A DNA stretch of 64,000 nt from Ferrithrix thermotolerans DSM 19514. Lineage in GTDB: Bacteria > Actinomycetota > Acidimicrobiia > Acidimicrobiales > Ilumatobacteraceae. The notes under the pieces were generated by a model. It saw nothing but the letters and a program-made list of their open reading frames with translations, did not search any database and was not told where the DNA came from. A program made the position numbers and the translations under genes. Of this stretch, positions 1-64,000 are shown piece by piece; within the stretch, counting starts at the first letter, position 1, and each line of letters opens with the position of its first letter. The DNA lies in NCBI GenBank assembly GCA_945861025.1, contig CAMASN010000006.1:1-64000 (forward strand), given 5' to 3'.

Positions 1-294
1 AGGTGCCGCCTTCTTGGCTACCGGAACAGCCTTCTTCGCGACAGGTGCCGCCTTCTTGGCTACCGGAACAGCCTTCTTCGCGACAGGTGCCGCCTTCTTG
101 GCTACCGGAACAACTTTCTTCGCGACAGGTGCCGCCTTCTTTGGCGCAGGCGCCGCTTTCTTCGTCACAGGAACAACTTTCTTGGCCACGGGCGCAGCCT
201 TCTTCGCGACTGGTGCCGCTTTCTTGGCCACGGGTGCAGCCTTCTTCGTCACAGGAACAACTTTCTTGGCCACGGGGATGGCCTTCTTCGCTAC
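1..294 (-). repeat. 42-bp tandem coding repeat, seven units
   Basis: The sequence repeats with a 42-base period. Units at 1-42 and 43-84 are identical and the unit at 85-126 differs by only a few bases, so the newest copies look recently duplicated. Units nearer the gene start are more diverged, with Thr or Pro replacing Ala. The period is a multiple of three, so copy-number change would keep the reading frame. Confidence 0.92.
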
Positions 295-378
295 GGGAGC
301 AGCTTTCTTTGGCGCAGGCGCCGGATGCTGTGCAGTACCCGCTGCCTTCTTCACTGGAGCGACAACCTTCTTGGCCAT
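1..378 (-). CDS. Lys/Ala/Pro repeat protein, N-terminal part (runs off the left edge)
   Basis: Open from an ATG at 378 to the window edge, 126 codons, no stop. Residues 1-28 begin MAKKVVAPVKKAAG; the rest is seven copies of a 14-residue unit of the type VAKKAVPVAKKAAP. Such tails resemble the C-terminal arms of histone H1-like and mycobacterial HupB-type DNA-binding proteins, and the Lys-rich N-terminal extensions of some actinobacterial DksA/TraR zinc-finger proteins. A dksA/traR gene often lies downstream of ileS in actinobacteria, so a DksA/TraR domain beyond the edge is my best guess, but nothing visible proves it. The start is supported by GGGAGGT 4 bases upstream. The antisense frame is also open over this stretch, but only as a by-product of the repeat. 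Confidence 0.8.
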   Translation of the reverse strand, partial: MAKKVVAPVKKAAGTAQHPAPAPKKAAPVAKKAIPVAKKVVPVTKKAAPVAKKAAPVAKKAAPVAKKVVPVTKKAAPAPKKAAPVAKKVVPVAKKAAPVAKKAVPVAKKAAPVAKKAVPVAKKAAP

Positions 379-382
379 GTGA

Positions 383-399
383 CCTCCCGATCGACTATA
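383..399 (-). promoter_or_regulatory. ribosome binding site and possible -10 of the repeat protein
   Basis: On the minus strand TATAGT (394-399) stands just before GGGAGGT (383-389), which is spaced 4 bases from the ATG at 378. The ribosome site is strong. The -10 call is tentative, because no good -35 is seen 17 bases upstream and the leader would be only about 9 bases long. Confidence 0.4.
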
Positions 400-445
400 A
401 CTGCCGGAGCGTAGGCCGTATACGACCGATCGCCAACGACCTTTG

Positions 446-616
446 TCACTTTGGTGGAAAGTATGCGTGCAGAACGGCGAGCACTTCTGATGCGTTCATG
501 CCAGAAATCAGCACCCGCTTGCGCCGCGACACCCCGCCCGAAAGCAACTGCACACGACGTAGCGGCACATTGAACAGCGTGGCAACAAGCCGAATTGCTG
601 ACCATGTCGATGCGAG
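446..616 (-). pseudogene. DUF167 (YggU-type) C-terminal fragment directly behind the ileS stop codon
   Basis: After the ileS TAG (617-619) the same reading frame stays open for 56 codons, then stops with TGA. The peptide contains FNVPLRRVQLLSGGVSRRK followed by RVLISGMNASEV, which matches the C-terminal half of DUF167 proteins (pattern: GVPxxxVxLVSGxxSRxKxVxI). The N-terminal half of the family, about 35 residues, is absent, and no ATG or well-placed GTG lies near the beginning of the open stretch. It therefore looks like a decayed or truncated gene, though a short protein from an internal GTG or a read-through tail of IleS cannot be excluded. The frame identity with ileS is seen directly; the family call is my recognition of the motif. 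Confidence 0.6.
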
Positions 617-3600
617 CTAGGCCTTTGTCACACGAACCAGAGCTGGCTCGCCATCGAGCTCGCCAGCAAGTTCTTGCGAGTCCGCATTGGTGCCCCATGT
701 GAGCGACACCGCAAGTGTCTCGGCGCGCATGAAGGCAACGTGCGGCTCAAGGGCTTCGATGATTCGCGGCGATGTCCACACGCTGAGTTCGATGCGATCG
801 CTCACTTCGAGACCGGCGTCGCGTCGCGCCTGCTGCACAAGGCGCACGAGGTCGCGTGCTGTGCCCTCGGCGACAAGCTCGGGCGTGAGCTCGCAGTCGA
901 GCACCACCACTCCCCTGCCACCGACGAGCACAGTGCTCGCGCCGCCTTCGGTGGCGACAAGCTTCAGCGAGAATTCGCCCGGCTCGAGTACGAATCCAGC
1001 GGCCACGATGTTGTCGCCGTCGTGATGCCAGTCGCCGGTCTTCACGGCCTTGATCACCTGCTGAGTTTGACCGCCAAGCCGCGGGCCAAGCGCCGCAGGG
1101 ACAACCTGCAACACACTGGTGGCAACTGAGGCGACATCGGTGGCCAACACAACCTGCTTTACGTTGACCTCATCGGCGATGAGGTCGATGAAGTCGGCAA
1201 AGTCGGCACTGGTTGGGTCGGCAATAGTGAGCGTGGCCAACGGCTGGCGAACACGACGACCATGCGCCTTACGCACACTGAGCGTTGCCGAGCAAACATC
1301 GCGGACGCGATCCATAACATCGACAAGCGCTGGGTCAGACGGCAACAACGACGCGTCTGGCCAATCTTGCAAATGCACACTGCGTTCGCCGGTGAGGCCC
1401 TGGAAGATCGCTTCGCTGGTCAGCGGAAGCAACGGCGCGACAACCGTGCACACAACGCTGAGCACCGTGTGCAACGTGTTGAGCGCTTCTTGATCGCCAG
1501 CCCAGAAACGGTCGCGGCTACGGCGGATGTACCAGTTGGTGAGCGCATCGAGGAACGTGCGCACATCGCTGCAGGCGAGATACAGATCGTATGAATCCAT
1601 ATCGGCAGTGACTGAGTCGACCAAGGCGCGGGTCTTGGCCAACACGTAGCGATCGATCACGTTGGTCGACGACGTATCGAACACGCCGCTCTTATTCTCG
1701 GCGTTGGCATACAGCGTGAGGAAGTACCAGCTGTTCCACAGCGGCAGGATCACCTGCCGGATGGACTCGCGAATGCCACTCTCGGAGACCGGCGAATCGC
1801 CACCACGCAGCACCGCCGCCGACAACAGCGACCAACGCATCGCGTCGGCACCGTATGTCTCGAACACATTCCACGGATCGGGATAGTTGCGCAAGCTCTT
1901 CGACATCTTCTGGCCATCGTCGCCAAGCAAGATGCCGTGGCTCACGCAGTTCTTAAACGCGGGCCGATCGAACAGCGCCGTTGCCAAAACGTGCAGTGTG
2001 TAAAACCATCCGCGGGTCTGGTTGATGTATTCGACGATGAAGTCGCCTGGGTAATGCGACTCGAACCAGTCACGATTCTCGAACGGATAGTGCACCTGGG
2101 CGAACGGCATCGAGCCGCTCTCGAACCAGCAGTCGAGCACCTCGGGAACGCGGCGCATCATCGAGCGGCCCGTAGGATCGTCGGGGTTTGGTCGAACCAG
2201 ATTGTCGACAGCAGGGCGATGCAGGTCGGTGACCTCTACTCCAAAGTCGCGCTGCATCTCGGCCAAGCTGCCGTATACGTCCATGCGCGGGTATTCGGGA
2301 TCGTCGCTCTTCCATACCGGAATCGGCGAACCCCAGAATCGGTTGCGGCTGATGCTCCAGTCGCGGGCATTGGCGAGCCATTTGCCGAACGAGCCCTCTT
2401 TGATGTGACCCGGCACCCAATGGATCTGCTGGTTCAGTTCGACCATGCGATCTTTGATCGCCGTGACCTCAACAAACCACGACGAGATCGCGCGGTAGAC
2501 CAACGGCTGTGCGCAGCGCCAGCAATGCGGATAGCTGTGGTCATAGCTCTCGTGACGCAACACGATGCCACGAGCCTTCAGTTCGCGAATGACCAACGGG
2601 TTGGCATCGAAGACATGCTCGCCCACCCACGGGGCCACCTCGGCTGTGTAACGGCCGTGCTCGTCCATTGGACACAACGTGGGTATGCCAGCTGCGTTAC
2701 AGGCGATCTGGTCGTCCTCGCCGAATCCAGGGGCCATATGCACGACACCGGTGCCGTCTTCGGTGCTGACGAAATCGGCACCGAGCACCTGAAACGCATT
2801 CGGGGCGTCGGCGAAGAAATCGAACAATGGGGTGTAGCGCCGACCAACTAGCTCGGAGCCCAACAGCGTACCCACGCGTGTGGCCTCGCCGATCTCGCGT
2901 TCGTACGCATCGAGACGCGACTCGGCGAGCACGTAGCGGCGCCCATCAGCATGCTGCATCACTGCGTATTCGATGTTGGGACCCACGGCCAACGCAAGGT
3001 TGGCGGGCAGCGTCCACGGCGTGGTGGTCCATGCCAACATGTGCTCGCCAGTTTCGAGTTCGAACGCAACGGTCAGCGCCGGGTCTTGGCGATCGCGATA
3101 GACATCGTCCATGCGCGTCTCGGTGTTACTGAGCGGAGTCTCGCAACGCCAGCAATACGCCAGCACGCGGAAACCCTCGTAGACCAGACCCTTGTCGTGC
3201 AGTGTGCGAAATGCCCACATCACGCTTTCCATGTATGGCAGGTCGAGGGTCTTGTAGTCGTTGGCGAAGTCGACCCAACGCGCCTGACGACCCACATAGC
3301 GCTCCCACTCACTGGTGTAGCGCAGCACACTGGTGCGGCAGACTTCGTTGAACTTGTCGATGCCGAACTCGGCAATCTCGGGGTGACCACTGATGCCCAG
3401 TTCTTTTTCGGCCTCTACTTCGGCAGGGAGACCGTGACAGTCCCACCCGAAGCGACGCTCAACACGATGCCCGCGCATCGTTTGGTAACGCGGCACGGCG
3501 TCTTTTACATAACCGGTGAGCAGGTGCCCATAGTGCGGCAAGCCGTTCGCAAAGGGAGGGCCGTCGTAGAAAACGAACTCGTTATCGGTAAGCCCCGGCG

Positions 3601-3721
3601 AGGTTCCGGCCGGGCGCTGCTCGATGCTTGCCTCAAAGGTGCGGTCGGCTTCCCAGAAGGCCTGAATGCCCTGTTCGAGCAGCGGCAGATTCGGTTGCGA
3701 TTCAACGTTGGGGTATGTCAC
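617..3721 (-). CDS. ileS: isoleucyl-tRNA synthetase
   Basis: Cytoplasmic class I aminoacyl-tRNA synthetase that charges tRNA-Ile and edits misactivated valine. At 1034 residues it is the long, eukaryote/archaea-like form common in actinobacteria. HYGH (residues 63-66) is the HIGH motif and KMSKS (605-609) the second ATP motif. TTTPWTLPAN near 231-240 marks the editing domain, and CWRC pairs near 190 and 400 are family-typical. The C-terminus (ELDGEPALVRVTKA) ends normally. Start is GTG with AGGAG 6 bases upstream. It is the last gene of the division cluster and is preceded by a T-box leader, so expression should rise when tRNA-Ile is uncharged. The long IleS type is associated with natural mupirocin insensitivity; whether that holds here is not visible. 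Confidence 0.98.
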   Translation of the reverse strand: MTYPNVESQPNLPLLEQGIQAFWEADRTFEASIEQRPAGTSPGLTDNEFVFYDGPPFANGLPHYGHLLTGYVKDAVPRYQTMRGHRVERRFGWDCHGLPAEVEAEKELGISGHPEIAEFGIDKFNEVCRTSVLRYTSEWERYVGRQARWVDFANDYKTLDLPYMESVMWAFRTLHDKGLVYEGFRVLAYCWRCETPLSNTETRMDDVYRDRQDPALTVAFELETGEHMLAWTTTPWTLPANLALAVGPNIEYAVMQHADGRRYVLAESRLDAYEREIGEATRVGTLLGSELVGRRYTPLFDFFADAPNAFQVLGADFVSTEDGTGVVHMAPGFGEDDQIACNAAGIPTLCPMDEHGRYTAEVAPWVGEHVFDANPLVIRELKARGIVLRHESYDHSYPHCWRCAQPLVYRAISSWFVEVTAIKDRMVELNQQIHWVPGHIKEGSFGKWLANARDWSISRNRFWGSPIPVWKSDDPEYPRMDVYGSLAEMQRDFGVEVTDLHRPAVDNLVRPNPDDPTGRSMMRRVPEVLDCWFESGSMPFAQVHYPFENRDWFESHYPGDFIVEYINQTRGWFYTLHVLATALFDRPAFKNCVSHGILLGDDGQKMSKSLRNYPDPWNVFETYGADAMRWSLLSAAVLRGGDSPVSESGIRESIRQVILPLWNSWYFLTLYANAENKSGVFDTSSTNVIDRYVLAKTRALVDSVTADMDSYDLYLACSDVRTFLDALTNWYIRRSRDRFWAGDQEALNTLHTVLSVVCTVVAPLLPLTSEAIFQGLTGERSVHLQDWPDASLLPSDPALVDVMDRVRDVCSATLSVRKAHGRRVRQPLATLTIADPTSADFADFIDLIADEVNVKQVVLATDVASVATSVLQVVPAALGPRLGGQTQQVIKAVKTGDWHHDGDNIVAAGFVLEPGEFSLKLVATEGGASTVLVGGRGVVVLDCELTPELVAEGTARDLVRLVQQARRDAGLEVSDRIELSVWTSPRIIEALEPHVAFMRAETLAVSLTWGTNADSQELAGELDGEPALVRVTKA

Positions 3722-3920
3722 GGCTTCTCCTGTTGACGACGATTCTCGTGTCGATCAGGGACGAGCCGACGCCCGCGGTGCCACCCTGCTTACCGTAGGC
3801 CTCGGCCGACAGTCGCTCTTCTGCGCCAGCAATAACGGGCTAGTCCCGTTCGGTTCTAATGACACACCACGCGGTGTGCGTTCTTCCGAAGGCTCAGAGG
3901 TGATGGCCTCGTCAACGCCG
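3722..3920 (-). promoter_or_regulatory. ileS T-box riboswitch, translational type with very short Stem I
   Basis: Read on the minus strand. Stem I is short (3878-3918), closed by GCGTT/AACGC, and presents the Ile codon AUC at 3902-3904 followed by a purine. A helix ACACC-GCGT-GGTGT and a second hairpin AACGGG/CCCGTT follow. The antisequestrator (3757-3787) starts AGGG, holds the T-box core UGGCACCGCGG, and closes with CCCU. The competing sequestrator pairs GGCU/CCUG (3755-3766) with CAGG/AGCC around the ribosome site (3722-3732). There is no terminator U-tract, so control should act on translation. Actinobacterial ileS T-boxes of this kind are known; the pairing scheme here is my reading. Confidence 0.88.
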
Positions 3921-3988
3921 GTCGTTGCAGACTACCGCCAGACAACTGCAGTTGTGGGCAATAGGCGCTGCGTTAGCAGCACATGCGC

Positions 3989-4885
3989 TCAGCCGGGGCG
4001 ACCGCCGCCGTCGGATAGATCGTCGGTCGCAGCGAAGCGAACTCGCGGAATTGGCTGCGTGACGTCGTACAGCTCTTGGGCATTGTCGGGCACCACCATG
4101 GGTAGCGGCGCATGCGCGGCGCCTGCCGACAACGCGCCACGTTCTGGTGGCGCCATGCCCCACGCAGGAGTGCCATCGATATCGACCGAGCCGTTGCTGT
4201 CGTTGCTAGCACTGCCGTCGTCGTCAGAATCGTCAGAATCGGCGGCATCAGCATTGAGCTCTGACACTGCTGAGATCAGTGGCCGGCGCAGATCGGCCAG
4301 ACCACCTGGCACCCGCGAAACTAGATCGTTCAGCGCACTGGCGACATCGCGCAAGCGCTCGCGCTGAGTAACGATGTGTTGCTCAAGGTGTTCGACATCG
4401 CTGAGCAAGAAATCTCGACGAGCAAGCATCGATGCGATTTCGTCATCGACTCGCTTGAGTTCGCCTTCGGCAGCCTTGCGCGCATCGTTTTTTGCTTCGT
4501 CGAGCATGCGGTTCAGCGCACCCTGACCGCTGTCGATGAGAACCTGAGCCTCGACCCTGGCACGGGCAGTGATTTGCGTCGCTTCGAGTTCGGCTTCGCG
4601 AATCGTTGTGTCGGCTGTGCGTTGGGCGAGCAACATGGCGCGGCTGATGCTGTCCGCCGCTTCATCTTGCGTAGGCCCCGCGGGAGCGACGACTGGTTGA
4701 GCCGCAATTTCTTGCAGACGAGCGGTGGCAGCACGAGCACGAGACTCCATCGCGGCAGCATGTTTTTGCATCGCCTCGAACGACACCGCGAGTTGCGAAA
4801 GGTACGTGCGAACCTCTTCAGGGTCGCAGCCCTTCTTGACGATCCTAAACGTGGTGCCTGAAACGGAATCGGGGCTTAGTTCCAT
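3989..4885 (-). CDS. DivIVA-family coiled-coil protein
   Basis: 298 residues. The N-terminus (residues 1-40, with TTFRIVKKGCDPEEVRTYL) fits the DivIVA membrane-binding domain, whose members begin 'T/SPxDVxxxxF' and carry an acidic DEVD/EEV segment. A long Ala/Glu/Arg-rich coiled coil follows (about 40-200), then an Asp/Ser-rich linker (about 205-230) and a Pro-rich tail. DivIVA/Wag31 proteins gather at curved membrane and direct polar or septal growth. Position between sepF and ileS is the usual actinobacterial place. TAACAT lies 6 bases before the ATG, so a leaderless transcript is possible. The acidic tail differs from Wag31, so I withhold that name. Confidence 0.88.
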   Translation of the reverse strand: MELSPDSVSGTTFRIVKKGCDPEEVRTYLSQLAVSFEAMQKHAAAMESRARAATARLQEIAAQPVVAPAGPTQDEAADSISRAMLLAQRTADTTIREAELEATQITARARVEAQVLIDSGQGALNRMLDEAKNDARKAAEGELKRVDDEIASMLARRDFLLSDVEHLEQHIVTQRERLRDVASALNDLVSRVPGGLADLRRPLISAVSELNADAADSDDSDDDGSASNDSNGSVDIDGTPAWGMAPPERGALSAGAAHAPLPMVVPDNAQELYDVTQPIPRVRFAATDDLSDGGGRPG

Positions 4886-4929
4886 GAACGAATGTTACGT
4901 CGCGCGGAGCGGATGAGCGAGCACATCTT

Positions 4930-5496
4930 CTAGTCGTCGTGTCCGGGGTTGGAGCGCGGCAGTGGCTTCAGCAGGTAGACGCCGCTGGCGACCTTTTCCA
5001 TACTGCCATTAAGGCCATAACACAGCCCACTGGCGAAGTCGATGAGTCGGCGCGAAACCTCGCGCTCAGTGCCTTCGAGGTTCATGATGACCGGCAGGCC
5101 CTCTTTGAAACGATCGGCAATTTCTTGGGCCTGATCGAAGCGGCGAGGCTTCACAGTTGAGGGTTCGCCCGAGCCGGCAGCGATAGTGCGCACGTTCGGT
5201 GTTGCCTGCCGCGGGTTCGTGGGCCGAGGGTGCACGCCAGAGTCGTCGGATGGTTGCTGAGGGCGGCGAGGCGCCGCTGACTCGGGGGTGTGCAGCGGAA
5301 AGCTCTGACGAGCTGCCGGTGCGCGTACACCTTCGTCTTCGATGTCGCTGTACCCACCACGTCCTGATCGCCCCATCGGCTCTGGCTCGCGCTGGGCGCG
5401 TGCTGGCCGTGCGGTCTCTGTCGACTGGTCGTAGTCGTCGTACGCATCATCGGGGCCAAGGCCAAGAAAATCCATTGCCCGCTTCATGATTGACAT
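4930..5496 (-). CDS. sepF: SepF cell-division protein
   Basis: 188 residues. The short N-terminus MSIMKRAMDFLGLG is the amphipathic membrane-binding helix of SepF. An acidic, Arg/Pro-rich linker follows, then the SepF/DUF552 core (about 105-180) with RFKEGLPVIMNL and RRLIDFASGLCYGLNG. SepF anchors FtsZ to the membrane; in actinobacteria it takes the place of FtsA, which is absent here. I chose the ATG at 5496 because GGAGGA lies 7 bases upstream. A longer in-frame reading reaches into yggS but has no ribosome site. Confidence 0.96.
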   Translation of the reverse strand: MSIMKRAMDFLGLGPDDAYDDYDQSTETARPARAQREPEPMGRSGRGGYSDIEDEGVRAPAARQSFPLHTPESAAPRRPQQPSDDSGVHPRPTNPRQATPNVRTIAAGSGEPSTVKPRRFDQAQEIADRFKEGLPVIMNLEGTEREVSRRLIDFASGLCYGLNGSMEKVASGVYLLKPLPRSNPGHDD

Positions 5497-5524
5497 TCGC
5501 AAATCCTCCTTCGCTGAGGTTATC

Positions 5525-6202
5525 TCATTCGGGTATGCGCGATCGTGGACGCTCGCCGAACAGCGCGCTTCCGATTCGCACGTGGGTGGCTCCGCACGCC
5601 AGAGCAATCTCGAGATCGTTACTCATCCCCATCGATCGGCCAGCAAGCCCGAGGTCATTGGCCGTCTCGGAAAGCAACGCAAACGCTGTGGCGGTGAGCG
5701 CCTCGTCACCCGATGTGGGACCAACTGTCATCAACCCGTCCACATCTAAACCGAGCGAGCGGCAGTGCTCGACAAGCGACGCAACGCCCTCGGGACTGCA
5801 TCCGCCCTTCGCTGACTCGGCGGTGGTGTTGACCTGTATGAACACCGTGGCACCAGGCGCGCGTCGCGCAATCTCGTCGGCCAGCGACGGACGATCGACG
5901 CTTTGCCAGACATCGACGAGGTGGGCGATTGCTTTGACTTTGTTGGTTTGCAGCTGGCCGATGAAGTGCACCTGCGGATGCACCCTGTCGGCGGGCATCA
6001 GCGCAAACTTGTCGCGCAACTCTTGTGCATAGTTCTCGCCGATCGATGTGCAACCTGCAGCGACTGCGGCGGTAACGGCATCGAGGCCAAACCCTTTAGT
6101 GACTGCGATGAGTTCGACCGCACGCTCACCGGCGGCGCGCCGGGTGCGATCGCGAATCGATTGCACCGCACGAGCTACTGCATCAGAATCGACCGTGCTC
6201 AC
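5525..6202 (-). CDS. YggS/PROSC-type pyridoxal-phosphate homeostasis protein
   Basis: 225 residues, an alanine-racemase-fold monodomain protein of the YggS/PLPBP family. Seen in order: LIAVTKGF carrying the PLP-binding lysine near residue 36, GENYAQEL, HFIGQLQTNK, QVNTTAESAKGG, LMTVGP and SMGMSNDLEIAL with HVRIGSALFG, all family hallmarks. It keeps free PLP and related vitamers in balance and has no proven catalytic reaction. Placement between ftsZ and sepF is standard in actinobacterial dcw clusters. Start is GTG, with 22 bases separating it from the ftsZ stop. Confidence 0.95.
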   Translation of the reverse strand: MSTVDSDAVARAVQSIRDRTRRAAGERAVELIAVTKGFGLDAVTAAVAAGCTSIGENYAQELRDKFALMPADRVHPQVHFIGQLQTNKVKAIAHLVDVWQSVDRPSLADEIARRAPGATVFIQVNTTAESAKGGCSPEGVASLVEHCRSLGLDVDGLMTVGPTSGDEALTATAFALLSETANDLGLAGRSMGMSNDLEIALACGATHVRIGSALFGERPRSRIPE

Positions 6203-6224
6203 GCGGGCGTTGCAGACATGGGGA

Positions 6225-7316
6225 CTACTTCAAGAACGAAGGTACGTCGAAGTCGTCATCGTCGTCGAGTGGGTCGGACGCGGCGGGAGCAAAGAGGTCT
6301 TTGATGGTGGACACCGGCTTGGCGCTGTCGACCGATTTCAGGTTGCCACGAGCCGCCGATGGCGTATCCCAGCGATCGAAGCCAGCCGCGATGACGGTGA
6401 CCTTGATCTCGTCGCCCATTTCGTCGTCGATGACCGTACCAAAAATGATGTTGGCGTCTTGATGCGCAACGCCATGAATGATCTCGGCGGCTTCGTTCAT
6501 CTCGAACAGACCCATGCTCGACGGACCAGTGATGTTGAGCAAGATGCCACGAGCACCATCGATGGCGGCTTCGAGCAGCGGACTGCTAATCGCTGCCTTG
6601 GCTGCGGTGACGGCACGGTTCTCACCGCTGGCCTGGCCAATGCCCATGAGCGCAGAACCGGCATTCGCCAAAATCATTCGCACGTCGGCAAAGTCGGTGT
6701 TGATCAAGCCTGGTGTGGTGATGAGGTTGGTGATGCCTGAGACACCCTGCAACAGCACTTCGTCGGCCATCTTGAACGCGTTGAGAACACTGGTCTTTTC
6801 GTTGGCCACGGTCAGCAAGCGATCGTTCGGGATCACGATGAGCGTGTCGACTTTTTCTTTCAGTTTCTGCACACCCGTATCTGCTTGCACTGAGCGGCGG
6901 CGACCCTCGAATGCGAACGGGCGTGTCACCACGCCGATGGTGAGAGCGCCCATGCGCTTGGCGATCTCGGCGATAATTGGTGCCGCACCGGTGCCGGTGC
7001 CGCCGCCTTCGCCAGCGGTGATGAACACCATGTCGGCGCCCTTGATCATCTCTTCAATCTCGTCGCTATGCGACTCGCCTGCGGCGCGACCCACTTCGGG
7101 ATCGCTGCCTGCACCGAGGCCGCGCGTGAGTTCGCGCCCAATATCGAGTTTGACGTCGGCATCGCTCATCAACAACGCTTGCGCATCTGTGTTAACAGCA
7201 ATGAACTCAACGCCCTTGAGGCCTGCATCGATCATGCGGTTGACGGCGTTAACGCCACCTCCGCCCACACCGATGACCTTGATCATTGCGAGATAATTTT
7301 GCGGCGCGCCTGCCAT
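6225..7316 (-). CDS. ftsZ: FtsZ, tubulin-like cell-division GTPase
   Basis: 363 residues. The tubulin signature GGGTGTG is at 104-110; [11 protein letters not shown]-type ribose contacts and the T7-loop region are present, and the tail ends [13 protein letters not shown], the C-terminal peptide that binds SepF. It polymerises into the Z-ring. An in-frame ATG lies 36 bases upstream, but GGAGGT stands 6 bases before the ATG at 7316, so I take the shorter start. The 124 bases to ftsQ are the largest gap within the ftsQ-to-ileS block and probably hold a dedicated promoter, as in mycobacteria, though I cannot point to clear hexamers. Confidence 0.98.
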
Positions 7317-7440
7317 CAGGGAACCTCCGATATCTGTTCGAACGATTGACATACCAGGGGAAACCCTGCTACGGAATTTAACTTGACCAATCCTGCCACG
7401 TTCGCATCAGTAAAACGGGGAGGGTGTTGGTGAATGCGCC

Positions 7441-8667
7441 TTAGCACTTGTGACTAATGGGCGAGGTCGACACGTTGATGAGCGAACATTGGTCAGAACC
7501 GGGCCGCTGCAGGAACGCTTCAAGGCGCGTCAATTTGTCGAGCAAGTCACTTGGGCTACCGAGAATGACCGTGGCACCTTCCTTGTCGGAGCCTGCTTTC
7601 CTGAAGATGAGTGACAGGTCGCCGGTGTCGCCGACGTTGACCAACAAGGTGAACGACCGCACCGTTGGGCTGAGCGCCTCGACCAGCGCAGAAGCGCGGG
7701 TGAACGCTGTTCCGGCAGAGTTGCCAGCCTCAACATCGAGACCCGAACCACGGATGAGCATGAAGTCGACAGGACGCCCAGGAATCACATCGACCACTAT
7801 GCCATCAGCGGCCATGATGCGAAAGCGGCCATCGGAGCCGCCATACGTGGCAATCGGAACGCGCTCCACGAGTTCGATGGTGGCGTTATGCGGGAAATCA
7901 ACCGAGACCCGGGCGCGCTGAACCCACGGGCTGAGTTCGAGCTTGCGCTCGATAGCGCGGGTATCGACCAACAGCGCTGGCGTACCCATCAAATCGTCGA
8001 TGGCTATCTGCAGCGTTTCGGCATCGATGCGTCGGGCGCCGCTTGGCGTGACCGACGAAATCGAGAACAACGACGAACCAAGCAAGGTGAGGGCTCCGGC
8101 TACGAGCAACAGTCCCCCACCGACGACGACAAGCCACTGCAGCCTGCGTTTGCCAATCTCGCGGCGCACAGCGATGCGACGCGCCCTGAGTCGAGGGTCC
8201 ATCGATGCCGAACTTGCGGCAAGCGGGATGCCACCCGACTGACCCTCAATTTCGTCGCCGACGATAAGAATCGTGTTTCGCTCAGTGCTGCCAGTGGCAT
8301 TCGATGTTCGTACCGGCCCGCCGCGCAGGCGGTCTGTGCCTTCTTCATCGAGGTACATCGCATCAGGCTGATCGTCGCCGCCGATCACGATGGTGCGACG
8401 CTGCGACGCAGGTTCGTCGGCGATCGTGCTGTCGGCAATCGTGCTGTCGACTTCGGGGGTCTCGGACTCAGCCTCGGGCACAGCCTCAAGCTCGGGCTCG
8501 GGCTCGGGCTGATTGATGTCGAGCAGCAAGTCGATCGAGGGATCGTCGAACGTGGCGAGATCAGAAATCTCGTCAGTTGGCGTTGCGCCACCAAACGCAG
8601 CCATGAGCTCTTCAAGAACTTTGTTCGGAACGTCGTCGTCGCCGATTGGGGGCTGCGTGACGTTCAC
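7441..8667 (-). CDS. ftsQ: FtsQ/DivIB divisome protein
   Basis: 408 residues. A long acidic cytoplasmic region (1-165) includes a Glu/Pro run and two back-to-back STIAD units. One membrane helix follows at about 178-198, then an extracytoplasmic POTRA domain (about 205-270: ISSVTPSGARRIDAE, SPWVQRARVSVDFP) and the FtsQ beta domain. FtsQ links early and late divisome proteins. The cytoplasmic arm is much longer than in most bacteria. The start overlaps the murB stop by 4 bases (ATGA), implying translational coupling. Confidence 0.95.
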   Translation of the reverse strand: MNVTQPPIGDDDVPNKVLEELMAAFGGATPTDEISDLATFDDPSIDLLLDINQPEPEPELEAVPEAESETPEVDSTIADSTIADEPASQRRTIVIGGDDQPDAMYLDEEGTDRLRGGPVRTSNATGSTERNTILIVGDEIEGQSGGIPLAASSASMDPRLRARRIAVRREIGKRRLQWLVVVGGGLLLVAGALTLLGSSLFSISSVTPSGARRIDAETLQIAIDDLMGTPALLVDTRAIERKLELSPWVQRARVSVDFPHNATIELVERVPIATYGGSDGRFRIMAADGIVVDVIPGRPVDFMLIRGSGLDVEAGNSAGTAFTRASALVEALSPTVRSFTLLVNVGDTGDLSLIFRKAGSDKEGATVILGSPSDLLDKLTRLEAFLQRPGSDQCSLINVSTSPISHKC

Positions 8668-9635
8668 AACTGAACTCCGGGAACCTCGTCGACAGGAGCA
8701 TCAGAGAATCCGACGAGGCGTACTTCGCTGCGCAGGACGAAGCCAGTCTCAGCCGCCACGCGGTCACGTACAAGCCGAATCAGATCGCGCACGTCGCTGG
8801 CTCGGCCCCCTTCGGACCCTTGAATAAAATTCGCGTGCTTATCGGAGACACATGCTGAGCCGAGCGCGAATCCACGCAGACCCACCCGATCGATCAGTTC
8901 GCCCGCCGCGAGTTCGCCAGGAATCGGGTTCACAAACACCGAGCCGGCGTTTTGCCCGCCCGGCTGGTGCTCGCGTCGCCAATGCACGATGTCGTTCAGC
9001 ACGCGCTCGGACTCTTCTCGGTCGCCGTGCGCCAACTGCAGACGCGCCGCGATGACCACTTGATGATCGGCAAGATCGCTGCCGCGGAATCGCAGACCAA
9101 GTCGATCGGCCGTCACCCACGCGCATTGGTTGGTTCGCAAATCGAACAGTCGAACCTCGACCAAACACTGGGCCATGTCGCCGCCGTGGCCGCCAGCGTT
9201 CATTCGAACGGCTCCCCCGACGCTGCCTGGCACGCCGACCGCCCATTCGAAGCCAGTCAACGACGCTGCGACCAAGCGGCGCGCTAACTGCGGTAGTGCC
9301 AGCGCGGCTGCTGCCGTGACCTGCGTGTGCTCGATTGAAAAATCGACGCCCATCTCAGCAAGTGTGACGGCGATTCCATCGAAACCATTGTCGGCAATCA
9401 GCACGTTTGAGCCGCGTCCGAGAACAAGCACTGGCAAGTCTGTAGCAGCGAGCGCATCGCCAATCGTGTGCAGATCGGCAACGCTACGCGGCCTGACCAT
9501 GATGGCCGCACTACCACCGACGCGATACGTGGTGAGCGCAGCGAGTGGCACATGCTGCTCGGCTAGCTCACCGAGCATCGCTGCCGCACGCGCGATGCGA
9601 TTCGCGATGTGGTCGTCGGCACTCTGAGAAGACAT
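8664..9635 (-). CDS. murB: UDP-N-acetylenolpyruvoylglucosamine reductase
   Basis: 323 residues, FAD enzyme that reduces UDP-GlcNAc-enolpyruvate to UDP-MurNAc with NADPH in the cytoplasm. FAD motifs TTYRVGGSA (about 35-43) and VLGRGSNVLIAD are clear. NAGSVFVNP carries the proton-donating serine, and the C-terminal RSEVRLVGF carries the catalytic glutamate. No insertion of the type I loop with Tyr is evident. It overlaps murC by one base (TGATG). Standard place between murC and ftsQ. Confidence 0.97.
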   Translation of the reverse strand: MSSQSADDHIANRIARAAAMLGELAEQHVPLAALTTYRVGGSAAIMVRPRSVADLHTIGDALAATDLPVLVLGRGSNVLIADNGFDGIAVTLAEMGVDFSIEHTQVTAAAALALPQLARRLVAASLTGFEWAVGVPGSVGGAVRMNAGGHGGDMAQCLVEVRLFDLRTNQCAWVTADRLGLRFRGSDLADHQVVIAARLQLAHGDREESERVLNDIVHWRREHQPGGQNAGSVFVNPIPGELAAGELIDRVGLRGFALGSACVSDKHANFIQGSEGGRASDVRDLIRLVRDRVAAETGFVLRSEVRLVGFSDAPVDEVPGVQL

Positions 9636-11038
9636 CAGACCGACGTCTCAAGCGAACGGCCGTGCTGCAGAACCTCTGACGGCAACGACGCGATGTCGCC
9701 GCACCCCATAGAGATCGACACGTCGCCGGCGCGAAGCGTGCGCGACAGATACTCGACAAGGTCGCTGCGCCGCGGCAACCACACCACCGCGGCATGCGGA
9801 TGTGCGTCGAGAATCGCGTTCACGACCAACTTGCCAGTGACACCCGGAATTGGTTCGGTTCCGGAAGCGAAAATATCGGTGATCACCACAACGTCGGCAT
9901 CGACAAACGCGTCGCGATATTCGGGCCAGAGTTCGGCCATGCGGTTGTAACGGTTGGGCTGAAACACGGCGACGATTCGTTGCCAACCATCGCCGCTGCT
10001 GCGTGCCGCACCAAGTACCGCTGCGATCTCACTGGGCAGATGCGCGTAGTCGTCGACCAACGTTGCGCCGCGGTGCTGGCCGCGCAGGTCGAACCGTCGA
10101 GCGACGCCGCCGAAGCGCCCAAGAGCTCGGGCAGCAACCTCGAACGACACGCCGACAGACATCGCCATCGCAATGACGCCCGTGGCATTTTGCACGTTGT
10201 GTTTTCCGCGCAGCGGCAAGTGAACCTCGCCGAGGGCTTGACCGAGGTACTCGACCACGAACCGAAACGAACCGTTGTCAGGACGCAGTTGCACTGCTCG
10301 GTAGTGCGCCGCCTCAGCCAACCCGTAGGTAATGCCGCCGCACTTGGTTGCCAAGCGGGCGCAAACGTCGTCGTCGGCACACAACACCTTGGGGCCAGTA
10401 ATCTGAGCGAGGTACTCGTCGAACGACGCCACGATGCCGTCGAATGATCCGTAGTGATCGAGATGGTCGACCTCGACGTTGGTGAGGATGGTGCCATACA
10501 GCGGCAACTCAAGATGTGTGCCGTCGCTCTCGTCGGCTTCGACCACAAACCAGTCGGCGCCAGTCCACTGTGCTCCGGTACCCATGTCGGTGACATCGCC
10601 ACCGATAACGAAACTCGGCCGCAGCCCGGCCTCGGCCAACACCAACATCAGCATGCTCGACGTGGTGGTCTTGCCGTGCGTACCCGCAACCCCGAGCGAC
10701 CGAGCCCGAGCACAAATACCGGCCAGCATTCCGGCACGGCGCAATACGGTGATGCCCTGCTGGCGCGCTTCGTCGAGCTCTACGTTCTTCGAGGGCACCG
10801 CTGTACTGGCCGTCACAGCGTCGACGCCGTGCACATTGGAACGTTGGTGGCCCACCTGCACAGCAACACCCGCGGCGCGAAGCCGATCGAGAATTGGTTT
10901 CTCGCGGATGTCGCTGCCCGACACGTCGTGACCCATCTCGGCCAACACAATCGCGATGGCGCTCATGCCGGGCCCACCCACGCCCACTACATGAAGTCGC
11001 TTGGGTTCGCTGAGATCGATTGGCGATGTCGGCGTCAT
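9635..11038 (-). CDS. murC: UDP-N-acetylmuramate--L-alanine ligase
   Basis: 467 residues. Adds L-Ala to UDP-MurNAc using ATP. Domains in order: N-terminal Rossmann domain with VVGVGGPGMSAIA (about 17-29), central ATP domain with GTHGKTTTSSM and the VEADESDG metal-binding segment, then NVEVDHLDHYG and the C-terminal ligase domain with VDDYAHLPSE. All Mur-ligase hallmarks are intact. It overlaps murG by 4 bases. Confidence 0.98.
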   Translation of the reverse strand: MTPTSPIDLSEPKRLHVVGVGGPGMSAIAIVLAEMGHDVSGSDIREKPILDRLRAAGVAVQVGHQRSNVHGVDAVTASTAVPSKNVELDEARQQGITVLRRAGMLAGICARARSLGVAGTHGKTTTSSMLMLVLAEAGLRPSFVIGGDVTDMGTGAQWTGADWFVVEADESDGTHLELPLYGTILTNVEVDHLDHYGSFDGIVASFDEYLAQITGPKVLCADDDVCARLATKCGGITYGLAEAAHYRAVQLRPDNGSFRFVVEYLGQALGEVHLPLRGKHNVQNATGVIAMAMSVGVSFEVAARALGRFGGVARRFDLRGQHRGATLVDDYAHLPSEIAAVLGAARSSGDGWQRIVAVFQPNRYNRMAELWPEYRDAFVDADVVVITDIFASGTEPIPGVTGKLVVNAILDAHPHAAVVWLPRRSDLVEYLSRTLRAGDVSISMGCGDIASLPSEVLQHGRSLETSV

Positions 11039-12147
11039 CGTTGTTCTGCCATGAGCTCGATGACGTCGGCAAGGCGACCGCTGCGATGAATCTCGCCAGC
11101 GGCATAGGCCGAAGCCGCCATCTCTTGCAGGCTGCCCTGGTCGTGGAGTAGCTCATTCACGAGGGAGGCAAGCCGCAGACCCGACAAATCGGTTTCGGCA
11201 AGCACCACTGCTGCTCCGATTGATCCGAGGATGCTGGCGTTATCTGTTTGGTGATCCTCGGCAGCCCCGGGCCACGGAATGATGATGGCCGGAACGCCGG
11301 CTGCAGAGAGTTCGGCGATGGTGCTTGCGCCGGCTCGCGTGATCATCAAATCGGCAGCGGCATAGACCTGCACCATGTGATTTTCGTAGCCGACTACGTC
11401 GTACATAATGCCGCTCTCACCTGAACGCAGGGGCGCTGCGTCGGCCAAGAAGCGCTCGCCGACTACGTGGCGGACTGCAAGCTCAGGTCGCCGCTCGAAA
11501 ATCTCAACCATTTCGGTGACAGCCTTATTGATGGCCTGAGAACCCAGAGATCCGCTGAACACAGCGATGAGAAACCGATCGTCGGGAACGCCGAACTGTT
11601 CGCGAGCAGCGTCGCGCGCTGCGATGCGATCGAGGGCCAACAGTTCTCGGCGCACGGGTGCGCCTGTAATGCGCGCGTGGGGCAACTTGGATCCTTCGAA
11701 TGCCACCGCGCACACGTTTGCGAAACGAGCACTCACCCGAGTCGCCAAACCGGGTCGACGGTCGTAACTCACGACCACAATCGGTATGTGCGCAAGCCGC
11801 GCCGCAAACGTTGCAGGGAAGCTCGCATAGCCGCCCACCGACACAACAACGGCTGGGCGCAGTTGTTTCAACAGGGCGCGCGCAACCAGCGTCGCTCGAA
11901 TCAGCTTGAACGGAAAAGCAATGTTGCTCGCGGCAAGGCGTCGCTGCAATCCCACAACATCGAGAAAATGATGCGGATACGGCGAGTCCTTGAGCAGCCT
12001 CGTTTCGATGCCGCGACGCGCTCCGATATAGACGATCTCATCGGCTCGATGGCCGCCAGCGACGAGGCTGTCGGCAATCGCCAAAGCCGGGAGCACATGG
12101 CCCGCCGTGCCACCGCCAGTAATCACAGCAAACGCCGTCGAGTTCAT
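11035..12147 (-). CDS. murG: UDP-GlcNAc:lipid I GlcNAc transferase
   Basis: GT28 glycosyltransferase that makes lipid II at the inner membrane face, 370 residues from the chosen ATG. The glycine-rich loop ITGGGTAGHVLPAL begins at about residue 9 and the UDP-GlcNAc site includes RAGASTIAELSAAGVPAIII and PWPGAAEDHQ. The loop that is usually HEQNAVPG reads SYDRRPG here, a replacement I believe is shared by Acidimicrobiia. The ATG at 12147 lies 7 bases after the ftsW stop; a start 48 bases upstream would reach into ftsW and adds residues foreign to the family. Confidence 0.95.
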   Translation of the reverse strand: MNSTAFAVITGGGTAGHVLPALAIADSLVAGGHRADEIVYIGARRGIETRLLKDSPYPHHFLDVVGLQRRLAASNIAFPFKLIRATLVARALLKQLRPAVVVSVGGYASFPATFAARLAHIPIVVVSYDRRPGLATRVSARFANVCAVAFEGSKLPHARITGAPVRRELLALDRIAARDAAREQFGVPDDRFLIAVFSGSLGSQAINKAVTEMVEIFERRPELAVRHVVGERFLADAAPLRSGESGIMYDVVGYENHMVQVYAAADLMITRAGASTIAELSAAGVPAIIIPWPGAAEDHQTDNASILGSIGAAVVLAETDLSGLRLASLVNELLHDQGSLQEMAASAYAAGEIHRSGRLADVIELMAEQR

Positions 12148-12154
12148 CTGGCCA

Positions 12155-13351
12155 CTACCGCGCGTGACGGGACACGTTGAGCAAGAGTCCGGCACCGACC
12201 ATGCACGACAGCAACGAGCTGCCGCCCGCCGAAACGAACGGCAGGGTGAGACCGGTTACGGGCATCACGCCGCTGACGCCGCCAATGTTGATCATCGCCT
12301 GAATCGCAAGCCAGGCAACGACTCCACCGGCAAGCAGCGTTCCAAATCGATCTTGCGCGTTGATGGCCAACTGAATGCCGAAGTAGGTCAACAGCAAGAA
12401 TCCACCGATCACAGCAACGACGCCAATGAGTCCCATTTCTTCACCGATCACCGCAAAGATGAAGTCGCTGTGAGCCAACGGAAGGTAACCCCACTTCGAT
12501 GGTCCGCTACCAACCCCAGTGCCGCTCACCCCGCCGGTAGCCATGCCGATCATTGCTTGGTACACCTGATAACTCAAGTGCTCCTTGTGAGCAGTGATGT
12601 CGAGAAACGCCGTGAAACGATTGAAGCGACGAGTGCTGCTGAACGCGATCGAGCCGATCAGTGCCGTTGCACCAACGCCGCAAATGGCCATGGGCACAAC
12701 CGGGCTTCCGGCGATGAACACCACTGCGAACAGCATCGCCACCAACACGATGGCCGACCCAAGGTCGCCCTGCAATGCGCACAACACAACTCCAGATCCA
12801 CCAGCCAGCGCAAGCGGCTTGACGGTGATCCAAAACTTCGACATGTCGTTGCGGCCGCGGGAAAGTACATGCGCTCCGTAGACCAGCACGCCCACTTTGA
12901 GAAACTCTGACGGCTGGAATCCGACGGGTCCGATAAAGACCCACGCGCGCGATTCGTTGACTGATCTACCGAGTCCGGGGACGAACGGCAAGAACATCAG
13001 CGCCAAGGTCACCGCCAGCAAGGCTCCGGCAAAACGCCGCCACTTGTAGTAAGGCAGCCTTGCCGCAACGATCATCGCCGCGCCGCCGAACACTGCCCAC
13101 ACTAGTTGTCGTTTAAAGAAACGCCATGGCGAGTTGCCACGATGCAATGACGTGATCGATGAAGCCGAAAAGACCATCACCAAACCAAGCATCGTGAGAC
13201 CCGTAACCACGAAAGCAATCACATAGAACGACGTAGATGGCGGCCCCATCGGCTTTCGATTCGAACGTCGGTCGGGGCGTTGACGCTGAGCAGACATCCG
13301 CTCAAGGGCCTGGCGGCGGCGATCGCCCACCACGGTTGACGAAGCGCTCAT
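12155..13351 (-). CDS. ftsW: FtsW, SEDS lipid II polymerase
   Basis: 398 residues with about ten membrane helices after an Arg-rich cytoplasmic start (1-37). SEDS signatures are visible: RAWVFIGPVGFQPSEFLK, QGDLGSAIV, YQAMIGMATGG and the C-terminal GLTLPFVSAGGSSLL. FtsW polymerises glycan strands at the septum together with the class B PBP encoded upstream (ftsI). Position between murD and murG favours FtsW over RodA. It overlaps murD by 4 bases. Confidence 0.96.
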   Translation of the reverse strand: MSASSTVVGDRRRQALERMSAQRQRPDRRSNRKPMGPPSTSFYVIAFVVTGLTMLGLVMVFSASSITSLHRGNSPWRFFKRQLVWAVFGGAAMIVAARLPYYKWRRFAGALLAVTLALMFLPFVPGLGRSVNESRAWVFIGPVGFQPSEFLKVGVLVYGAHVLSRGRNDMSKFWITVKPLALAGGSGVVLCALQGDLGSAIVLVAMLFAVVFIAGSPVVPMAICGVGATALIGSIAFSSTRRFNRFTAFLDITAHKEHLSYQVYQAMIGMATGGVSGTGVGSGPSKWGYLPLAHSDFIFAVIGEEMGLIGVVAVIGGFLLLTYFGIQLAINAQDRFGTLLAGGVVAWLAIQAMINIGGVSGVMPVTGLTLPFVSAGGSSLLSCMVGAGLLLNVSRHAR

Positions 13352-14718
13352 TGGGCTACTCGTCCTTCACCCAGATACGCATGCACACACTCACGATAGT
13401 CATCACCGCGCGCTGGGTACCCGCCATCGGGATACCAGTCGAAACTGGCGCAGCCCGGAGACAGCACCACGGCGTCGCCGCTGCGCGCCATCGAGCCCGC
13501 AATTTCTACGGCCTCACGCATGGATGTCGCTCGTTGAATCGGGCAGATGCCAGCGAAGGCGTTGACAATAATGTCGCTTGATTCGCCGATGGCCACAACG
13601 CCGCGCATACGTTGCGGTTCAGTTGCCAGCGAGGCCAGATCGAGACCCTTGTTGCGTCCACCGGCGATGAGAACTACATGATTGAACGCGCGAATCGCAG
13701 TGAGCGCAGCGTGCGGTGTAGTGGCCTTTGAGTCGTTATACCAATGCACGCCGTCGCCTTGGCCAACAGGTTCAATGCGGTGCGGGGGGCCCACGAACGA
13801 GCGCAGCGCTGTTGCTATCGCCGCCGTACCGGCGAGCCCACTTTGCTCAACCAGTGCTGCCGCGGCGAGCGCATTCGTAATGTCGTGCGGCAACGACCGG
13901 CGCATCTCGTCGACCGAACACAACGTGCCCCGGGGACCAACAAGTGCCCCGCCGACAACAGGCAGACGTTCGCAACGATAGTCGGCGCCACTGAGACCGA
14001 AACTCAAACGACGGCCGCAACTGCCTTCGAGATGTCGCATCACTGTGGGGTCGTTGGCGAACCCAATCGCAACATCGTCGGGACGTTGATGCAACCAGAT
14101 GCGCGCCTTCGCTGCTTCGTAACTCGCGAGGTCGACGTGCCAGTTGAGGTGATCGGGCGCAAGGTTGAGCCACGCCGCGGCTTCGGCGCGAAACATCGTT
14201 GTCCAACTCAACCGAAAGCTGGTGCACTCAACCACGAAAGCGTCGAGCAACGGATCGTCGATGGCTTCAATGAGGGGAATGTCGGTGTTGCCGACAGCGG
14301 CTGCGTTGAGTCCCGCAGCGATGAGCATGTCGGTGGCAAGCAGCGTTGTCGTGGTTTTGCCATCGGTACCGGTGACCGCCAGCATCGGGCGCGGACCCCC
14401 ACTGCGTTGTTGCTCCCATTCGTAGGCAAGGTCGATCTCTGTACGCAATGGCTTACCCAATGCCAATGCCGCAAGGATCACCAAGTGGGTTTCGGGAACA
14501 CCGGGGGCGGGCGCAACGAAGTCAGAGTTGGCAACTAGGCGCTGAATTGTGGCCGCGTCAGGAGAAGCTATGAACTCGATACCGAACTCGCGAGCAACCG
14601 CAACCTTGGTGTCGTTGACCGAGTCATCGGCCGCAACAACGATGTAGCCGCGTTGGACGAGAGCCCGAATGGTTGCCGTGCCGGCGATTGCAACGCCGTA
14701 CACCAGCACACGAGGCAT
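13348..14718 (-). CDS. murD: UDP-MurNAc-L-alanine--D-glutamate ligase
   Basis: 456 residues. Adds D-Glu in the cytoplasm. The N-terminal Rossmann domain starts MPRVLVYGVAIAGTATI; GTDGKTTTTLLA is the ATP loop; VVECTSFRLSW holds the metal ligand region; WYNDSKATTPHAA and LIAGGRNKGLDL are typical of MurD. The C-terminal SPGCASFDWY replaces the common SPACASFDQF. It overlaps mraY by one base and ftsW by four. Confidence 0.97.
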   Translation of the reverse strand: MPRVLVYGVAIAGTATIRALVQRGYIVVAADDSVNDTKVAVAREFGIEFIASPDAATIQRLVANSDFVAPAPGVPETHLVILAALALGKPLRTEIDLAYEWEQQRSGGPRPMLAVTGTDGKTTTTLLATDMLIAAGLNAAAVGNTDIPLIEAIDDPLLDAFVVECTSFRLSWTTMFRAEAAAWLNLAPDHLNWHVDLASYEAAKARIWLHQRPDDVAIGFANDPTVMRHLEGSCGRRLSFGLSGADYRCERLPVVGGALVGPRGTLCSVDEMRRSLPHDITNALAAAALVEQSGLAGTAAIATALRSFVGPPHRIEPVGQGDGVHWYNDSKATTPHAALTAIRAFNHVVLIAGGRNKGLDLASLATEPQRMRGVVAIGESSDIIVNAFAGICPIQRATSMREAVEIAGSMARSGDAVVLSPGCASFDWYPDGGYPARGDDYRECVHAYLGEGRVAQ

Positions 14719-15764
14719 CAGCCTTGTACCTGCTTGGTGAAGTCGGCAATGAACAACGCCAGCGCGCTTGCAACGCAGATACCAGAGATCAGCCAGAACC
14801 GAATGATTACCGTTGTCTCAGGCCAACCAACAAGTTCGAAGTGATGATGAATGGGCGACATTTTGAACAGTCGCTTCTTGCGGCCGCTGGCCTTGAAGAC
14901 AATCATCTGGATGCCGACCGAGCCAGCTTCCATCACGTTGATGCCGCAAATCAGAATCAGCAGCAGGTGCGTGTTGAGCGTCAGCGCAAGCAAAGCCAAC
15001 GCAGTTCCGAGGGCGAGCGCGCCGACGTCGCCCATGAAGATTCGCGCCGGAGCGGCGTTGAACCACAGAAAACCAGCGCACGCGCCAGCGAAAGCTGCGG
15101 CCATAACGGCCAAGTCGAGCGGATTCACCACATCGGTGTAGATGCCGCGATAGCGCAATGCCACGTAACCAACAATGGTGAACGCCAAAAAACCCATCAT
15201 CGCTGAGCCGGCGGCCAGACCATCGAGTCCGTCGGTGACGTTGACGGCGTTGCTCGTGGCCCAAATCATTGTGGCCGCCCAAAGCACCCAGACGTACCAA
15301 GGCATGTGCCAACCGGGCAGGTCTGACCTGGTGAACGACAATGTGGTGCTGATACTCGTGGCACTGACCATCCACCATGCGAGCAACAAGCTCAACGTGA
15401 AGGTGATGTAACTCTTCTTCTTCCAGAACAAGCCGCGATTGTGGGCGCGCTTCACCTTGAGATAGTCGTCGAGAAACCCCATGCCCGCCATCACGAGAAT
15501 GGCGATCCAGGCGATCTCTGCCTGACGCGAAAACGCGAGGTCTCGAACGTGCGCCACCATCCACCCAGCAAAAGCAGCGACAACAATGGCCAGACCTCCC
15601 ATGGTGGGGGTGCCGGCTTTGCTCATGTGATGCTCGGGGCCAAGATCTTCCTTGCCCAAAATCGGCTGTCCTTTGCCGCGCGTCTGGAAAAATGAAATGA
15701 CGATGCGGGTACCGATCATCGACACCACCATCGCGGTAGCGCCGGCAAAAATTATGGCAATCAC
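14718..15764 (-). CDS. mraY: phospho-MurNAc-pentapeptide transferase
   Basis: 348 residues, ten predicted membrane helices. Transfers phospho-MurNAc-pentapeptide to undecaprenyl phosphate, giving lipid I. GTPTMGGLAIV (about 52), FLDDYLKVK with the catalytic aspartates, NAVNVTDGLDGLAAG, FMGDVGAL and FKMSPIHHHFELVGW are all present. The start overlaps the murE stop by 4 bases: where most clusters place murF, here there is nothing. Confidence 0.98.
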   Translation of the reverse strand: MIAIIFAGATAMVVSMIGTRIVISFFQTRGKGQPILGKEDLGPEHHMSKAGTPTMGGLAIVVAAFAGWMVAHVRDLAFSRQAEIAWIAILVMAGMGFLDDYLKVKRAHNRGLFWKKKSYITFTLSLLLAWWMVSATSISTTLSFTRSDLPGWHMPWYVWVLWAATMIWATSNAVNVTDGLDGLAAGSAMMGFLAFTIVGYVALRYRGIYTDVVNPLDLAVMAAAFAGACAGFLWFNAAPARIFMGDVGALALGTALALLALTLNTHLLLILICGINVMEAGSVGIQMIVFKASGRKKRLFKMSPIHHHFELVGWPETTVIIRFWLISGICVASALALFIADFTKQVQG

Positions 15765-17203
15765 GACATGTTCTCCAGCAGGTTTCGAGCAGCAGTTCGG
15801 TCGTCGAAGAACGAAACGGTGGTGTGAACTGTTTGTGTGGTTTCGTGACCCTTCCCAGCAATGACCACGACGTCGCCCGTGCCGGCGGACCGGAGCGCTA
15901 CGGCTATGGCGGTGAGACGATCTGGCTCCACCACAGCCCTCACACGGTACTCGTCGGGAACTCCCGCGATGATGTCATTGATAATCGCCAACGGTACCTC
16001 TGAGCGGGGGTTATCTGAGGTAACGACCACTTGATCTGCGCCGGTGGCAGCTTCATGCCCCATACGAGGACGTTTTTGCTGATCGCGATCTCCGCCGCAA
16101 CCGAAAACCACGATGACTCGATTACCTGCCGCAACCCGCCGGGCGCTCGTAATTACCTCGCGTAGCGCGTCGGGCGTGTGGGCGTAATCGACGATCACTT
16201 CGAAGTCTTGTCCGGCATCGATTCGCTCGAATCGGCCCGGCACTTGAGTGGTCGTCGCAATGGCTTCGGCGATGTCGACCAGATCGAAACCGAGTACATC
16301 CAGTGTGGTGACAGCGGCGAGGCTGTTCATCACATTGAACGCTCCGCCTAGTGCCACGCGAATGCGTTGACCGCGCCACGTGTACGAATGCTCGAAGGCA
16401 CCGAGTTCAAGATCGACCGCATCGCTGCGCGAGAACGGCGACGTGGGAATCGACATCGTGTCCACGAGCAGACGTCCCTGCACGTCGTCGACGTTGATGA
16501 CGCCGTGCTCGCTGAGATCAGACTCGAACAACCGGGCCTTCGCAGCGAAGTACCGTTCGGGCGAGCCGTGAAGATCGAGATGGTCGCTGCCAAAACTGGT
16601 GAACACTGCAACCCGAAAACGGGTGCCAAGCACGCGATCGAGCGCAAGCGCATGCGACGAAACTTCCATCGCCACGGTTGCGCAGCCCTCTGCTTTGAAC
16701 TCGGCAAGTCGACGTTGCAGATCGGGCGCCTCTGGTGTTGTGTGCCCGCCGGACAACGTGCCAATGGTGCCTGTGAGCGAACCAAGCTGATTCAGCGCGC
16801 ACGCCAGAATGTGGGCAGTGGTCGTCTTGCCATTCGTGCCGGTAATACCCACCACGTCGAGGTTGCGACTCGGGTATCCAAAGAAGGCATTCGACAAGTG
16901 CGCCATCGCCGGCCGAGTGTGATCAACCACGATCTGTACTGCATCGCCAACATTGTCGAGCTTGCGTTCGACGACCAATGCAACGGCTCCTGCAGCCACT
17001 GCGGCGGCCGCAAACTCGTGGCCGTCAACACGATCGCCGGGCGAGCAAAAGAACATTGATCCAGCCACCACTCGTCGCGAATCAAACGCAACATCGGTGA
17101 TCACCGGGTCAACAACTGAGTCGCCTCGAAGGAGTTCGCGCACACCTACGTCTGGAGCGCGAGCAAGAATTTCTGAAAGTTGATCGGACGAAGACCCGCT
17201 CAT
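15761..17203 (-). CDS. murE: UDP-MurNAc-tripeptide synthetase, meso-DAP type
   Basis: 480 residues from the ATG 10 bases after the ftsI stop; an in-frame GTG 30 bases earlier, inside ftsI, is the alternative. GITGTNGKTTTAHIL is the ATP loop, FTSFGSDHLDLHGSPERYF and KARLFE (with the carbamylated-lysine region) follow, and DNPRSE is the motif that selects meso-diaminopimelate, so the wall should be DAP-type. GKGHETTQ near the end is MurE-specific and rules out MurF. No murF follows. Confidence 0.95.
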   Translation of the reverse strand: MSGSSSDQLSEILARAPDVGVRELLRGDSVVDPVITDVAFDSRRVVAGSMFFCSPGDRVDGHEFAAAAVAAGAVALVVERKLDNVGDAVQIVVDHTRPAMAHLSNAFFGYPSRNLDVVGITGTNGKTTTAHILACALNQLGSLTGTIGTLSGGHTTPEAPDLQRRLAEFKAEGCATVAMEVSSHALALDRVLGTRFRVAVFTSFGSDHLDLHGSPERYFAAKARLFESDLSEHGVINVDDVQGRLLVDTMSIPTSPFSRSDAVDLELGAFEHSYTWRGQRIRVALGGAFNVMNSLAAVTTLDVLGFDLVDIAEAIATTTQVPGRFERIDAGQDFEVIVDYAHTPDALREVITSARRVAAGNRVIVVFGCGGDRDQQKRPRMGHEAATGADQVVVTSDNPRSEVPLAIINDIIAGVPDEYRVRAVVEPDRLTAIAVALRSAGTGDVVVIAGKGHETTQTVHTTVSFFDDRTAARNLLENMS

Positions 17204-17213
17204 CGCCCGGCCA

Positions 17214-19304
17214 TCATTTCGCCGGGCATCCACCGGTGGTGGTGGGGGGCTGAATGCCGAGTTGATGCATGATCGTTGGCACGACGTCTTGGAACACCGG
17301 AGCCGCTGCAGTTCCGCCGAAGCGATCCCTGCTGCCGGCTGGTGGCTCGTCGATCGAGATCAGCGTTGTTACCTGTGGGGCTTCAGCGGGGAAGAAACCA
17401 ACGAACGATGAATAATAGGCTTTGGAGCCTGCGTTGGAGCCGTACTGACCGGCAACGGCCTTGATGCCCGTACCGGTTTTACCAGCGATGGTGATGCCCT
17501 CAACCTGAGCCTTCTTGGCCGTACCGTCACACACCACCTGACGCATCAGCAGGTTCATTGAAGCGGCGGTTTCGGCGGTCACCACGCGGCGACTCGCTGC
17601 GGGCGAGGCAGGCTGCACTTTGCCATCAGATCCGACGGTGCCCTGCACGAGCCGAGGGGCCACATACACGCCTCCGTTGGCGATGGTGTTGATTGCCCCA
17701 ATCAGCTGAATAGCGCTTGCGGCAACGCCATAGCCGTATGCCGGCGTCTGGTTTTCGGTACCGCGCCACTTCTGCCATGGCTTCAAGATGCCTTGAGATT
17801 CGCCGGGGAAGTTCAGGTCTGACTTTTCGCCAAGACCAAACGAGCGCATGTAGCCGTATTGCTTGGCTGAGCCGATCATTGCGGACACACCAACTGTTCC
17901 AAGGTTCGACGAGTGCACGAGAATGTCGCGGACCGTCATGTCCATAGTTGGGTGTGGCTCAGCATCGGTAATCGTGAACTCGTAGGCGGTGCCCGGATCG
18001 TAGGTGTGCTTGCCCTCGACGCTGAGCACGGATTCTGGTGTGACGACGCGCTCGTTGAGTCCGGCAGCAATGGTGATGACTTTGGCAACTGAGCCTGGCT
18101 CGTACGAGTCAACAGCAGCCACGTTGGCAACCGTGACCCGGTAGACACCTAGATTGTCTCGCCGCACACTTGCCATCGCCAAGATGTTTCCGGTGCTGGT
18201 CTGTTGAACAATGGCGGTGCCGCCTCGAGCGCCGAGTTCGCTGGCACGCTTGAGCAACGCCTGTTCAAGCGAGAACTGAATCGACCGATCAATGGTCAGC
18301 ACAATGTCTTTGCCAGGAACGGCCGCAACGCTGATTGCTCCCGAACCAGGAATTGAGTGGCCGTTATTGTCGTGCTGGCGAACCAACTCGCCATCGACGC
18401 CGGTGAGCATGCTGTCGTATTGCTGCTCAAGTCCTGCGGTGCCCTTGCCATCGGTGTCGGTGCGTCCGATGACGCTTCGCGCAAGATCGCCGCCAGGGAT
18501 GACCCGGCTGCTTTCGCGGTACGAATCAACGCCAGCAAGCTTCAGCGCTGTGACAGTCGCCGCCTTGTGGTCATCAATCTGACGCGCCACATACACAAAA
18601 CTTTTGTCCTTGTTCGCCATTGCGAGGGCCAGCGACTGCTGCTTTTCTGGCGACAAGCTGAGCATCGTTGCTAGCACAGCTGCGGTGCCTGCTGGATCAC
18701 CAACAAGCTTGGGGTTCACGAAGATCGTGGTGGCCGGAACCGACAGGGCGAGCTCGTCGCCGTTGCGATCAAAGATCACTCCCCGACTGGCATGCAACAC
18801 GGCGTCTTGGGTTCTCTGCGACGTGCCCGCACGGGTGAAGGTGTCGGCATCGACGGTTTGCAACTGAGCGACATGCACCAGCACATAGCCAAACACCAGC
18901 ACGGCGAGGACCAGCACGATTCTCAATCGCCTGTTTGTGTTTCCAGCCGTGAAGTGACCTTGTGACTCGGTGCGCTGACGAATCGTGCGCTTCTGAAGCG
19001 GGCGAGCATTGCGGCTCACCCCAGCCTGAGTGACAGGGCGACGTGTCGAATGTGTCGTTGCAGCGCTGCGGGTGCGGGCCTGCGGCTGCGAGGTTGAGTG
19101 CCGATCACTGGATGTCGATGTTCGCGACGACGGAGCAGTTCGCGACGATGTCGATGTTCGCGACGACGGCGCGACGTGTGTCGGGCGGGATGCCACACCA
19201 ATAGATGCGCGGCCTTTGACCGGGCCGTGCGAGCGAGTGCCTCGAGCGGCAGTTGATGCGGGCGTGCGAGTGCGAGCAGCCGTCTTGGTGCGCTCGTCGA
19301 TCAT
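17214..19304 (-). CDS. ftsI: FtsI, class B penicillin-binding protein
   Basis: 696 residues. The first 125 are a cytoplasmic arm rich in Ser, Thr and Arg with an internal repeat. One membrane helix (about 127-146) follows, then the PBP dimerisation domain (ASRGVIFDRNGDELA) and the transpeptidase domain. Active-site motifs are intact: SVAK in EPGSVAKVI, SSN in HSSNLG, and KTGTG. It cross-links septal wall with FtsW. There is no PASTA domain. The cytoplasmic arm is unusually long for FtsI, as also seen for FtsQ in this cluster. The start overlaps the ftsL-like stop by 4 bases. Confidence 0.95.
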   Translation of the reverse strand: MIDERTKTAARTRTPASTAARGTRSHGPVKGRASIGVASRPTHVAPSSRTSTSSRTAPSSRTSTSSDRHSTSQPQARTRSAATTHSTRRPVTQAGVSRNARPLQKRTIRQRTESQGHFTAGNTNRRLRIVLVLAVLVFGYVLVHVAQLQTVDADTFTRAGTSQRTQDAVLHASRGVIFDRNGDELALSVPATTIFVNPKLVGDPAGTAAVLATMLSLSPEKQQSLALAMANKDKSFVYVARQIDDHKAATVTALKLAGVDSYRESSRVIPGGDLARSVIGRTDTDGKGTAGLEQQYDSMLTGVDGELVRQHDNNGHSIPGSGAISVAAVPGKDIVLTIDRSIQFSLEQALLKRASELGARGGTAIVQQTSTGNILAMASVRRDNLGVYRVTVANVAAVDSYEPGSVAKVITIAAGLNERVVTPESVLSVEGKHTYDPGTAYEFTITDAEPHPTMDMTVRDILVHSSNLGTVGVSAMIGSAKQYGYMRSFGLGEKSDLNFPGESQGILKPWQKWRGTENQTPAYGYGVAASAIQLIGAINTIANGGVYVAPRLVQGTVGSDGKVQPASPAASRRVVTAETAASMNLLMRQVVCDGTAKKAQVEGITIAGKTGTGIKAVAGQYGSNAGSKAYYSSFVGFFPAEAPQVTTLISIDEPPAGSRDRFGGTAAAPVFQDVVPTIMHQLGIQPPTTTGGCPAK
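19111..19169 (-). repeat. 36-bp coding direct repeat in the ftsI cytoplasmic arm
   Basis: A 23-base segment at 19111-19133 recurs exactly at 19147-19169, 36 bases apart. It encodes the Ser/Thr/Arg units SSRTSTSS of the disordered FtsI N-terminus. The period keeps the frame, which suggests slippage in an unconstrained region. Confidence 0.85.
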
Positions 19305-19819
19305 GGTGCGCCTCCGGCTACAGCCTTCACTTGACCGAACTGCTCGAGCGACGAAACGCTGTTCTCGGCTGGGTTATTGGCCAACCATCCCGAGGTTGCC
19401 ATCAGATGAGCAACCGTTGCTGGCGAGATCGTCATGAACTCGCCCTTCTCGGTAGGAACCATGCCAAGACGATCTGCCTCAACCGCGAGGCGGTTTGGCG
19501 AGCGCAACTCGGCACGAGCCCGACGCAACAGGTCGTAGCGCTCGCGGGCAACTTTGACGGCACGGTCAGTCTTGTCGAGAGCGAGCTGGTTTTGGGCAAT
19601 GCGAGTCTGCAACGCAACCGTGCCGAGCAGCATTGTGAACATCAAAATGCAGCCGAGCGCCATGATGCCGGCGGTGCGACGGCGGCGTGGAACCACCAGA
19701 AGTTTTGGGCGAGGCGCACGCAGGGCAACAGGCGCTGCGCGGCGTGCGGCCTCGCGAGGCAATGGCACGGCGAGCAGTGGATCGAGCAGTGGATCGAATA
19801 GTGGAGTGACAGCTGCCAT
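19301..19819 (-). CDS. FtsL-like septum protein
   Basis: 172 residues between rsmH and ftsI, the invariant place of ftsL. A Pro/Leu/Arg-rich cytoplasmic part (1-50) precedes one membrane helix (about 52-72, MALGCILMFTMLLGTVA) and a short coiled coil with QTRIAQNQLALDKTD, followed by RSPNRLAVEADRLGMVP, the SP-x-RLE-x-A-x-x-LGM-type segment of FtsL/DivIC proteins. FtsL bridges FtsQ and FtsW/FtsI. Sequence identity in this family is always low, so position carries much of the call. It overlaps rsmH by one base and ftsI by four. Confidence 0.85.
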   Translation of the reverse strand: MAAVTPLFDPLLDPLLAVPLPREAARRAAPVALRAPRPKLLVVPRRRRTAGIMALGCILMFTMLLGTVALQTRIAQNQLALDKTDRAVKVARERYDLLRRARAELRSPNRLAVEADRLGMVPTEKGEFMTISPATVAHLMATSGWLANNPAENSVSSLEQFGQVKAVAGGAP

Positions 19820-20814
19820 CAGACCGGAGCTGCAATTCGTTCGACCACGCGCAACCGAGCCGATGCGGCGCGGCGGTTGGTGGCCACCTCAGCAGCCGAC
19901 GGAGTCTTGGGAACCCGACGAACTAAGCGAACGGTGCGCACAGCACCACACACGCATGGCAACCCGGTAGGGCATTCGCATCCACCGGTTTCAGCTGCAC
20001 GGAAGCGCTCTTTGACGATGCGGTCCTCGCCCGAGTGATACGACAACACCGCAATACGGCCGCCGACTGCGGTGGCCGCAATGGCTGCATCGATCGCTGC
20101 CGGCAAAATCTCGAGTTCATGGTTCACGGCAATACGAATTGCCTGGAACGAACGCTTTGCCGGGTGGCCGCCGGTGCGGCGCACAGCCGCAGGGATCGCC
20201 GTCACGATGATGTCGGCGAGTTCACTGGTCGATTCGATCGGCCGGTGGGAGATGATGGCACGAGCGATCCGGGGGGCAAATCGCTCGTCGCCATACTCGA
20301 ACAGGACTCTGGTGAGTTCCTGTTCGGTATAACCGTTCACGACATCGACTGCAGACCATGGTTCCGTCAGGTCCATGCGCATATCGAGGGGGGAATCGTA
20401 ACGGTAAGAAAATCCACGCTCGACACGGTCGAGTTGCGGCGACGAAACACCAAGGTCGAACAGCGCTCCACTGAGCGTTGCAACATTGGCGGTCTTCATG
20501 GCGTCGCGAAGGTGGTCGAATCGACAATGAACTGTCTGGACACGGTCACCAAACCGGCTCAGGCGTGCGGTCGCTGCTGCGAGCGCCGACTGATCCCGAT
20601 CGATACCAACGACGTTCAGGTGCGGATGGGCTTCGAGCAGCATCTCTGCATGCCCTCCCCCGCCCAGCGTGGCGTCGAGCACCACTCCGTTGGTTAGCTC
20701 AGCGAAGACGGCAACAATCTCGGCGGCCATGACAGGCAGGTGATGAAACGCAGCGCTCTGTGGCGCTTCTGCTTCATTCACTTGATTGTCCTTGCCGGTA
20801 TTGCTGCTTTTCAC
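19819..20814 (-). CDS. rsmH: 16S rRNA m4C1402 methyltransferase
   Basis: 331 residues. Methylates N4 of C1402 in the ribosomal decoding centre with SAM. The family start HLPVMAAEIV, the SAM loop DATLGGGGHAEMLL, GIDRDQSAL, DLGVSSPQLD, RGFSYRYDSPLDMRMD and SYHSGEDRIVKERF are all present. The Cys-rich CECPTGLPCVCG segment before the C-terminus is usual in actinobacteria. I chose the GTG at 20814, with GAGGAAG just upstream, over the in-frame GTG 15 bases earlier. It follows a structured leader RNA. Confidence 0.95.
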   Translation of the reverse strand: MKSSNTGKDNQVNEAEAPQSAAFHHLPVMAAEIVAVFAELTNGVVLDATLGGGGHAEMLLEAHPHLNVVGIDRDQSALAAATARLSRFGDRVQTVHCRFDHLRDAMKTANVATLSGALFDLGVSSPQLDRVERGFSYRYDSPLDMRMDLTEPWSAVDVVNGYTEQELTRVLFEYGDERFAPRIARAIISHRPIESTSELADIIVTAIPAAVRRTGGHPAKRSFQAIRIAVNHELEILPAAIDAAIAATAVGGRIAVLSYHSGEDRIVKERFRAAETGGCECPTGLPCVCGAVRTVRLVRRVPKTPSAAEVATNRRAASARLRVVERIAAPV

Positions 20815-20835
20815 GGGGCTTCCTCGCACTTGCGC

Positions 20836-20955
20836 TCCGCTGATCGGCAGTCCCCCGGTGAACGATTGTCGCCGGGATTTCTCCCCGGGATGAACGAGAT
20901 GAGAGCGGGTGGAGTGTGCTGCATCTTGTCAACCGGGAGACTGCCGATGAGCGGA
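20836..20955 (-). ncRNA. structured leader of rsmH, candidate mraW RNA motif
   Basis: Arms at 20836-20859 and 20932-20955 form a 24-bp inverted repeat with only two mismatches, enclosing 72 bases that carry a further GC-rich hairpin (CCGGGA/TCCCGG). The arm that comes first in the RNA can instead close a local hairpin, CCGATGAG-TTCCG-CTCATCGG, with sequence just upstream (about 20943-20963), so two structures exclude each other. Actinobacteria are known to carry a conserved 'mraW RNA motif' in exactly this place. Its function is unknown. I matched location and architecture, not the published consensus base by base. Confidence 0.65.
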
Positions 20956-21049
20956 ACTCATCGGTACCTGTTGGGTGTTTGTCGTGTGTTCTTCGGGCCT
21001 TCGTTCTCGCTTTCGTCGGTCGGTGTGTGTGGTGTGATCGGTGCAGGAC

Positions 21050-21472
21050 TCAGAGCACTGGCTCTGAGAACTCCTGCTCGCCAGCAGTCATGCTGCGTTC
21101 GTGGCGGTCGACTGAACAGATCTCGATACGGTCGAGGCGACCCATCACGATGACGGGGCCCTTCACGTCGAGTCGGGCGTGCTGGCGCAGACGCTCGTCG
21201 AGGTAGATGCGACCCTGCGCGTCGGGCTCGATTGCCGTGGCCCGCGCTGAGAAGGCACGAAGGCGATCCATGCTGATTTCGCCTCGTGCTTGAAGTGCTT
21301 GCATCCGATCTGCCTCCTCTTCGAACTTCTCGGTCGTAAAGACCTCGATGCTGTTATCGGTTCCCAACGTGAGGTAGCAGCTCGTGCCCAGGCGCGCTCG
21401 AAACGTGGCAGGAAGCGCCAATCGACCTTTTACGTCGAGTTGTCGTTCAAAAACGCCAAGAAACTTCTGCAC
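21050..21472 (-). CDS. mraZ: MraZ, AbrB-fold regulator of the dcw cluster
   Basis: 140 residues, two SpoVT/AbrB-like repeats: FERQLDVKGRLALPATFR (residues 8-25) and DAQGRIYLDERLRQ (about 84-97). MraZ binds direct repeats in its own promoter and usually represses the cluster. Start is GTG with GAAGGG just upstream; the leading QKF is a few residues longer than the common MFxG start. 220 bases with a structured RNA separate it from rsmH. Confidence 0.95.
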   Translation of the reverse strand: MQKFLGVFERQLDVKGRLALPATFRARLGTSCYLTLGTDNSIEVFTTEKFEEEADRMQALQARGEISMDRLRAFSARATAIEPDAQGRIYLDERLRQHARLDVKGPVIVMGRLDRIEICSVDRHERSMTAGEQEFSEPVL

Positions 21473-21528
21473 GTGCCCTTCGATGACTTCCCGAATCGCT
21501 GCCTCACGTAGGTCGGGTCCCTACATGT

Positions 21529-21561
21529 CCCCACTATCCCCCACTACACCCCATAAGTCAA
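21529..21561 (-). promoter_or_regulatory. mraZ promoter overlapped by MraZ-type TGGGG operator boxes
   Basis: On the minus strand TTGACT (21556-21561) and GATAGT (21533-21538) stand 17 bases apart. TGGGG boxes fall at 21549-21553, 21538/9-21543 and 21529-21533, so they recur every 9-10 bases on one helix face and cover the whole promoter. A TAGGG copy about 10 bases further along fits the spacing. MraZ is known to bind TGGGN-type repeats spaced by about 10 bases, so this is almost certainly its autoregulatory operator. Confidence 0.8.
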
Positions 21562-21611
21562 TAGAAATTCCCCACATTCTCGAAAAATTCGGCAGCCTCA
21601 CCGAAAAAAGT

Positions 21612-21675
21612 GCGCGCAGAGAGCGCGAACACCGAGGAAACTCCTGATTTGCTTCGCGCAGAGAGCGCGAAAGCG
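21612..21675. repeat. pair of near-identical palindromic elements upstream of mraZ
   Basis: GCGCAGAGAGCGCGAA occurs at 21614-21629 and again at 21656-21671. Each copy can fold: GCGC or TTCGCG arms enclose CAGAGAG. They lie 50-130 bases upstream of the mraZ promoter, between it and the lipoate-ligase-like gene, so they could be a regulator site or part of an intergenic repeat family. Confidence 0.5.
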
Positions 21676-21722
21676 CAGTGGGGAAGAGTGGAGGGGTTGT
21701 AGCGGCGGCTGAGTCGGCTGGT

Positions 21723-22391
21723 CTAGCCGAGCGAGTTCAAGACGTGCACAAACGCCTCGCGTACCGCTGCCACTGGCGCCGACACGGGCGCCACCAGATC
21801 GAGCAGTTCATCGGCCCGAGGTCCCGAAGAACCGAACACCAACTCGTGGGTGCTCGGCCGCCACTGCTGGTAATACGCACACTGAAAGCGGGCTCCGGCG
21901 CGAGAACGGCGTTGGCTAATGCCCACCACCTTGCGGTCACCCATCATCACTTCGCCACCACCGACGCCGGCAAAGCACATTCGTCGGGACCATTCGGTGT
22001 GCCGAATCGGCGACGTATGCACGCTCAAACCGGGCATACCGAGTGAACTCAGCGCACCGCGCCAAGCCTCTCCGAGCCACCACGCCGACGAACTCACGTC
22101 GGCACTCCATTGCCGGTGAGCTGCTGGGATCAAGACATCGACCCACACCACATCGCCTGGTTCGAGCAGCACTGCTCCCCCGCCGCTGCGCCGTCGAACA
22201 ATATCGATGCCGGCTTGAGCGCACGCCACTGCGTCAACATCGTTGATCGGTTGCGACGAACCAAGTGCCACGGCCGAATGGTCGACATCGAACCACCACA
22301 CGGTAGGTGTGATCACGTCGGGCAGATCGCGCTGATGAAAGTCACCAGCGCTTCCGCTGAACTGCTCGATCTGCCACATGGTTGCCAGCAT
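21723..22391 (-). CDS. lipoate/biotin protein ligase family (LplA/LipB fold)
   Basis: About 222 residues. RRRSGGGAVLLEPGDVVWVD matches the RRxSGGGAVxxxxG signature of the BPL/LplA/LipB fold, and DRKVVGISQRR contains the catalytic lysine motif DGxKxxGxxQ. It probably attaches lipoyl or a related acyl group to carrier domains, but the substrate cannot be read from sequence. The start is uncertain between two in-frame ATGs 12 bases apart; neither has a strong ribosome site. It follows the HNH gene by 17 bases and reads toward mraZ. Confidence 0.8.
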   Translation of the reverse strand: MLATMWQIEQFSGSAGDFHQRDLPDVITPTVWWFDVDHSAVALGSSQPINDVDAVACAQAGIDIVRRRSGGGAVLLEPGDVVWVDVLIPAAHRQWSADVSSSAWWLGEAWRGALSSLGMPGLSVHTSPIRHTEWSRRMCFAGVGGGEVMMGDRKVVGISQRRSRAGARFQCAYYQQWRPSTHELVFGSSGPRADELLDLVAPVSAPVAAVREAFVHVLNSLG

Positions 22392-22408
22392 GCCCTGAGC
22401 GGCGTCGC

Positions 22409-22906
22409 TTACCACACACTGGTGAGATAGGGCATCCATGCATCGGGCATTCGACCCACGCTGACAACTGCCCACGCCTGCTCGCGCGGAACACGTGGCT
22501 CACGGACAAGGCGCATGTTGGCCTCTTCGGGGGTGCGGTCGCGCTTGTGCGCGTTACATGGCCGGCATGCAGCGGCGACGTTCTCCCATTCGTTGGGCCC
22601 GCCCCGTGAGCGCGGCAATACATGATCGATTGAGTCGGCGTGTGCGCCGCAATACTGGCAACGGTGCTCGTCTCGCGCAAAGACTGCTCGACGAGACAGA
22701 GCTGTTCGGCGATGGAACGGCACCCTGACTACGTAATGCAGCCGAATGACCAACGGGCTGCTCAAAGTCAGCGATTCAGAACGCATAAAGGTTCCGTCGT
22801 GCTCAATGACCTCGGCCTTTTCTGCCAGCACAAGGCACGCAGCCCTGCGCGCGGGCACAACACTCAGCGGCTCGTAGGTGGCATTCAACACGAGGGCACT
22901 GCGCAT
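22409..22906 (-). CDS. HNH endonuclease-fold protein
   Basis: 165 residues starting MRSALVLNATYEPLSVVP, a start shared by a widespread actinobacterial HNH group. The HNH core lies at about 80-125: CQYCGAHADSIDHVLPRSRGG, then ENVAAACRPCNAHKRDRTP. Two CxxC pairs should bind a structural zinc, and the DH/N/H residues form the metal site. These stand-alone HNH proteins are not linked to a methylase, so a restriction role is unlikely. Biological role unknown. Confidence 0.9.
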   Translation of the reverse strand: MRSALVLNATYEPLSVVPARRAACLVLAEKAEVIEHDGTFMRSESLTLSSPLVIRLHYVVRVPFHRRTALSRRAVFARDEHRCQYCGAHADSIDHVLPRSRGGPNEWENVAAACRPCNAHKRDRTPEEANMRLVREPRVPREQAWAVVSVGRMPDAWMPYLTSVW

Positions 22907-22918
22907 CTGGATCAGACC

Positions 22919-23167
22919 TCAGCTATCGACGTTGTTCCACTGCCGGCACCACGACAGATAGTTGACGACATCGATGGGATCGGGACGATGCCCGGGGTCT
23001 CCGTACTGCGTGACCAGCCGGAACCGCAGATAGTCGCCGCTAGGTAGCGGCAAAAATGGCACACGCCGATACCAGCCCGGCGCAGCCATTCGGCGCATTT
23101 GGCGAATCGCCGTCGACCACAACCGCGGGCGCGCGAGCACAGCCCACGCCACCCTCAGCCAGGTCAT
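22919..23167 (-). CDS. small conserved actinobacterial protein of unknown function
   Basis: 82 residues from the ATG 15 bases after the acyl-CoA dehydrogenase stop. It is rich in Trp and Arg: MTWLRVAWAVLARPRLW, then a GWYRRVPFLPLP segment, YLRFRLVTQYGD and a tail DVVNYLSWCRQW. The pattern recurs next to other genes in actinobacteria as I recall. No known domain or catalytic residues are recognisable. Spacing suggests co-transcription with the dehydrogenase. Confidence 0.75.
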   Translation of the reverse strand: MTWLRVAWAVLARPRLWSTAIRQMRRMAAPGWYRRVPFLPLPSGDYLRFRLVTQYGDPGHRPDPIDVVNYLSWCRQWNNVDS

Positions 23168-23181
23168 CGGCGAACCTGCAT

Positions 23182-24396
23182 TTACTTCGGTTCTTTCGGA
23201 AGGCCGAGCACCATCTCGCCAATGATGTTGCGCTGGATTTGGCTTGACCCGGCATAAATCGAGCCAGCGCGTGCATTGAGGAACACACCCGCCCACGACC
23301 CGGTTGAGTTCGGGGCGCCACCATCGTCGGTTTGGAAGGCGCTTGATGGTGCACGACCGCTCGGCGACAACCCGTCGAGACCCATAATGTCCATCGAGAG
23401 TTCGGTGACGACCTTGTGATATTCGCTCCAGTAGAGCTTGAAGATCGCGCCGTCTGGGCCGGGATGATGTCCCTGCATGAACTTGGTGAGGGTGCGCATA
23501 CCGAGAAAGCGCATCATCTGCACCTTCGAGTAGCACCACGCCAAACGCTGACGGATCACCGGGTCGTTGGCGACGCCACGGTCTTTGGCCATGATCATCA
23601 AACGATCGAGCTCACCTTGGAAACGAATGGGCAGCGTTGCCGCAGCCTCACCGCGCTCGTAACCGAGCAGGGTCATTGCTACGGCCCACCCGTTGTTGAC
23701 GCCACCGATCACGTCGTCTTTAGGGCAGGTGGCATCTGTGTAGAACACTTCGTTGAATTCGCTCTCGCCCGAGATCATTCGGATCGGACGAACGTCTACG
23801 CCGGGCTGACGCATATCGACAAGCAAGAACGAGATGCCCTTGTGCCGAGGAAGATCTGGGTCGGTGCGGGCAAGCGTGAAGATGTGATCGGCCAGATGGC
23901 CGGCCGAGGTCCAAATCTTTTGGCCGTTGAGAACCCACTGGTCGCCGTCGAGTTCGCCGCGCAACCCAATGTTTGACAGGTCGGAGCCAGCGTTGGGCTC
24001 GCTGTAGCCCTGGCACCACACGTCGGCGTTCGACAAGATGCGTGGCAGGTAGTACGCCTTTTGCTCGTCGGAGCCCCACTGCAGCAACGTGTTGCCCAAC
24101 ATCTGGATACCGAACACGTCGTTGAATCCGCCGGTGGGCACGCCAGAGCGAGCAAACTCTTCGGCCGTGATGACCTGCTCGAGCGCCGACAATCCGCCGC
24201 CGCCATATTCGGCAGGCCAACCTGGAGCCAAGTAGCGATCCTTGTGCAACACAACACGCCAATGCGCCACGAACTCATGAAGTTCTTCGCCTTCGAGTTT
24301 GCCGATACCACCCCAATTGCTGGGTAGCTCGCGGGCAAGGAACGCTTGTACCTTGCTGCGGTAGGCCTCGGCTTCAGGGGTATACGTGGGCTGCAT
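23182..24396 (-). CDS. acyl-CoA dehydrogenase family protein
   Basis: 404 residues, the full three-part fold: N-terminal helices, middle beta domain with QGYSEPNAGSDL (FAD/substrate contact) and GQKIWTSAGHLADHIFTLAR, and a C-terminal helical domain ending AGSIYAGSSQIQRNIIGE. The usual catalytic glutamate is not obvious at the VYxGTxE position, where YAGSSQ stands. That swap is frequent in the long-chain and steroid/FadE-type subfamilies, where the base sits elsewhere. Likely role is fatty-acid or sterol side-chain oxidation. No partner CoA ligase or hydratase is adjacent. Confidence 0.9.
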   Translation of the reverse strand: MQPTYTPEAEAYRSKVQAFLARELPSNWGGIGKLEGEELHEFVAHWRVVLHKDRYLAPGWPAEYGGGGLSALEQVITAEEFARSGVPTGGFNDVFGIQMLGNTLLQWGSDEQKAYYLPRILSNADVWCQGYSEPNAGSDLSNIGLRGELDGDQWVLNGQKIWTSAGHLADHIFTLARTDPDLPRHKGISFLLVDMRQPGVDVRPIRMISGESEFNEVFYTDATCPKDDVIGGVNNGWAVAMTLLGYERGEAAATLPIRFQGELDRLMIMAKDRGVANDPVIRQRLAWCYSKVQMMRFLGMRTLTKFMQGHHPGPDGAIFKLYWSEYHKVVTELSMDIMGLDGLSPSGRAPSSAFQTDDGGAPNSTGSWAGVFLNARAGSIYAGSSQIQRNIIGEMVLGLPKEPK

Positions 24397-24463
24397 AGGG
24401 CGAGGCTAGCTTGACCAGCGCCCAGACAAACCGGTGGAGCTCACGAGATTTTCGAGCAGCAGA

Positions 24464-25315
24464 TCAGCTGAGTCCGAGCAAGCCGCGGCGCGCAAGCGCC
24501 GCGGCACCCACCAGCGGCGCCAGTTCGCCAAGCGCGGCCTTGCGCACCTCAAGGTGATCGGTGAACGACAACTTGGCTCGGGCCGCAATCTCGGCTTGAG
24601 CAGCGGCAAAAAACGGTTCGCCGAAACCGAGAGCCACTGAGCCGCCGATGACCGCAACGTTGAAGTCGACCACGGCAGCCAAAGAGGCCAACGCCCGACC
24701 GACCAACAAGCCGGTGCGTTCGATGATGGCCTGCGGCGCTCGATGCGGCGGCCTACCGGTTTCGGCTTCAATTGCAGGTCCACACGCATAGGCCTCGAGG
24801 CACCCGACGCCGCCACACGCGCACGGACGGCCTTCGGGTTCGACAACCATGTGCCCGATATGTCCGGCGTTGCCAAGGCGACCGCCAAGCAGGCGGCCAT
24901 TGCTGATGATGCCGCCGCCCACACCCGTTCCGACCACAACACCCACCATGTTCATCTCGCCGCGACCGGCCCCGCACCATGCTTCGCCAAGCGTGAGCGT
25001 CTTGGCGTCGTTGTCGACAAATGTGGGTAGGCCAGTGGCCTCGGCGAGCGCATTTTGTAGCTCGAAGTCGCGTAGCGACGGGATGTGTAGCGGTGACACA
25101 GTTCCGACCGTTGGGTCCATTGGGCCGCCGCAACCGACGCCCACTGCAACCAACGGCACCGGCGCAGCGGCCATCACGCGTTTCACCAACCGCTCGATGG
25201 CCGACCAAACATCGCGCGTCGGCGTAGCGATGCGATCACGAACGATGACGCGGCCGTCGTCGCCAACGACACCTGCAGCCAACTTGGTGCCGCCGATGTC
25301 GACGGCGAGGTACAT
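24464..25315 (-). CDS. ROK-family sugar kinase, probable glucokinase
   Basis: 283 residues. AVDIGGTKLAAGVV at the start is the phosphate loop; NDAKTLTLGEAWCGAGRG, VGTGVGGGII, and GHIGHMVVEPEGRPC follow. The zinc signature CACGGVGCLEAYACG is intact, so this is a kinase and not a ROK repressor; no helix-turn-helix precedes it. The ATG at 25315 is preferred because the ROK fold starts immediately, while the upstream in-frame start lacks a ribosome site. It is divergent from the MoxR operon. Confidence 0.88.
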   Translation of the reverse strand: MYLAVDIGGTKLAAGVVGDDGRVIVRDRIATPTRDVWSAIERLVKRVMAAAPVPLVAVGVGCGGPMDPTVGTVSPLHIPSLRDFELQNALAEATGLPTFVDNDAKTLTLGEAWCGAGRGEMNMVGVVVGTGVGGGIISNGRLLGGRLGNAGHIGHMVVEPEGRPCACGGVGCLEAYACGPAIEAETGRPPHRAPQAIIERTGLLVGRALASLAAVVDFNVAVIGGSVALGFGEPFFAAAQAEIAARAKLSFTDHLEVRKAALGELAPLVGAAALARRGLLGLS

Positions 25316-25363
25316 GGTGTCCACCGCGCAACCGTAGCAATCGCGCCATTGCATATTGGGTTG

Positions 25364-25377
25364 TATGACATACCCTT
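25364..25377 (+). promoter_or_regulatory. possible -10 and palindrome before moxR
   Basis: TATGAC (25364-25369) lies 8 bases before the moxR ATG, so the transcript may be leaderless. The same bases form the short palindrome GTATG-A-CATAC (25363-25373), a possible operator. No ribosome site is present in this stretch, which supports a leaderless start. The -35 is not clear. Confidence 0.4.
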
Positions 25378-26349
25378 ATGCCCGTGACGGCTGAAGCAAC
25401 TACTCCGGTACCCACATTCGCTGCGCTGTTCGAGGCCATCAGCGACAACATCGCGCAAGTGGTCCACGGCAAACGCAACGAGATCGAACTCGCTGTCATC
25501 TGCTTGCTGGCCGAAGGACACCTGCTCATTGAAGACGTACCTGGCGTCGGCAAAACCAGTCTTGCCAAGGCGTTGGCGGCCTCCATCGAATGCACATGGA
25601 AGCGCGTGCAGTTCACCCCAGACCTGTTGCCCACCGACCTTGTGGGTGTGAGTATCTGGCAACGCTCTACCGAGACCTTCGACTTCAGGCCGGGTCCGTT
25701 GTTCGCCAACATCGTGTTGGCCGACGAAATCAACCGAGCGTCACCTAAGACCCAATCCGCGCTGCTCGAAGCAATGGAAGAACGTCAGATCTCGGTCGAG
25801 GGCCGCAGCCATCCGCTGAGCCCACCGTTCATGGTGATCGCCACACAGAACCCCATCGAACAAGAAGGCACGTATCGGTTGCCCGAGAGCCAGCTCGATC
25901 GTTTCCTGCTGCGCCTCTCACTCGGCTACCCATCGCGTGAGGCCGAGCTGTCAATTCTTGATGTGCAAGGTTCGGGCACTACTCCAGCAAACCTCGGCGC
26001 AGTAGTCACGGTGGCCGAGGTGCTCGCGATGATCGATGCCGTTCGAGGCGTGCACCTTGCCAGTCCGCTCAAGGCATACTTGGTTGACCTCGCCGAGTTC
26101 AGTCGCCGCCATCCAGGCATTGCGCTTGGCATGTCACCCCGGGCCACATTGCAACTCGCTCGGGCGGTGCGAGCAACTGCCGCCGCTCGCGGACGCAACT
26201 TTGCCACCCCCGACGACGTCAAGTCGGTCGCTCACGCAGTGCTGTGTCACCGCCTTGTGCTTCGACCTGATGCCATGTCGAGAGGACTCACCGCTCAGCA
26301 GGCAGTGACCGAGATACTCGCCGCCGTGCCAATTCCATCCGGTAACTAA
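25378..26349 (+). CDS. MoxR-type AAA+ ATPase
   Basis: 323 residues. Walker A EDVPGVGKTSLAK (about 51-63), Walker B NIVLADEINRASPKTQSAL (about 116-134), sensor 1 IATQNPIEQEGTYRLPESQLDRF and a C-terminal lid domain with SPRATLQLARA. MoxR ATPases act as chaperones for VWA/DUF58-type partners. It heads a three-gene operon with DUF58 and transglutaminase proteins, a common bacterial arrangement of unclear function, probably envelope or stress related. Confidence 0.94.
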   Translation: MPVTAEATTPVPTFAALFEAISDNIAQVVHGKRNEIELAVICLLAEGHLLIEDVPGVGKTSLAKALAASIECTWKRVQFTPDLLPTDLVGVSIWQRSTETFDFRPGPLFANIVLADEINRASPKTQSALLEAMEERQISVEGRSHPLSPPFMVIATQNPIEQEGTYRLPESQLDRFLLRLSLGYPSREAELSILDVQGSGTTPANLGAVVTVAEVLAMIDAVRGVHLASPLKAYLVDLAEFSRRHPGIALGMSPRATLQLARAVRATAAARGRNFATPDDVKSVAHAVLCHRLVLRPDAMSRGLTAQQAVTEILAAVPIPSGN

Positions 26350-26350
26350 C

Positions 26351-27526
26351 GTGCTCACCCGGCAGGGTTGGGCAGCGCTTGGTCTCGCTGCGGCCTCCGC
26401 CGCGGTTGGTCGCGTGTTCGGCGTCCTCGAACTCATCGTTCTCGGTTCAGGCGTCCTAGCGCTCGTTGCGGCGAGCCTTGCGTGGGCCAACTACCACGCC
26501 ATCGCGCTGAGCGTTTCTCGTCGCGTCGTGCCCGAGTTTTTGCAGGCCGGCGACACGGCACGGGTCGAGTTCGCCATCACCAATGAATCTCGCTCAGGCA
26601 CTGCGCCGCTCACGCTGTGGGAGCCCGTTGATGGCCTCGGCGGAGCCACCCTAAAACTGGCCCCGCTGCACGCACACGAAACCGCCACCACTACGTACCG
26701 CTTACCCACGCTGCATCGAGGCTCGCTCACATTTGGACCCCTCACTGCGCAGCGACGCGACCCATTTGGCATTGCAGGCAAGCGACGCGTCGTTGGCACC
26801 ACCCATGAGATCGTGGTCTTCCCAGCGCATCACCATGTCCAACTGCCAACAGCAATGGGCGGATCCGGACCCCTTGGCAATCAGTTGCGTTCACGGTCGC
26901 TCGGCCGCTCCGGCACCGAGTTTCATTCACTGCGCGACTACGCCGACGGCGACGATCTCCGCCAGATCCACTGGCGCGCCTCTGCTCGCAGCGAAGTCTT
27001 GAAGGTGCGCGAGGTCGAACCCGAAGGTCTTCACCACTGCACCATCGAACTCGACAACTCCTCGAGCGAGTACTCCCCCGAGGGATTCGAGCGCGCCGTC
27101 TCCGCAGCAGCCAGCGCTGTCTCTGCGGCCAGTTCGGCAGGCCTGCGGTTGAGATTGGTTATCGGCTCCGAGACCGACCTGCGCAACACGAACCTTTCGT
27201 CGGCAATGACTGCGCTCGCGAACTGTTCCACCACCGATCAGGTTCAAACTCAACGCCTCCCGGCGCCGCGCGCCGAGGGTCTCGGCCTCACGTTTGTAGT
27301 CACCGGCGGCCCACAGTCGGCGGCGGTGTTAGCGCTTCGGCCAAACCTCACGCAGACCGACATTCTCATCGTGGTGGCCTGCTCGTCGACAGCTTCGACG
27401 CAACGCGACTTCACAGTCGACGCCACCACAGCGGACAGCTTTGTTGGCTCATGGGCCTCGCTCACGGGCAACTACACCGAACGCCAAACAACACCGCCCC
27501 AGCGCACCGAAGCGGAACGACGATGA
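26351..27526 (+). CDS. DUF58 membrane protein
   Basis: 391 residues, GTG start one base after the moxR stop. Two membrane helices at the N-terminus (about 8-50), an Ig-like/beta stretch, and the DUF58 signature EFHSLRDYADGDDLRQIHW with WRASARSEVLKV (about 193-220). A degenerate VWA-like region follows. Thought to be the client of the MoxR ATPase. It overlaps the transglutaminase gene by 4 bases. Confidence 0.9.
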   Translation: MLTRQGWAALGLAAASAAVGRVFGVLELIVLGSGVLALVAASLAWANYHAIALSVSRRVVPEFLQAGDTARVEFAITNESRSGTAPLTLWEPVDGLGGATLKLAPLHAHETATTTYRLPTLHRGSLTFGPLTAQRRDPFGIAGKRRVVGTTHEIVVFPAHHHVQLPTAMGGSGPLGNQLRSRSLGRSGTEFHSLRDYADGDDLRQIHWRASARSEVLKVREVEPEGLHHCTIELDNSSSEYSPEGFERAVSAAASAVSAASSAGLRLRLVIGSETDLRNTNLSSAMTALANCSTTDQVQTQRLPAPRAEGLGLTFVVTGGPQSAAVLALRPNLTQTDILIVVACSSTASTQRDFTVDATTADSFVGSWASLTGNYTERQTTPPQRTEAERR

Positions 27527-29823
27527 GCATGTCAACTGCTGCAGCGCACCAAGCCTCCAACTCTGGCGACGCCGGCGACGGCGGTGACTTCACCTACGAC
27601 AGCACCGAAACAACAGCGGTGCAGTCGATACCCGCCAGCGTTCTGCTGCTTGCGCTCAGCGCATTGACTGCCGTTGGGTTCACGAGGATTTTCGCCGACA
27701 CAAAGTTCCTCGGCTCAATGCTGTTCATCGTTGTCAGCCTGCACGCGTTTTGCCTTGCGCTCAGACTGTTCAAGGTGCGCGGATACATCGCTATACCTGC
27801 GGCATTCGCTGTGATGTTCACCCTGCTGGCGTGGAAGTACTACCCCGACACGATGTCAGGGCCCTTCCCCACATCAGAGTCGTGGCAAGCGTTCTTGGCC
27901 GACCTACAACTCGCCCGTGGCCAGTTCCCGAGCTCGGTGGCCCCAGTAGCTGCGGTTGGCGGGTTCATCGCGCTTGCTACGGCCAGCACTGCCACCGCCG
28001 CAATTCTCTCCGACGCTTTCGCGTTTCGCGCCTACGGACGAGTCGAGACAACCGTCCCAAACGCCGTTCTCTTCATCTTTGCATCAGCGCTGGGCGCCGA
28101 CCGCCATCGCGTGGCCATCACCACCGCATGGTTGGCATGCGCGCTCGCAGTCATCGCTGCATTGCGCGTCACCCATGCTCAGGTCGAGCACGTCTGGATC
28201 GGCAAGCGATCTCGGGTTCTCGCACGCTCATTGCCTGTGGCTGCGGTGCTCGCCGGATGCGCCGCCGCCGGCGCTGCCATCGTGGGACCGCGCCTGCCCG
28301 GTGCCGGCGAAGCGGCGTTATTCAAGCCGAGCAAGAAGAGCGACGTCACACAAGTGCTCAGCCCGCTCGTCGATATTCGCAGTCGCCTCGTCACATTGTC
28401 AGATACTGAACTCTTTACGGTCGCCGCAGCCGAACCCAACTACTGGCGGGCCACAGCGCTCACCGAGTTCGATGGCAGCACCTGGAAACTTCCCGACGGC
28501 AATCTGGCGCCGGTCGACGGGTCGTTTGCCACGCCAGCGCTTCAGTCGCACAACCTGGTGCAGCAGATTCGCATTTCGGCGCTTGGCGGCAACCTGTTAC
28601 CCGCCGCGTATAGCGCTGTCAGCCTGCAAGACGGCAAGGCCTACTGGGTCGACAAGACCGGGACGCTTGTGGTGCCTGGCATCGGGCTTCAGAAGGGCGC
28701 CGACTACACAATCGTTTCCAGCATCACCGACGTGGCCGCTTCGTTGCTTGGCACCGCACCAGAAGCGCTGCCACCAGACGACCCATCGATCACCTTGCCG
28801 AAGGACTTCCCCGAGTCCGTGACACAAACAGCTTTTGAAGTCACGGCTGCCGGCACCAGCCGTTACGACAAAGCGTTGGCCCTGCAGAATTGGTTCCGCA
28901 GTCAGTTCGTCTACGACCTCACCGTGCAGCGTGGCCACAGCGACGATGCCATCGAGAACTTCCTGCGCGTGCGTCGCGGATTTTGCGAGCAATTCTCCGG
29001 AGCCTTCGCAGCGATGGCCCGCTCAGTTGGAATCCCCGCGCGGGTGGCCGTTGGGTTCACCCCCGGCGATGTTGCCGCCGACGGCCGCTATCACGTGTTT
29101 GGCCGCAATGCCCACGCCTGGCCCGAGGTCTGGTTTCAAGATGTCGGCTGGGTGTCGTTCGAGCCAACACCCGGGCGCGGCCAACCCGGCGCGCAAGAGC
29201 GAACCGGAGTCATCCCACAGCAGGCAGATGCTGGCGATCCCAATTCGGTGACACCAATCACCACCGCCACCACCACACCCGTTACCCAACCAGGCGGACC
29301 CACAACAACAGCCGCGAACACGCCCGGCGGAACCCCGCCAACGTCGGTGCCAACGTCGACCAACTCATCGTCATCGTCATCGAATGGCCCTTCGATCTGG
29401 CTCGTACTTGTCGTGCTCTTGATCGCCGCAGTCGCAACGTGGGCGTTTGCACTGCCCCTGGTGCTCAGGCGAATTCGGCTCACCCGGCCACCTACCACGT
29501 CGCAACAAGCCATCGCCCGCAGTTGGCAACGAGCGACTCACGCGTTGGCTCTCATCGGCGCCGGGCCTCGCGCTGGCGAGACGTTCATTGAGCACGCCCA
29601 CCGGGTTGGCGCCGACTTCGATATTGACGCCCATGCGGTGCAACAACTTGCGCTCGATTGCACCGCTGCTATCTACGGCAACCGAGGCAGCGAGATCAGG
29701 GTGCAGCGCGCTGAGCAACTCAGCGCTGACATCGTGCTTGCGGTAAAAGACCAACTCGATGCACGCCAGCGACTGATCGCTGTGTTCGATCCCCGAATGG
29801 CCGAGGTGCTGCTCCCTGCGTAA
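27523..29823 (+). CDS. TgpA-type transglutaminase-like membrane protein
   Basis: 766 residues. Several membrane helices in the first 270 residues, then a periplasmic transglutaminase-core domain. The probable triad is Cys488 (RRGFCEQFSG), His531 (NAHAWPEVW) and Glu547 (WVSFEPTPG). A Thr/Pro/Ser-rich linker (about 585-625) precedes a last membrane helix and a cytoplasmic DUF4129-like tail. Enzymes of this type are envelope proteins with protease- or transglutaminase-like chemistry; the substrate is unknown. Glu in place of Asp as third residue is common in actinobacteria. Confidence 0.92.
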   Translation: MSMSTAAAHQASNSGDAGDGGDFTYDSTETTAVQSIPASVLLLALSALTAVGFTRIFADTKFLGSMLFIVVSLHAFCLALRLFKVRGYIAIPAAFAVMFTLLAWKYYPDTMSGPFPTSESWQAFLADLQLARGQFPSSVAPVAAVGGFIALATASTATAAILSDAFAFRAYGRVETTVPNAVLFIFASALGADRHRVAITTAWLACALAVIAALRVTHAQVEHVWIGKRSRVLARSLPVAAVLAGCAAAGAAIVGPRLPGAGEAALFKPSKKSDVTQVLSPLVDIRSRLVTLSDTELFTVAAAEPNYWRATALTEFDGSTWKLPDGNLAPVDGSFATPALQSHNLVQQIRISALGGNLLPAAYSAVSLQDGKAYWVDKTGTLVVPGIGLQKGADYTIVSSITDVAASLLGTAPEALPPDDPSITLPKDFPESVTQTAFEVTAAGTSRYDKALALQNWFRSQFVYDLTVQRGHSDDAIENFLRVRRGFCEQFSGAFAAMARSVGIPARVAVGFTPGDVAADGRYHVFGRNAHAWPEVWFQDVGWVSFEPTPGRGQPGAQERTGVIPQQADAGDPNSVTPITTATTTPVTQPGGPTTTAANTPGGTPPTSVPTSTNSSSSSSNGPSIWLVLVVLLIAAVATWAFALPLVLRRIRLTRPPTTSQQAIARSWQRATHALALIGAGPRAGETFIEHAHRVGADFDIDAHAVQQLALDCTAAIYGNRGSEIRVQRAEQLSADIVLAVKDQLDARQRLIAVFDPRMAEVLLPA

Positions 29824-29830
29824 GCGCAGG
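29815..29830. terminator. small hairpin at the end of the transglutaminase gene
   Basis: CCTGCG-TAAG-CGCAGG is a perfect 6-bp hairpin that includes the stop codon TAA. It sits between convergent genes, where a bidirectional end is expected, but has no T-tract. Weak evidence for termination. Confidence 0.3.
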
Positions 29831-29841
29831 TGAGCGATGCG

Positions 29842-30180
29842 TTAGCGGGGGCGAGGGCCGGCGCCGCGAGCAGCGCGACGACGCAGTTCTTCGGGAATGC
29901 GACTCAGTTGGTCACGGCCGCGAGCGGTAAGTTCGCGCTCGAGAAAGACACCGGCGACGACCATCACGATGAACGCCACGAACGACAGCAGGGCACTGAT
30001 TTGTAGGGCCGCAACGACCACAAACAATGAAACAACCAAAACCACCGATGACCAGACGAGGTGGCGCGGTGAGACCCCGGACTGACCGCGTTGCGTCGCC
30101 TTGAGGTCAAAAGAAGGATCAGCCTTCAGTTGTTCCTCGATCTGATGCAAGATGCGCTGTTCTTCTTCGGAGAGCGGCAC
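29842..30180 (-). CDS. DUF3040 membrane protein
   Basis: 112 residues. MPLSEEEQRILHQIEEQL is the typical DUF3040 start, followed by DPSFDL, a small soluble stretch and two membrane helices (about 42-60 and 63-82), and an Arg-rich tail. The family is almost exclusive to actinobacteria and often lies near dinB, mraZ or the dcw cluster. Function unknown. Start is GTG with GGGAG 7 bases upstream. Confidence 0.92.
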   Translation of the reverse strand: MPLSEEEQRILHQIEEQLKADPSFDLKATQRGQSGVSPRHLVWSSVVLVVSLFVVVAALQISALLSFVAFIVMVVAGVFLERELTARGRDQLSRIPEELRRRAARGAGPRPR

Positions 30181-30226
30181 CGAGTTACTCCCTTACGAGC
30201 CTGTCCGCCGGATGCGGGTTGTCGCC

Positions 30227-30255
30227 ATTGTCGCACGTTAGACCCGATCTGGCAA
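30227..30255 (-). promoter_or_regulatory. promoter of the DUF3040 gene
   Basis: On the minus strand TTGCCA (30250-30255) and GACAAT (30227-30232) are separated by 17 bases. Matches to the housekeeping sigma consensus are 5/6 and 4/6. The leader would be about 40 bases and includes a clear ribosome site. Confidence 0.6.
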
Positions 30256-30284
30256 CGCGGCCTAGCTGCCTCTTTGCAGCGCTC

Positions 30285-31592
30285 CTAGCCCTGATTCGGA
30301 GTATTGCCGCGAACCGGGGTGTGGTGGTCGGGGCCCCATTGCTGGGCACCACGCCGCACGAGTCGCAACCCGCGGGTGCTCACGGCACTCGCGGGCCCGA
30401 TTGCGGCGTCTCCGAATCGTTCGCGAATCGCGTCAATTGCGGCAGACGCCTCGACCCAATCGGTTGGTGCCGCAGCCTGATCGGCGGCGAACAAATCATC
30501 GAATTGCAGTTGCTCGACGGGTGGACCGAAGTTCGAGGCGTGTACCCCAACCAGACGCACACCCGACGATGGGTCGATGCTGGCGAGCAGAGGCGCCACA
30601 GCGCCGATGATGGCCGCTGCCGTGGCAACCGGCGACGGCAACGTAGTTGATCGGGTGATCGTGGTGAAGCCGGCAAAACGCACCTTGAGCGTGAGTGTGC
30701 GCGCACCGAATCCGGCGGCACGCAAACGCGACGCGACCCCATCACTCAGACGAACCAGCTCGGTGCGTAGATCGGCGACTTCGTGCAGATCTCGAGCAAA
30801 GGTCTCTTCGTGACCGATCGACTTGGTGGCGCGATTGGTCTCGACCCCGCGCTCGTCGCGCCCGCACGACAGCGCGTAGAGGTGACGCCCACTTGCTTTG
30901 CCGAGCGCCGAAACCAAGGCGGCTTCACCCAGCGCGTTGAGATCGCTCACCGTCTTGACGCCTAGGCGACTGAGCCGCTCGAGCGTTGCTGGGCCAACGC
31001 CCCAGAGCGCTTGCACCGGGAGCGGAAGCAAGAACTCGAGCTCACGTCCGGCGAGCACCTCAAAGACTCCGAGGCCGGGTTCGATGCCGCTCGCCGAGGC
31101 CTTTGGCTTTGCGGCTACCGACGCCAACTTCGCCAGAAATTTGTTGGGAGCGACACCCACAGAACAGGTGAGATCGAGTTTGCTGGCGATGCGCTCGCGA
31201 ATGAGCTTGGCGATCACCACACCTTCGCCGAGCAGACGCAGAGATCCGGTCACGTCGAGAAATGCCTCGTCGAGCGACAGCGGCTCAACGTACGGCGTCG
31301 CCTCATGAAAGATCTCGTTGATCTGCCGACTGACCTGTGAGTACAGCTCGTGGTCGCCGGGCAAGAACACTGCTGCGGGGCAGAGGCGGCGCGCCACAGC
31401 GCCGGGCATTGCTGAGTGGATTCCGTATCGGCGCGCCTCGTAAGACGCTGCGGCGACGACGCCGCGAGAGCCGGTTCCGCCGACCACCACTGGTTTGCCG
31501 CGCAACTCTGGTCGACGACGAAGCTCGACCGACACATAGAACGCGTCCATATCGACATGCAAGATGGTGCGCTGTGCCGCCTGAGATGTCAC
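30285..31592 (-). CDS. dinB: DNA polymerase IV (Y family)
   Basis: 435 residues from a GTG that overlaps the NUDIX stop (GTGA). ILHVDMDAFYVSVELRRRP carries the first catalytic aspartate; SLDEAFLDV holds the second acidic pair; CSVGVAPNKFLAKLAS, GVGPATLERL and the little-finger domain follow. It performs translesion synthesis. A 101-residue in-frame extension upstream is an artefact inside the NUDIX gene. The C-terminus (about 350-435) is longer than in E. coli and lacks an obvious QL(S/D)LF clamp motif, though EQLQFDDLF near 383 may serve. No LexA-type box was seen upstream. Confidence 0.95.
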   Translation of the reverse strand: MTSQAAQRTILHVDMDAFYVSVELRRRPELRGKPVVVGGTGSRGVVAAASYEARRYGIHSAMPGAVARRLCPAAVFLPGDHELYSQVSRQINEIFHEATPYVEPLSLDEAFLDVTGSLRLLGEGVVIAKLIRERIASKLDLTCSVGVAPNKFLAKLASVAAKPKASASGIEPGLGVFEVLAGRELEFLLPLPVQALWGVGPATLERLSRLGVKTVSDLNALGEAALVSALGKASGRHLYALSCGRDERGVETNRATKSIGHEETFARDLHEVADLRTELVRLSDGVASRLRAAGFGARTLTLKVRFAGFTTITRSTTLPSPVATAAAIIGAVAPLLASIDPSSGVRLVGVHASNFGPPVEQLQFDDLFAADQAAAPTDWVEASAAIDAIRERFGDAAIGPASAVSTRGLRLVRRGAQQWGPDHHTPVRGNTPNQG

Positions 31593-32080
31593 CGTGAAAT
31601 CTGCTCCACTCGCGCCGTCGAACGATCGGACCCGATGAGCATGAACGAGAAATCGCCCGCCGGCCGCATGCCGCCCTTGATCCACGCCATCAATGGCACC
31701 CTCACCCACATCGGGGACTCGACAAGCAGTTCCTCGACCTGATCGAGCTCCACAAAGAGGGCTTGTTCCACAATGCCATCGGGATCTTCGAGTGCGATTT
31801 TGCCCTCGACTATGGGACTGAACCACGACTCGACCGACATGGTCCAACCCATATCGGGGGCTTCGACCGAAACGGTGTAGTGGCACTCGTGCCATTCAGC
31901 CACGTGAAGTCCGGTCTCCTCGCGGACCTCGCGAGTGATACCCGTGCGCACCGATTCCCCGCTGTCGATGACTCCGCCCGGCGGAGTCCATTCGATGGCG
32001 CCGTGCTTGCGTCGATTGGCTGCCAATAACAGTCGGTTGTCGACAACAATGAGCCCGCCGCCGACCCGAAATAAACGCAT
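31589..32080 (-). CDS. NUDIX hydrolase
   Basis: About 163 residues. The NUDIX box GGVIDSGESVRTGITREVREETGL (near residues 35-58) keeps all metal-binding glutamates. It hydrolyses a nucleoside diphosphate linked to another group; the substrate is not evident. Coupled to dinB by a 4-base overlap, it may clean damaged nucleotides such as oxidised dNTPs, which is inference from context. The start at 32080 begins directly at the fold; an ATG 15 bases earlier is possible. Confidence 0.88.
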   Translation of the reverse strand: MRLFRVGGGLIVVDNRLLLAANRRKHGAIEWTPPGGVIDSGESVRTGITREVREETGLHVAEWHECHYTVSVEAPDMGWTMSVESWFSPIVEGKIALEDPDGIVEQALFVELDQVEELLVESPMWVRVPLMAWIKGGMRPAGDFSFMLIGSDRSTARVEQISR

Positions 32081-32126
32081 GCACGATTCTCGCATGGAAT
32101 GCGCGCGAGGCTCCGCTTCGTTGGGG

Positions 32127-32867
32127 TCAGCCGCCTTGAATTCGCCGCTGCCGACGACCGCGACGATCATCGATCCACAACTTGAGCACCATGACCAACG
32201 CTTCTTGCACGATATTTTGCGACATCTTCGATTGTCCAGCAGTGCGATCCCTGAACGTGATGGGGATCTCGACGATCTTGCCGCCGGAGCGCACGAGGCG
32301 GTGAGTCATCTCAACTTGGAAGCCGTAACCATCGGCCTTCACCGTTTCGAAATGCATCTTGTCGACTAGGGCCGAACTGCGATACGCACGAAACCCCGCT
32401 GTGGCGTCGTTGATCGCAAGCCCCAACACACCAGATGCGTAACGGTTACCCCAACGCGACAACCAACGCCGCTTGCGCGGCCAGTTCTCGGTGATACCAC
32501 CCGGCACATAGCGACTGCCGACAGCCAAATCGACGCCGTGTTCGACTGCAGAGATCAGCGCTGGAATTACAACGGGATCGTGCGAGAGGTCGGCATCGAT
32601 CTGGATGCAGATCTCGGCACCGGCATCGATGGCTGCGCGGATTCCAGCGCGATACGCGGCTCCCAGACCCAACTTGCCCGGACGACGCAGCACGGTGATG
32701 TCACCTAGTTCAGCAGCGAGGCCTTCGGCGATCTTGGCGGTGCCATCGGGGCTGTTGTCGTCGACCACCAGAATGCCAACACCGGGAGCATGTAGCCGGA
32801 TTAATCGACAAAGCGCCTCAATATTGTCAGCCTCGTTATAGGTGGGCACGACGGCTACTGAACGCAC
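32127..32867 (-). CDS. polyprenol-phosphate mannosyltransferase-like GT2
   Basis: 246 residues from a GTG at 32867. VVPTYNEADNIEAL (start), LVVDDNSPDGTA, QIDADLSHDP (DxD-type metal site) and VVGSRYV-type segment LAVGSRYVPGG mark the DPM1/Ppm1 group. ENWPRKRRWLSRWGN and EIPITFRDRTAGQSKM are group-typical. It moves mannose (or a similar sugar) from GDP-sugar to polyprenyl phosphate, the donor for lipoglycans and protein O-mannosylation. No membrane helices, as for the actinobacterial catalytic domain. The Lnt-like partner of mycobacterial Ppm1 is not here. Confidence 0.9.
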   Translation of the reverse strand: MRSVAVVPTYNEADNIEALCRLIRLHAPGVGILVVDDNSPDGTAKIAEGLAAELGDITVLRRPGKLGLGAAYRAGIRAAIDAGAEICIQIDADLSHDPVVIPALISAVEHGVDLAVGSRYVPGGITENWPRKRRWLSRWGNRYASGVLGLAINDATAGFRAYRSSALVDKMHFETVKADGYGFQVEMTHRLVRSGGKIVEIPITFRDRTAGQSKMSQNIVQEALVMVLKLWIDDRRGRRQRRIQGG

Positions 32868-32911
32868 GGGCGACAGCCTAGAGCGACTGCGGTTCCCCAC
32901 GGCAAACGTCG

Positions 32912-32917
32912 TACAGT
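32912..32917 (+). promoter_or_regulatory. -10 element for the 32924 gene, leaderless type
   Basis: TACAGT ends 6 bases before the GTG start codon at 32924, so transcription should begin at or next to the start codon. There is no ribosome site. Confidence 0.5.
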
Positions 32918-32923
32918 GATCGT

Positions 32924-33217
32924 GTGCCAGATAGCGCTGCCCCTCGCCCCTTGTCCGCCCTCCCGTCGCCCGCTGCGCGTGCTGCTGCATTCGCCGCAAT
33001 CCTCATCGGGGGTCTCGCTGGCGGACTCATTGGGTACAGCTTGGTTCGCGTGCAGTGCAGCGGACAATGCGGCTTTGGTAAAGGCCTAGGAGCGTTCATC
33101 GGAGCCTCGTCGGCGGCCATCGGCATGAGCATCGTGGCCGTATTAGTGCTTCGAGCTGTTGGCGAATGGCGCGACATCGAAGACCGTCGCGTCGACGGTG
33201 GCGGCCAAGGCTCGTGA
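32924..33217 (+). CDS. small two-helix membrane protein
   Basis: 97 residues. A Pro/Ala-rich start is followed by a membrane helix (about 19-41), the segment VRVQCSGQCGFGKGLG with two cysteines, and a second helix (about 56-79). The tail is charged. I do not recognise a family. The cysteines would lie outside or in a short loop and could pair. Its stop overlaps the next start (GTGA), so it is coupled to the inositol-phosphatase-family gene. Confidence 0.75.
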   Translation: MPDSAAPRPLSALPSPAARAAAFAAILIGGLAGGLIGYSLVRVQCSGQCGFGKGLGAFIGASSAAIGMSIVAVLVLRAVGEWRDIEDRRVDGGGQGS

Positions 33218-34044
33218 CCCCTTCGCCGCAGATTGAGCACCACGATCTCGGCGAGCAACTTCGCCAGTTTGCGTGCGACCTCGCACTCCGAGCTGGCGCG
33301 CTCATTGTTGAAGGCCGACGCAGCGGCGTTGGCTCGGTCGACACAAAGTCCACAGCAACCGACCTCGTCACCATGTTCGACCGAGCATCCGAGAACCTCA
33401 TCGTGGGCTCTCTTCGCGAGCACCGACCCAACGACGGCATCGTCGGCGAAGAGGGCACCTCGCTGGTCGGCGTGAGTGGCATCGATTGGTTCATTGATCC
33501 CATCGACGGCACCACAAACTTCTTCTACGGGCTGCCTGGCTACGCCGTATCCATCGGCGCCCGTGACCCTCACGGGTCGCTGGCCGGCGCTGTCTTTGTG
33601 CCCACAACCAACGAACTGTTCAGCGCCGCTCGCGGCCACGGCGCATGGCTCAACGGCCAACGCATCGGATGCTCAACCACTACGTCGCTCTCACAAGCAC
33701 TCGTTGCCACCGGCTTCAGCTATCAACCCGAGCTGCGGCGCAAACACATGGCGCGCCTGCAACACATCATCGGTGAAGTACGCGACATCCGTCGGTTCGG
33801 TGCGGCCGCTCCAGATCTTTGCTACGTGGCTGCCGGACGCGTCGACGCGTATTTCGAGGAGCACCTCGGCGCGTGGGATCTTGCCGCTGGCGAACTGATC
33901 GCACGCGAGGCGGGCTGCATCAGCGGCGATCTCAGCGGCGGCCCCGTGCGTCCGGCGCAGGTATTGGTGGCAAACCCAGCATTGTTCGAACCGTTGCGGG
34001 CCTTGATCAACAAAGCCGACGCAACCTGCGCCGCCGAAAACTGA
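33214..34044 (+). CDS. inositol monophosphatase-family protein
   Basis: 276 residues, GTG start overlapping the previous stop. Metal-site motifs are complete: VGEEGT (Glu), IDPIDGTTNF (the DPxDGT signature) and GAWDLAAGELIAREAG (WDxAAG). Family members act on inositol phosphate, fructose-1,6-bisphosphate, histidinol phosphate or PAP; sequence alone does not choose. An inositol role would suit an actinomycete that makes phosphatidylinositol mannosides, for which other genes lie in this window. Confidence 0.88.
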   Translation: MTPSPQIEHHDLGEQLRQFACDLALRAGALIVEGRRSGVGSVDTKSTATDLVTMFDRASENLIVGSLREHRPNDGIVGEEGTSLVGVSGIDWFIDPIDGTTNFFYGLPGYAVSIGARDPHGSLAGAVFVPTTNELFSAARGHGAWLNGQRIGCSTTTSLSQALVATGFSYQPELRRKHMARLQHIIGEVRDIRRFGAAAPDLCYVAAGRVDAYFEEHLGAWDLAAGELIAREAGCISGDLSGGPVRPAQVLVANPALFEPLRALINKADATCAAEN

Positions 34045-34108
34045 CGGCACAACTCCCCAGCACCCGATTTCGATGTATCGCGCAGACGACCCCCACAAGT
34101 AGGGCATC

Positions 34109-34798
34109 ATGGCAGGCGTGGGTACACGAATCCTGACTGTCGAAGACGACGAACGCATCAGAACAGCAGTGAAGCTTGCTCTCGAAGACGAGGGCTGGAC
34201 CGTTGATGAAGCAGGCAGCGGCGAAGAAGCGATTGAGTTGTTCCGTCGCTCCCCACCCGACGTCGTACTCATCGACATCATGCTGCCAGGTATCGACGGT
34301 TTCGAACTGTGCCGACACCTGCGCAAAACCAGTGATGTTCCCATTGTGATGGTGACCGCACGAGTCGACACCCACGATGTGGTTGCCGGTCTCGAGGCCG
34401 GCGCCGACGACTATCTCACTAAGCCGTTCGCACCCAAAGAACTCTCGGCACGAATTCGTGCGTTGCTGCGCCGCATCCGTCCAATGGGTCCCGCGCATGC
34501 GCGCTTAGTGTTTGGCGACCTTGAGATTATTGCCGACGAAGGCAAGGTGTCGCTCGCTGGCGAAGAACTGCATCTCACCAAAACCGAGTTCCGCTTACTG
34601 GTCGAATTGGCCCAGAGTCCCGGACGCGTCTTCAGCCGCGAACTGCTCCTCGACAAAGTATGGGGCTACGACTATTTCGGCGACGGACGGCTCGTCGATG
34701 TCCATATTCGCCGCCTGCGCACCAAGGTCGAAGCCGACCCAGCAAACCCTCGTCACGTGGTCACGGTTCGAGGACTCGGCTACCGACTGCAGTCGTGA
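34109..34798 (+). CDS. OmpR/MtrA-type response regulator
   Basis: 229 residues. Receiver domain (about 7-118): ILTVEDDERIR with the acidic pocket, VVLIDIMLPGIDG with phospho-Asp, VTARVD, and ADDYLTKPFAPKEL with the conserved lysine. The winged-helix DNA-binding domain (about 132-229) ends VDVHIRRLRTKVEADP and VRGLGYRLQ. With a HAMP kinase and a GerMN lipoprotein directly downstream it mirrors mtrA-mtrB-lpqB of actinobacteria, which governs wall metabolism and division. Orthology is inference from order. Confidence 0.92.
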   Translation: MAGVGTRILTVEDDERIRTAVKLALEDEGWTVDEAGSGEEAIELFRRSPPDVVLIDIMLPGIDGFELCRHLRKTSDVPIVMVTARVDTHDVVAGLEAGADDYLTKPFAPKELSARIRALLRRIRPMGPAHARLVFGDLEIIADEGKVSLAGEELHLTKTEFRLLVELAQSPGRVFSRELLLDKVWGYDYFGDGRLVDVHIRRLRTKVEADPANPRHVVTVRGLGYRLQS

Positions 34799-36264
34799 CC
34801 GACACACCGCAAGCCCCGCCTCGCGACACACTGCGGATGCGTTTGGGCGCCCGACTGGCCCGTCTTCGACCCAAGCGCTTCGGCCTGCGCTCGCGAATCA
34901 TGCTCACCTTCACCATCGGCTTTTTTGGTCTGTCGGTGGTCTTGGCCGTGATTACATACAGCTTCACGCGCAGCACCTTGGTCGATCAGCACGACCGAAC
35001 CAGCGTCGAGCAGGCCTACCGCGACGCCAGCGTGGCCCTCACCGGTCTGCGCTCGTCACCTGTTTCGGCGCAACCGGTGATCGACAGTTTGTCGAGCCTT
35101 GGCGTCGCCCGACCGCTCATCAACTATCGCGACGTATGGACTACCGGCGCCGCCCGATTCGGGCCCGAGGTCCTTCCTAAGTCGCTCGTCGAGCGAGTGT
35201 TTGTTACCAGCGTTCCCTCGCGGATGGCTCTCACTGTCGGCGACGAACGGGTGCTTGCAATCGGCATCCCGCTGCCCGAAGTGGGCGCCGCATACTTTGA
35301 GTTCGCCAGCCTCACCGAAGTCGACTCCACGCTCGACAGCGTTGGGCTATCGCTGATGTTCGCCGGCTTCATTACCACGATGTTCGGCGTAATCCTTGGT
35401 TACGTGGCGTCACGCCGCGCCGTGCGTCCACTCGCCGATGCAGCACAGGCGGCCAAGGCCATCGCCGGCGGACGCCTCGACACTCGCCTCGAAACCACCG
35501 ACGATCATGACCTGAAACTGCTCGCCAACTCGTTCAACGACATGGCCTCCGCGTTGCAACAACGCGTCGAGCGCGACGCTCGCTTCGCTAGCGATGTCAG
35601 CCACGAACTCCGGTCGCCGCTGATGACACTTGCGGCATCCGTCGAGGTGATGCTGGCCCGTCGCGACGACATGCCCGAGCGGGCCCAATCGGCGCTCGAC
35701 CTGTTGGTGGCCGATGTATCGCGGTTCCAAGGACTCGTCGAAGACCTGCTCGAAATCTCCCGATTCGATGCAGGCGCGATTCGCCTTCATCTCGAAGACC
35801 TCATCGTGGCCGAGTTCGTGCGTCAGGCCATCGGCGTCAGCAGCCTGCCCCAAACCAAGGTCACCGTGTCTGAGCGCGCCGAGAACTTCGTGATGCATGT
35901 AGATCGACGCCGACTCGCTCGCGTGATTGCAAACCTCATCGATAACGCCCGACTACACGGCGGCGGCGAGCCCGAGGTCATCGTGTCCGAAGCCGAAAAC
36001 GAAGGTGAGCCAATCGGCCATGTCTGGATCGCCGTCCAAGACCACGGCGCCGGCGTGCCGCTCGACGAGCGACACCTCATTTTCGAACGGTTTGCGCGCG
36101 GCGCAGTTGCCGGGCGACGGAGCTCGAGCGACGGAGCCGGGCTCGGGCTCGCCCTTGTCGACGAGCACGTACGCCTACACGGCGGCAACGTGTGGATCGA
36201 AGACCGACTCGACGAAGAGCCTGGCGCCCGGTTCGTGATTGAACTGCCAGCGGAAGAACTCTGA
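34795..36264 (+). CDS. HAMP-domain sensor histidine kinase, MtrB-like
   Basis: 489 residues, GTG start overlapping the regulator stop. Membrane helices at about 37-60 and 185-210 flank an extracytoplasmic sensor domain. HAMP follows, then HisKA with FASDVSHELRSPLMTLAAS (phospho-His) and HATPase_c with NLIDNARLHGGG (N box), DHGAGVPLDERHLIFERF (G1/F) and GAGLGLALVDEHVRLHGG (G2). It phosphorylates the upstream regulator. The signal is unknown. Confidence 0.93.
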   Translation: MTDTPQAPPRDTLRMRLGARLARLRPKRFGLRSRIMLTFTIGFFGLSVVLAVITYSFTRSTLVDQHDRTSVEQAYRDASVALTGLRSSPVSAQPVIDSLSSLGVARPLINYRDVWTTGAARFGPEVLPKSLVERVFVTSVPSRMALTVGDERVLAIGIPLPEVGAAYFEFASLTEVDSTLDSVGLSLMFAGFITTMFGVILGYVASRRAVRPLADAAQAAKAIAGGRLDTRLETTDDHDLKLLANSFNDMASALQQRVERDARFASDVSHELRSPLMTLAASVEVMLARRDDMPERAQSALDLLVADVSRFQGLVEDLLEISRFDAGAIRLHLEDLIVAEFVRQAIGVSSLPQTKVTVSERAENFVMHVDRRRLARVIANLIDNARLHGGGEPEVIVSEAENEGEPIGHVWIAVQDHGAGVPLDERHLIFERFARGAVAGRRSSSDGAGLGLALVDEHVRLHGGNVWIEDRLDEEPGARFVIELPAEEL

Positions 36265-36266
36265 CA

Positions 36267-36884
36267 ATGAACACACGTCCTCGTCTCGGATTCATCTGTG
36301 CCGCTGCGATAGTGGTGTCGGCGTGCGGCGTCGCCAACGACGCGGCGCCACGAGATATCCCCCTCCAGCAACGTTCGGCGTTGATCGATGCTCCGGTGCA
36401 GGCTCCCGCCACCAGCACTGGCACCGACCGCATCTTCTTGCTCGCCCCTCAGCTACCCGACCAACCAAGTCGTTTGCGTGCAACGCCGCGAGCCGTCGGC
36501 CCTTCCATTGAGGCCCGCCTCAATTCGCTGTTCGGCCCGCTCAGCGTCGCCGAGACTCAAGTGCGATTGCTCACCGCTATCCCTGAGGGATTGCAACTGC
36601 ATTCCGCAACTCTGAGAACCAACGGCACGGTGACCATCGATGTCACCGATGAACTTCTTTCGCTGTCGAGCGGAGCGCTCATAGAGTCCGTCGCACAGAT
36701 TGTCTTCACTGCGCTCGAAGTCCGAAATGTACAACGCGTGCAGTTGCTGGTGAACGGCACCAGCCAGCAATGGCCTGGCGGAGACGGTTCGCTTCGCACA
36801 ACTGCGCTCAGCGCCTTCGATTTTCCGGGTTTGATCGAGACCAGTCAGCCGAACTTTCCGGCTGTGCCGTCGCCAAACGCCTAA
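36267..36884 (+). CDS. GerMN-domain lipoprotein, LpqB-like but short
   Basis: 205 residues. Signal peptide with lipobox VVSAC places Cys19 as the lipidated residue. The GerMN fold covers about 80-185 (SIEARLNSLFGPL, TLRTNGTVTIDVTDELLSLS, QIVFTALEVRNVQRVQLLVNG). LpqB, which is found after mtrAB, carries GerMN plus a long beta-propeller-like part; this protein stops after the GerMN domain. It may modulate the kinase from outside. It begins 2 bases after the kinase stop. Confidence 0.85.
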   Translation: MNTRPRLGFICAAAIVVSACGVANDAAPRDIPLQQRSALIDAPVQAPATSTGTDRIFLLAPQLPDQPSRLRATPRAVGPSIEARLNSLFGPLSVAETQVRLLTAIPEGLQLHSATLRTNGTVTIDVTDELLSLSSGALIESVAQIVFTALEVRNVQRVQLLVNGTSQQWPGGDGSLRTTALSAFDFPGLIETSQPNFPAVPSPNA

Positions 36885-36887
36885 GGC

Positions 36888-37922
36888 TCAACCGAAGAAG
36901 ATCGAGGCGACGTCGCGGTAAAGACTCAGGTCGACCGGACGCGTTTTGCCAGCAGCGTCGCTGAGGGGTCGCTGCACAATCTCATCGTTGATCGAGGCCA
37001 CCATGTTGCCCCACGCACGCTGATGCACGGCGTCAATTGCGCCAAGCCCAAAGCGCGTCGCGAGCACTCGGTCGTATGCAGATGGAGTTCCTCCCCGCTG
37101 GATGTGCCCCAGCATCACGACACGCGTTTCAAATCCGGTGCGACCCTCGATCTCGGGTGCAAGGCGATCGGCAACGCTTCGATGGCGAACGTGACCAAAT
37201 GCGTCGCGCACCACTTCTTGGTCGGGCATCGTGCCACCAACTGGTTCGGCGCCTTCGGCCACAACAACGATCGACGCATAGCGGCCGCGTTGATGCCGCG
37301 TCTTCAGGATGTCGCAGACGTCGTCGACGGAGAACGGTTGCTCAGGAATCAAGATGACCGTGGCTCCCCCGGCGATGCCTGCGTGGGTTGCAATCCACCC
37401 AGAATCGCGACCCATGACCTCGACCACGATGACTCGATCGTGGCTCTCGGCAGTGGTGTGCAAGCGATCGATTGCATCGGTGGCAATCTGCACAGCGGTG
37501 TTGAAGCCAAACGTGATGTCGGTGCCTACGACATCGTTATCGATGGTCTTCGGCACACCAATAACGCGCAGACCAATGTCGCGGTGCAGATTCGAGGCAA
37601 CCGTAAGCGAACCGTTTCCACCAACCACGATGAGCGCATCAAGCGCCATGTCGCGCATCGTCGCGGCGACCCGTTCGACGCCGTCGGGATGGTCATAGGG
37701 ACTCCCCCGGCGGGTGCCCAACAACGTGCCGCCCTTTGGCAGCATGCCGCGCATTGAGTGCACGTCGAGCGGCATGGCGCGCCGCTCAAGAACACCATCC
37801 CAAGCGTCGAGGAAGCCAACGACCTCGTCGCCGTAGACCATCTCACCCTTACGAACCACTGCGCGAATGACCGCATTGAGTCCGGGGCAATCGCCGCCAC
37901 CGGTAAGTAGGCCTACGCGCAT
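36888..37922 (-). CDS. 6-phosphofructokinase with mixed ATP/PPi site features
   Basis: 344 residues. GGGDCPGLNA is the N-terminal phosphate loop; GVPKTIDNDVVGTD holds the catalytic aspartate (128); EVMGRDSGWIA and LGHIQRGGTPSAYDR contact fructose-6-P. At 101-105 the donor loop reads GGNGS: glycine at the fourth position fits ATP-using enzymes, but the usual metal-binding aspartate is asparagine. The lysine in PKTIDND is typical of PPi-using and actinobacterial group III enzymes. Phosphoryl donor is therefore uncertain. Confidence 0.93.
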   Translation of the reverse strand: MRVGLLTGGGDCPGLNAVIRAVVRKGEMVYGDEVVGFLDAWDGVLERRAMPLDVHSMRGMLPKGGTLLGTRRGSPYDHPDGVERVAATMRDMALDALIVVGGNGSLTVASNLHRDIGLRVIGVPKTIDNDVVGTDITFGFNTAVQIATDAIDRLHTTAESHDRVIVVEVMGRDSGWIATHAGIAGGATVILIPEQPFSVDDVCDILKTRHQRGRYASIVVVAEGAEPVGGTMPDQEVVRDAFGHVRHRSVADRLAPEIEGRTGFETRVVMLGHIQRGGTPSAYDRVLATRFGLGAIDAVHQRAWGNMVASINDEIVQRPLSDAAGKTRPVDLSLYRDVASIFFG

Positions 37923-37950
37923 ATCCCGCCGACGATAGGCGACAGTGTGC

Positions 37951-37956
37951 TAACAA
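37951..37956 (+). promoter_or_regulatory. extended -10 for the 37963 gene, leaderless type
   Basis: TGC-TAACAA is an extended -10 whose end lies 6 bases before ATG 37963. An ATG at 37957 in the same frame lies too close to the -10 to be transcribed from it, which favours 37963 as start. Confidence 0.5.
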
Positions 37957-37962
37957 ATGTGT

Positions 37963-38322
37963 ATGGCATGGGACTCAACAAGGCCGGTGCCGTGGCGCCG
38001 ACTGATCCGCGAGTGGATTATTTATGTTGCATTTGCAAGTGTCGCATTTGTCTTCATCTACCGAGACGACCTGCAACTCGGTCTCTTTGCTGGGCTCTTT
38101 GCCAGCGGACCAATGTATCTATTGTTCGGCGCGGTCCTGGCCAAGTTCGGGTATGCGCGCAAGACCTTCAAAGACCTCCGCAACGAGCGCGATAACGCCG
38201 CCGCGTCAAAAACGCCAGCGCCAACCATCACGAGCACCGGACGTGCGAAGCCAGCGCCAACTCGGCGCACCTCGAGTGGGCCTTCGTCACCGCGCAAGGG
38301 CAACAAACCCAGTCGTCGTTAG
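37963..38322 (+). CDS. small membrane protein with basic Pro/Ser tail
   Basis: 119 residues from the second of two close in-frame ATGs. Two membrane helices (about 18-33 and 39-58, EWIIYVAFASVAFVFIY and GLFAGLFASGPMYLLFG) are followed by RKTFKDLRNERDN and a disordered tail rich in Lys, Arg, Pro and Ser. It resembles unnamed actinobacterial membrane proteins. It lies between pfkA and glpK, reading toward glpK with 32 bases between. Function unknown. Confidence 0.7.
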   Translation: MAWDSTRPVPWRRLIREWIIYVAFASVAFVFIYRDDLQLGLFAGLFASGPMYLLFGAVLAKFGYARKTFKDLRNERDNAAASKTPAPTITSTGRAKPAPTRRTSSGPSSPRKGNKPSRR

Positions 38323-38354
38323 CTCACCGCCGAGACGGCTACCGTCTAGCACCG

Positions 38355-39842
38355 ATGACTGCGAACACTCCCTTGAGTAATGTCTGCGTTCTCGCGCTTG
38401 ATGCCGGTACAACCGGCGTGCGCGCTCGGGCAGTGTTCACCGACGGGCGTGCGCCCGTGTCGTCGTATCGCGAGTTCACCCAACACTTCCCCCAACCGGG
38501 CTGGGTCGAGCACGATGCGCTCGAGATCTGGCAGGCCGCCAAAGAGACCATCAACGACGTCCTGAGCCGCCTCGACGCGTTGCCGGCGGCCATTGGTATC
38601 ACCAACCAACGCGAGACCGCCGTGGCCTGGAGTCGCTCTACCGGCACGCCGCTGCACCGAGCAATCGTGTGGCAAGACCGCCGCACCGCCGAGCGCTGCG
38701 ACCAACTCGAGGCCGATGGCGCATTGCCGCTCGTACGCCAACGCACTGGCCTTGTGCTCGACCCCTACTTCAGTGGCACCAAGTTCGAATGGATGCTCAC
38801 CCACGGCGGCGTAGAGGCCAACGACGACCTTGCGCTCGGCACGATCGACTCGTGGCTGCTGTTCAACCTCACCGGCGGCCGCGTGCACGCCACCGACCCA
38901 TCCAATGCCAGCCGAACCATGCTGTTCGACATCGGCACGCTCGCATGGGACACCGACCTATGCGCCCTGCTCAACGTGCCGATGCATGCGCTCGCCGAGG
39001 TGTCTCCCTCGAGCGGCCGCTTTGGATTCACCAGCGAAGACAGCGGAGTACCTGCGGGCATTCCGATCTCCGGCATCGCTGGCGACCAGCAAAGCGCCCT
39101 CTTCGGACAAGCGTGCTTTAACCCTGGCATGGCCAAGAACACCTACGGAACCGGCAGTTTCGTGTTGCTCAACGTTGGGTCAACATGCCCCGAACCCAGT
39201 GAAGGCATGCTCACCACGGTGGCGTGGACACTGGCCGACGGCACCACCACCTATGCGCTCGAGGGCGCCATCTTCGTAACCGGCGCTGCGGTTCAGTGGC
39301 TTCGTGACGGGCTACAGATCATCGCGTCAAGCGAAGAGGTGGGGCCGCTCGCCGCAAGTGTGCCCGATTCTGGCGGCGTCTACATCGTGCCCGCGTTTAC
39401 CGGCCTTGGCAGCCCGTGGTGGGACCCGTATGCCCGCGGCTCAATCTTGGGTATCACCCGCGGCACCACCCGCGCTCACATAGCTCGCGCTGTCGTAGAG
39501 GCAATGACATACCAAGTTCGCGACGCCGTCGATGCAATGACCGCCGTGTCCGGCACAACGCTGCATGATCTACGCGTCGATGGTGGCGCATCGGTGCTCG
39601 ACATGATGTTGCAAATGCAAGCAGATCAGCTCGGTGTCACTGTTCGTCGTCCTCGCGACCAAGAGACCACCGCGCTCGGCGCTGCGTTCCTCGCTGGCCT
39701 CGCCGAAGGAGTGTGGCCCTCGCTTGAGGCAATCTCCGCACGGTGGCAACTGGAAGCAGAGTTCAGCCCATCACAAGATCGTGCAGTTGCAGATGCTCAG
39801 CACACGCAATGGTTGCGCGCCGTGGAGCGCACTCGCTACTGA
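38355..39842 (+). CDS. glpK: glycerol kinase
   Basis: 495 residues, FGGY family. Starts with ALDAGTTGVRAR where GlpK usually has DQGTTSSR. Hallmarks that separate GlpK from other FGGY kinases are present: GITNQRET, IVWQDRRTA, GMAKNTYGTGSFVLLNVG and VDGGASVLDMMLQMQADQLG with ETTALGAAFLAGLAEGVW. It phosphorylates glycerol to glycerol-3-phosphate, feeding the glpD located at 54.4 kb. A more diverged FGGY kinase occurs in the glpD operon, so two kinases exist in this window. Confidence 0.93.
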   Translation: MTANTPLSNVCVLALDAGTTGVRARAVFTDGRAPVSSYREFTQHFPQPGWVEHDALEIWQAAKETINDVLSRLDALPAAIGITNQRETAVAWSRSTGTPLHRAIVWQDRRTAERCDQLEADGALPLVRQRTGLVLDPYFSGTKFEWMLTHGGVEANDDLALGTIDSWLLFNLTGGRVHATDPSNASRTMLFDIGTLAWDTDLCALLNVPMHALAEVSPSSGRFGFTSEDSGVPAGIPISGIAGDQQSALFGQACFNPGMAKNTYGTGSFVLLNVGSTCPEPSEGMLTTVAWTLADGTTTYALEGAIFVTGAAVQWLRDGLQIIASSEEVGPLAASVPDSGGVYIVPAFTGLGSPWWDPYARGSILGITRGTTRAHIARAVVEAMTYQVRDAVDAMTAVSGTTLHDLRVDGGASVLDMMLQMQADQLGVTVRRPRDQETTALGAAFLAGLAEGVWPSLEAISARWQLEAEFSPSQDRAVADAQHTQWLRAVERTRY

Positions 39843-39878
39843 CGTTGAATTGCGCGACGCCATCTACACGCGCCGCAA

Positions 39879-41084
39879 TCATCCGAGTCTGGTGAGACCC
39901 TTTTTCAGGTTGCGAATTCCCTGTTGGATGCGCTGTTCGTTTTCGATCAACGCGAAACGGGCGAAGCCCTCGCCCCCCGGGCCAAAACCCAGACCAGGCG
40001 ACAACGCCACATCGCATTCACGTACAACGAGCGAGCAGAACTCGACAGAGCTCATGTCGCTGTACGGCTCAGGAATCGGAGCCCACACAAACATTGAGCC
40101 CTTGGGCTTAGGAATGTCCCACCCAATGCGACCAAGGCCATCGATGAGTGCGTCGCGACGACTCTCGTAGATCGCGCATACCTCTTCGGGATAATCGGGG
40201 GCTTCGTTCATGGTGACAGTGGCAGCAATCTGCACCGGCTGGAACATGCCATAGTCGAGGTAACTCTTCAGCTTCACCAATGCCTGCACAACCTCTTTAT
40301 TGCCCACGAGGAAGGCGCAACGCCAGCCGGCCATCGAGAAGCTCTTGGTCATGCTGTAGAGCTCTACAGCGCATTCCTTGGCGCCCTCAGCCTGCAAAAT
40401 GGATGGCGGCTGATAGCCCTCGAAACCAACATCGGCGTATGCGAAGTCGTGTACCACGATCATCTCGCGCTCGCGACAGAAATCGACAACGCGCTGCATG
40501 AAGTCGAGATCGACCACAGCGCCGGTTGGGTTATGCGGGAACGAGATCACCAGCACGCGTGGCTTGGGCCAGCCCACGTCGTAGGCAGTGGTGAGGCTGT
40601 CGAAGAAGTCGCCGGTGAAGTCGCCCTGCACCCGTGGATCGGCGAGGTGACGCATTGGCACCTGACGAAGATCGGCGCCAGCAAAGAGCGGACCGTAGAT
40701 GTGAATCGGGTAGCTCGGGCTCGGCACGATGGCAGCGTCGCCACGATCGAGTAGCACCCACATCAAGTGGCTGAAGCCTTCTTTGGACCCAATGGTGTTG
40801 GTGATCTCGAGCTCAGGGTCGAGCTGCACACCCCACTTGCGCTCGTACAACGCCGCAACAGCTTCACGAAGCTTAGGGAGGCCCCGGCTGAGCGAATAGC
40901 GGTGGTTCTTGGGGTTCTGCGCAGCCTCGATGAGCTTCTCAACAGCAATGCTCGGCGAGGGAATATCGGGATTACCAAAACCCAGGTCGATCACGTCGGC
41001 ACCGGCTCGTCGAGCCTCGATCTTCAAGTTGTTGATGATCGTAAACACGTACGGTGGCAGGTTGGTGATGCGTCGGAACTCCAT
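39879..41084 (-). CDS. alaC: AlaC-type alanine aminotransferase (class I PLP)
   Basis: 401 residues. The start RRITNLPPYVFTIINNLK, the segments DLGFGNPDIPSP, YSLSRGLPKLR, TIGSKEGFSHLM, PSPSYPIHIYGP, VVHDFAYADVGF and the PLP-lysine region ELYSMTKSFSMAGWR parallel E. coli AlaC closely. It makes alanine from pyruvate and glutamate. LL-diaminopimelate aminotransferase is a related alternative, but the overall match favours AlaC. Convergent with glpK and divergent from ppa. Confidence 0.88.
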   Translation of the reverse strand: MEFRRITNLPPYVFTIINNLKIEARRAGADVIDLGFGNPDIPSPSIAVEKLIEAAQNPKNHRYSLSRGLPKLREAVAALYERKWGVQLDPELEITNTIGSKEGFSHLMWVLLDRGDAAIVPSPSYPIHIYGPLFAGADLRQVPMRHLADPRVQGDFTGDFFDSLTTAYDVGWPKPRVLVISFPHNPTGAVVDLDFMQRVVDFCREREMIVVHDFAYADVGFEGYQPPSILQAEGAKECAVELYSMTKSFSMAGWRCAFLVGNKEVVQALVKLKSYLDYGMFQPVQIAATVTMNEAPDYPEEVCAIYESRRDALIDGLGRIGWDIPKPKGSMFVWAPIPEPYSDMSSVEFCSLVVRECDVALSPGLGFGPGGEGFARFALIENEQRIQQGIRNLKKGLTRLG

Positions 41085-41196
41085 AGCCCCCTCACGTTAG
41101 TTGCTGCAACGGTCTCCGCGGCTTATGGTCAGCGAGATCTGCGAACTAGCGGCCAGCAAGACCTTGCGCCGGACGAGCGTGTGCCACGATGTTGCG

Positions 41197-41706
41197 ATGG
41201 CAAACGAACCGGGCGAAGGCTGCATTCACGTCGTCATCGAGATTCCTCGAGGCAGTCGTAACAAATACGAAATCGACCACGACACCGGCCGGGTTTTTCT
41301 CGATCGTCGCCTGTTCACCGCCACCACCTATCCGGCCGACTATGGCTTCATCCCCAACACCTTGGGTGGCGACGGCGATCCGCTCGACGCCTTAGTGCTG
41401 CTTGACGATCCGGTGTACCCCGGCGTCTGGGTAGAAGCCCGTCCGGTGGGCGTGTTGTACATGCACGACGAAGCGGGCGAAGACGCCAAGATTTTGTGTG
41501 TGCCTCCTCGCGAACCGCGCTGGGAAAACGTTCACGATCTCGACGACCTCACGCCGCAGTTGGTCGCCGAAATCCAACACTTCTTCGAGGTATACAAAGC
41601 GCTTGAGCCAGGCAAGACATCGTCTACCGGTGGCCTCGCCGGACGCGAGGCCGCGTGGGACGAGATTCACAAGGCTCGCGGCAACTACAAAGGTCCCGTG
41701 CACTAG
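41197..41706 (+). CDS. ppa: inorganic pyrophosphatase, family I
   Basis: 169 residues from the ATG at 41197, chosen because the family fold starts there (HVVIEIPRGSRNKYEID). DYGFIPNTLGGDGDPLDALVLL contains the DxDPxD metal site and EDAKILCV follows. The tail VYKALEPGK and REAAWDEIHKA is standard. It hydrolyses pyrophosphate from biosynthesis. A longer in-frame reading upstream has no ribosome site. Confidence 0.97.
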   Translation: MANEPGEGCIHVVIEIPRGSRNKYEIDHDTGRVFLDRRLFTATTYPADYGFIPNTLGGDGDPLDALVLLDDPVYPGVWVEARPVGVLYMHDEAGEDAKILCVPPREPRWENVHDLDDLTPQLVAEIQHFFEVYKALEPGKTSSTGGLAGREAAWDEIHKARGNYKGPVH

Positions 41707-41725
41707 CTGCGGGCGTCGACCCGAC

Positions 41726-42595
41726 TCAGTGTTGTGACGACGGAAGCAGCGCTGCGCCAATGGCTCCGGCGCGCTCGCCGAGTTGGGCGAAGTTCAGCGT
41801 GGGATGAGGCCGATGCTCAGGCGAATACAGCAACGCTGAGAACTCGCGAGCAATCGGCGGCAAGAACAGATCTTGCGCTGCAGTGAGGCCGCCACCGAGC
41901 ACGATGCACGATGGGTCGAGCACGTTGGTGAGGTTCACCAACCCGAGCGCAACCCAGTGCGCGAACTGGTCGATGACCTCAAGAAGTTCGCGGTCTCCCG
42001 ATCGAGCTCCTTCGACCACGTCTTCGCCGCGCCTGCCACCCGCAAGCATCTGCAGACCGCGACCCGAGGCAAATCGCTCCCAGCATCCGCGTCGGCCGCA
42101 TGGGCACGCTGGACCATCGGGCTTCACGACCATATGACCAATCTCGCCGGCAAAGCCGTTGGCGCCGCGCTGCAAGCGTCCACCCATCACAACACCACCG
42201 CCGATGCCCGTGCCAAGCGTGACCAACACAACGTCGTCGAAGCCACGAGCAGCACCGTGTTGCCATTCGGCGAGCGCTGCACACGTGGCGTCGTTGTCGA
42301 CCGCCACGGCAAGGCCGAAGGCATCGCTCATCGTTGGGCCAACGGCGAGCTCGTACGCTCCGGCGAGGTTGGGAGCAGCACGCAGCACGCCCGATCTGGT
42401 GACGAGCCCAGGCACCCCAACACCCAGGGTGTCGAATTCACCAAGTTCGCGAGCGAAGTCAACAAGTTCGCCAATCAGCGTGTCGGCACCCGTCGGAGTG
42501 GCACGCCGCTTCTCGACGAGCACGTCGCCGTTGTCATCGAGGATGACCCCGAGAAACTTGGTACCGCCGACATCAATGCCAGCAGAACGGGTCAC
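41726..42595 (-). CDS. second ROK-family sugar kinase
   Basis: 289 residues from a GTG that overlaps the SRPBCC stop (GTGA). AGIDVGGTKFLGVIL (phosphate loop), VDNDATCAALAEWQHG, TLGTGIGGGVVMGG, and the zinc motif GPACPCGRRGCWERFASG are intact. Only one of the two ROK kinases in this window may be the main glucokinase. Its coupling to a lipid-binding-type protein and a mannosyltransferase cluster hints at a role in sugar supply for lipoglycans, which is inference. Confidence 0.87.
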   Translation of the reverse strand: MTRSAGIDVGGTKFLGVILDDNGDVLVEKRRATPTGADTLIGELVDFARELGEFDTLGVGVPGLVTRSGVLRAAPNLAGAYELAVGPTMSDAFGLAVAVDNDATCAALAEWQHGAARGFDDVVLVTLGTGIGGGVVMGGRLQRGANGFAGEIGHMVVKPDGPACPCGRRGCWERFASGRGLQMLAGGRRGEDVVEGARSGDRELLEVIDQFAHWVALGLVNLTNVLDPSCIVLGGGLTAAQDLFLPPIAREFSALLYSPEHRPHPTLNFAQLGERAGAIGAALLPSSQH

Positions 42596-43026
42596 GTCTC
42601 GGAGCGAACCTTGAGCTCGCGGACCGTATTGAGGATTCGCTGCTCGGCGCGACGCTTGACGAAGCCAGGCAACGGGACAACGAGTTCGATCGCCAAGTCG
42701 TAGCGAATCTCGGTGCCACCATCGGCGGTTTCGGCGAGACAATATGCGCCGTCAATAGCGCGCATGATGTCGCCACGAAGCATGTGCCAGCCCAACACGC
42801 CGGGCGCGTTCGAGTAGTCGTAGCTCAACGTGTAGTGGGTGCTTCGTCCGAGTGCAGACGTGCGGAATTCGACCTCAACGGCGCGGCCTTGATCGTCACG
42901 CGTGCGGATGGTCGCTACTTTGACATCTTTGGCCCACTCGGGGTACCGCTCGAAGTCAGTTGCGATTTCCCACACCCGTGCCATTGGCGCGGCCGTAATG
43001 ATGGTCTGGAATGCTGTCTCAGCCAT
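42592..43026 (-). CDS. SRPBCC (START-like) hydrophobic-ligand protein
   Basis: 144 residues of the polyketide-cyclase/SRPBCC fold: AETAFQTIITAAPMARVWE, DFERYPEWAKDVK, then strands and the long C-terminal helix VKRRAEQRILNTVRELK. It can hold a lipid or other hydrophobic ligand; no catalytic residues are visible. Mycobacteria carry a similar protein (Rv2185c) close to pimB' and trpD, as here. It overlaps the membrane-protein gene by 8 bases. Confidence 0.87.
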   Translation of the reverse strand: MAETAFQTIITAAPMARVWEIATDFERYPEWAKDVKVATIRTRDDQGRAVEVEFRTSALGRSTHYTLSYDYSNAPGVLGWHMLRGDIMRAIDGAYCLAETADGGTEIRYDLAIELVVPLPGFVKRRAEQRILNTVRELKVRSET

Positions 43027-43561
43027 GAGGTGAAGTCTGCTCTACTTCGGTGTCCGATGGGGGGACTCTCGGTGTATTTAGAGAATTTTCTGCAACTCTG
43101 GATTCGAACGTGCCGTGTGTGGCGCACCACAATCCGTTGAGACCGAGACCGAACATCGGCACCAAGATACCGAACGCCAATGTTGAGCCAGGGCGACCGT
43201 CGGTGGTACTGCGCGCCAGCGCCGTTGCCAAGCCGCACACCACCTGCACCATCAACATGTAGTTCATCGTGCGTTGCACACCTTTGGGCGCAGTGCCGTT
43301 GCTGAGGAAATACAGCTGGGCTACCGCGATGTTGTCGGTGCGACTGCGTTGCACAGCGGTCCAGTAGCTCCACAAAAACGCGAAGATGCCGATGGCAAAC
43401 AACGCCAACGCAACCACTACCCCAAGAACTCGTGTTGGGTTGTTGAACGCCACAGCGGCCACCACTGACGACGCAACGAACACCGCCGTGCCGACGATGT
43501 TGAGGCGCACAATGCCACCCGATGAGCTCTGTTCAATGTCGGCTTGCATGGTTTCAATCAT
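43019..43561 (-). CDS. four-helix membrane protein
   Basis: 180 residues. Helices at about 22-40, 46-68, 103-120 and 130-147, with soluble ends. RTMNYMLMVQVVCGLATALARS and LAFGILVPMFGLGLNGLW are the most conserved-looking parts; similar unnamed proteins occur in actinobacterial envelope clusters as I recall. Its ATG overlaps the glycosyltransferase stop (ATGA). An ATG 12 bases in is also possible. Function unknown; operon context suggests envelope. Confidence 0.78.
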   Translation of the reverse strand: MIETMQADIEQSSSGGIVRLNIVGTAVFVASSVVAAVAFNNPTRVLGVVVALALFAIGIFAFLWSYWTAVQRSRTDNIAVAQLYFLSNGTAPKGVQRTMNYMLMVQVVCGLATALARSTTDGRPGSTLAFGILVPMFGLGLNGLWCATHGTFESRVAENSLNTPRVPPSDTEVEQTSPHG

Positions 43562-44679
43562 GGCAGCGCCCCTAATGATTTACCCAGATGCTGCGCCAGC
43601 ACGTCGTACGAAAACTCACGCACCGCACGTTCGCGTCCAGCGACGCCCATTGCAGCCCGACGGGCTGGGTCGTTGAGCAATGACTCGAATGCCTTGGCGA
43701 CTTTGCGGTGATCGTCGGGTTCGCTGATCACGATGCCGGTCTCGCCGTCGGCTACTGCTTCGGCTGCGCCACCTGAGTTTCCGGCAACCTGCACCACGCC
43801 GCATGCTGCCGCCTCAAGAAAGACGATGCCGAAGCCCTCTTGTTCGAGTCCGCCCCACCGGTTGCGACACAGCATTGTGTACACGTCGGCGCAGCCATAG
43901 AGCAAGGGAAGATCGTCGTGATCGACGCGACCAAGAAAGCGCACCGGCGCACCGAGCTCGATGGCCAGACGTTCGAGGCGTTCGCGATCGCGACCGCCGC
44001 CGGCAATGACCAACACAAGGTTGGGACGCGACTGTTTGAGCAGCGCTACCGCACGAATTGCTGTGTCGAAACCTTTACGCGGCACGAGTCGGCTGATGCC
44101 AACAATGACCTCGGCTGATTGATCGATCGAGAAGTACTCGCGAGCTGCGTGACGCTGAGCGGCATCGAGCGGACGAAACCGTTCGGTGTCGACGCCTGGC
44201 GCAACCACCGTGATGGGTAGGGCTCGCCCGGCTGCTCGTTCGGCTTCGGCGGCCGGATAACCGCCAGCGGCAACAATGTGGCGCGCCCGCTTGAGCACAT
44301 AGCCCAAGGTCTGCTTGCTGGCCGGAATGCGACCAGGCACAGTGACCTCGGCGCCATGCAACACGATGTCGTACGGCAACTCAAGCGACGGGCCAACAAG
44401 GCCCACCGGAAGCGCCGGGTCGAGCACCACAAAATCGGCACCGATCTCGCGGGCCATGTCGTTGATGCGCCGCACCATCAACGGGTGCGGCAAGAGCACT
44501 GGTTCGCGCACACGATCGATGCGAAACGCCTGTTGCGCGTCGAAGGCAGCGGAGCTTTCGTAGGGGGTGGTGAGCACCGCAAATGAATCGGGAGGAAGCC
44601 GCCGCCACCACTCCCACAGCAGCGACTGAATGCCGCCGATTTTGGGTGGAAAGTCGTTGGTGACCAACAGGTGTTTCAT
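43558..44679 (-). CDS. GT4 glycosyltransferase, PimB'-like mannosyltransferase
   Basis: 373 residues, GT-B fold. TNDFPPKIGGIQSLLWEW at the start is the acceptor-loop signature of PimB and related enzymes. PGVDTERFRP, VGISRLVPRKGFDTAI and the donor site LEQEGFGIVFLEAAACGV with the E-x7-E motif mark GT4 retaining transferases. The best match by pattern is mycobacterial Rv2188c, which adds the second mannose to phosphatidylinositol mannoside. It overlaps queG by 4 bases, and its neighbours here parallel the Rv2185c-Rv2192c region. Confidence 0.88.
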   Translation of the reverse strand: MKHLLVTNDFPPKIGGIQSLLWEWWRRLPPDSFAVLTTPYESSAAFDAQQAFRIDRVREPVLLPHPLMVRRINDMAREIGADFVVLDPALPVGLVGPSLELPYDIVLHGAEVTVPGRIPASKQTLGYVLKRARHIVAAGGYPAAEAERAAGRALPITVVAPGVDTERFRPLDAAQRHAAREYFSIDQSAEVIVGISRLVPRKGFDTAIRAVALLKQSRPNLVLVIAGGGRDRERLERLAIELGAPVRFLGRVDHDDLPLLYGCADVYTMLCRNRWGGLEQEGFGIVFLEAAACGVVQVAGNSGGAAEAVADGETGIVISEPDDHRKVAKAFESLLNDPARRAAMGVAGRERAVREFSYDVLAQHLGKSLGALP

Positions 44680-45794
44680 GACGCAGTCGCGGCAAGTTCG
44701 TCGATGACGATGGGATCGGTGTCGGTGAAGTCAAGCATGTGATGGCAACCAAGTTGGGCAGCGGCCCACACGGCGTGGGCACGAAGCATTGGCTCGGAAT
44801 CAACAAGGTACCGCTGCAGCACTGCGCCAACGCGTCCATCGGCGCCATCGCCAACGTTGCCGAGCGCAATGAGTGCATTGCGACGCAACCACATTGGGTT
44901 GCGATCGGCCAGATACCAACGGCCGTACGAATCGATGAGCGCATCGTCGGAGGCTTCGAGCATGTCGAGCAAGGGCACCCACGCCTGAATATGTTTCGAC
45001 TCGTTGACCGATGTCTTGCGCTCGAAACGCACCGTAGGCGGACACACGATCTGACACTCATCGCACCCGTAGATGCGATCACCAAGCGCGGCACGAAACT
45101 GCCGCGGAAACACACCGGGGCGCTGCAACAACCACGCTAAGCAACGCCCAGCATCGACCACACCGGGTGCCACAATGGCCGCCGTAGGACAGCCATCGAT
45201 GCATCGCTGGCATGATCCACAACCGTCGGCAACGGGAGCTGCCGCAACCGGCAATGGTGCCGTGGTGATAACCGAACCGAGCACAAAAAAGCTTCCGGAG
45301 CCGGGCAACAAAATGTTCGCGTTCTTGCCGAACCAGCCGAGACCTGCGAGCCACGCCGCTTCGCGATCGACAACCGAATTGTCATCGGCAAATGCAACTG
45401 CTTTGAATCCGTCAGAACGCAGTCGCTCGACAATGGCCTTGAGCGCGATGCGCAGCGGTTCGTAATGATCGACCCACGCGTAGCGAGCCACCGAGCCAAT
45501 TGCGCCAGCGGGCCGATCGGGCTCGCTCAGCACGTAGCTACGCGCGGCCACCACCATTGCCTGGGCGCCCTTGACCGCTGCATTGGGGTCGGTGGAGCGA
45601 ATGGGATTTCGATATGTGAACTGCATTGAGTCGGCGAGCCCAGCCTGCTTACGCACGATGAGCGAGTCACGAGCCCGTTGCATGACCCCTGCAGGAGCGA
45701 TGCCCACATGATCGGCCCCAAACTTGAGACCAATGGCTCGCAGAACATCAACGTAGCGGTCGTCGATGGGTTCAGAGGTTTGCTGCGGCCGCAC
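44676..45794 (-). CDS. queG: epoxyqueuosine reductase
   Basis: 372 residues from a GTG at 45794. DUF1730 region (about 5-150: GADHVGIAPAG, MQFTYRNPIRSTDP, YAWVDHYEPL), then a double [4Fe-4S] ferredoxin-like domain with CGSCQRCIDGCPT and CDECQIVCP, and a HEAT-like C-terminus (RRNALIALGNVGDG). It performs the last step of queuosine synthesis on tRNA with cobalamin. The start is uncertain: the gene overlaps the preceding small Cys-protein gene by 23 bases, and longer in-frame readings run right through it. No other queuosine gene lies here. Confidence 0.9.
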   Translation of the reverse strand: MRPQQTSEPIDDRYVDVLRAIGLKFGADHVGIAPAGVMQRARDSLIVRKQAGLADSMQFTYRNPIRSTDPNAAVKGAQAMVVAARSYVLSEPDRPAGAIGSVARYAWVDHYEPLRIALKAIVERLRSDGFKAVAFADDNSVVDREAAWLAGLGWFGKNANILLPGSGSFFVLGSVITTAPLPVAAAPVADGCGSCQRCIDGCPTAAIVAPGVVDAGRCLAWLLQRPGVFPRQFRAALGDRIYGCDECQIVCPPTVRFERKTSVNESKHIQAWVPLLDMLEASDDALIDSYGRWYLADRNPMWLRRNALIALGNVGDGADGRVGAVLQRYLVDSEPMLRAHAVWAAAQLGCHHMLDFTDTDPIVIDELAATAS

Positions 45795-45975
45795 GATGGC
45801 GAAGCGTAGGCACCAAACCAGCTTCTGCAAACAAACGAACCGCACGCTGCTCGGCGAGGTCGAACACAACAGCAGTGTGCTCGGCGGGTTCGCAGAAGAA
45901 AGTGACCACACAATCAGAGCACGCCGAGGTGGCACGCATGACGCAATCGTCGCAACTGATGATGAGGTTGTTCAT
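45772..45975 (-). CDS. small conserved Cys-rich actinobacterial protein
   Basis: 67 residues: MNNLIISCDDCVMRATSACSD, then CVVTFFC and a helical tail. Five cysteines in the pattern CxxC-x8-CxxC-x5-C look like a metal site (zinc or Fe-S). Similar short proteins occur across actinobacteria; function unknown to me. The ATG has GGAG 7 bases upstream and is preferred to an in-frame upstream start. It leads into queG, whose start it overlaps. Confidence 0.8.
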   Translation of the reverse strand: MNNLIISCDDCVMRATSACSDCVVTFFCEPAEHTAVVFDLAEQRAVRLFAEAGLVPTLRHRAAAANL

Positions 45976-45998
45976 TGTTCGCTCCACAGTGTTGTCCG

Positions 45999-46015
45999 GT
46001 TCTTGTATTGAGAAC
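45999..46015. promoter_or_regulatory. inverted repeat upstream of the small Cys protein
   Basis: GTTCT-N7-AGAAC lies 24-40 bases before the ATG at 45975 and after the NYN gene stop. TTGTCA, a possible -35 on the minus strand, stands just upstream. It could be an operator; no regulator is adjacent. Confidence 0.35.
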
Positions 46016-46044
46016 ACCATGACAAAGGGGTGCTACAGAGTTAC

Positions 46045-47436
46045 TCAGTTGCCCTTCACCGGTCGCCCGCCAAGCGCCAACAATGTGTCGGATGACAGCA
46101 CATTGGCGCCAGCGTTACGCACGTCGGTCACGATGGCTTGATCGTTGGTAACCACAACGACAGGCGTCTTCGATGGCAACGCAGCAACCTCGGCTCGAAT
46201 GACATCGTCGGCAATCACGCCCGCCGGCGAGAACTGCACCCGGATCAATCGCCGACCAGCCGAAGCCCCGACCACATCGGCACCATCAAAGATCACGTGG
46301 ATATCAGCGCCGAATCGGCGGCTGATGGCTTCGAGGGTCTCGATGCACACCTTGCGCTGGTCGGCGAGTTCAAGCTTGGGCCACGCCAACTTGGCAACGT
46401 TGTAGCCATCGACAATTACGCGTACATGAGGCGTCTTCACCAAGTGCTGGGCCACGGCCACGGTGTCGCCGAACATGCCACCCGGAATCGCAATCGGCTT
46501 GCGCTTGAGTCCTCGTGGGTTTGCCGGACCTGGAGTAGTTGGCGCTGGCGTGGCCACCGGCAGATCCGCCAACAGTGCGCCAGCAGCGCGGCTCAACGCC
46601 TCAGCGAGATCGTGGGTAGATGAGGCGGCCTTCTTCAGCGCCACGGCAGCCTCGCGGTTCGCAACCGCCGCAGTTGCTGCATGACTCTCGGGCACGGTCT
46701 GATCGACCCGCTCGGTCAACACGCGATCGACAACCGCCTGAAGCTCAACCACCAGCGCCTCGGCTGCAGCGACTCGAGCTTCAGCAGCGGCATGGCCCTC
46801 AGCAATTTTCTCGACGCGATCAGATTCGTGCGTCAACTTCACGCGCGCTTTTTCGACTTCACGTTGTAACTGCTGAATCTCGCGCCGCAGTGTCTCCGTT
46901 TCGGATGATGCAGCGGCAGCCTTCGCCTCGGCCTTCTCGCGTCGAGCTTGCTCACGAGCGAACTCGTCGCGCACCGCCAACAGATCGGCTTGAGCGCGCG
47001 CCGTTGCCACCTCGGCGGCCTCACGTCGACGTTCTGACTTGCGCAGCGCAGCCTCAGCCGAGGCGTTCTCGCCGGCTTGTTGCGCGGCAGCATGCAACTC
47101 GACCACGCGCTGCTCCCAACCTGGCGAACGCTGCAGCCAGACGATTCCAACCTCGTCGACAAGCTCAGGCGTTACAGCCGCAGCGAGTCGGTTGCGGAAA
47201 TCTTCGTCGGCCACAAGGGCCCGACGCACCGGCGGCATCGAGGTCTTGTCAAGCTTTTGAAACTTGAGATACGGCTTGAGCCCCGCAGGAAAAACCAGCG
47301 GAGGGCGCAGCTTCTGCCCGGCGGCCGCAACGGCTACAGCGAACTCGAGTGCGAGACGCAGTGCAACAATTGGTAGGTCTGGGACATCGGTTGGCTCTCC
47401 CGACTGGTGCTGTTGGGGTGCCGTCTCCGCCGTCAT
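46045..47436 (-). CDS. NYN-domain (PIN-like) putative RNase with coiled coil
   Basis: 463 residues from the ATG at 47436. N-terminal helical region (about 20-125), a long Ala/Glu/Arg coiled coil (about 130-240), a Pro/Thr linker, then the C-terminal NYN domain: VRVIVDGYNVAKLAWP, DIHVIFDGADVVG, DDVIRAEVA and VVVTNDQAIVTDVRNAGANVL supply the four acidic residues of PIN-like nucleases. Proteins of this type are YacP/Rae1-related RNases; the coiled coil suggests docking to ribosome or RNA. It diverges from an exonuclease gene. An agagta/TACTCT box 6 bases before the ATG suggests a leaderless start. Confidence 0.87.
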   Translation of the reverse strand: MTAETAPQQHQSGEPTDVPDLPIVALRLALEFAVAVAAAGQKLRPPLVFPAGLKPYLKFQKLDKTSMPPVRRALVADEDFRNRLAAAVTPELVDEVGIVWLQRSPGWEQRVVELHAAAQQAGENASAEAALRKSERRREAAEVATARAQADLLAVRDEFAREQARREKAEAKAAAASSETETLRREIQQLQREVEKARVKLTHESDRVEKIAEGHAAAEARVAAAEALVVELQAVVDRVLTERVDQTVPESHAATAAVANREAAVALKKAASSTHDLAEALSRAAGALLADLPVATPAPTTPGPANPRGLKRKPIAIPGGMFGDTVAVAQHLVKTPHVRVIVDGYNVAKLAWPKLELADQRKVCIETLEAISRRFGADIHVIFDGADVVGASAGRRLIRVQFSPAGVIADDVIRAEVAALPSKTPVVVVTNDQAIVTDVRNAGANVLSSDTLLALGGRPVKGN

Positions 47437-47471
47437 TGGTAAAGAGTACCTGTCATGGTCAAGCCCAGTGC

Positions 47472-47493
47472 TTGACAACGAACGCACGTTCGT
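47472..47493 (+). promoter_or_regulatory. -35 element with LexA-type SOS palindrome
   Basis: TTGACA (47472-47477) is followed at once by ACGAACGCACGTTCGT, a perfect 7-bp inverted repeat with a 2-base centre. Its core CGAAC-GCAC-GTTCG (47479-47492) equals the actinobacterial/Gram-positive LexA consensus CGAACNNNNGTTCG. It sits in the 71 bases between the divergent NYN and exonuclease genes, 16 bases before the exonuclease ATG, where LexA would block the promoter. The -10 is not clear. Confidence 0.72.
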
Positions 47494-47507
47494 GGTCATC
47501 TGTCGGT

Positions 47508-49064
47508 ATGCAACGTACGTTCGATGATCTCGGAATGCCGCTCGGCGATGTCACCTTTTGCGTCATCGACCTTGAGACAACCGGCGGCGACCGCGGCAAC
47601 GATCTCATCACCGAGGTTGGCGCCGTCAAGGTTCGCGGCGGCGAGTGCCTGGGTACGTTTCAAACGCTGGTCAATCCGGGACGCGCCATCCCTGCCACCA
47701 TCACGATTCTCACCGGCATCACCAACTCAATGGTGCTCACTGCTCCGCGCATCGAAGGTGTGCTGGCGGCATTGCTCGAGTTCTGCGGCGACGCCGTCAT
47801 CGTTGGCCACAACGTGCGGTTCGATGTTGGGTTCCTCAATGCAGCACTCACCCGTTCACGGCGCCCCACGCTCACCAACGCCACGGTCGATACCGTCGCG
47901 CTCGCTCGCCGCCTCGTACGCGACGAAGTACCTAACTGCAAACTCGGCACCTTGGCAGCACGCTTTCGACTGGCCCATCAACCAAGCCACCGCGCCCTCG
48001 ACGACGCGCTCGCCACAGCCGACCTGTTGCATCTGCTCATCGAACGCGCTGCGTCGTTTGGTGTGATGGGCCTCGACGATCTGCACGGGCTCCCCAAGAT
48101 CGGCGGACATCCACAGATCGCCAAGCTCAAGCTCACCAACCATCTGCCGCGCACACCCGGCGTCTACCTGTTCCACAACGCAGCGGGCGAGGTGCTGTAC
48201 GTGGGCAAGGCCACCAATCTGCGTCAGCGCGTGCGCAGCTACTTTGGCACCGATGATCGCCGCAAGATCGGGCCAATGCTGCGTGAGGCCCAGCGCGTCA
48301 CCCATGTCGAAACACCCGATGTGCTCACCGCCGAGATTCTCGAGCTGCGCTATCTGCACCAGTTGTCACCGCGCTACAACAAGCAGGGCACTACGTGGGA
48401 CAAATACCGATACGTGCGCTTGTCCACCAACGAGACTCAGCCGCGGTTATCCATTGTCAAAGAAGCCGACCGGCCCGGCATGTACCTCGGTCCGCTGTCT
48501 TCTCGATCCGCGGCCGCGTTAGCAATCGATGCGATCCATACCGTGGTGCCCCTACGCGGATGCCTCGATGCTGTTACTGACAGCAACTACGCCAACGCCG
48601 TCAAGATGGTGATGCGCGGCCTGACCCACGAACCCGAGGTATTGCTCGCGCCGCTACGCGAGCGCATGCTTGCTCTTGCTCGCGCCCAGCAATACGAGCA
48701 AGCAGCGGCGATTCGCGATCGCGCCCACGCGTTGTCCAACGCACTTCGCCGCCAACGACTCATCGATAACGTGCGTGCCGCCGAGCAACTCGATCTACGT
48801 ATTGGCGATGTCACCTTCGAGTTCGATCACGGTCGTCTCGTCGATTCGCGACTCGATGGCACGCTCACTGCGGCGCTCGAACTACCGCCTCCCGAGCTCG
48901 CCTCGCTCGATCGTCCACTCCCCCGACACGCAGTAGACGAAACACTGTGTATCGCCCGTTACCTCGACTCAAACAGCCACCAGATTTCGCTGCTGCGTTG
49001 CAGCGGCCAATGGGCTCGTCCGTTGGCACCGCTGGCCTCGTTCGAACAACGGTCGGCCGCATAA
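47508..49064 (+). CDS. DEDDh exonuclease fused to a GIY-YIG nuclease domain
   Basis: 518 residues. N-terminal 3'-5' exonuclease of the DnaQ type (about 10-180): FCVIDLETTG with Asp/Glu, GHNVRFDVGFL and HRALDDALATADLL with the DEDDh acids and histidine. A GIY-YIG domain as in UvrC/Cho follows (about 205-290): PGVYLFHNAAGEVLYVGKAT and NLRQRVRSYF, then EILELRYLHQLSPRYN. UvrBC-like and partial C-terminal parts follow. The mycobacterial counterpart is Rv2191. It probably incises and trims damaged DNA. A LexA-type box in the promoter fits. Confidence 0.9.
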   Translation: MQRTFDDLGMPLGDVTFCVIDLETTGGDRGNDLITEVGAVKVRGGECLGTFQTLVNPGRAIPATITILTGITNSMVLTAPRIEGVLAALLEFCGDAVIVGHNVRFDVGFLNAALTRSRRPTLTNATVDTVALARRLVRDEVPNCKLGTLAARFRLAHQPSHRALDDALATADLLHLLIERAASFGVMGLDDLHGLPKIGGHPQIAKLKLTNHLPRTPGVYLFHNAAGEVLYVGKATNLRQRVRSYFGTDDRRKIGPMLREAQRVTHVETPDVLTAEILELRYLHQLSPRYNKQGTTWDKYRYVRLSTNETQPRLSIVKEADRPGMYLGPLSSRSAAALAIDAIHTVVPLRGCLDAVTDSNYANAVKMVMRGLTHEPEVLLAPLRERMLALARAQQYEQAAAIRDRAHALSNALRRQRLIDNVRAAEQLDLRIGDVTFEFDHGRLVDSRLDGTLTAALELPPPELASLDRPLPRHAVDETLCIARYLDSNSHQISLLRCSGQWARPLAPLASFEQRSAA

Positions 49065-49100
49065 GCGACAATGACAGCACCAGCGCCACCGTCAGCGGCC

Positions 49101-49940
49101 TCACTGATGCAGCGTTGCCCCAGTGGCGGCTACCTGCAGGATCTTTGTGTGGCCATCGGCGCCCAGTGACCCAGCGATGGTTTGCGCCAGATCGGCCGAG
49201 CACAGTGCCGCAACGGTTGGCCCCGAACCCGACAGCCACGAGCACCACGCTCCGCCCGCAAGCGCCGCTTCATATGCGGCAAACGATTGCGGCACTGCGG
49301 CGAAACGCTGCTGCTGATGCAAGCGATCGTCGGTGCCGTGACGTAGTGCGCCAACGTCGCCAGCAGCGAGGGCGGCGACCAAATACGCGACGCGGCCAAT
49401 GTTGAATACCGCATCGGCCATCGACACCGTTGAACTCAACGCCGTGCGACTGTGATCGGTGCGAGTGCTGAACGATGGCACCCACACCACCACCGTCGGG
49501 TCGAACCCAAGGGGAACGCGGATTGAGCGATCTCCGGTTGTGGCGACCACCCCACCAAGCACTGCTGGCGCGGCATTGTCAGCGTGACCTTCAAGCGCGG
49601 CTGCATGAGTGAGCACCTCATGAGAGTTGGCGAGCACCGTCTCAGCATCGGCGCCATCGCGCTGCGCGCAGGCAAGCATCAAACCGCCCACTCGAACCGC
49701 TGCGCTGTAGCCGAGGCCGCGCCCCATCGGGATCGGAGATCGAACCCACAGTTCACCGTGACCACCCAACCGCCGAAATGCCACCGTGGCGAGATGGTGT
49801 TCATCGGCGCAGTGGGCACCCTCGGGCACATCGGAGCCGAGAGCCAGCAACCCGATCTCGGCCCATAACGACACGGCCATCCCCAACACATCGAACCCGG
49901 GCCCCAAGTTGGCCGAGGTGGCCGGGACGCGGGCAATCAT
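49101..49940 (-). CDS. thrB: homoserine kinase
   Basis: 279 residues, GHMP kinase. Starts ARVPATSANLGPGFDVLG, the ThrB hallmark; the ATP loop is PIPMGRGLGYSAA (the usual P-x-x-x-GLGSSAA with Tyr for Ser), and WLSGSGPTVAAL is the C-terminal GHMP motif. It makes O-phosphohomoserine for threonine. thrC is not adjacent; instead it overlaps trpD by 4 bases, an unusual pairing of two amino-acid pathways. Confidence 0.93.
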   Translation of the reverse strand: MIARVPATSANLGPGFDVLGMAVSLWAEIGLLALGSDVPEGAHCADEHHLATVAFRRLGGHGELWVRSPIPMGRGLGYSAAVRVGGLMLACAQRDGADAETVLANSHEVLTHAAALEGHADNAAPAVLGGVVATTGDRSIRVPLGFDPTVVVWVPSFSTRTDHSRTALSSTVSMADAVFNIGRVAYLVAALAAGDVGALRHGTDDRLHQQQRFAAVPQSFAAYEAALAGGAWCSWLSGSGPTVAALCSADLAQTIAGSLGADGHTKILQVAATGATLHQ

Positions 49941-51007
49941 GACGAAGCGTCTGCTGCTTCACCTGCACAGGCCTGCGAAACGTCGACAAACCTCTGCAGT
50001 GTTGCTGCTGCAGCGCCGCTATCGATAGAACGAGCAGCGAGCACAATGCCCTGCTCAATATCGCTGGCAGCATCGGCCACAACAAGACCCGCTGCGGCGT
50101 TCAGCAAGACGATGTCGCGATGGGCGCCAAGCTCGCCAGCAAGTACTCGGCGCGCTGCAGCAGCGTTGAACTCTGGGTCGCCGCCCACACAGTCGCCAAG
50201 GGTCGCGGGCGCAAAGCCGAGCATCTCGGGATCGACGATGAAGGTCGAGACCTCGCCGTGGTCGAGCGCAAGCACTGTCGATGGACCCTGCGTGGACAAT
50301 TCGTCGAGGCCGTTGCCATGAACAACCCATGCTTTGACAGTGCCGTGGCTACGCAGCGAGCCCAACATCTGCTCGGCAAAGGCCGGATTGGCCACGCCAA
50401 TCAAGCTGCGCTGCACACGCCCGGGGTTGGCCATCGGCCCGAGCAAGTTGAACACCGTAGGAATACCGATCTCGCGCCGCGACGGGCCGGCAAAGCGAAA
50501 CGCTGGATGAAACCGCGTGGCCATACAAAAACCGATGCCGGCTTCTTCGATGCATCGCAGAACCCCTTCAGGAGACAGCTCGATGGCAACCCCAAGTTCT
50601 TCGAGCACATCGGCGGTGCCGCATTTCGACGACGACGCACGCGCTCCGTGCTTGCACACAGGAACACCGGCCCCGGCCACGACCAGTGCAGACATGGTGG
50701 ACACGTTGACCGAGTGGCTGCGGTCGCCACCGGTGCCAACAATGTCGACGGCCCGCGAGCGGAGATCTTCGCCAAGCGGCACCAGCGTGGCGGCTTTCAT
50801 CACCGCATCGAGCAGTCCGGACAGCTCTTCGGCTGTTTCGCCTTTGGCGCGAAGGGCCACAACAAACGCGATTAACTGCGCCGACGTAGCAGCGCCAGAA
50901 AGAATGGTGGACATCGCCTCATAGGCATCGGCTGCTGGCAGGTCTTCACGCTCAAGCAGTCGGGTCAGCAGTCCAGGCCATCCACCAATATCTTCGAAAT
51001 GTGACAC
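49937..51007 (-). CDS. trpD: anthranilate phosphoribosyltransferase
   Basis: 356 residues from a GTG at 51007. The PRPP loop VDIVGTGGDRSHSVNVST, KHGARASSSKCGTADVLEELG, FCMATRFHPA and GIPTVFNLLGPMANPG are all canonical. It transfers phosphoribose to anthranilate in tryptophan synthesis. An ATG 9 bases upstream is in frame, but a -10 element only 7 bases before the GTG suggests a leaderless GTG start. The remaining trp genes are not in the window, as for the isolated mycobacterial trpD (Rv2192c). Confidence 0.95.
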   Translation of the reverse strand: MSHFEDIGGWPGLLTRLLEREDLPAADAYEAMSTILSGAATSAQLIAFVVALRAKGETAEELSGLLDAVMKAATLVPLGEDLRSRAVDIVGTGGDRSHSVNVSTMSALVVAGAGVPVCKHGARASSSKCGTADVLEELGVAIELSPEGVLRCIEEAGIGFCMATRFHPAFRFAGPSRREIGIPTVFNLLGPMANPGRVQRSLIGVANPAFAEQMLGSLRSHGTVKAWVVHGNGLDELSTQGPSTVLALDHGEVSTFIVDPEMLGFAPATLGDCVGGDPEFNAAAARRVLAGELGAHRDIVLLNAAAGLVVADAASDIEQGIVLAARSIDSGAAAATLQRFVDVSQACAGEAADASS

Positions 51008-51014
51008 GCCGCAC

Positions 51015-51042
51015 ATACTACGGCGCCGATGAGCACCACCAA
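51015..51042 (-). promoter_or_regulatory. trpD promoter, leaderless type
   Basis: On the minus strand TTGGTG (51037-51042) and TAGTAT (51015-51020) are 16 bases apart. The -10 ends 7 bases before the trpD GTG at 51007. It lies between whiB and trpD, so trpD-thrB can be transcribed apart from whiB. Confidence 0.55.
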
Positions 51043-51048
51043 AAGACT

Positions 51049-51273
51049 TTAGGCAGAGCGGCGTCGATAGCGAATGATGCGCCGACGCTCTCGCTCTGTG
51101 GCGCCACCCCAAACACCCTGTTTCTCGCGCGAAGCCAGCGCATGCTCAAGGCAGACAATGCGAACAACACATTGTTCGCATACCGACTTCGCTGCGGTCA
51201 CTTCTTCGTCTTCATCCGGAAAAAACAAGCCGGGATCAAGCCCTCGACAGGCGCCCAATTCCCGCCACACCAT
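51049..51273 (-). CDS. WhiB-family iron-sulfur regulator
   Basis: 74 residues from the ATG that begins MVWRELGACRGLDPGLFFP. Four cysteines (GACRG, then KSVCEQCVVRIVC) bind a [4Fe-4S] cluster; GVWGGATERERR is the Wbl turn that contacts the sigma factor, followed by a basic tail RRIIRYRRR for DNA. WhiB proteins are restricted to actinobacteria and their phages and act with the main sigma factor. Subclass is not clear; it lacks the long N-terminus of WhiB1/2 forms. An upstream in-frame start adds 27 residues without a ribosome site. Confidence 0.92.
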   Translation of the reverse strand: MVWRELGACRGLDPGLFFPDEDEEVTAAKSVCEQCVVRIVCLEHALASREKQGVWGGATERERRRIIRYRRRSA

Positions 51274-51439
51274 TACTTTGGCCGTCACGATTAGCCTCAA
51301 ACCTTCTGTGCAGAAACGCACATCGATTGACGTGGTCTGTCGTTGGTTTGCCAATGCAAGCCGACGACAACCCGCAAGCTAGGCGTTGAATCGTCGCAGC
51401 GCTAGGGCATTAGGTCAGTATTTTTGGATGAAGACGAAT

Positions 51440-52045
51440 TCAGCCTAAGAGATCGCCAAGGAGCTCGGCGACCGTGGCCGACGACAGTTCGGCCGACTCG
51501 CGATACGCAGGGTGATCGATCTCAAGAGAGGCCTGACCAGCACCCAGTGTTTCAATCTCGGCTGGGGTCATCGAGAACTGCAGATAATGAACGGCACTGG
51601 TGACATCGGCACGAGTGAGTTGGCTGGCGTGTTGTTGCTCGGGAGCCGAGCGAATAACGCTGCCATCGCAGAGTCGAAGAACAACGTGATTCTCAATACC
51701 CACAAGCCGTGGAAGCCATTCGCGAATCGCTTGGTCTGAGGTGAGTTCAATAAACATCGTGGCGCACAGCTGGCCAGTATCGGGAATAAGCGGGTTATAA
51801 GCATCGATCTCGGCCTGAATCTCGAGATCGGTCATCAGCTTCTCGACCCGAGCCATTTCTTGGATCTGATAGCGAATCGTCTCTCGGGACTCAAACGAAA
51901 CCGTGACGATGGTGCCCAACGAGACACGACGCCTGCGGCGCAGTTCGAGCACGCTGTCTCTGAACTCTGCCCGCTCACGCTCGTAGGCGCGTAGGTCGGC
52001 GATATCGCCAAGTGCCAACTTTCGGGTCGATGCTGCTGTGTTCAT
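51440..52045 (-). CDS. DUF3501 protein
   Basis: 201 residues: KLALGDIADLRAYERERAEFR, RRRVSLGTIVTVSFESRETIRYQ, MTDLEIQAEIDAYNPLIPD and ATMFIELTS are family-typical. DUF3501 genes regularly follow a rubrerythrin and a CCG-type Fe-S protein in one operon, exactly as here, yet no activity is known. Its ATG overlaps the Fe-S gene stop (ATGA). Confidence 0.9.
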   Translation of the reverse strand: MNTAASTRKLALGDIADLRAYERERAEFRDSVLELRRRRRVSLGTIVTVSFESRETIRYQIQEMARVEKLMTDLEIQAEIDAYNPLIPDTGQLCATMFIELTSDQAIREWLPRLVGIENHVVLRLCDGSVIRSAPEQQHASQLTRADVTSAVHYLQFSMTPAEIETLGAGQASLEIDHPAYRESAELSSATVAELLGDLLG

Positions 52046-53355
52046 CGGGTGCCTTCCTCGATAGCGATGCCGTAGGCGCGTGCCACGACCTGAATGGGGT
52101 GCTGGGGAACTTTGCCGGTTTGTTCGTTGATTGCGGTGTTCGCGAGATGACAATCGCCAGCCACCACTTCTCCGTTGGCACGAGTGATCTCGTCGCCCAA
52201 CTTCTTGGCAATCGGAAGCGAAATATCGGAGTTCTCAGCACGTAGACCCCACATGCCATCGATGCCACTGCACTGCTGCACAAGCTTGATCTTGGCGCCC
52301 GTGAGTTTCATCAGGTCGCGGCTCTTGAGCCCGATGTTCTGAGCCCGCAAGTGACACGGCGTGTGATACGTGATGGATTCGGGAACGTGGCCAGTGAATT
52401 CGGTGTCGAGCGACGTGTCATCGTCGCGGTGCACCTTCATCAAGTACTCGGCTGCGTCGTAGGTATTGTCTGCAACGGCTTGCGCCTGCGACCCGCCGAC
52501 ATAGTCGAGATAGTCCTTCTTCAGGATGTATCCACACGTTGGCTGCGGCACCACAATGTCGTTGCCCTTGCGAACTTCGGCGGCAAGAATTTTTACGTTC
52601 TTGTTGGCCACCTTTTTGAACTGATCCATGTCGCCGCTGTGCAGCCACGGGGCACCACAGCAACCAATATCGGCCAACGACACCTCGATGCCGTTGCGCT
52701 CGTACACCTTGACGAGGTCGTGGCCAATACCTGGCTCTTGATATTCAACGAGACAGGTAGGAAACAACGCAACACGGCCCTGACGCTTACCGATGCGCAC
52801 CTTTGGCCGGCGGTTGAACCATGTCGAGAAGCGCTGTCGACTGAACGGCGGCAGCATTCGCACGCTTGAGACACCCGCTGTCTTTTCGACCACTTTGCGG
52901 ATCACGCTGCCGGGCTTGGCGCCAAGAACTTTGTTGGCAATAGGGGCCGTGGCGCTGCCTACCTTGCCGAGCAGATCAGTGCGACCCATCATCTGGGTGG
53001 TGGCCTTGTCGCGCACTGAGGCGTGGCCGGTTTCTTGAAGCATGGCGTCGGCTCGCAGCATCAGGCGAGGAAAATCGAGTGCCCACTCGTGCTGGCCCGG
53101 AACGTATGGGCACACCACGTAGCACAGCTTGCATTGGAAACATTCGTCGACAACTTGGTCCTGCTGGGCTGGCGTGAGCCGACCGGCGTCTTGGTCGTCG
53201 TGGTTATCGATCATCTCGAACAACGTCGGGAACGATGTACAGAACTTGAAACAAATGCGGCAACCGTGACAAAGGTCGTATACCCGCGTGAGTTCGTCGC
53301 GGACGTCGGCCTCATCGAGGTACTGGGGGTGGAAGGGGTCGTATGTCGTTGTCAT
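52042..53355 (-). CDS. heterodisulfide reductase/GlpC-type Fe-S protein (CCG domains)
   Basis: 437 residues. Two [4Fe-4S] clusters from [11 protein letters not shown] and [12 protein letters not shown] near residues 30-90, followed by two CCG domains (FPTCLVEY with [26 protein letters not shown] with [10 protein letters not shown]). No membrane anchor. The protein probably passes electrons, here likely to rubrerythrin, giving peroxide reduction without rubredoxin; the pairing is known from gene order in many bacteria, the direction of flow is inference. The ATG at 53355 starts [17 protein letters not shown]. Confidence 0.9.
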
Positions 53356-53372
53356 GAGTTTGCCTCGAGTGT

Positions 53373-53401
53373 GTTGCGCCGGCGACAAGCGCCGGCGCAA
53401 C
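53373..53401 (-). other. perfect 12-bp hairpin between rubrerythrin and Fe-S genes
   Basis: GTTGCGCCGGCG-N5-CGCCGGCGCAAC forms an uninterrupted 12-bp, GC-rich stem in the 69-base gap. No T-tract follows on the minus strand, so it is not a classical terminator. It may protect the 3' end of the rubrerythrin message or cause partial read-through. Confidence 0.7.
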
Positions 53402-53424
53402 TACTCAGTTGTAGGGGATGTTGT

Positions 53425-53841
53425 TCAGTCGAGGCTGTCGAGGCCCTGCTGGAACTTGCCAGCATGGCTCTTCTCGGCGCGTGCCAGTGTCTCGAACCAG
53501 TCGGCGATCTCGCCAAAACCTTCGTCGCGAGCGGTCTTGGCGAAGCCTGGGTACATCTGCGTGTACTCGTAGGTCTCACCGGCGATGCTGGACTTGAAGT
53601 TGTCGCTGGTCTCGCCGATTGGCTCGCCAGTTGCTGGGTCGCCGACTTCGGAGAGGTACTCAAGGTGACCGAGAGCGTGGCCCGTCTCGCCCTCGGCGAC
53701 TGAACGGAACAACGATGCCGCGTCGGGGTAACCCTCGACATCGGCCTTCTGAGCGAACCATGTGTAGCGGCGGTTTGCCTGGCTCTCGCCGGCGAATGCC
53801 TCTTTCAGGTTCTCGTGTGTCTTAGTGCCTTGCAGGCCCAT
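53425..53841 (-). CDS. rubrerythrin, diiron domain only
   Basis: 138 residues. Ferritin-like four-helix bundle: [61 protein letters not shown] and [17 protein letters not shown] supply the carboxylates and histidine of a diiron site. There is no C-terminal rubredoxin domain and no cysteine at all, so electrons must come from another protein, probably the CCG-type Fe-S protein downstream. It reduces hydrogen peroxide. AAGGAG lies 8 bases before the ATG. It follows fur by 46 bases. Confidence 0.93.
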
Positions 53842-53887
53842 GGTTGGCTCCTTTTTGCTTGTGATAGTTGTGTTGAATGGAGAAGGA

Positions 53888-54322
53888 TTAGACCGTGTCG
53901 GCGCAGCGCACGCAGCGGCCGCGAAACACAATGTCGGTGCTCGCCGTCGCAAACGAGTGCGCATCTGGCTCGTTGCGTAGCGAAACGTTGAGTTGGTCGA
54001 CACCGTCGACGTACACATCGGTGATCTCGTCGCACGACACACACACCTGATGGTGATGCTGGCCGACGTTGGGATCGAAGCGGATCGCGCCGCCACCAAA
54101 CGCGATCGACTGCAGTTCGCCCATACCGGCGAGGTCGGTGAGCGTTTGGTACACGGTGCGCAATGAGATACCAGGCATCTGCGCGCTCGCCACCTCGAAC
54201 AGGGCCTCGGCAGTGGGGTGGGTGGTGTTGTCGTGCAACAACCGAAAGAGCAACTGTCGTTGCGGGGTCACCTTGAGGCCCAACGAACGAAAGGCTGTGG
54301 TGAGTTCGGCCGGTGTGCGCAC
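53888..54322 (-). CDS. Fur-family regulator, PerR-like
   Basis: 144 residues. Winged helix with LGLKVTPQRQLLFRLLHD and GISLRTVYQTLTDLAGMGEL; regulatory domain with GQHHHQVCVSCDEITDVY and a last CVRCADTV, giving two CxxC pairs for structural zinc. With rubrerythrin next in line it is most likely a peroxide or iron sensor. Start is GTG with no ribosome site; a -10 ends 7 bases before it, so it is probably leaderless. Confidence 0.92.
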   Translation of the reverse strand: MRTPAELTTAFRSLGLKVTPQRQLLFRLLHDNTTHPTAEALFEVASAQMPGISLRTVYQTLTDLAGMGELQSIAFGGGAIRFDPNVGQHHHQVCVSCDEITDVYVDGVDQLNVSLRNEPDAHSFATASTDIVFRGRCVRCADTV

Positions 54323-54329
54323 GAGAGCA

Positions 54330-54359
54330 ACCGTATTTGCATCTCATGCGAACTGCCAA
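54330..54359 (-). promoter_or_regulatory. fur promoter with operator-like palindrome in the spacer
   Basis: On the minus strand TTGGCA (54354-54359) and TACGGT (54330-54335) are 18 bases apart. The spacer is almost filled by TTTGCATCTCATGCGAA (54336-54352), a 7-3-7 palindrome with one mismatch, a fitting place for autoregulation by the Fur-family protein. Confidence 0.6.
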
Positions 54360-54427
54360 ACCCTGCGAGGTATTTTTTCGCGGGACAAGTCGGGCGCGGC
54401 GCTGATGCTCTGACTGGCCCACTCACA

Positions 54428-54433
54428 TAGGAT
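54428..54433 (+). promoter_or_regulatory. -10 element of glpD, leaderless type
   Basis: TAGGAT ends 7 bases before the glpD ATG and there is no ribosome site. The -35 is not obvious. Confidence 0.45.
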
Positions 54434-54440
54434 CTCGCCA

Positions 54441-56111
54441 ATGATTTCCGCCTCGAACAACACCTCCTTCGATCGAAACACGATGCTCGAACGGCTCGCC
54501 CACGAAGAGTTCGACATCGTCGTTGTCGGCGGCGGAATCACCGGCGTTGGAGTCGCTCTCGACGCCGCGAGCCGCGGATTACGCACTGCCCTCGTCGAGC
54601 GCGACGACTTCGCTTCTGGCACGTCGTCAAAGAGCTCCAAGCTTGTCCACGGCGGCCTGCGCTATCTGCAGCAGGGCGAGGTTCGCCTCGTGTACGAAGC
54701 ACTGCACGAGCGCCAGCGACTGCGCCGCAACGCACCACACCTGGTGTCTGTGATGCCGTTCATGATCCCCATTCTCACCAAGGGCGGCGTGGTGTCACGC
54801 AAGATCGCGCGCGCCCTCGGCAGCTCAATGTGGATGTACGACCTCACCGGCGGATGGCGCATCGGCAAACTGCACAAGCGACTGCGCAAGGCCGCTGCAT
54901 TTCAACATCTGCCAACCATGCACGCCGACCGACTGGCCTCGGCCTATTTGTATTACGACGCGAGCGCCGACGATGCCCGTTTGTGCCTCACGGTGGCGCT
55001 CACCGCTGCCCATCACGGCGCCGCAGTCGCGAACCAGTGCCCGGTCGTACGCATCATAAAAGACTCCGCAGGCCACGCCAACGACGTTGTTGTTCGCGCC
55101 GATGATCGCGAGATCACCGTGCGCGCCAAGGTTGTCGTCAACGCTGCAGGCGTGTGGGCCGACGATGTTCGCGCTCTCGCCGAAGCAACTCACCCCGACT
55201 CGATTCGTCCGGCCAAAGGCGTTCATATCACCGTGCCGTGGAGCATGGTGCGCAACGACATCGCCGTCATCATTCCAGTGCCCAAGGATCGCCGCAGCTT
55301 GTTCGTGGTGCCGTGGGGACCCAATGCCGACGGCACGTTTCAGTACACATATGTGGGCACCACCGACACCGACTTCGACGGCGACGCCGACGACCCGCAG
55401 TGCACCAAAGACGACATCGATTATGTCTTGCGAGCCCTCAACGCTGCGGTCACTACCGACATCACCGAGGCCGACATCACTGGCGTGTGGTCGGGGCTTC
55501 GACCATTGGTTAAGTCGGTCGAATCTGGTCGCACCGCCGACCTTTCGCGTCGCCATAGCATCACCACCAACGATGCGGGCGTTATCAGCGTTACCGGCGG
55601 CAAGCTCACTACCTATCGAGAGATGGCCGAAGACACCGTCGACAAAGCGTTGCTGCAGCTCAAGCGCAAGGCGCGCTGCCGCACCAAGGCGCTCAAGCTT
55701 GTCGGCGCTGCCGGATTCAAAGCCGGCACTCCGGGCTCCGTCGATGCACATCTGGCGTCTCGCCACGGTGGGCAAGCAACGTCGGTGCAAGCACTCATCG
55801 CCGCCGATCCAACCCTTGGCGCACCGCTGATTGAGGGCCTCCCCTACCTGCGCGCCGAGGCCATCTACGCCGTGCGTTACGAGATGGCTCAGAGCCTCGA
55901 CGACATCTTGACCCGACGCACTCGTGCCCGACTGTTCGACCGCGATGCCACCATGCGCGCCTCCGAGTCGGTAGCCGCACTCATCGCTGCCGAATTTGGT
56001 TGGGACGATGCCACAACGGCCGACCAAGTGGCGTCGTTTCTCGCCAGTTGCGAAGACGAAATTTCCGCTGCAACCATCGGCGATGCCGACCTCAGAAAGG
56101 CACAGGCGTGA
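54441..56111 (+). CDS. glpD: FAD-dependent glycerol-3-phosphate dehydrogenase
   Basis: 556 residues. FDIVVVGGGITGVGVALDA is the FAD Rossmann loop (about 24-42); GTSSKSSKLVHGGLRYLQQGE, AAGVWADDV, VPKDRRSLFVVPWG and GGKLTTYREMAEDTVD are GlpD-typical. It oxidises glycerol-3-phosphate to dihydroxyacetone phosphate and passes electrons to quinone. It heads an operon of four genes joined by 4- to 10-base overlaps. It is divergent from the Fur-family regulator, so the two promoters share 118 bases. Confidence 0.95.
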   Translation: MISASNNTSFDRNTMLERLAHEEFDIVVVGGGITGVGVALDAASRGLRTALVERDDFASGTSSKSSKLVHGGLRYLQQGEVRLVYEALHERQRLRRNAPHLVSVMPFMIPILTKGGVVSRKIARALGSSMWMYDLTGGWRIGKLHKRLRKAAAFQHLPTMHADRLASAYLYYDASADDARLCLTVALTAAHHGAAVANQCPVVRIIKDSAGHANDVVVRADDREITVRAKVVVNAAGVWADDVRALAEATHPDSIRPAKGVHITVPWSMVRNDIAVIIPVPKDRRSLFVVPWGPNADGTFQYTYVGTTDTDFDGDADDPQCTKDDIDYVLRALNAAVTTDITEADITGVWSGLRPLVKSVESGRTADLSRRHSITTNDAGVISVTGGKLTTYREMAEDTVDKALLQLKRKARCRTKALKLVGAAGFKAGTPGSVDAHLASRHGGQATSVQALIAADPTLGAPLIEGLPYLRAEAIYAVRYEMAQSLDDILTRRTRARLFDRDATMRASESVAALIAAEFGWDDATTADQVASFLASCEDEISAATIGDADLRKAQA

Positions 56112-57589
56112 TCCAACCAACTGCCCCAATCGAACTCGCAGGCACTGCCGATCATTTCGCTGGCAACTCTGTTGCGCTCACCGATGCCTTCATCGCTCAA
56201 CTGAGCGCTGTGTGCGAAGCAAGCACCGACATCAATGCCACGGCCGACGTCAGCCGCGACTGGTGGCCACTGTCTATGCACTGGGCGCTTGCCGGCAAAG
56301 TGCCACGCCGCGCCGCTGTGGTGGTGAAGCCAACCACCACCGCCGAGGTCAGCGAGATTGCTCGCCTCTGCAACATCGAACACGTTCCGCTTACGGTGGC
56401 CGGCGGACGCTCAGGTGTCTGCGGAGCCAGCGTTCCCGTCTTTGGTGGCGTAGTGCTCGACTCAACCGCACTGCGCGGCCTTCTCAGCGTCGACGTCGCT
56501 TCTGGAATCGTCGAGGTGCTGCCCGGCACTTTTGGCCCCGACCTCGAAGCAGAACTCCGCTCGCAGTACGGCCTCACGGTTGGCCATCTGCCGCAGAGCT
56601 TCGATATTGCCACCGTGGGCGGATGGGTCGCATGCCGCGGCGCAGGCCAATACAGCACCCGCTACGGCAAGATCGAAGACATGGTCGTGGGCCTCGAGGT
56701 GGTGCTCGCCGATGGCACCGTGATCTCCACCGGCGGCAGTCCGGCCGCAGCGATGGGGCCCGATCTCAACCAGTTGTTCCTCGGCTCCGAAGGCACGCTT
56801 GGCATCATCACGCGCATCTGGTTGCGAGCACACCCTGTGGCCCAAACCGAGCGCCGCGCGGCCTATAGCTTCCCCACATTCGAAGCCGGCATCGAAGCCT
56901 GCCGTCAGATCATTCGCCGCGGCGCCACGCCCGCCGTGCTTCGCCTGTACGACGCCGCAGAGTCCGCCCGCGGCCAAGGTGGCGACGGCACACAAAACAT
57001 GCTGCTCGTGCTCGACGAAGGCGACGTGCGCCTTGTCGATGCAGTCATGCACATCGTCGACGAAGTTGCCACGGCCCAGGGCGCCACAAACCTCGGACCA
57101 GCGCTTGTCGACGCGTGGACTCACCATCGCAACGACACCAGCGCGCTGCAGGCCCTCACACGCAAGGGCTTCGTGGTCGACACACTCGAGATCGCCGCAC
57201 CATGGTCAGCTCTCACCAACATTTTCGATGCCGTTCGCACCGAGATGCTCGGCGTTCCATACGCCCGCAGTTCCACGTGTCACCTCAGCCACAGCTACCT
57301 CGATGGCGCGTGCCTGTACTTCACCTTCGCAGCTACTCCCCCGCCCGAAGAGGTTGAGAACGCCTACGTCGCGATGTGGGACGCTGGCCAGCGCGCCGTG
57401 CTCGCTCATGGCGGCAACCTCTCGCATCACCACGGCGTCGGCCTGAACAGAAGCAGGTTCATGGTCGAGGCACTCGGCGCGGCACATGGCGTGCTCGTTG
57501 CCATGAAACAAGCGCTCGATCCCAACGGAATTCTGAATCCCGGCAAGATGGCGATGCCCTCATCGTTCGGTACCCCCGCATGGCCGTGA
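56108..57589 (+). CDS. alkyl-DHAP-synthase-like FAD-linked oxidase
   Basis: 493 residues, GTG start overlapping the glpD stop. PCMH-type FAD domain with PLTVAGGRSGVCGAS, GHLPQSFDIATVGGWVACRG and GSEGTLGIITRIWLR; the C-terminal part has SSTCHLSHSYLDGACLYFTF and LSHHHGVGLNRSRFM, the HHH motif and the Tyr/Ser region known from alkylglycerone-phosphate synthase (AGPS). AGPS swaps the acyl group of acyl-DHAP for an alkyl group, the first step to ether lipids. Position after glpD, which makes DHAP, fits a DHAP-derived substrate. Glycolate- or lactate-oxidase-like activity is the alternative. Confidence 0.85.
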   Translation: MIQPTAPIELAGTADHFAGNSVALTDAFIAQLSAVCEASTDINATADVSRDWWPLSMHWALAGKVPRRAAVVVKPTTTAEVSEIARLCNIEHVPLTVAGGRSGVCGASVPVFGGVVLDSTALRGLLSVDVASGIVEVLPGTFGPDLEAELRSQYGLTVGHLPQSFDIATVGGWVACRGAGQYSTRYGKIEDMVVGLEVVLADGTVISTGGSPAAAMGPDLNQLFLGSEGTLGIITRIWLRAHPVAQTERRAAYSFPTFEAGIEACRQIIRRGATPAVLRLYDAAESARGQGGDGTQNMLLVLDEGDVRLVDAVMHIVDEVATAQGATNLGPALVDAWTHHRNDTSALQALTRKGFVVDTLEIAAPWSALTNIFDAVRTEMLGVPYARSSTCHLSHSYLDGACLYFTFAATPPPEEVENAYVAMWDAGQRAVLAHGGNLSHHHGVGLNRSRFMVEALGAAHGVLVAMKQALDPNGILNPGKMAMPSSFGTPAWP

Positions 57590-57987
57590 GCAGTCGCTGG
57601 GATCTTGTCGCACTCAAGCAAGGTGCTGCCGTAACCCTTGCGTTCGCCGTGCCATTCTCGGTGTTGGCGCGCATCTTGCACGAAAACGATGAAAACAACA
57701 GTTTCGTCGTGCCACTAGTACTCGCTGCGATTGTCGGCTTCGTGCTCGGCTCCGGAGTCGCCGCATGGCGCCAGCGCGCGAACAGTCCGTTGTCTCACGG
57801 CATCGTCACCGCTGCAGGCACCTACAGCGCTGTGCAAGGAACACTCGTCGTGATCAACCTCATTCGAGGCGCGAACATCAGTTGGTTCGCACTTCTGTTC
57901 AACCTCACGGTCACTCTTGCAGCCGGCCTGATGGGCGGTTTTTTGGGTATGGCCTTGCAACGTCAAGGACTGGAGCCCCGCCGATGA
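57580..57987 (+). CDS. four-helix membrane protein in the glpD operon
   Basis: 135 residues. Helices at about 11-29, 41-59, 72-92 and 100-125; the last contains NLTVTLAAGLMGGFLGMAL. No charged catalytic pattern or known family is recognised. Start is the ATG at 57580 or the GTG at 57586 (GTGA overlap with the preceding stop). The stop overlaps the kinase start (ATGA). Coupling on both sides says it works with the enzymes, perhaps as a transporter or membrane anchor. Confidence 0.75.
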   Translation: MAVSSRWDLVALKQGAAVTLAFAVPFSVLARILHENDENNSFVVPLVLAAIVGFVLGSGVAAWRQRANSPLSHGIVTAAGTYSAVQGTLVVINLIRGANISWFALLFNLTVTLAAGLMGGFLGMALQRQGLEPRR

Positions 57988-59432
57988 GCGTGCTCGTTAT
58001 CGATGTCGGAACCAGCGGACTCCGCTCCGCGATCGTCACTGCCGATGCCACGGTCGGCCATGTCGATTATCAAGCGTTTGCTCCGTCTACCCCAGCGCCA
58101 GGCCTCGTCGAGTTCGATGCAATGGCGATGGGACGAGCTGTTCTGCAGGTCGCAAACGCAACCTTGGCGGCCACCACCGATCGCATCGACGCCGTTGGCA
58201 TCAGCGCCCAGCGAGCCTCAACCGTGGTGTGGGATCGCGCAACGGGCGACCCTGTGGGGCCGGCGCTTGGCTGGCAAGATCTACGCACCGTCTTCGACTG
58301 CATCATGGCCAAAGCAGATCACGGCCTTGCGCTCGCCCCGAATCAGTCGGCCACCAAGTTGAGTTGGTTGCTCAACACCTATGACCCCGATCGCTCACGC
58401 GACCTGATGTTCGGCACCATCGATTGCTGGATTGCTTGGGTGGTCTCGGGTGGCTCGCTGCACATCACCGACCACACCAACGCTGCAGTCACCGGCCTAT
58501 ACGACACGGCGCTGCGGAACTGGTCAATGCGCGCATGTGAGGCGCTCAACATCCCAATGCGCATGCTGCCCACCATCGTCGATTCCAGCGGCGAACTCGG
58601 CACAGCAACCGCATTGCCAGGTGCACCCATGATTGGCGGACTCGCAGGCGATCAGCAGGCGTCGCTGGTGGGCCAAGGATGCGTGCGTCCGGGGCAGGCC
58701 AAGATCACGTTCGGCACGGGCGGCATGCTCGACCTGTGCACCGGCTCCGAACCGCCGCGCAGCTCAAATCGCAGCAGCAACGGCACGTTCCCCATCGTGG
58801 CGTGGACCCGCAACGGCGAAGCCACGTGGGGCGTCGAAGCCATCATGTTGTCGGCCGGCACCAACGTCGAGTGGCTTCGCGACGATCTCGGCATTATTGC
58901 CACCGCTGCCGACAGCCACACGGTTGCGTCGCAGTGCGACACCACCGATGGCGTCGTCTATGTTCCAGCGTTACTCGGCCTCGGCACACCGCGTTGGGAC
59001 TACGGCGCTCGCGGTGCGTTGTTCGGCATCACTCGCGGCACGGGCCGCGCCCACATTGTGCGCGCCGTGCTCGAAGGCATTGCTCACCGCGGCGCCGATC
59101 TGGTCGAAGCCGCCGAGGCCGATACCGGTCTCAGCATTCCGGCGCTGCGAATCGACGGCGGAATGAGCGAGAATCCAACCTTCACGCAGGCGTTGGCAAA
59201 CGCCACTGGCCGCCCCGTAGAGGTGTCGCCAGTGACCGAGGCAACCACGCTCGGAGCCGGTTACCTCGCCGGACTCGCAGCGGGTACGTGGACTGACCTC
59301 AACGAGGTGGCAGACTCTTGGGCGCCCGCTCTTGTGGTCGAGCCAAACGGCTCACTCGACCGCCAAAGTTGGCAGCAGGCAATCGAACGTTCTGCGCGTT
59401 GGATACCTGACCTATCAGCGCTCGACTTCTAG
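57984..59432 (+). CDS. FGGY-family carbohydrate kinase
   Basis: 482 residues. VIDVGTSGLRSAIV (phosphate loop), VGISAQRASTVVWDRATG, GWQDLRT, GLAGDQQASLVGQG, KITFGTGGMLDLCTG and RIDGGMSENPTFTQALAN define the two actin-like FGGY domains. It resembles glycerol kinase in layout but departs at GlpK-specific segments (no AKNTYGTG). Possible substrates are glycerol, dihydroxyacetone or an alkylglycerol. A conventional glpK is present at 38 kb, so this one probably has another substrate. Last gene of the operon. Confidence 0.88.
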   Translation: MSVLVIDVGTSGLRSAIVTADATVGHVDYQAFAPSTPAPGLVEFDAMAMGRAVLQVANATLAATTDRIDAVGISAQRASTVVWDRATGDPVGPALGWQDLRTVFDCIMAKADHGLALAPNQSATKLSWLLNTYDPDRSRDLMFGTIDCWIAWVVSGGSLHITDHTNAAVTGLYDTALRNWSMRACEALNIPMRMLPTIVDSSGELGTATALPGAPMIGGLAGDQQASLVGQGCVRPGQAKITFGTGGMLDLCTGSEPPRSSNRSSNGTFPIVAWTRNGEATWGVEAIMLSAGTNVEWLRDDLGIIATAADSHTVASQCDTTDGVVYVPALLGLGTPRWDYGARGALFGITRGTGRAHIVRAVLEGIAHRGADLVEAAEADTGLSIPALRIDGGMSENPTFTQALANATGRPVEVSPVTEATTLGAGYLAGLAAGTWTDLNEVADSWAPALVVEPNGSLDRQSWQQAIERSARWIPDLSALDF

Positions 59433-59493
59433 AGTTGCTGCGCATAGCTCCGGCCGTCAAAGCTGGGGAAACACTTCGAAAGGACCTTGGTTC

Positions 59494-60201
59494 GTGGATA
59501 TCAAGCAAGCGGCACTCCCCACAGCAGCCGCACATACCGCTGGCGAGTCGGCACCCATGGCACGCCGGCGCATTCTGGCAGCTGGCGTCTCCGGCGCAGC
59601 GCTCTCGATGCTCCCATGGCTCAGCGATCGCGCTGGCGCTCAGGCACGCACCGCACCTCCAACCTCGGGTAGCGAAACGGTGACTACCCCAGCGCCTACC
59701 ACCACTGCTGCGGCGCCGAAACGGCCCACCACCGCCGACATCGAACTGCTTGCGGTTGCGCAGAGCATCGAGCTCGCCATCCGCGACCTCTACGACGCAA
59801 CCCTTGCTGCAAATTCGTTCGAGGGCGCAACTGCCGAGGCCATCACCGCGATTCGCGAGGCGCACGAGGCCTATGCCCAATCCATCTCCGGCCTCATTGG
59901 CTCAGATGCCCCTGGCATTCGCAGCGACAAGCTCTACAACGCTCAGCGCAGCAACTTCAGCGGCTCGGCTGCCGCAGTAGCTCAGTCCGCTGCCGACCTC
60001 GAGAATGTCGCCGTTGCCACGCACATCGACATTCTGGGCTCACTCATTGGCGTCGACGCCACCGGGCTCATTGCCTCAATCCTCGTCGTCGAAGCTCGCC
60101 ATGCCACGGTGCTCAACACCATCGCAGGCGCATCCACGCTCTCTAACCAGCTCGCAAGCGACGGCGTTGCCCTGTCGCCTGCCGACTATCCAGTGAAGTG
60201 A
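59494..60201 (+). CDS. exported ferritin-like domain protein (Tat signal)
   Basis: 235 residues from a GTG with AAAGGA upstream. MARRRILAAGVSGAALSML inside the first 45 residues is a twin-arginine-type signal ending near DRAGAQA. A Thr/Pro linker follows, then a helical region with ELLAVAQSIELAIRDLYDATL and VVEARHATVLNTIAG, the Glu and ExxH spacing of ferritin-like/DUF4439-type bundles. Whether it binds iron is unclear. The stop overlaps the next gene (GTGA), which encodes a related protein. Confidence 0.75.
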   Translation: MDIKQAALPTAAAHTAGESAPMARRRILAAGVSGAALSMLPWLSDRAGAQARTAPPTSGSETVTTPAPTTTAAAPKRPTTADIELLAVAQSIELAIRDLYDATLAANSFEGATAEAITAIREAHEAYAQSISGLIGSDAPGIRSDKLYNAQRSNFSGSAAAVAQSAADLENVAVATHIDILGSLIGVDATGLIASILVVEARHATVLNTIAGASTLSNQLASDGVALSPADYPVK

Positions 60202-61166
60202 CGATCATGAACAACCAGACCTCCCCCGATACCTTCATCAGCGCCGAGCCACTCAGCCGCCGCGGCCTTCTCCGCGTTGGCGGCCTCACCATTGGCCTCG
60301 CCACGCTGGCCGCTGCGTGCGTCACTGAGGCCAAAGAGAACGAACCTGCGCGAGTTGGCGATGTCACGCCGCCTACACCGCTGCCCGATGCCGTGGTTAC
60401 CGATGGCGTGTTGTTCCGCACCGCTGCGTCCGTGCACTACAGCATCATTGACGCTCACAAGATGAGCAAGGAACTCGGCAACCTCAGCCCCGCACAGACC
60501 GCCATCGTCGACGCCTACATCGCCGCCAACGAAGCAGCCATCCGAGACCTCGCAAGGTCCACCACCGACGCGGGCTCAAAGCCATGGACCTGCGCTAACC
60601 CACGTTTCGACCGTGTGCTGCTTGCACCGATTCGCGATCGCATCGCCGGCCGCCCCAGAACGGGCAGCGAATCGGCCGACCTTGAGCCCAGCGATGACCC
60701 AACCCGAGACGCGCTTGCCTTGGCTCATGCAATGGAGACACTCGCTGCCGAGATGCACCAGTCACTGGTGCCGCAGTTATCGCTTCCCAAGTACCGCTCT
60801 GCGGTCATGCAGCAGGCTCAGGCCGCAGCGCGTCGCGCAGCAGCGCTCGCGTTGGCCATCAACCCAGCCAACATCGTGAACCCGTTGTCGCTCGAGAACG
60901 CAAACGTTTCCACCCCAACCACGGTTGAGGTAACCACTACCACTGCTGCTCAAGACATCACACAGAGCACCGACGCCCCGGCCACCACGGTCGCCGCAGC
61001 GGCTCCGTTCGGCTTCCAGCAGTACTACGCGCTCCCGAGCCAGTTTGGCTCGCTCAACGCAGTGCAGTTGGCCGTGGGCGTGCCCAGCGGCGGCGCACAG
61101 TTCACGATCAACCTCGAGACGCCAAGCCTCAACTCGTTCGTGTACGACTACCAAACCGAGTGCTGA
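60198..61166 (+). CDS. Tat lipoprotein with ferritin-like fold
   Basis: 322 residues. SRRGLLRVGGLTIGLATLAAAC combines a twin-arginine motif with a lipobox (Cys41 lipidated). Helices at about 75-120 and 170-230 include HAMETLAAEMHQSLVPQ, a Glu/His pattern like the neighbour's ExxH. A Thr-rich linker (about 235-270) leads to a C-terminal part without family match, ending YDYQTEC. It is coupled to the preceding ferritin-like gene. Similar pairs occur in Acidimicrobiia as I recall. Role unknown; iron storage or electron transfer outside the membrane is a guess. Confidence 0.7.
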   Translation: MTIMNNQTSPDTFISAEPLSRRGLLRVGGLTIGLATLAAACVTEAKENEPARVGDVTPPTPLPDAVVTDGVLFRTAASVHYSIIDAHKMSKELGNLSPAQTAIVDAYIAANEAAIRDLARSTTDAGSKPWTCANPRFDRVLLAPIRDRIAGRPRTGSESADLEPSDDPTRDALALAHAMETLAAEMHQSLVPQLSLPKYRSAVMQQAQAAARRAAALALAINPANIVNPLSLENANVSTPTTVEVTTTTAAQDITQSTDAPATTVAAAAPFGFQQYYALPSQFGSLNAVQLAVGVPSGGAQFTINLETPSLNSFVYDYQTEC

Positions 61167-61183
61167 CATCGGCGTCGGCCGCA

Positions 61184-61189
61184 TACACT
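61184..61189 (+). promoter_or_regulatory. -10 element of rnpB
   Basis: TACACT stands 7 bases before the predicted 5' end of the RNase P RNA. CTGACA (61163-61168), 15 bases upstream and overlapping the previous stop codon, may be the -35. Confidence 0.45.
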
Positions 61190-61196
61190 CACGGTC

Positions 61197-61572
61197 GACG
61201 GCGAGTTGGCCGGGTGACCGCGGTACCACGGCACACCTTCGGGTGAGCAGGTATTGAGGAAAGTCGGGACTCCACAGAGCAGAGTGCTGGCGAGAGCCAG
61301 GTGGGGGCGACCTCACGGACGTGCAACAGAGAGAGACCGCCGATGGGTTGGGCAACCAACCACAGGTAAGGGTGCAACGGTGCGGTAAGAGCGCACCAGC
61401 GTGTCAGGCGACTGACACGGCTTGGTAAACCCCATTCGGAGCAAGGCCGAGCAGAGGGGATGGGCGGCTCGCCTGTTCTTCTGGACACCCCTCGGGTAGG
61501 CCGCATAGATGGATGGTCACCGCACGATTTCGGTCGTGTACAGAACCCCGCTTACAGGCCGACTCGCCGTCA
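61197..61572 (+). ncRNA. rnpB: RNase P RNA, class A
   Basis: About 376 bases. Helix P1 pairs 61197-61211 (GACGGCGAGTTGGCC) with 61558-61572 almost perfectly. The universal core is clear: GAGGAAAGTCGGGACTCC after the P3/P4 start, ACAGAGAGAGACCGCC, GGTAAGGGTGCAACGGTG, GGTAAACCCCATTCGG and the 3' CAGAACCCCGCTTACAGG. One small departure is GTCGGG in place of the common GTCCGG. It cleaves 5' leaders from pre-tRNAs with RnpA. Open frames across this region are chance. Confidence 0.95.
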
Positions 61573-61585
61573 CCTCACACGCCGT

Positions 61586-61631
61586 GCGCAAAAACTGGTG
61601 GACATCCACCACATTGCGCGCACGATTTTGT
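61586..61631 (+). terminator. rnpB terminator
   Basis: Stem GCGCAA...TTGCGC encloses a second stem TGGTGGA-CA-TCCACCA, 34 bases in all (61586-61619), followed by ATTTTGT. Position just behind rnpB supports an intrinsic terminator, though the T-tract is short. Confidence 0.6.
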
Positions 61632-61677
61632 ACCGTACGCGTACTGCCGAACTACGGCATAAGTGAAGGAGAAACGA

Positions 61678-61995
61678 ATGTACACAGTTGCACTTTTCAT
61701 CGTCATGGCAATTTTGCTCGAGGCCGTCATGGCGGTCCTCAATTCTGTCCTCAGCACCGTCAAGGTCGGCGACGCCGTGAATGGCATCCCTGTCATCGGC
61801 ACCCACCTCACACTCATCGTGTCATGCCTCATGGTTTGGCTGCTCGGTGGGGCCGCTCAGCTCACGGCAAGCTTCGGCCTACCGTCGCAGAGCCAAAACT
61901 GGATCAACATCATCGCCAACGGTGCCATCATCGCCGGCATGATTCCGCTCAAGAACGCTGTCTTTAGCGCAATCGAAAAGGGTGCGCGCGCCTAA
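61678..61995 (+). CDS. small three-helix membrane protein
   Basis: 105 residues. AAGGAG lies 7 bases before the ATG. Helices at about 4-22, 37-58 and 77-95, mainly aliphatic: YTVALFIVMAILLEAVMAVL at the start. No family recognised. The organisation (short, very hydrophobic, one gene transcription unit between two terminators) resembles phage-holin-like or stress membrane proteins, but nothing more specific can be said. Confidence 0.7.
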   Translation: MYTVALFIVMAILLEAVMAVLNSVLSTVKVGDAVNGIPVIGTHLTLIVSCLMVWLLGGAAQLTASFGLPSQSQNWINIIANGAIIAGMIPLKNAVFSAIEKGARA

Positions 61996-62028
61996 TAGCG
62001 CAGCTCACAACAAATAGCTCGTGACTTC

Positions 62029-62076
62029 GGGGTCAGTTGCATGGGAAACCGTGCACCGGCCCCGATGTCTCGTTTT
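62029..62076 (+). terminator. hairpin with GAAA loop after the small membrane gene
   Basis: GGGG/CCCC outer pairs and TGCATGG-GAAA-CCGTGCA inner stem (62029-62063) are followed by GTTTTC. It lies between convergent genes and could serve both. Confidence 0.55.
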
Positions 62077-62088
62077 CGGGCCAACAGC

Positions 62089-63312
62089 TCAGGGCTGAAA
62101 TGACAGAACTGCAAAACGCTCGCCGCTCACAGCAGTACCGCCAGGGGTCACCACAGTGACCGGACCAGTTGTGGCCCCCACGGGCACCACCACCCTGATC
62201 TGGCGCGATGTCGTATTCGAAACAACGAATGCAGGGACACCGTTGAAAGTGACTGAGCTGGCGCGCAGCAGGTTCGACCCGGTGATCGCCACGACGGAAC
62301 CCACCCCGCCATACGCAAGGCGGAGCTCCAAGATCACCGGCACCCCGGCAATCTTGAAACGTGGTCTGGTCGCAGTGCCGCCAGCAGTAGACACCGACAG
62401 CGAACCGGTCTGTGCGCCGTCGGGCACTGTGGCCTCGATCTCTGTCGCCGACTTCACCGTGAACGATTTCGCTGGAACGCCACCAAACGACACGCCAGAG
62501 GCAGCGCTGAGATGCTCGCCTTTGATGACGACAATGCCACCAACGCCAGCCTCACCAGGCGAAACCTGGCTGATCTTCGGCGTTTCGACAATGTTGAACG
62601 CCGATGCGCTCACAGCAGTTCCACCATCAGTGTTCACCGAAATGCGACCGGTTTGAGCCCCGGCAGGAACCGTGACCACAATCTCGGTTGACGATCTCAC
62701 TTCGAACGTGCGCGCAATTTGAGTGTTAAACAAAATCGACTTGACGACGCCAAAGTGCTCACCCGTAAGTGTGACCGTGGTCTTCACACCACCCGAGCCA
62801 GGCTTCACCTCGGCGAGCACCGGAGTTGGCTTCACGGTGAAGAGTTCGACGCTCTCGTACGTATCGCCGTGACGCACTCCAAGTCGACCCGTCTTGGCGC
62901 CATTGGGCACCACGACATCAATGGTGCGATCGGAGATAACGGTGACGTCATTCGATGCCACTCCACCGAACAACACCGCCGTGGCGTCGCTCAGCGAAGT
63001 TCCCCTAATGCGGATAACCGCGCCGACGCCGCCGAAGGTGGGCTTGAAATCGTTGATGACCGGACTCGCCGAGCTCTGTCCCGTCGACACAGGTCGCATC
63101 GCGTCGAAAACCGCAATGCCTGCGATCACCAAGATCACCACGACGGCGATCTTGGCGATTCGGACCGGCTTTGATTGCGTCGACAACGCCGAGGTCAACA
63201 TCGCATTGCGGCGCGTGAGTCTTGCCAAGGCAAAATGACGTTCAGGTGACGCTGTTTCCGGAGCGGAATCGCCGGTTGCGGTGCTGTCGTCCCGGGGGTG
63301 GGGTTTCAGCAC
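62089..63312 (-). CDS. membrane-anchored IPT/TIG-repeat protein
   Basis: 407 residues. A cytoplasmic stretch (1-50), one membrane helix (about 51-69, IAKIAVVVILVIAGIAVF) and four TIG/IPT Ig-like repeats of about 80 residues. Each repeat follows the scheme P-x-I-x-x-x-x-P-x-x-G-G-V-G-x-x-x-x-I-x-G and ends in a V-P-x-G-A-x-T-G turn; examples are NGAKTGRLGV, AGAQTGRISV, DGAQTGSLSV and VGATTGPVTV. Probably an extracellular binding or scaffold protein. It follows the Thr-rich surface protein gene by 6 bases, so both may act together. Confidence 0.87.
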   Translation of the reverse strand: MLKPHPRDDSTATGDSAPETASPERHFALARLTRRNAMLTSALSTQSKPVRIAKIAVVVILVIAGIAVFDAMRPVSTGQSSASPVINDFKPTFGGVGAVIRIRGTSLSDATAVLFGGVASNDVTVISDRTIDVVVPNGAKTGRLGVRHGDTYESVELFTVKPTPVLAEVKPGSGGVKTTVTLTGEHFGVVKSILFNTQIARTFEVRSSTEIVVTVPAGAQTGRISVNTDGGTAVSASAFNIVETPKISQVSPGEAGVGGIVVIKGEHLSAASGVSFGGVPAKSFTVKSATEIEATVPDGAQTGSLSVSTAGGTATRPRFKIAGVPVILELRLAYGGVGSVVAITGSNLLRASSVTFNGVPAFVVSNTTSRQIRVVVPVGATTGPVTVVTPGGTAVSGERFAVLSFQP

Positions 63313-63318
63313 GAACGC

Positions 63319-63999
63319 CTATTCAGCGACCGGGGCAACGAGGGTGCGACGACGGGTAGCCAATGTGAGCACAAGACCCAATAGTAGGCCGAAGATACCA
63401 ATCAACACAGTTGATGCTGGCGAACCGCCCGACGTGGGCAGTGCGGGGTTTCCGGGAACCGTGGGTGGAGCGACTGCTACCGCACTCGTCGTCGTGGACT
63501 CAACCGAAGTCGGCGGCCCCACCTCGGATGTCGTGGTGCTGGTCGTTGTGGTCGCCTCGACGGTCGTTGTGGTGCCCTCGACGGTCGTTGTGGTGCCCTC
63601 GACGGTGGTCGTGGTGCCGGCGAGAGTCGTGGTCGACTCCGCTACGACAACGGTGGTGGTCGGTGCCACGGTCGTGGACACGGCCGTGGTAGGAGTTGTG
63701 TACTCGGGGTACGTGTTCTTGGGGCCTGAGGTAGACGGCGAGGTGTTTTCGGTCTCTTCGCAGTCGTTCTCGTACACCTTGCGGTGTTCCTTGTCCCAGT
63801 TCTTACCTGGGTAACCCGCGAATGGCGGGATGATGTCGTTGTAATGAGCATCGTGGCCCGATGTGCTCATGATGACATCGCTGCTCACGTTCATCGAGCG
63901 ATGCGAGTGGGATGAGCCCGACGAGCCCTCGCAGATATCGACCCGGATCGGGGCGCTGCTCGAGGTGGATGGCGCAGGTGCACATTCACGCGACTCTTT
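63319..63999 (-). CDS. Thr-rich cell-surface protein, C-terminal part (runs off the right edge)
   Basis: Open to the window edge, 226 codons visible, so the start is missing; an internal ATG at 63894 is not the true start. The visible part begins with IRVDICEGSSG and STSGHDAHYNDIIPPF, YPGKNWDKEHRKVYENDC, a Cys/His-containing domain I recall from actinobacterial surface proteins (VCHxTGSxxNPY ... DIIPP ... PGxNW). A Thr/Val/Glu linker follows, then ALPTSGGSP, a hydrophobic helix and RRRTL. That end looks like a sortase signal, with LPTSG for LPxTG. Sortase use is inference. Confidence 0.75.
   Translation of the reverse strand, partial: KESRECAPAPSTSSSAPIRVDICEGSSGSSHSHRSMNVSSDVIMSTSGHDAHYNDIIPPFAGYPGKNWDKEHRKVYENDCEETENTSPSTSGPKNTYPEYTTPTTAVSTTVAPTTTVVVAESTTTLAGTTTTVEGTTTTVEGTTTTVEATTTTSTTTSEVGPPTSVESTTTSAVAVAPPTVPGNPALPTSGGSPASTVLIGIFGLLLGLVLTLATRRRTLVAPVAE
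63540..63623 (-). repeat. 21-bp tandem coding repeat, four units
   Basis: Units at 63540, 63561, 63582 and 63603 encode TTTTVEG-type heptapeptides of the surface-protein stalk. Units two and three are nearly identical, pointing to recent slippage. Confidence 0.88.
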
Positions 64000-64000
64000 A

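What the first reader, a model, noticed from the sequence alone, without database searches (positions are those of the whole stretch)
54441..59432. Four-gene coupled operon: glpD, AGPS-like oxidase, membrane protein, FGGY kinase
All starts overlap the preceding stop. GlpD supplies DHAP; the second protein has the HHH and SHSYLDGAC segments of alkyl-DHAP synthase; the kinase is not an ordinary GlpK, and a true glpK lies 16 kb away. The set could make ether-linked glycerol backbones, or break down and phosphorylate alkylglycerols or dihydroxyacetone. The unknown membrane protein is an obligate member. I see no acyl-DHAP transferase here.
Basis: partly seen in the sequence, partly recalled or inferred. 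Interest (0 to 1): 0.68.

Follow-up and report, generated by a model that had tools for sequence, protein, structure and literature searches.

The report
Operon likely breaking down ether lipids
Four tightly joined genes, with counterparts in many bacteria and in heat-loving archaea, look like a pathway that takes alkyl-glycerol ether lipids apart without oxygen, a job for which the papers seen here name only one enzyme, known from animals.

Summary
The four-gene operon is real: glpD, an AGPS-like flavoprotein, a small four-helix membrane protein and an FGGY kinase, each start overlapping the previous stop. The glpD/AGPS-like/kinase trio is conserved across the class (Acidimicrobiia, inferred); the membrane protein is optional. 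The flavoprotein has the AGPS catalytic signature (His300, Arg419, Tyr578, His616/617) and lacks the metal site of glycolate and D-lactate dehydrogenases. It is not AGPS proper: Asp303 is Gln, the Arg447/515 position is not Arg, and it falls outside the eukaryotic AGPS branch. The one AGPS-type bacterial gene read sits beside a fatty acyl-CoA reductase; most members of this family sit beside GlpD and a kinase: a DAGK/YegS lipid kinase in most other actinobacterial loci read, an FGGY kinase here, never both. AGPS-linked FGGY kinases read in bacteria and archaea lost Glu84 and Tyr135, which hold glycerol's hydroxyls. In Vulcanisaeta-type archaea the operon starts with a phospholipase-C-like gene. 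Best reading (inferred, about 0.5): O-alkylglycerol breakdown. The kinase makes alkyl-G3P, GlpD makes alkyl-DHAP, and the AGPS-like enzyme, run backwards, releases fatty alcohol and DHAP. No activity was tested. Ether-lipid synthesis is the main rival.

The parts
54441..56111 (+). glpD-like FAD-dependent glycerol-3-phosphate dehydrogenase (556 aa)
   Evidence: PF01266 + PF16901; best PDB matches 3da1 and alpha-glycerophosphate oxidase; 323 bits to PRK12266, below its 360 cut-off; a second GlpD-like gene, 33% identical over the matched part, exists on another contig
56108..57589 (+). AGPS-like flavoprotein (493 aa); AGPS signature residues at H160, R279, Y404, H440-H442
   Evidence: best PDB matches AGPS; signature, tree; positions; model pLDDT 92.9, top 29 Foldseek rows all AGPS
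57580..57987 (+). small four-helix membrane protein, accessory and optional (start ATG 57580 or GTG 57586)
   Evidence: four predicted helices in a low-confidence model, pLDDT 54; weak DUF3792/TIGR04086 match; no room for it in 39 of 61 measured class loci (tally)
57984..59432 (+). FGGY kinase with an altered glycerol pocket (E. coli numbering R83 A84 W103 N135 D245 M270)

Best explanation
The operon encodes an O-alkylglycerol (ether lipid) breakdown module. Step 1 (inferred): the FGGY kinase, whose pocket has lost residues that hold glycerol's other hydroxyls, phosphorylates a glycerol whose other end carries an ether-linked chain, giving 1-O-alkyl-glycerol-3-phosphate. Step 2 (inferred): GlpD oxidises the middle carbon, giving 1-O-alkyl-DHAP. 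Step 3 (inferred): the AGPS-like flavoprotein runs the AGPS chemistry backwards; it takes the C1 proton, forms the flavin N5-DHAP adduct, expels the fatty alcohol, and water (or a carboxylate) resolves the adduct, so that DHAP enters central metabolism. In many other actinobacteria a DAGK/YegS lipid kinase takes the place of the FGGY kinase. Shown: the operon, its conservation, the residue changes, the kinase exchange, and the occurrence in archaea. Not shown: any substrate or reaction.
For: Linkage: glpD and an FGGY kinase both lie within 4.5 kb of the AGPS-like gene in 59 of 67 class ortholog loci read, out of 73 ortholog-bearing genomes besides the window's. In 80 named relatives, 41 of 55 AGPS-signature loci have glpD, a DAGK or an FGGY kinase nearby, against 0 of 25 others (24 hydroxyacid-type plus L186, an AGPS-like row with Thr for Tyr578) (Fisher p 4e-11, not corrected for relatedness). 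DAGK occurs in 41 and FGGY in 91 of 173 AGPS-signature loci, both in none, neither in 41. Signature: H300, R419, Y578, H616, H617 in 68 of 68 class proteins. Kinase: R83, W103, D245 in 67 of 67, but E84 replaced in 67 of 67, Y135 by N in 67 of 67, F270 by M in 66 of 67 (at least one locus in twice); in 17 archaeal kinases aligned, E84 and Y135 replaced in 17 of 17. Seven ordinary GlpKs, six of them from five genomes that also hold an AGPS-like cassette, form one separate clade. PMC3245297 (passage) names R83, E84, Y135, D245 and F270 as the GlpK signature. Archaea: 36 of 300 genomes of the Vulcanisaeta phylum, its own included, have the protein; in 21 archaeal loci read, a DAO/GlpA-like gene and an FGGY kinase occur in the same 18, and a phospholipase-C-like PF04185 gene heads 6 (Pfam run on L197 only). 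The 3 loci without a kinase also lost H300 and R419. Contrast: the bacterial protein that groups with eukaryotic AGPS (L166) sits beside a fatty acyl-CoA reductase.
Against: No activity is known for any member. GlpD keeps the usual-looking active-site motifs (by eye's alignments, residue roles recalled), so nothing shows that it accepts an alkyl chain. Arg447 of Dictyostelium ADPS, reported important for catalysis (PMC3509576), is not conserved in the window's family. Archaeol carries a second ether at sn-2, which would block the GlpD step; only monoethers fit. 14 of 55 named AGPS-signature loci and 6 of 11 class paralog loci show neither glpD nor a kinase within 4.5 kb. Some distant AGPS-signature proteins (Afipia, Brucella tritici, L204, L150, and the L138 type) sit near xylulokinase-like kinases, so the family is not uniformly lipid-linked. 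Two archaeal rows with a kinase have Gln for H300 (L271, L272). Rv2252, the DAGK in the mycobacterial counterpart, is published as a diacylglycerol kinase for phospholipid synthesis (PMC3229680, passage). A CCG iron-sulphur protein beside some members would also fit a redox role. The genome carries a fatty acyl-CoA reductase-like gene.
Confidence: 0.5

Rival explanations
1. Biosynthesis: the AGPS-like enzyme works forward, making alkyl-DHAP from acyl-DHAP and a fatty alcohol; the kinase and GlpD feed DHAP, or the kinase recycles alkylglycerols.
For: AGPS catalytic residues mostly kept; the genome has a fatty acyl-CoA reductase-like protein, PF07993 + PF03015 + HAD; the mycobacterial counterpart carries a diacylglycerol kinase used for phospholipid synthesis.
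Against: No acyltransferase or reductase in the operon (acyltransferases elsewhere in the genome were not searched). That reductase occurs in 38 of 198 class genomes at E<=1e-60; in the order (51 genomes) it is in 24 of 36 with an AGPS ortholog (E<=1e-100) and 13 of 15 without, 4 of these 15 holding a more distant AGPS-like protein (tally; p 0.18); the 38 ortholog-bearing genomes outside the order lack it. Other reductase types were not searched. D303 and R447 changed. Archaea carry the cassette although their own ethers are made by another route (established knowledge).
Confidence: 0.2
2. Oxidative variant: the AGPS-like protein dehydrogenates the C1 of an alkyl-DHAP (or another DHAP derivative) and passes electrons to a partner, so it is a dehydrogenase rather than a transferase.
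For: A CCG-like Fe-S protein overlaps or follows the AGPS-like gene in L129, L130, L132, L152, L191, L203 and several archaea (Pfam run on L129's only); a GlpC-like gene lies divergently at 52042-53400 in the window.
Against: GlpD/GlpA genes lie near several of the same Fe-S genes, which would explain them as GlpC. In the window's order the GlpC-like gene belongs to a divergent PerR-rubrerythrin-DUF3501-like group.
Confidence: 0.12
3. The substrate is a non-lipid glycerol derivative (for example a glycosyl-, aryl- or short-alkyl-glycerol ether) handled by the same three steps.
For: The kinase pocket only suggests that the substrate is not plain glycerol; xylulokinase-like partners occur in distant clades.
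Against: DAGK/YegS lipid kinases take the kinase place in 41 of 173 loci; phospholipase-C-like gene in 6 of 21 archaeal loci; an acyl-CoA synthetase-like gene somewhere in 20 of 74 clustered class regions, one of them checked by Pfam and NCBIfam.
Confidence: 0.12
4. Plain glycerol or dihydroxyacetone catabolism with a duplicated kinase and GlpD; the AGPS-like gene is an unrelated passenger.
For: Kinase and GlpD are homologous to glycerol enzymes.
Against: The genome keeps a separate true GlpK and a second GlpD-like gene; the glycerol-binding residues E84 and Y135 are lost in the AGPS-linked kinases aligned; linkage to AGPS-like genes is kept across phyla.
Confidence: 0.06

Closest known systems
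Alkylglycerone-phosphate synthase (AGPS/ADPS, EC 2.5.1.26): mammals, Dictyostelium, MXAN_1676
   Same: Best sequence and Foldseek matches; H300, R419, Y578, C576, H615-H617 shared
   Different: D303 is Gln and the R447/R515 position is not Arg; separate clade; neighbours are GlpD and a kinase, whereas MXAN_1676 lies with a FAR-GNPAT fusion (PMC9131029, passage)
Mycobacterial glpD1-TetR-Rv2251-Rv2252 cluster
   Same: GlpD, AGPS-like flavoprotein and a kinase together, seen in named Mycobacterium loci L168-L170 and L176; in one BCG expression table the four genes have similar values, 2.11-2.28, though neighbouring Rv2247-Rv2248 change as well (PMC4564863, passage)
   Different: Kinase is DAGK/YegS, not FGGY; divergent with TetR; its flavoprotein keeps R447
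Glycerol kinase GlpK
   Same: Fold family, R83, W103, D245, Q246
   Different: E84, Y135 and F270 changed; separate clade; under the GlpK cut-off
Alkylglycerol kinase activity (EC 2.7.1.93)
   Same: The predicted reaction of the FGGY kinase; activity cited in PMC9131029 and PMC7911779 (passages)
   Different: I recall no gene assigned to this activity; none was met in the passages seen
Alkylglycerol monooxygenase (AGMO)
   Same: Breaks the alkylglycerol ether bond
   Different: A tetrahydrobiopterin-dependent monooxygenase; called the only known enzyme of this kind (PMC7911779 abstract; PMC3617469 abstract in listing); unrelated family (recalled)

Membership tests
AGPS (EC 2.5.1.26) | VAO/PCMH-type FAD fold | tested here: met
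   Pfam FAD_binding_4 + FAD-oxidase_C; model pLDDT 92.9, Foldseek top 29 rows AGPS; VIA-align ties AGPS (Z 41.3, rmsd 2.1, 466 aligned) with D-lactate dehydrogenase (Z 41.5, rmsd 2.5, 438 aligned), so the fold alone does not discriminate
AGPS (EC 2.5.1.26) | Catalytic Tyr578 (Y508 Dd), Arg419 (R352 Dd), His616/617 | tested here: met
   68 of 68 class proteins
AGPS (EC 2.5.1.26) | Arg447 (Dd) / Arg515, important for catalysis | tested here: not met
   gap at that column in 68 of 68, Leu in the window by another alignment
AGPS (EC 2.5.1.26) | Groups with eukaryotic AGPS in a tree | tested here: not met
   Dd, guinea pig and L166 lie in another clade with mycobacterial-type proteins (quick tree with open forks)
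AGPS (EC 2.5.1.26) | Linked GNPAT and fatty acyl-CoA reductase | tested here: not met
   none in the operon; FAR-like gene elsewhere in the genome, no positive association; GNPAT-like genes elsewhere not searched
AGPS (EC 2.5.1.26) | Gate-keeping helix domain | tested here: inconclusive
   model aligns over 466 residues to 5ae3, but the domain was not examined residue by residue
AGPS (EC 2.5.1.26) | Acyl-DHAP + alcohol exchange activity | not testable with these tools
   needs enzyme assay
Glycolate / D-lactate / D-2-hydroxyglutarate dehydrogenases | Metal-site HxGDGNxH and EHG motifs (motif roles recalled) | tested here: not met
   replaced by SHSYLDGACLY and HHHG; the own-genome GlcD-type protein P0001 has HAGDGNLH and GEHG
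Glycerol kinase GlpK | Signature R83, E84, Y135, D245, F270 | tested here: not met
   R-A-N-D-M; 3 of 5 changed (signature from PMC3245297)
Glycerol kinase GlpK | NCBIfam TIGR01311 cut-off 590 bits | tested here: not met
   394 bits; the window's other gene scores 612
GlpD | DAO + DAO_C domains | tested here: met
   PRK12266 323 bits, below its 360 cut-off
GlpD | Activity on glycerol-3-phosphate | not testable with these tools
   needs enzyme assay

The most novel reading that the evidence does not exclude
An oxygen-independent ether-lipid cleavage pathway, shared by actinobacteria, some Bacteroidota and thermophilic archaea, in which AGPS chemistry runs backwards. The FGGY kinase (and its DAGK stand-in) would be the missing alkylglycerol kinase gene, and the set would explain how glycerol monoethers, including those left over from archaeal and bacterial ether lipids, are recycled to DHAP and fatty alcohol.
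Probability: 0.4. Interest if true: 0.85.

Novelty: new variant of a known kind. Interest (0 to 1): 0.7.

Why it matters
Ether bonds of alkylglycerols are hard to break; reviews name AGMO, a tetrahydrobiopterin-dependent monooxygenase, as the only enzyme known to do it (PMC7911779 abstract; PMC3617469 abstract in listing). [quoted passage not shown] A conserved gene set with the right order of steps would make that breakdown testable, would offer a gene for the alkylglycerol kinase activity, and would suggest a function for the flavoprotein beside glpD1 and the diacylglycerol kinase in mycobacteria. It also warns against reading every 'agps homologue' in metagenomes as an ether-lipid maker: PMC11868695 (passages) screens for such homologues and names Actinobacteria among the most abundant hits in suboxic water.

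Tried and rejected
Glycolate/D-lactate oxidase: rejected on residues and tree; fold comparison alone could not decide (ties AGPS and mammalian LDHD at Z about 41). Plain glycerol operon: rejected on the kinase signature and the presence of a separate true GlpK. Obligate membrane protein: rejected. Fatty acyl-CoA reductase co-occurrence, meant to test biosynthesis, gave no positive association. PEDS1/CarF search (PF10520) rang in no genome, controls included, so it says nothing. Structure of the membrane protein: pLDDT 54, not searched further. Paper searches: eight on bacterial or archaeal alkylglycerol, ether lipids and AGPS homologues, one on the mycobacterial cluster, one on GlpK residues. 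Among the rows shown (20 of 36, 20 of 260, 20 of 201, 20 of 38, 3 of 3, 12 of 218, 12 of 156, 12 of 40, and 8 of 8) no title or abstract start describes this operon; only these and the named passages were seen, and the library lacks most subscription papers. PMC11962113 (passages), on archaeal glycerol-3-phosphate dehydrogenases, lists five kinds of neighbourhood without an AGPS-like gene in the passages seen ('FAD-linked oxidase' and 'ether': 0 occurrences). Weak points: gene calls in fetched loci come from a simple codon-usage caller of mine, a cruder caller, was superseded. Nearby genes were found by phmmer with a few queries, so misses are possible. Loci are related, and at least two regions were counted twice by different tools (L205 = L040, L213 = L067, judged by equal contig length). 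The oxidase tree is a quick one with many open forks.
Full report
OBSERVATION. Pfam and NCBIfam agree on the families. The ordinary glpK is at 38355-39842: it passes the GlpK cut-off (612 against 590), while the operon kinase does not (394). The rest of the genome holds a second GlpD-like gene and two further FAD oxidases over the family cut-off, on contigs C1 and C35 (a fourth match is below it); both lack the AGPS signature, and the C1 one has GlcD-type motifs. The organism's class is taken as Acidimicrobiia because a same-family genome (G071) has a contig of the same length as the named record 'Acidimicrobiales bacterium mtb01' (inference).

CONSERVATION IN THE CLASS. 74 of 198 class genomes, the window's included, carry an ortholog at E<=1e-100, and 110 of 198 any match at E<=1e-30 (the 74 is my count of the listed rows). 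I fetched 80 regions: 67 ortholog loci (of the 73 other ortholog-bearing genomes), 11 loci of more distant AGPS-like proteins and 2 regions around other FAD oxidases of the own genome. Within 4.5 kb of the AGPS-like gene, glpD and an FGGY kinase are both present in 59 of 67 ortholog loci, the kinase alone in 3, glpD alone in 5; contig ends cut some loci. Of 65 measured glpD-to-AGPS gaps, 60 are 150 bases or less (estimated from alignment starts, tally). The small membrane protein is optional: no room for it in 39 of 61 measured loci, while L091, L094 and L096 have a small gene in its place but no kinase nearby (the L091 protein matched no Pfam family).

WHAT THE FLAVOPROTEIN IS. AGPS crystal sequences are its best PDB matches. 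With guinea pig numbering, H300, R419, Y578, C576, H615, H616 and H617 are identical in 68 of 68 class proteins, D303 is Gln in 68 of 68, and the column of Dictyostelium R447 holds no Arg in 68 of 68 (alignment detail). PMC3509576 (section 5 read in full; figure-legend passage) reports R352, Y508 and R447 of the Dictyostelium enzyme as important for catalysis, and describes the proposed mechanism: proton abstraction by the tyrosine, a flavin N5 adduct, and exchange of the C1 substituent. The hydroxyacid enzymes' HxGDGNxH/EHG metal site (roles recalled) is absent here and present in the own GlcD-type protein. In a 96-row tree (quick method) the AGPS-signature proteins separate from the hydroxyacid type with full support; the window's clade (98, starred, 24 rows) lies apart from the clade that holds eukaryotic AGPS, one Gemmatimonadetes protein (L166) and the mycobacterial type. 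The predicted structure (pLDDT 92.9) matches AGPS first by Foldseek but ties with D-lactate dehydrogenase by VIA-align, so residues, not fold, decide.

WHO IT LIVES WITH. Outside the class, the same protein search matched 97 of 396 phylum genomes at E<=1e-50 (class members included); of these I read 40 loci: a DAGK/YegS lipid kinase is near the AGPS-like gene in 25, glpD in 23, an FGGY kinase in 8, no kinase in 7. Named Mycobacterium, Nocardia and related loci show the order glpD - TetR - AGPS-like - DAGK; in an unnamed locus of the same order (L155) the kinase passes the Rv2252-family model (520 bits, cut-off 302). Over 173 AGPS-signature loci, 41 have DAGK, 91 have FGGY, none has both, 41 have neither (loci are related and a few are counted twice). 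In contrast L166, which keeps D303 and R447 and groups with eukaryotic AGPS, lies beside a fatty acyl-CoA reductase (PF07993 + PF03015), like MXAN_1676 with its FAR-GNPAT fusion (PMC9131029, passage). So neighbours separate an AGPS-proper type (one locus read here plus one from print) from this family. Exceptions: in Afipia, Brucella tritici, L150 and L204 the neighbouring FGGY kinase is xylulokinase-like, and the L138 type has a xylulo-/fuculokinase-like one about 1.8 kb away.

ARCHAEA. Vulcanisaeta (L197) has, in one row with mostly overlapping starts, a PF04185 phospholipase-C/phosphatase-like gene, a DAO/GlpO-like gene, a GlpB-like protein, an FGGY kinase and the AGPS-like gene. Of 300 genomes of its phylum, its own included, 36 have the AGPS-like protein. 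In 21 archaeal loci read (L197 and 20 more; two of them from one genome), a DAO/GlpA-like gene and an FGGY kinase occur in the same 18 (17 kinases, plus L267 by tblastn; in three loci the kinase lies several genes downstream); the phospholipase-like gene occurs in 6. The three loci with neither (L274, L275, L277) also lack H300 and R419; L271 and L272, which have a kinase, carry Gln for H300.

THE KINASE. PMC3245297 gives R83, E84, Y135, D245 and F270 as the five GlpK signature residues, four bonding to glycerol's hydroxyls (passage; PMC2680290, passage, agrees for the Plasmodium enzyme). The operon kinases keep R83, W103, D245 and Q246 in 67 of 67, but E84 is A, G, S, C or Q, Y135 is N in 67 of 67, and F270 is M in 66 of 67. 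In 17 of 17 archaeal AGPS-linked kinases aligned, E84 is A, S or G and Y135 is not Tyr, while F270 is kept. In a 45-row tree seven ordinary GlpKs, six of them from five genomes with an AGPS-like cassette, form one clade (95/89); class kinases (100/99) and archaeal kinases (100/99) are separate. Of the seven, five read R-E-Y-D-F, the Vulcanisaeta row is a fragment (R-E), and one mycobacterial row reads G at R83.

MECHANISM AND RIVALS. A glycerol with one end blocked by an ether cannot use E84/Y135-type contacts there, and would need room, which fits the substitutions (inference). Kinase, GlpD and AGPS-like then form a linear route: alkylglycerol, alkyl-G3P, alkyl-DHAP, fatty alcohol + DHAP. The exchange of a DAGK-type lipid kinase for the FGGY kinase in the same cassette, and the phospholipase-like gene in some archaea, point the same way. 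Against it: no activity is known, GlpD shows no visible change, archaeol itself is blocked at sn-2, and Rv2252 is described as a diacylglycerol kinase of phospholipid synthesis (PMC3229680, passage). The synthesis reading predicts a link to fatty acyl-CoA reductase. The genome's FAR-like gene is found in 38 of 198 class genomes; within the order it is in 24 of 36 genomes with the ortholog and 13 of 15 without, 4 of the 15 holding a more distant AGPS-like protein (my tally, Fisher p 0.18), and the 38 ortholog-bearing genomes outside the order lack it. Other reductase families and acyltransferases were not tested, so synthesis is weakened, not excluded. CCG iron-sulphur proteins near some members leave an oxidative variant open.

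KNOWN AND NEW. The mycobacterial cluster is annotated in print; in a BCG table its four genes have similar values (2.11 to 2.28), though neighbouring genes change too (PMC4564863, passage). Homologues of myxobacterial Agps have been surveyed as ether-lipid markers (PMC11868695, passages). Nine paper searches on the subject (capped lists, titles and abstract starts) showed no description of a glpD/AGPS-like/kinase cassette or of AGPS-type ether breakdown, within an open-licence library. AGMO is called the only enzyme known to break down alkylglycerols (PMC7911779 abstract). Filed as a new variant of a known kind: known families in an arrangement I did not find described, with a probable new direction.

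Noticed in passing
window 51440-54322 (-): Divergent group next to the operon: PerR-like regulator, rubrerythrin, GlpC/HdrB-like CCG Fe-S protein and a DUF3501-like gene (name recalled), kept wholly or partly beside the operon in a number of loci of the window's order.
   Followed up: partly
window 59332-61166 (+): Just downstream, a Ferritin_2 protein and a lipoprotein-like protein with no Pfam match, found together after the kinase in most same-family loci read.
   Followed up: partly
L262 7780-10877; L275, gene after its AGPS-like gene (reverse strand): Further archaeal AGPS-like copies next to what look like fatty-acid genes (an acyl-CoA synthetase-like and an enoyl-CoA hydratase-like protein, judged by eye); the L275 copy has lost H300 and R419, and the second L262 copy was not checked for them.
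   Followed up: no
L129, L130, L132, L152, L191, L203: A CCG Fe-S protein lies between the AGPS-like gene and the DAGK in some actinobacterial-phylum loci, a Bacillota MAG and a deltaproteobacterial MAG.
   Followed up: partly
L278 1-2136 (-), own contig C72: FAR-like protein (PF07993 + Sterile + HAD) cut by the contig end; 37 of its 38 finds among 198 class genomes are in the window's order.
   Followed up: partly
L192 5812-8858, L200 3477-6562, L204 3069-6223: AGPS-signature flavoproteins paired with xylulokinase-like FGGY kinases in Afipia, Brucella tritici and an unclassified bacterium: possibly a sugar-directed use of the same chemistry.
   Followed up: no
class loci such as L057 and L061, upstream of glpD: An acyl-CoA synthetase-like gene (PRK07798 family in the one checked, L057) lies in 20 of 74 clustered class regions, often upstream on the same strand.
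   Followed up: partly
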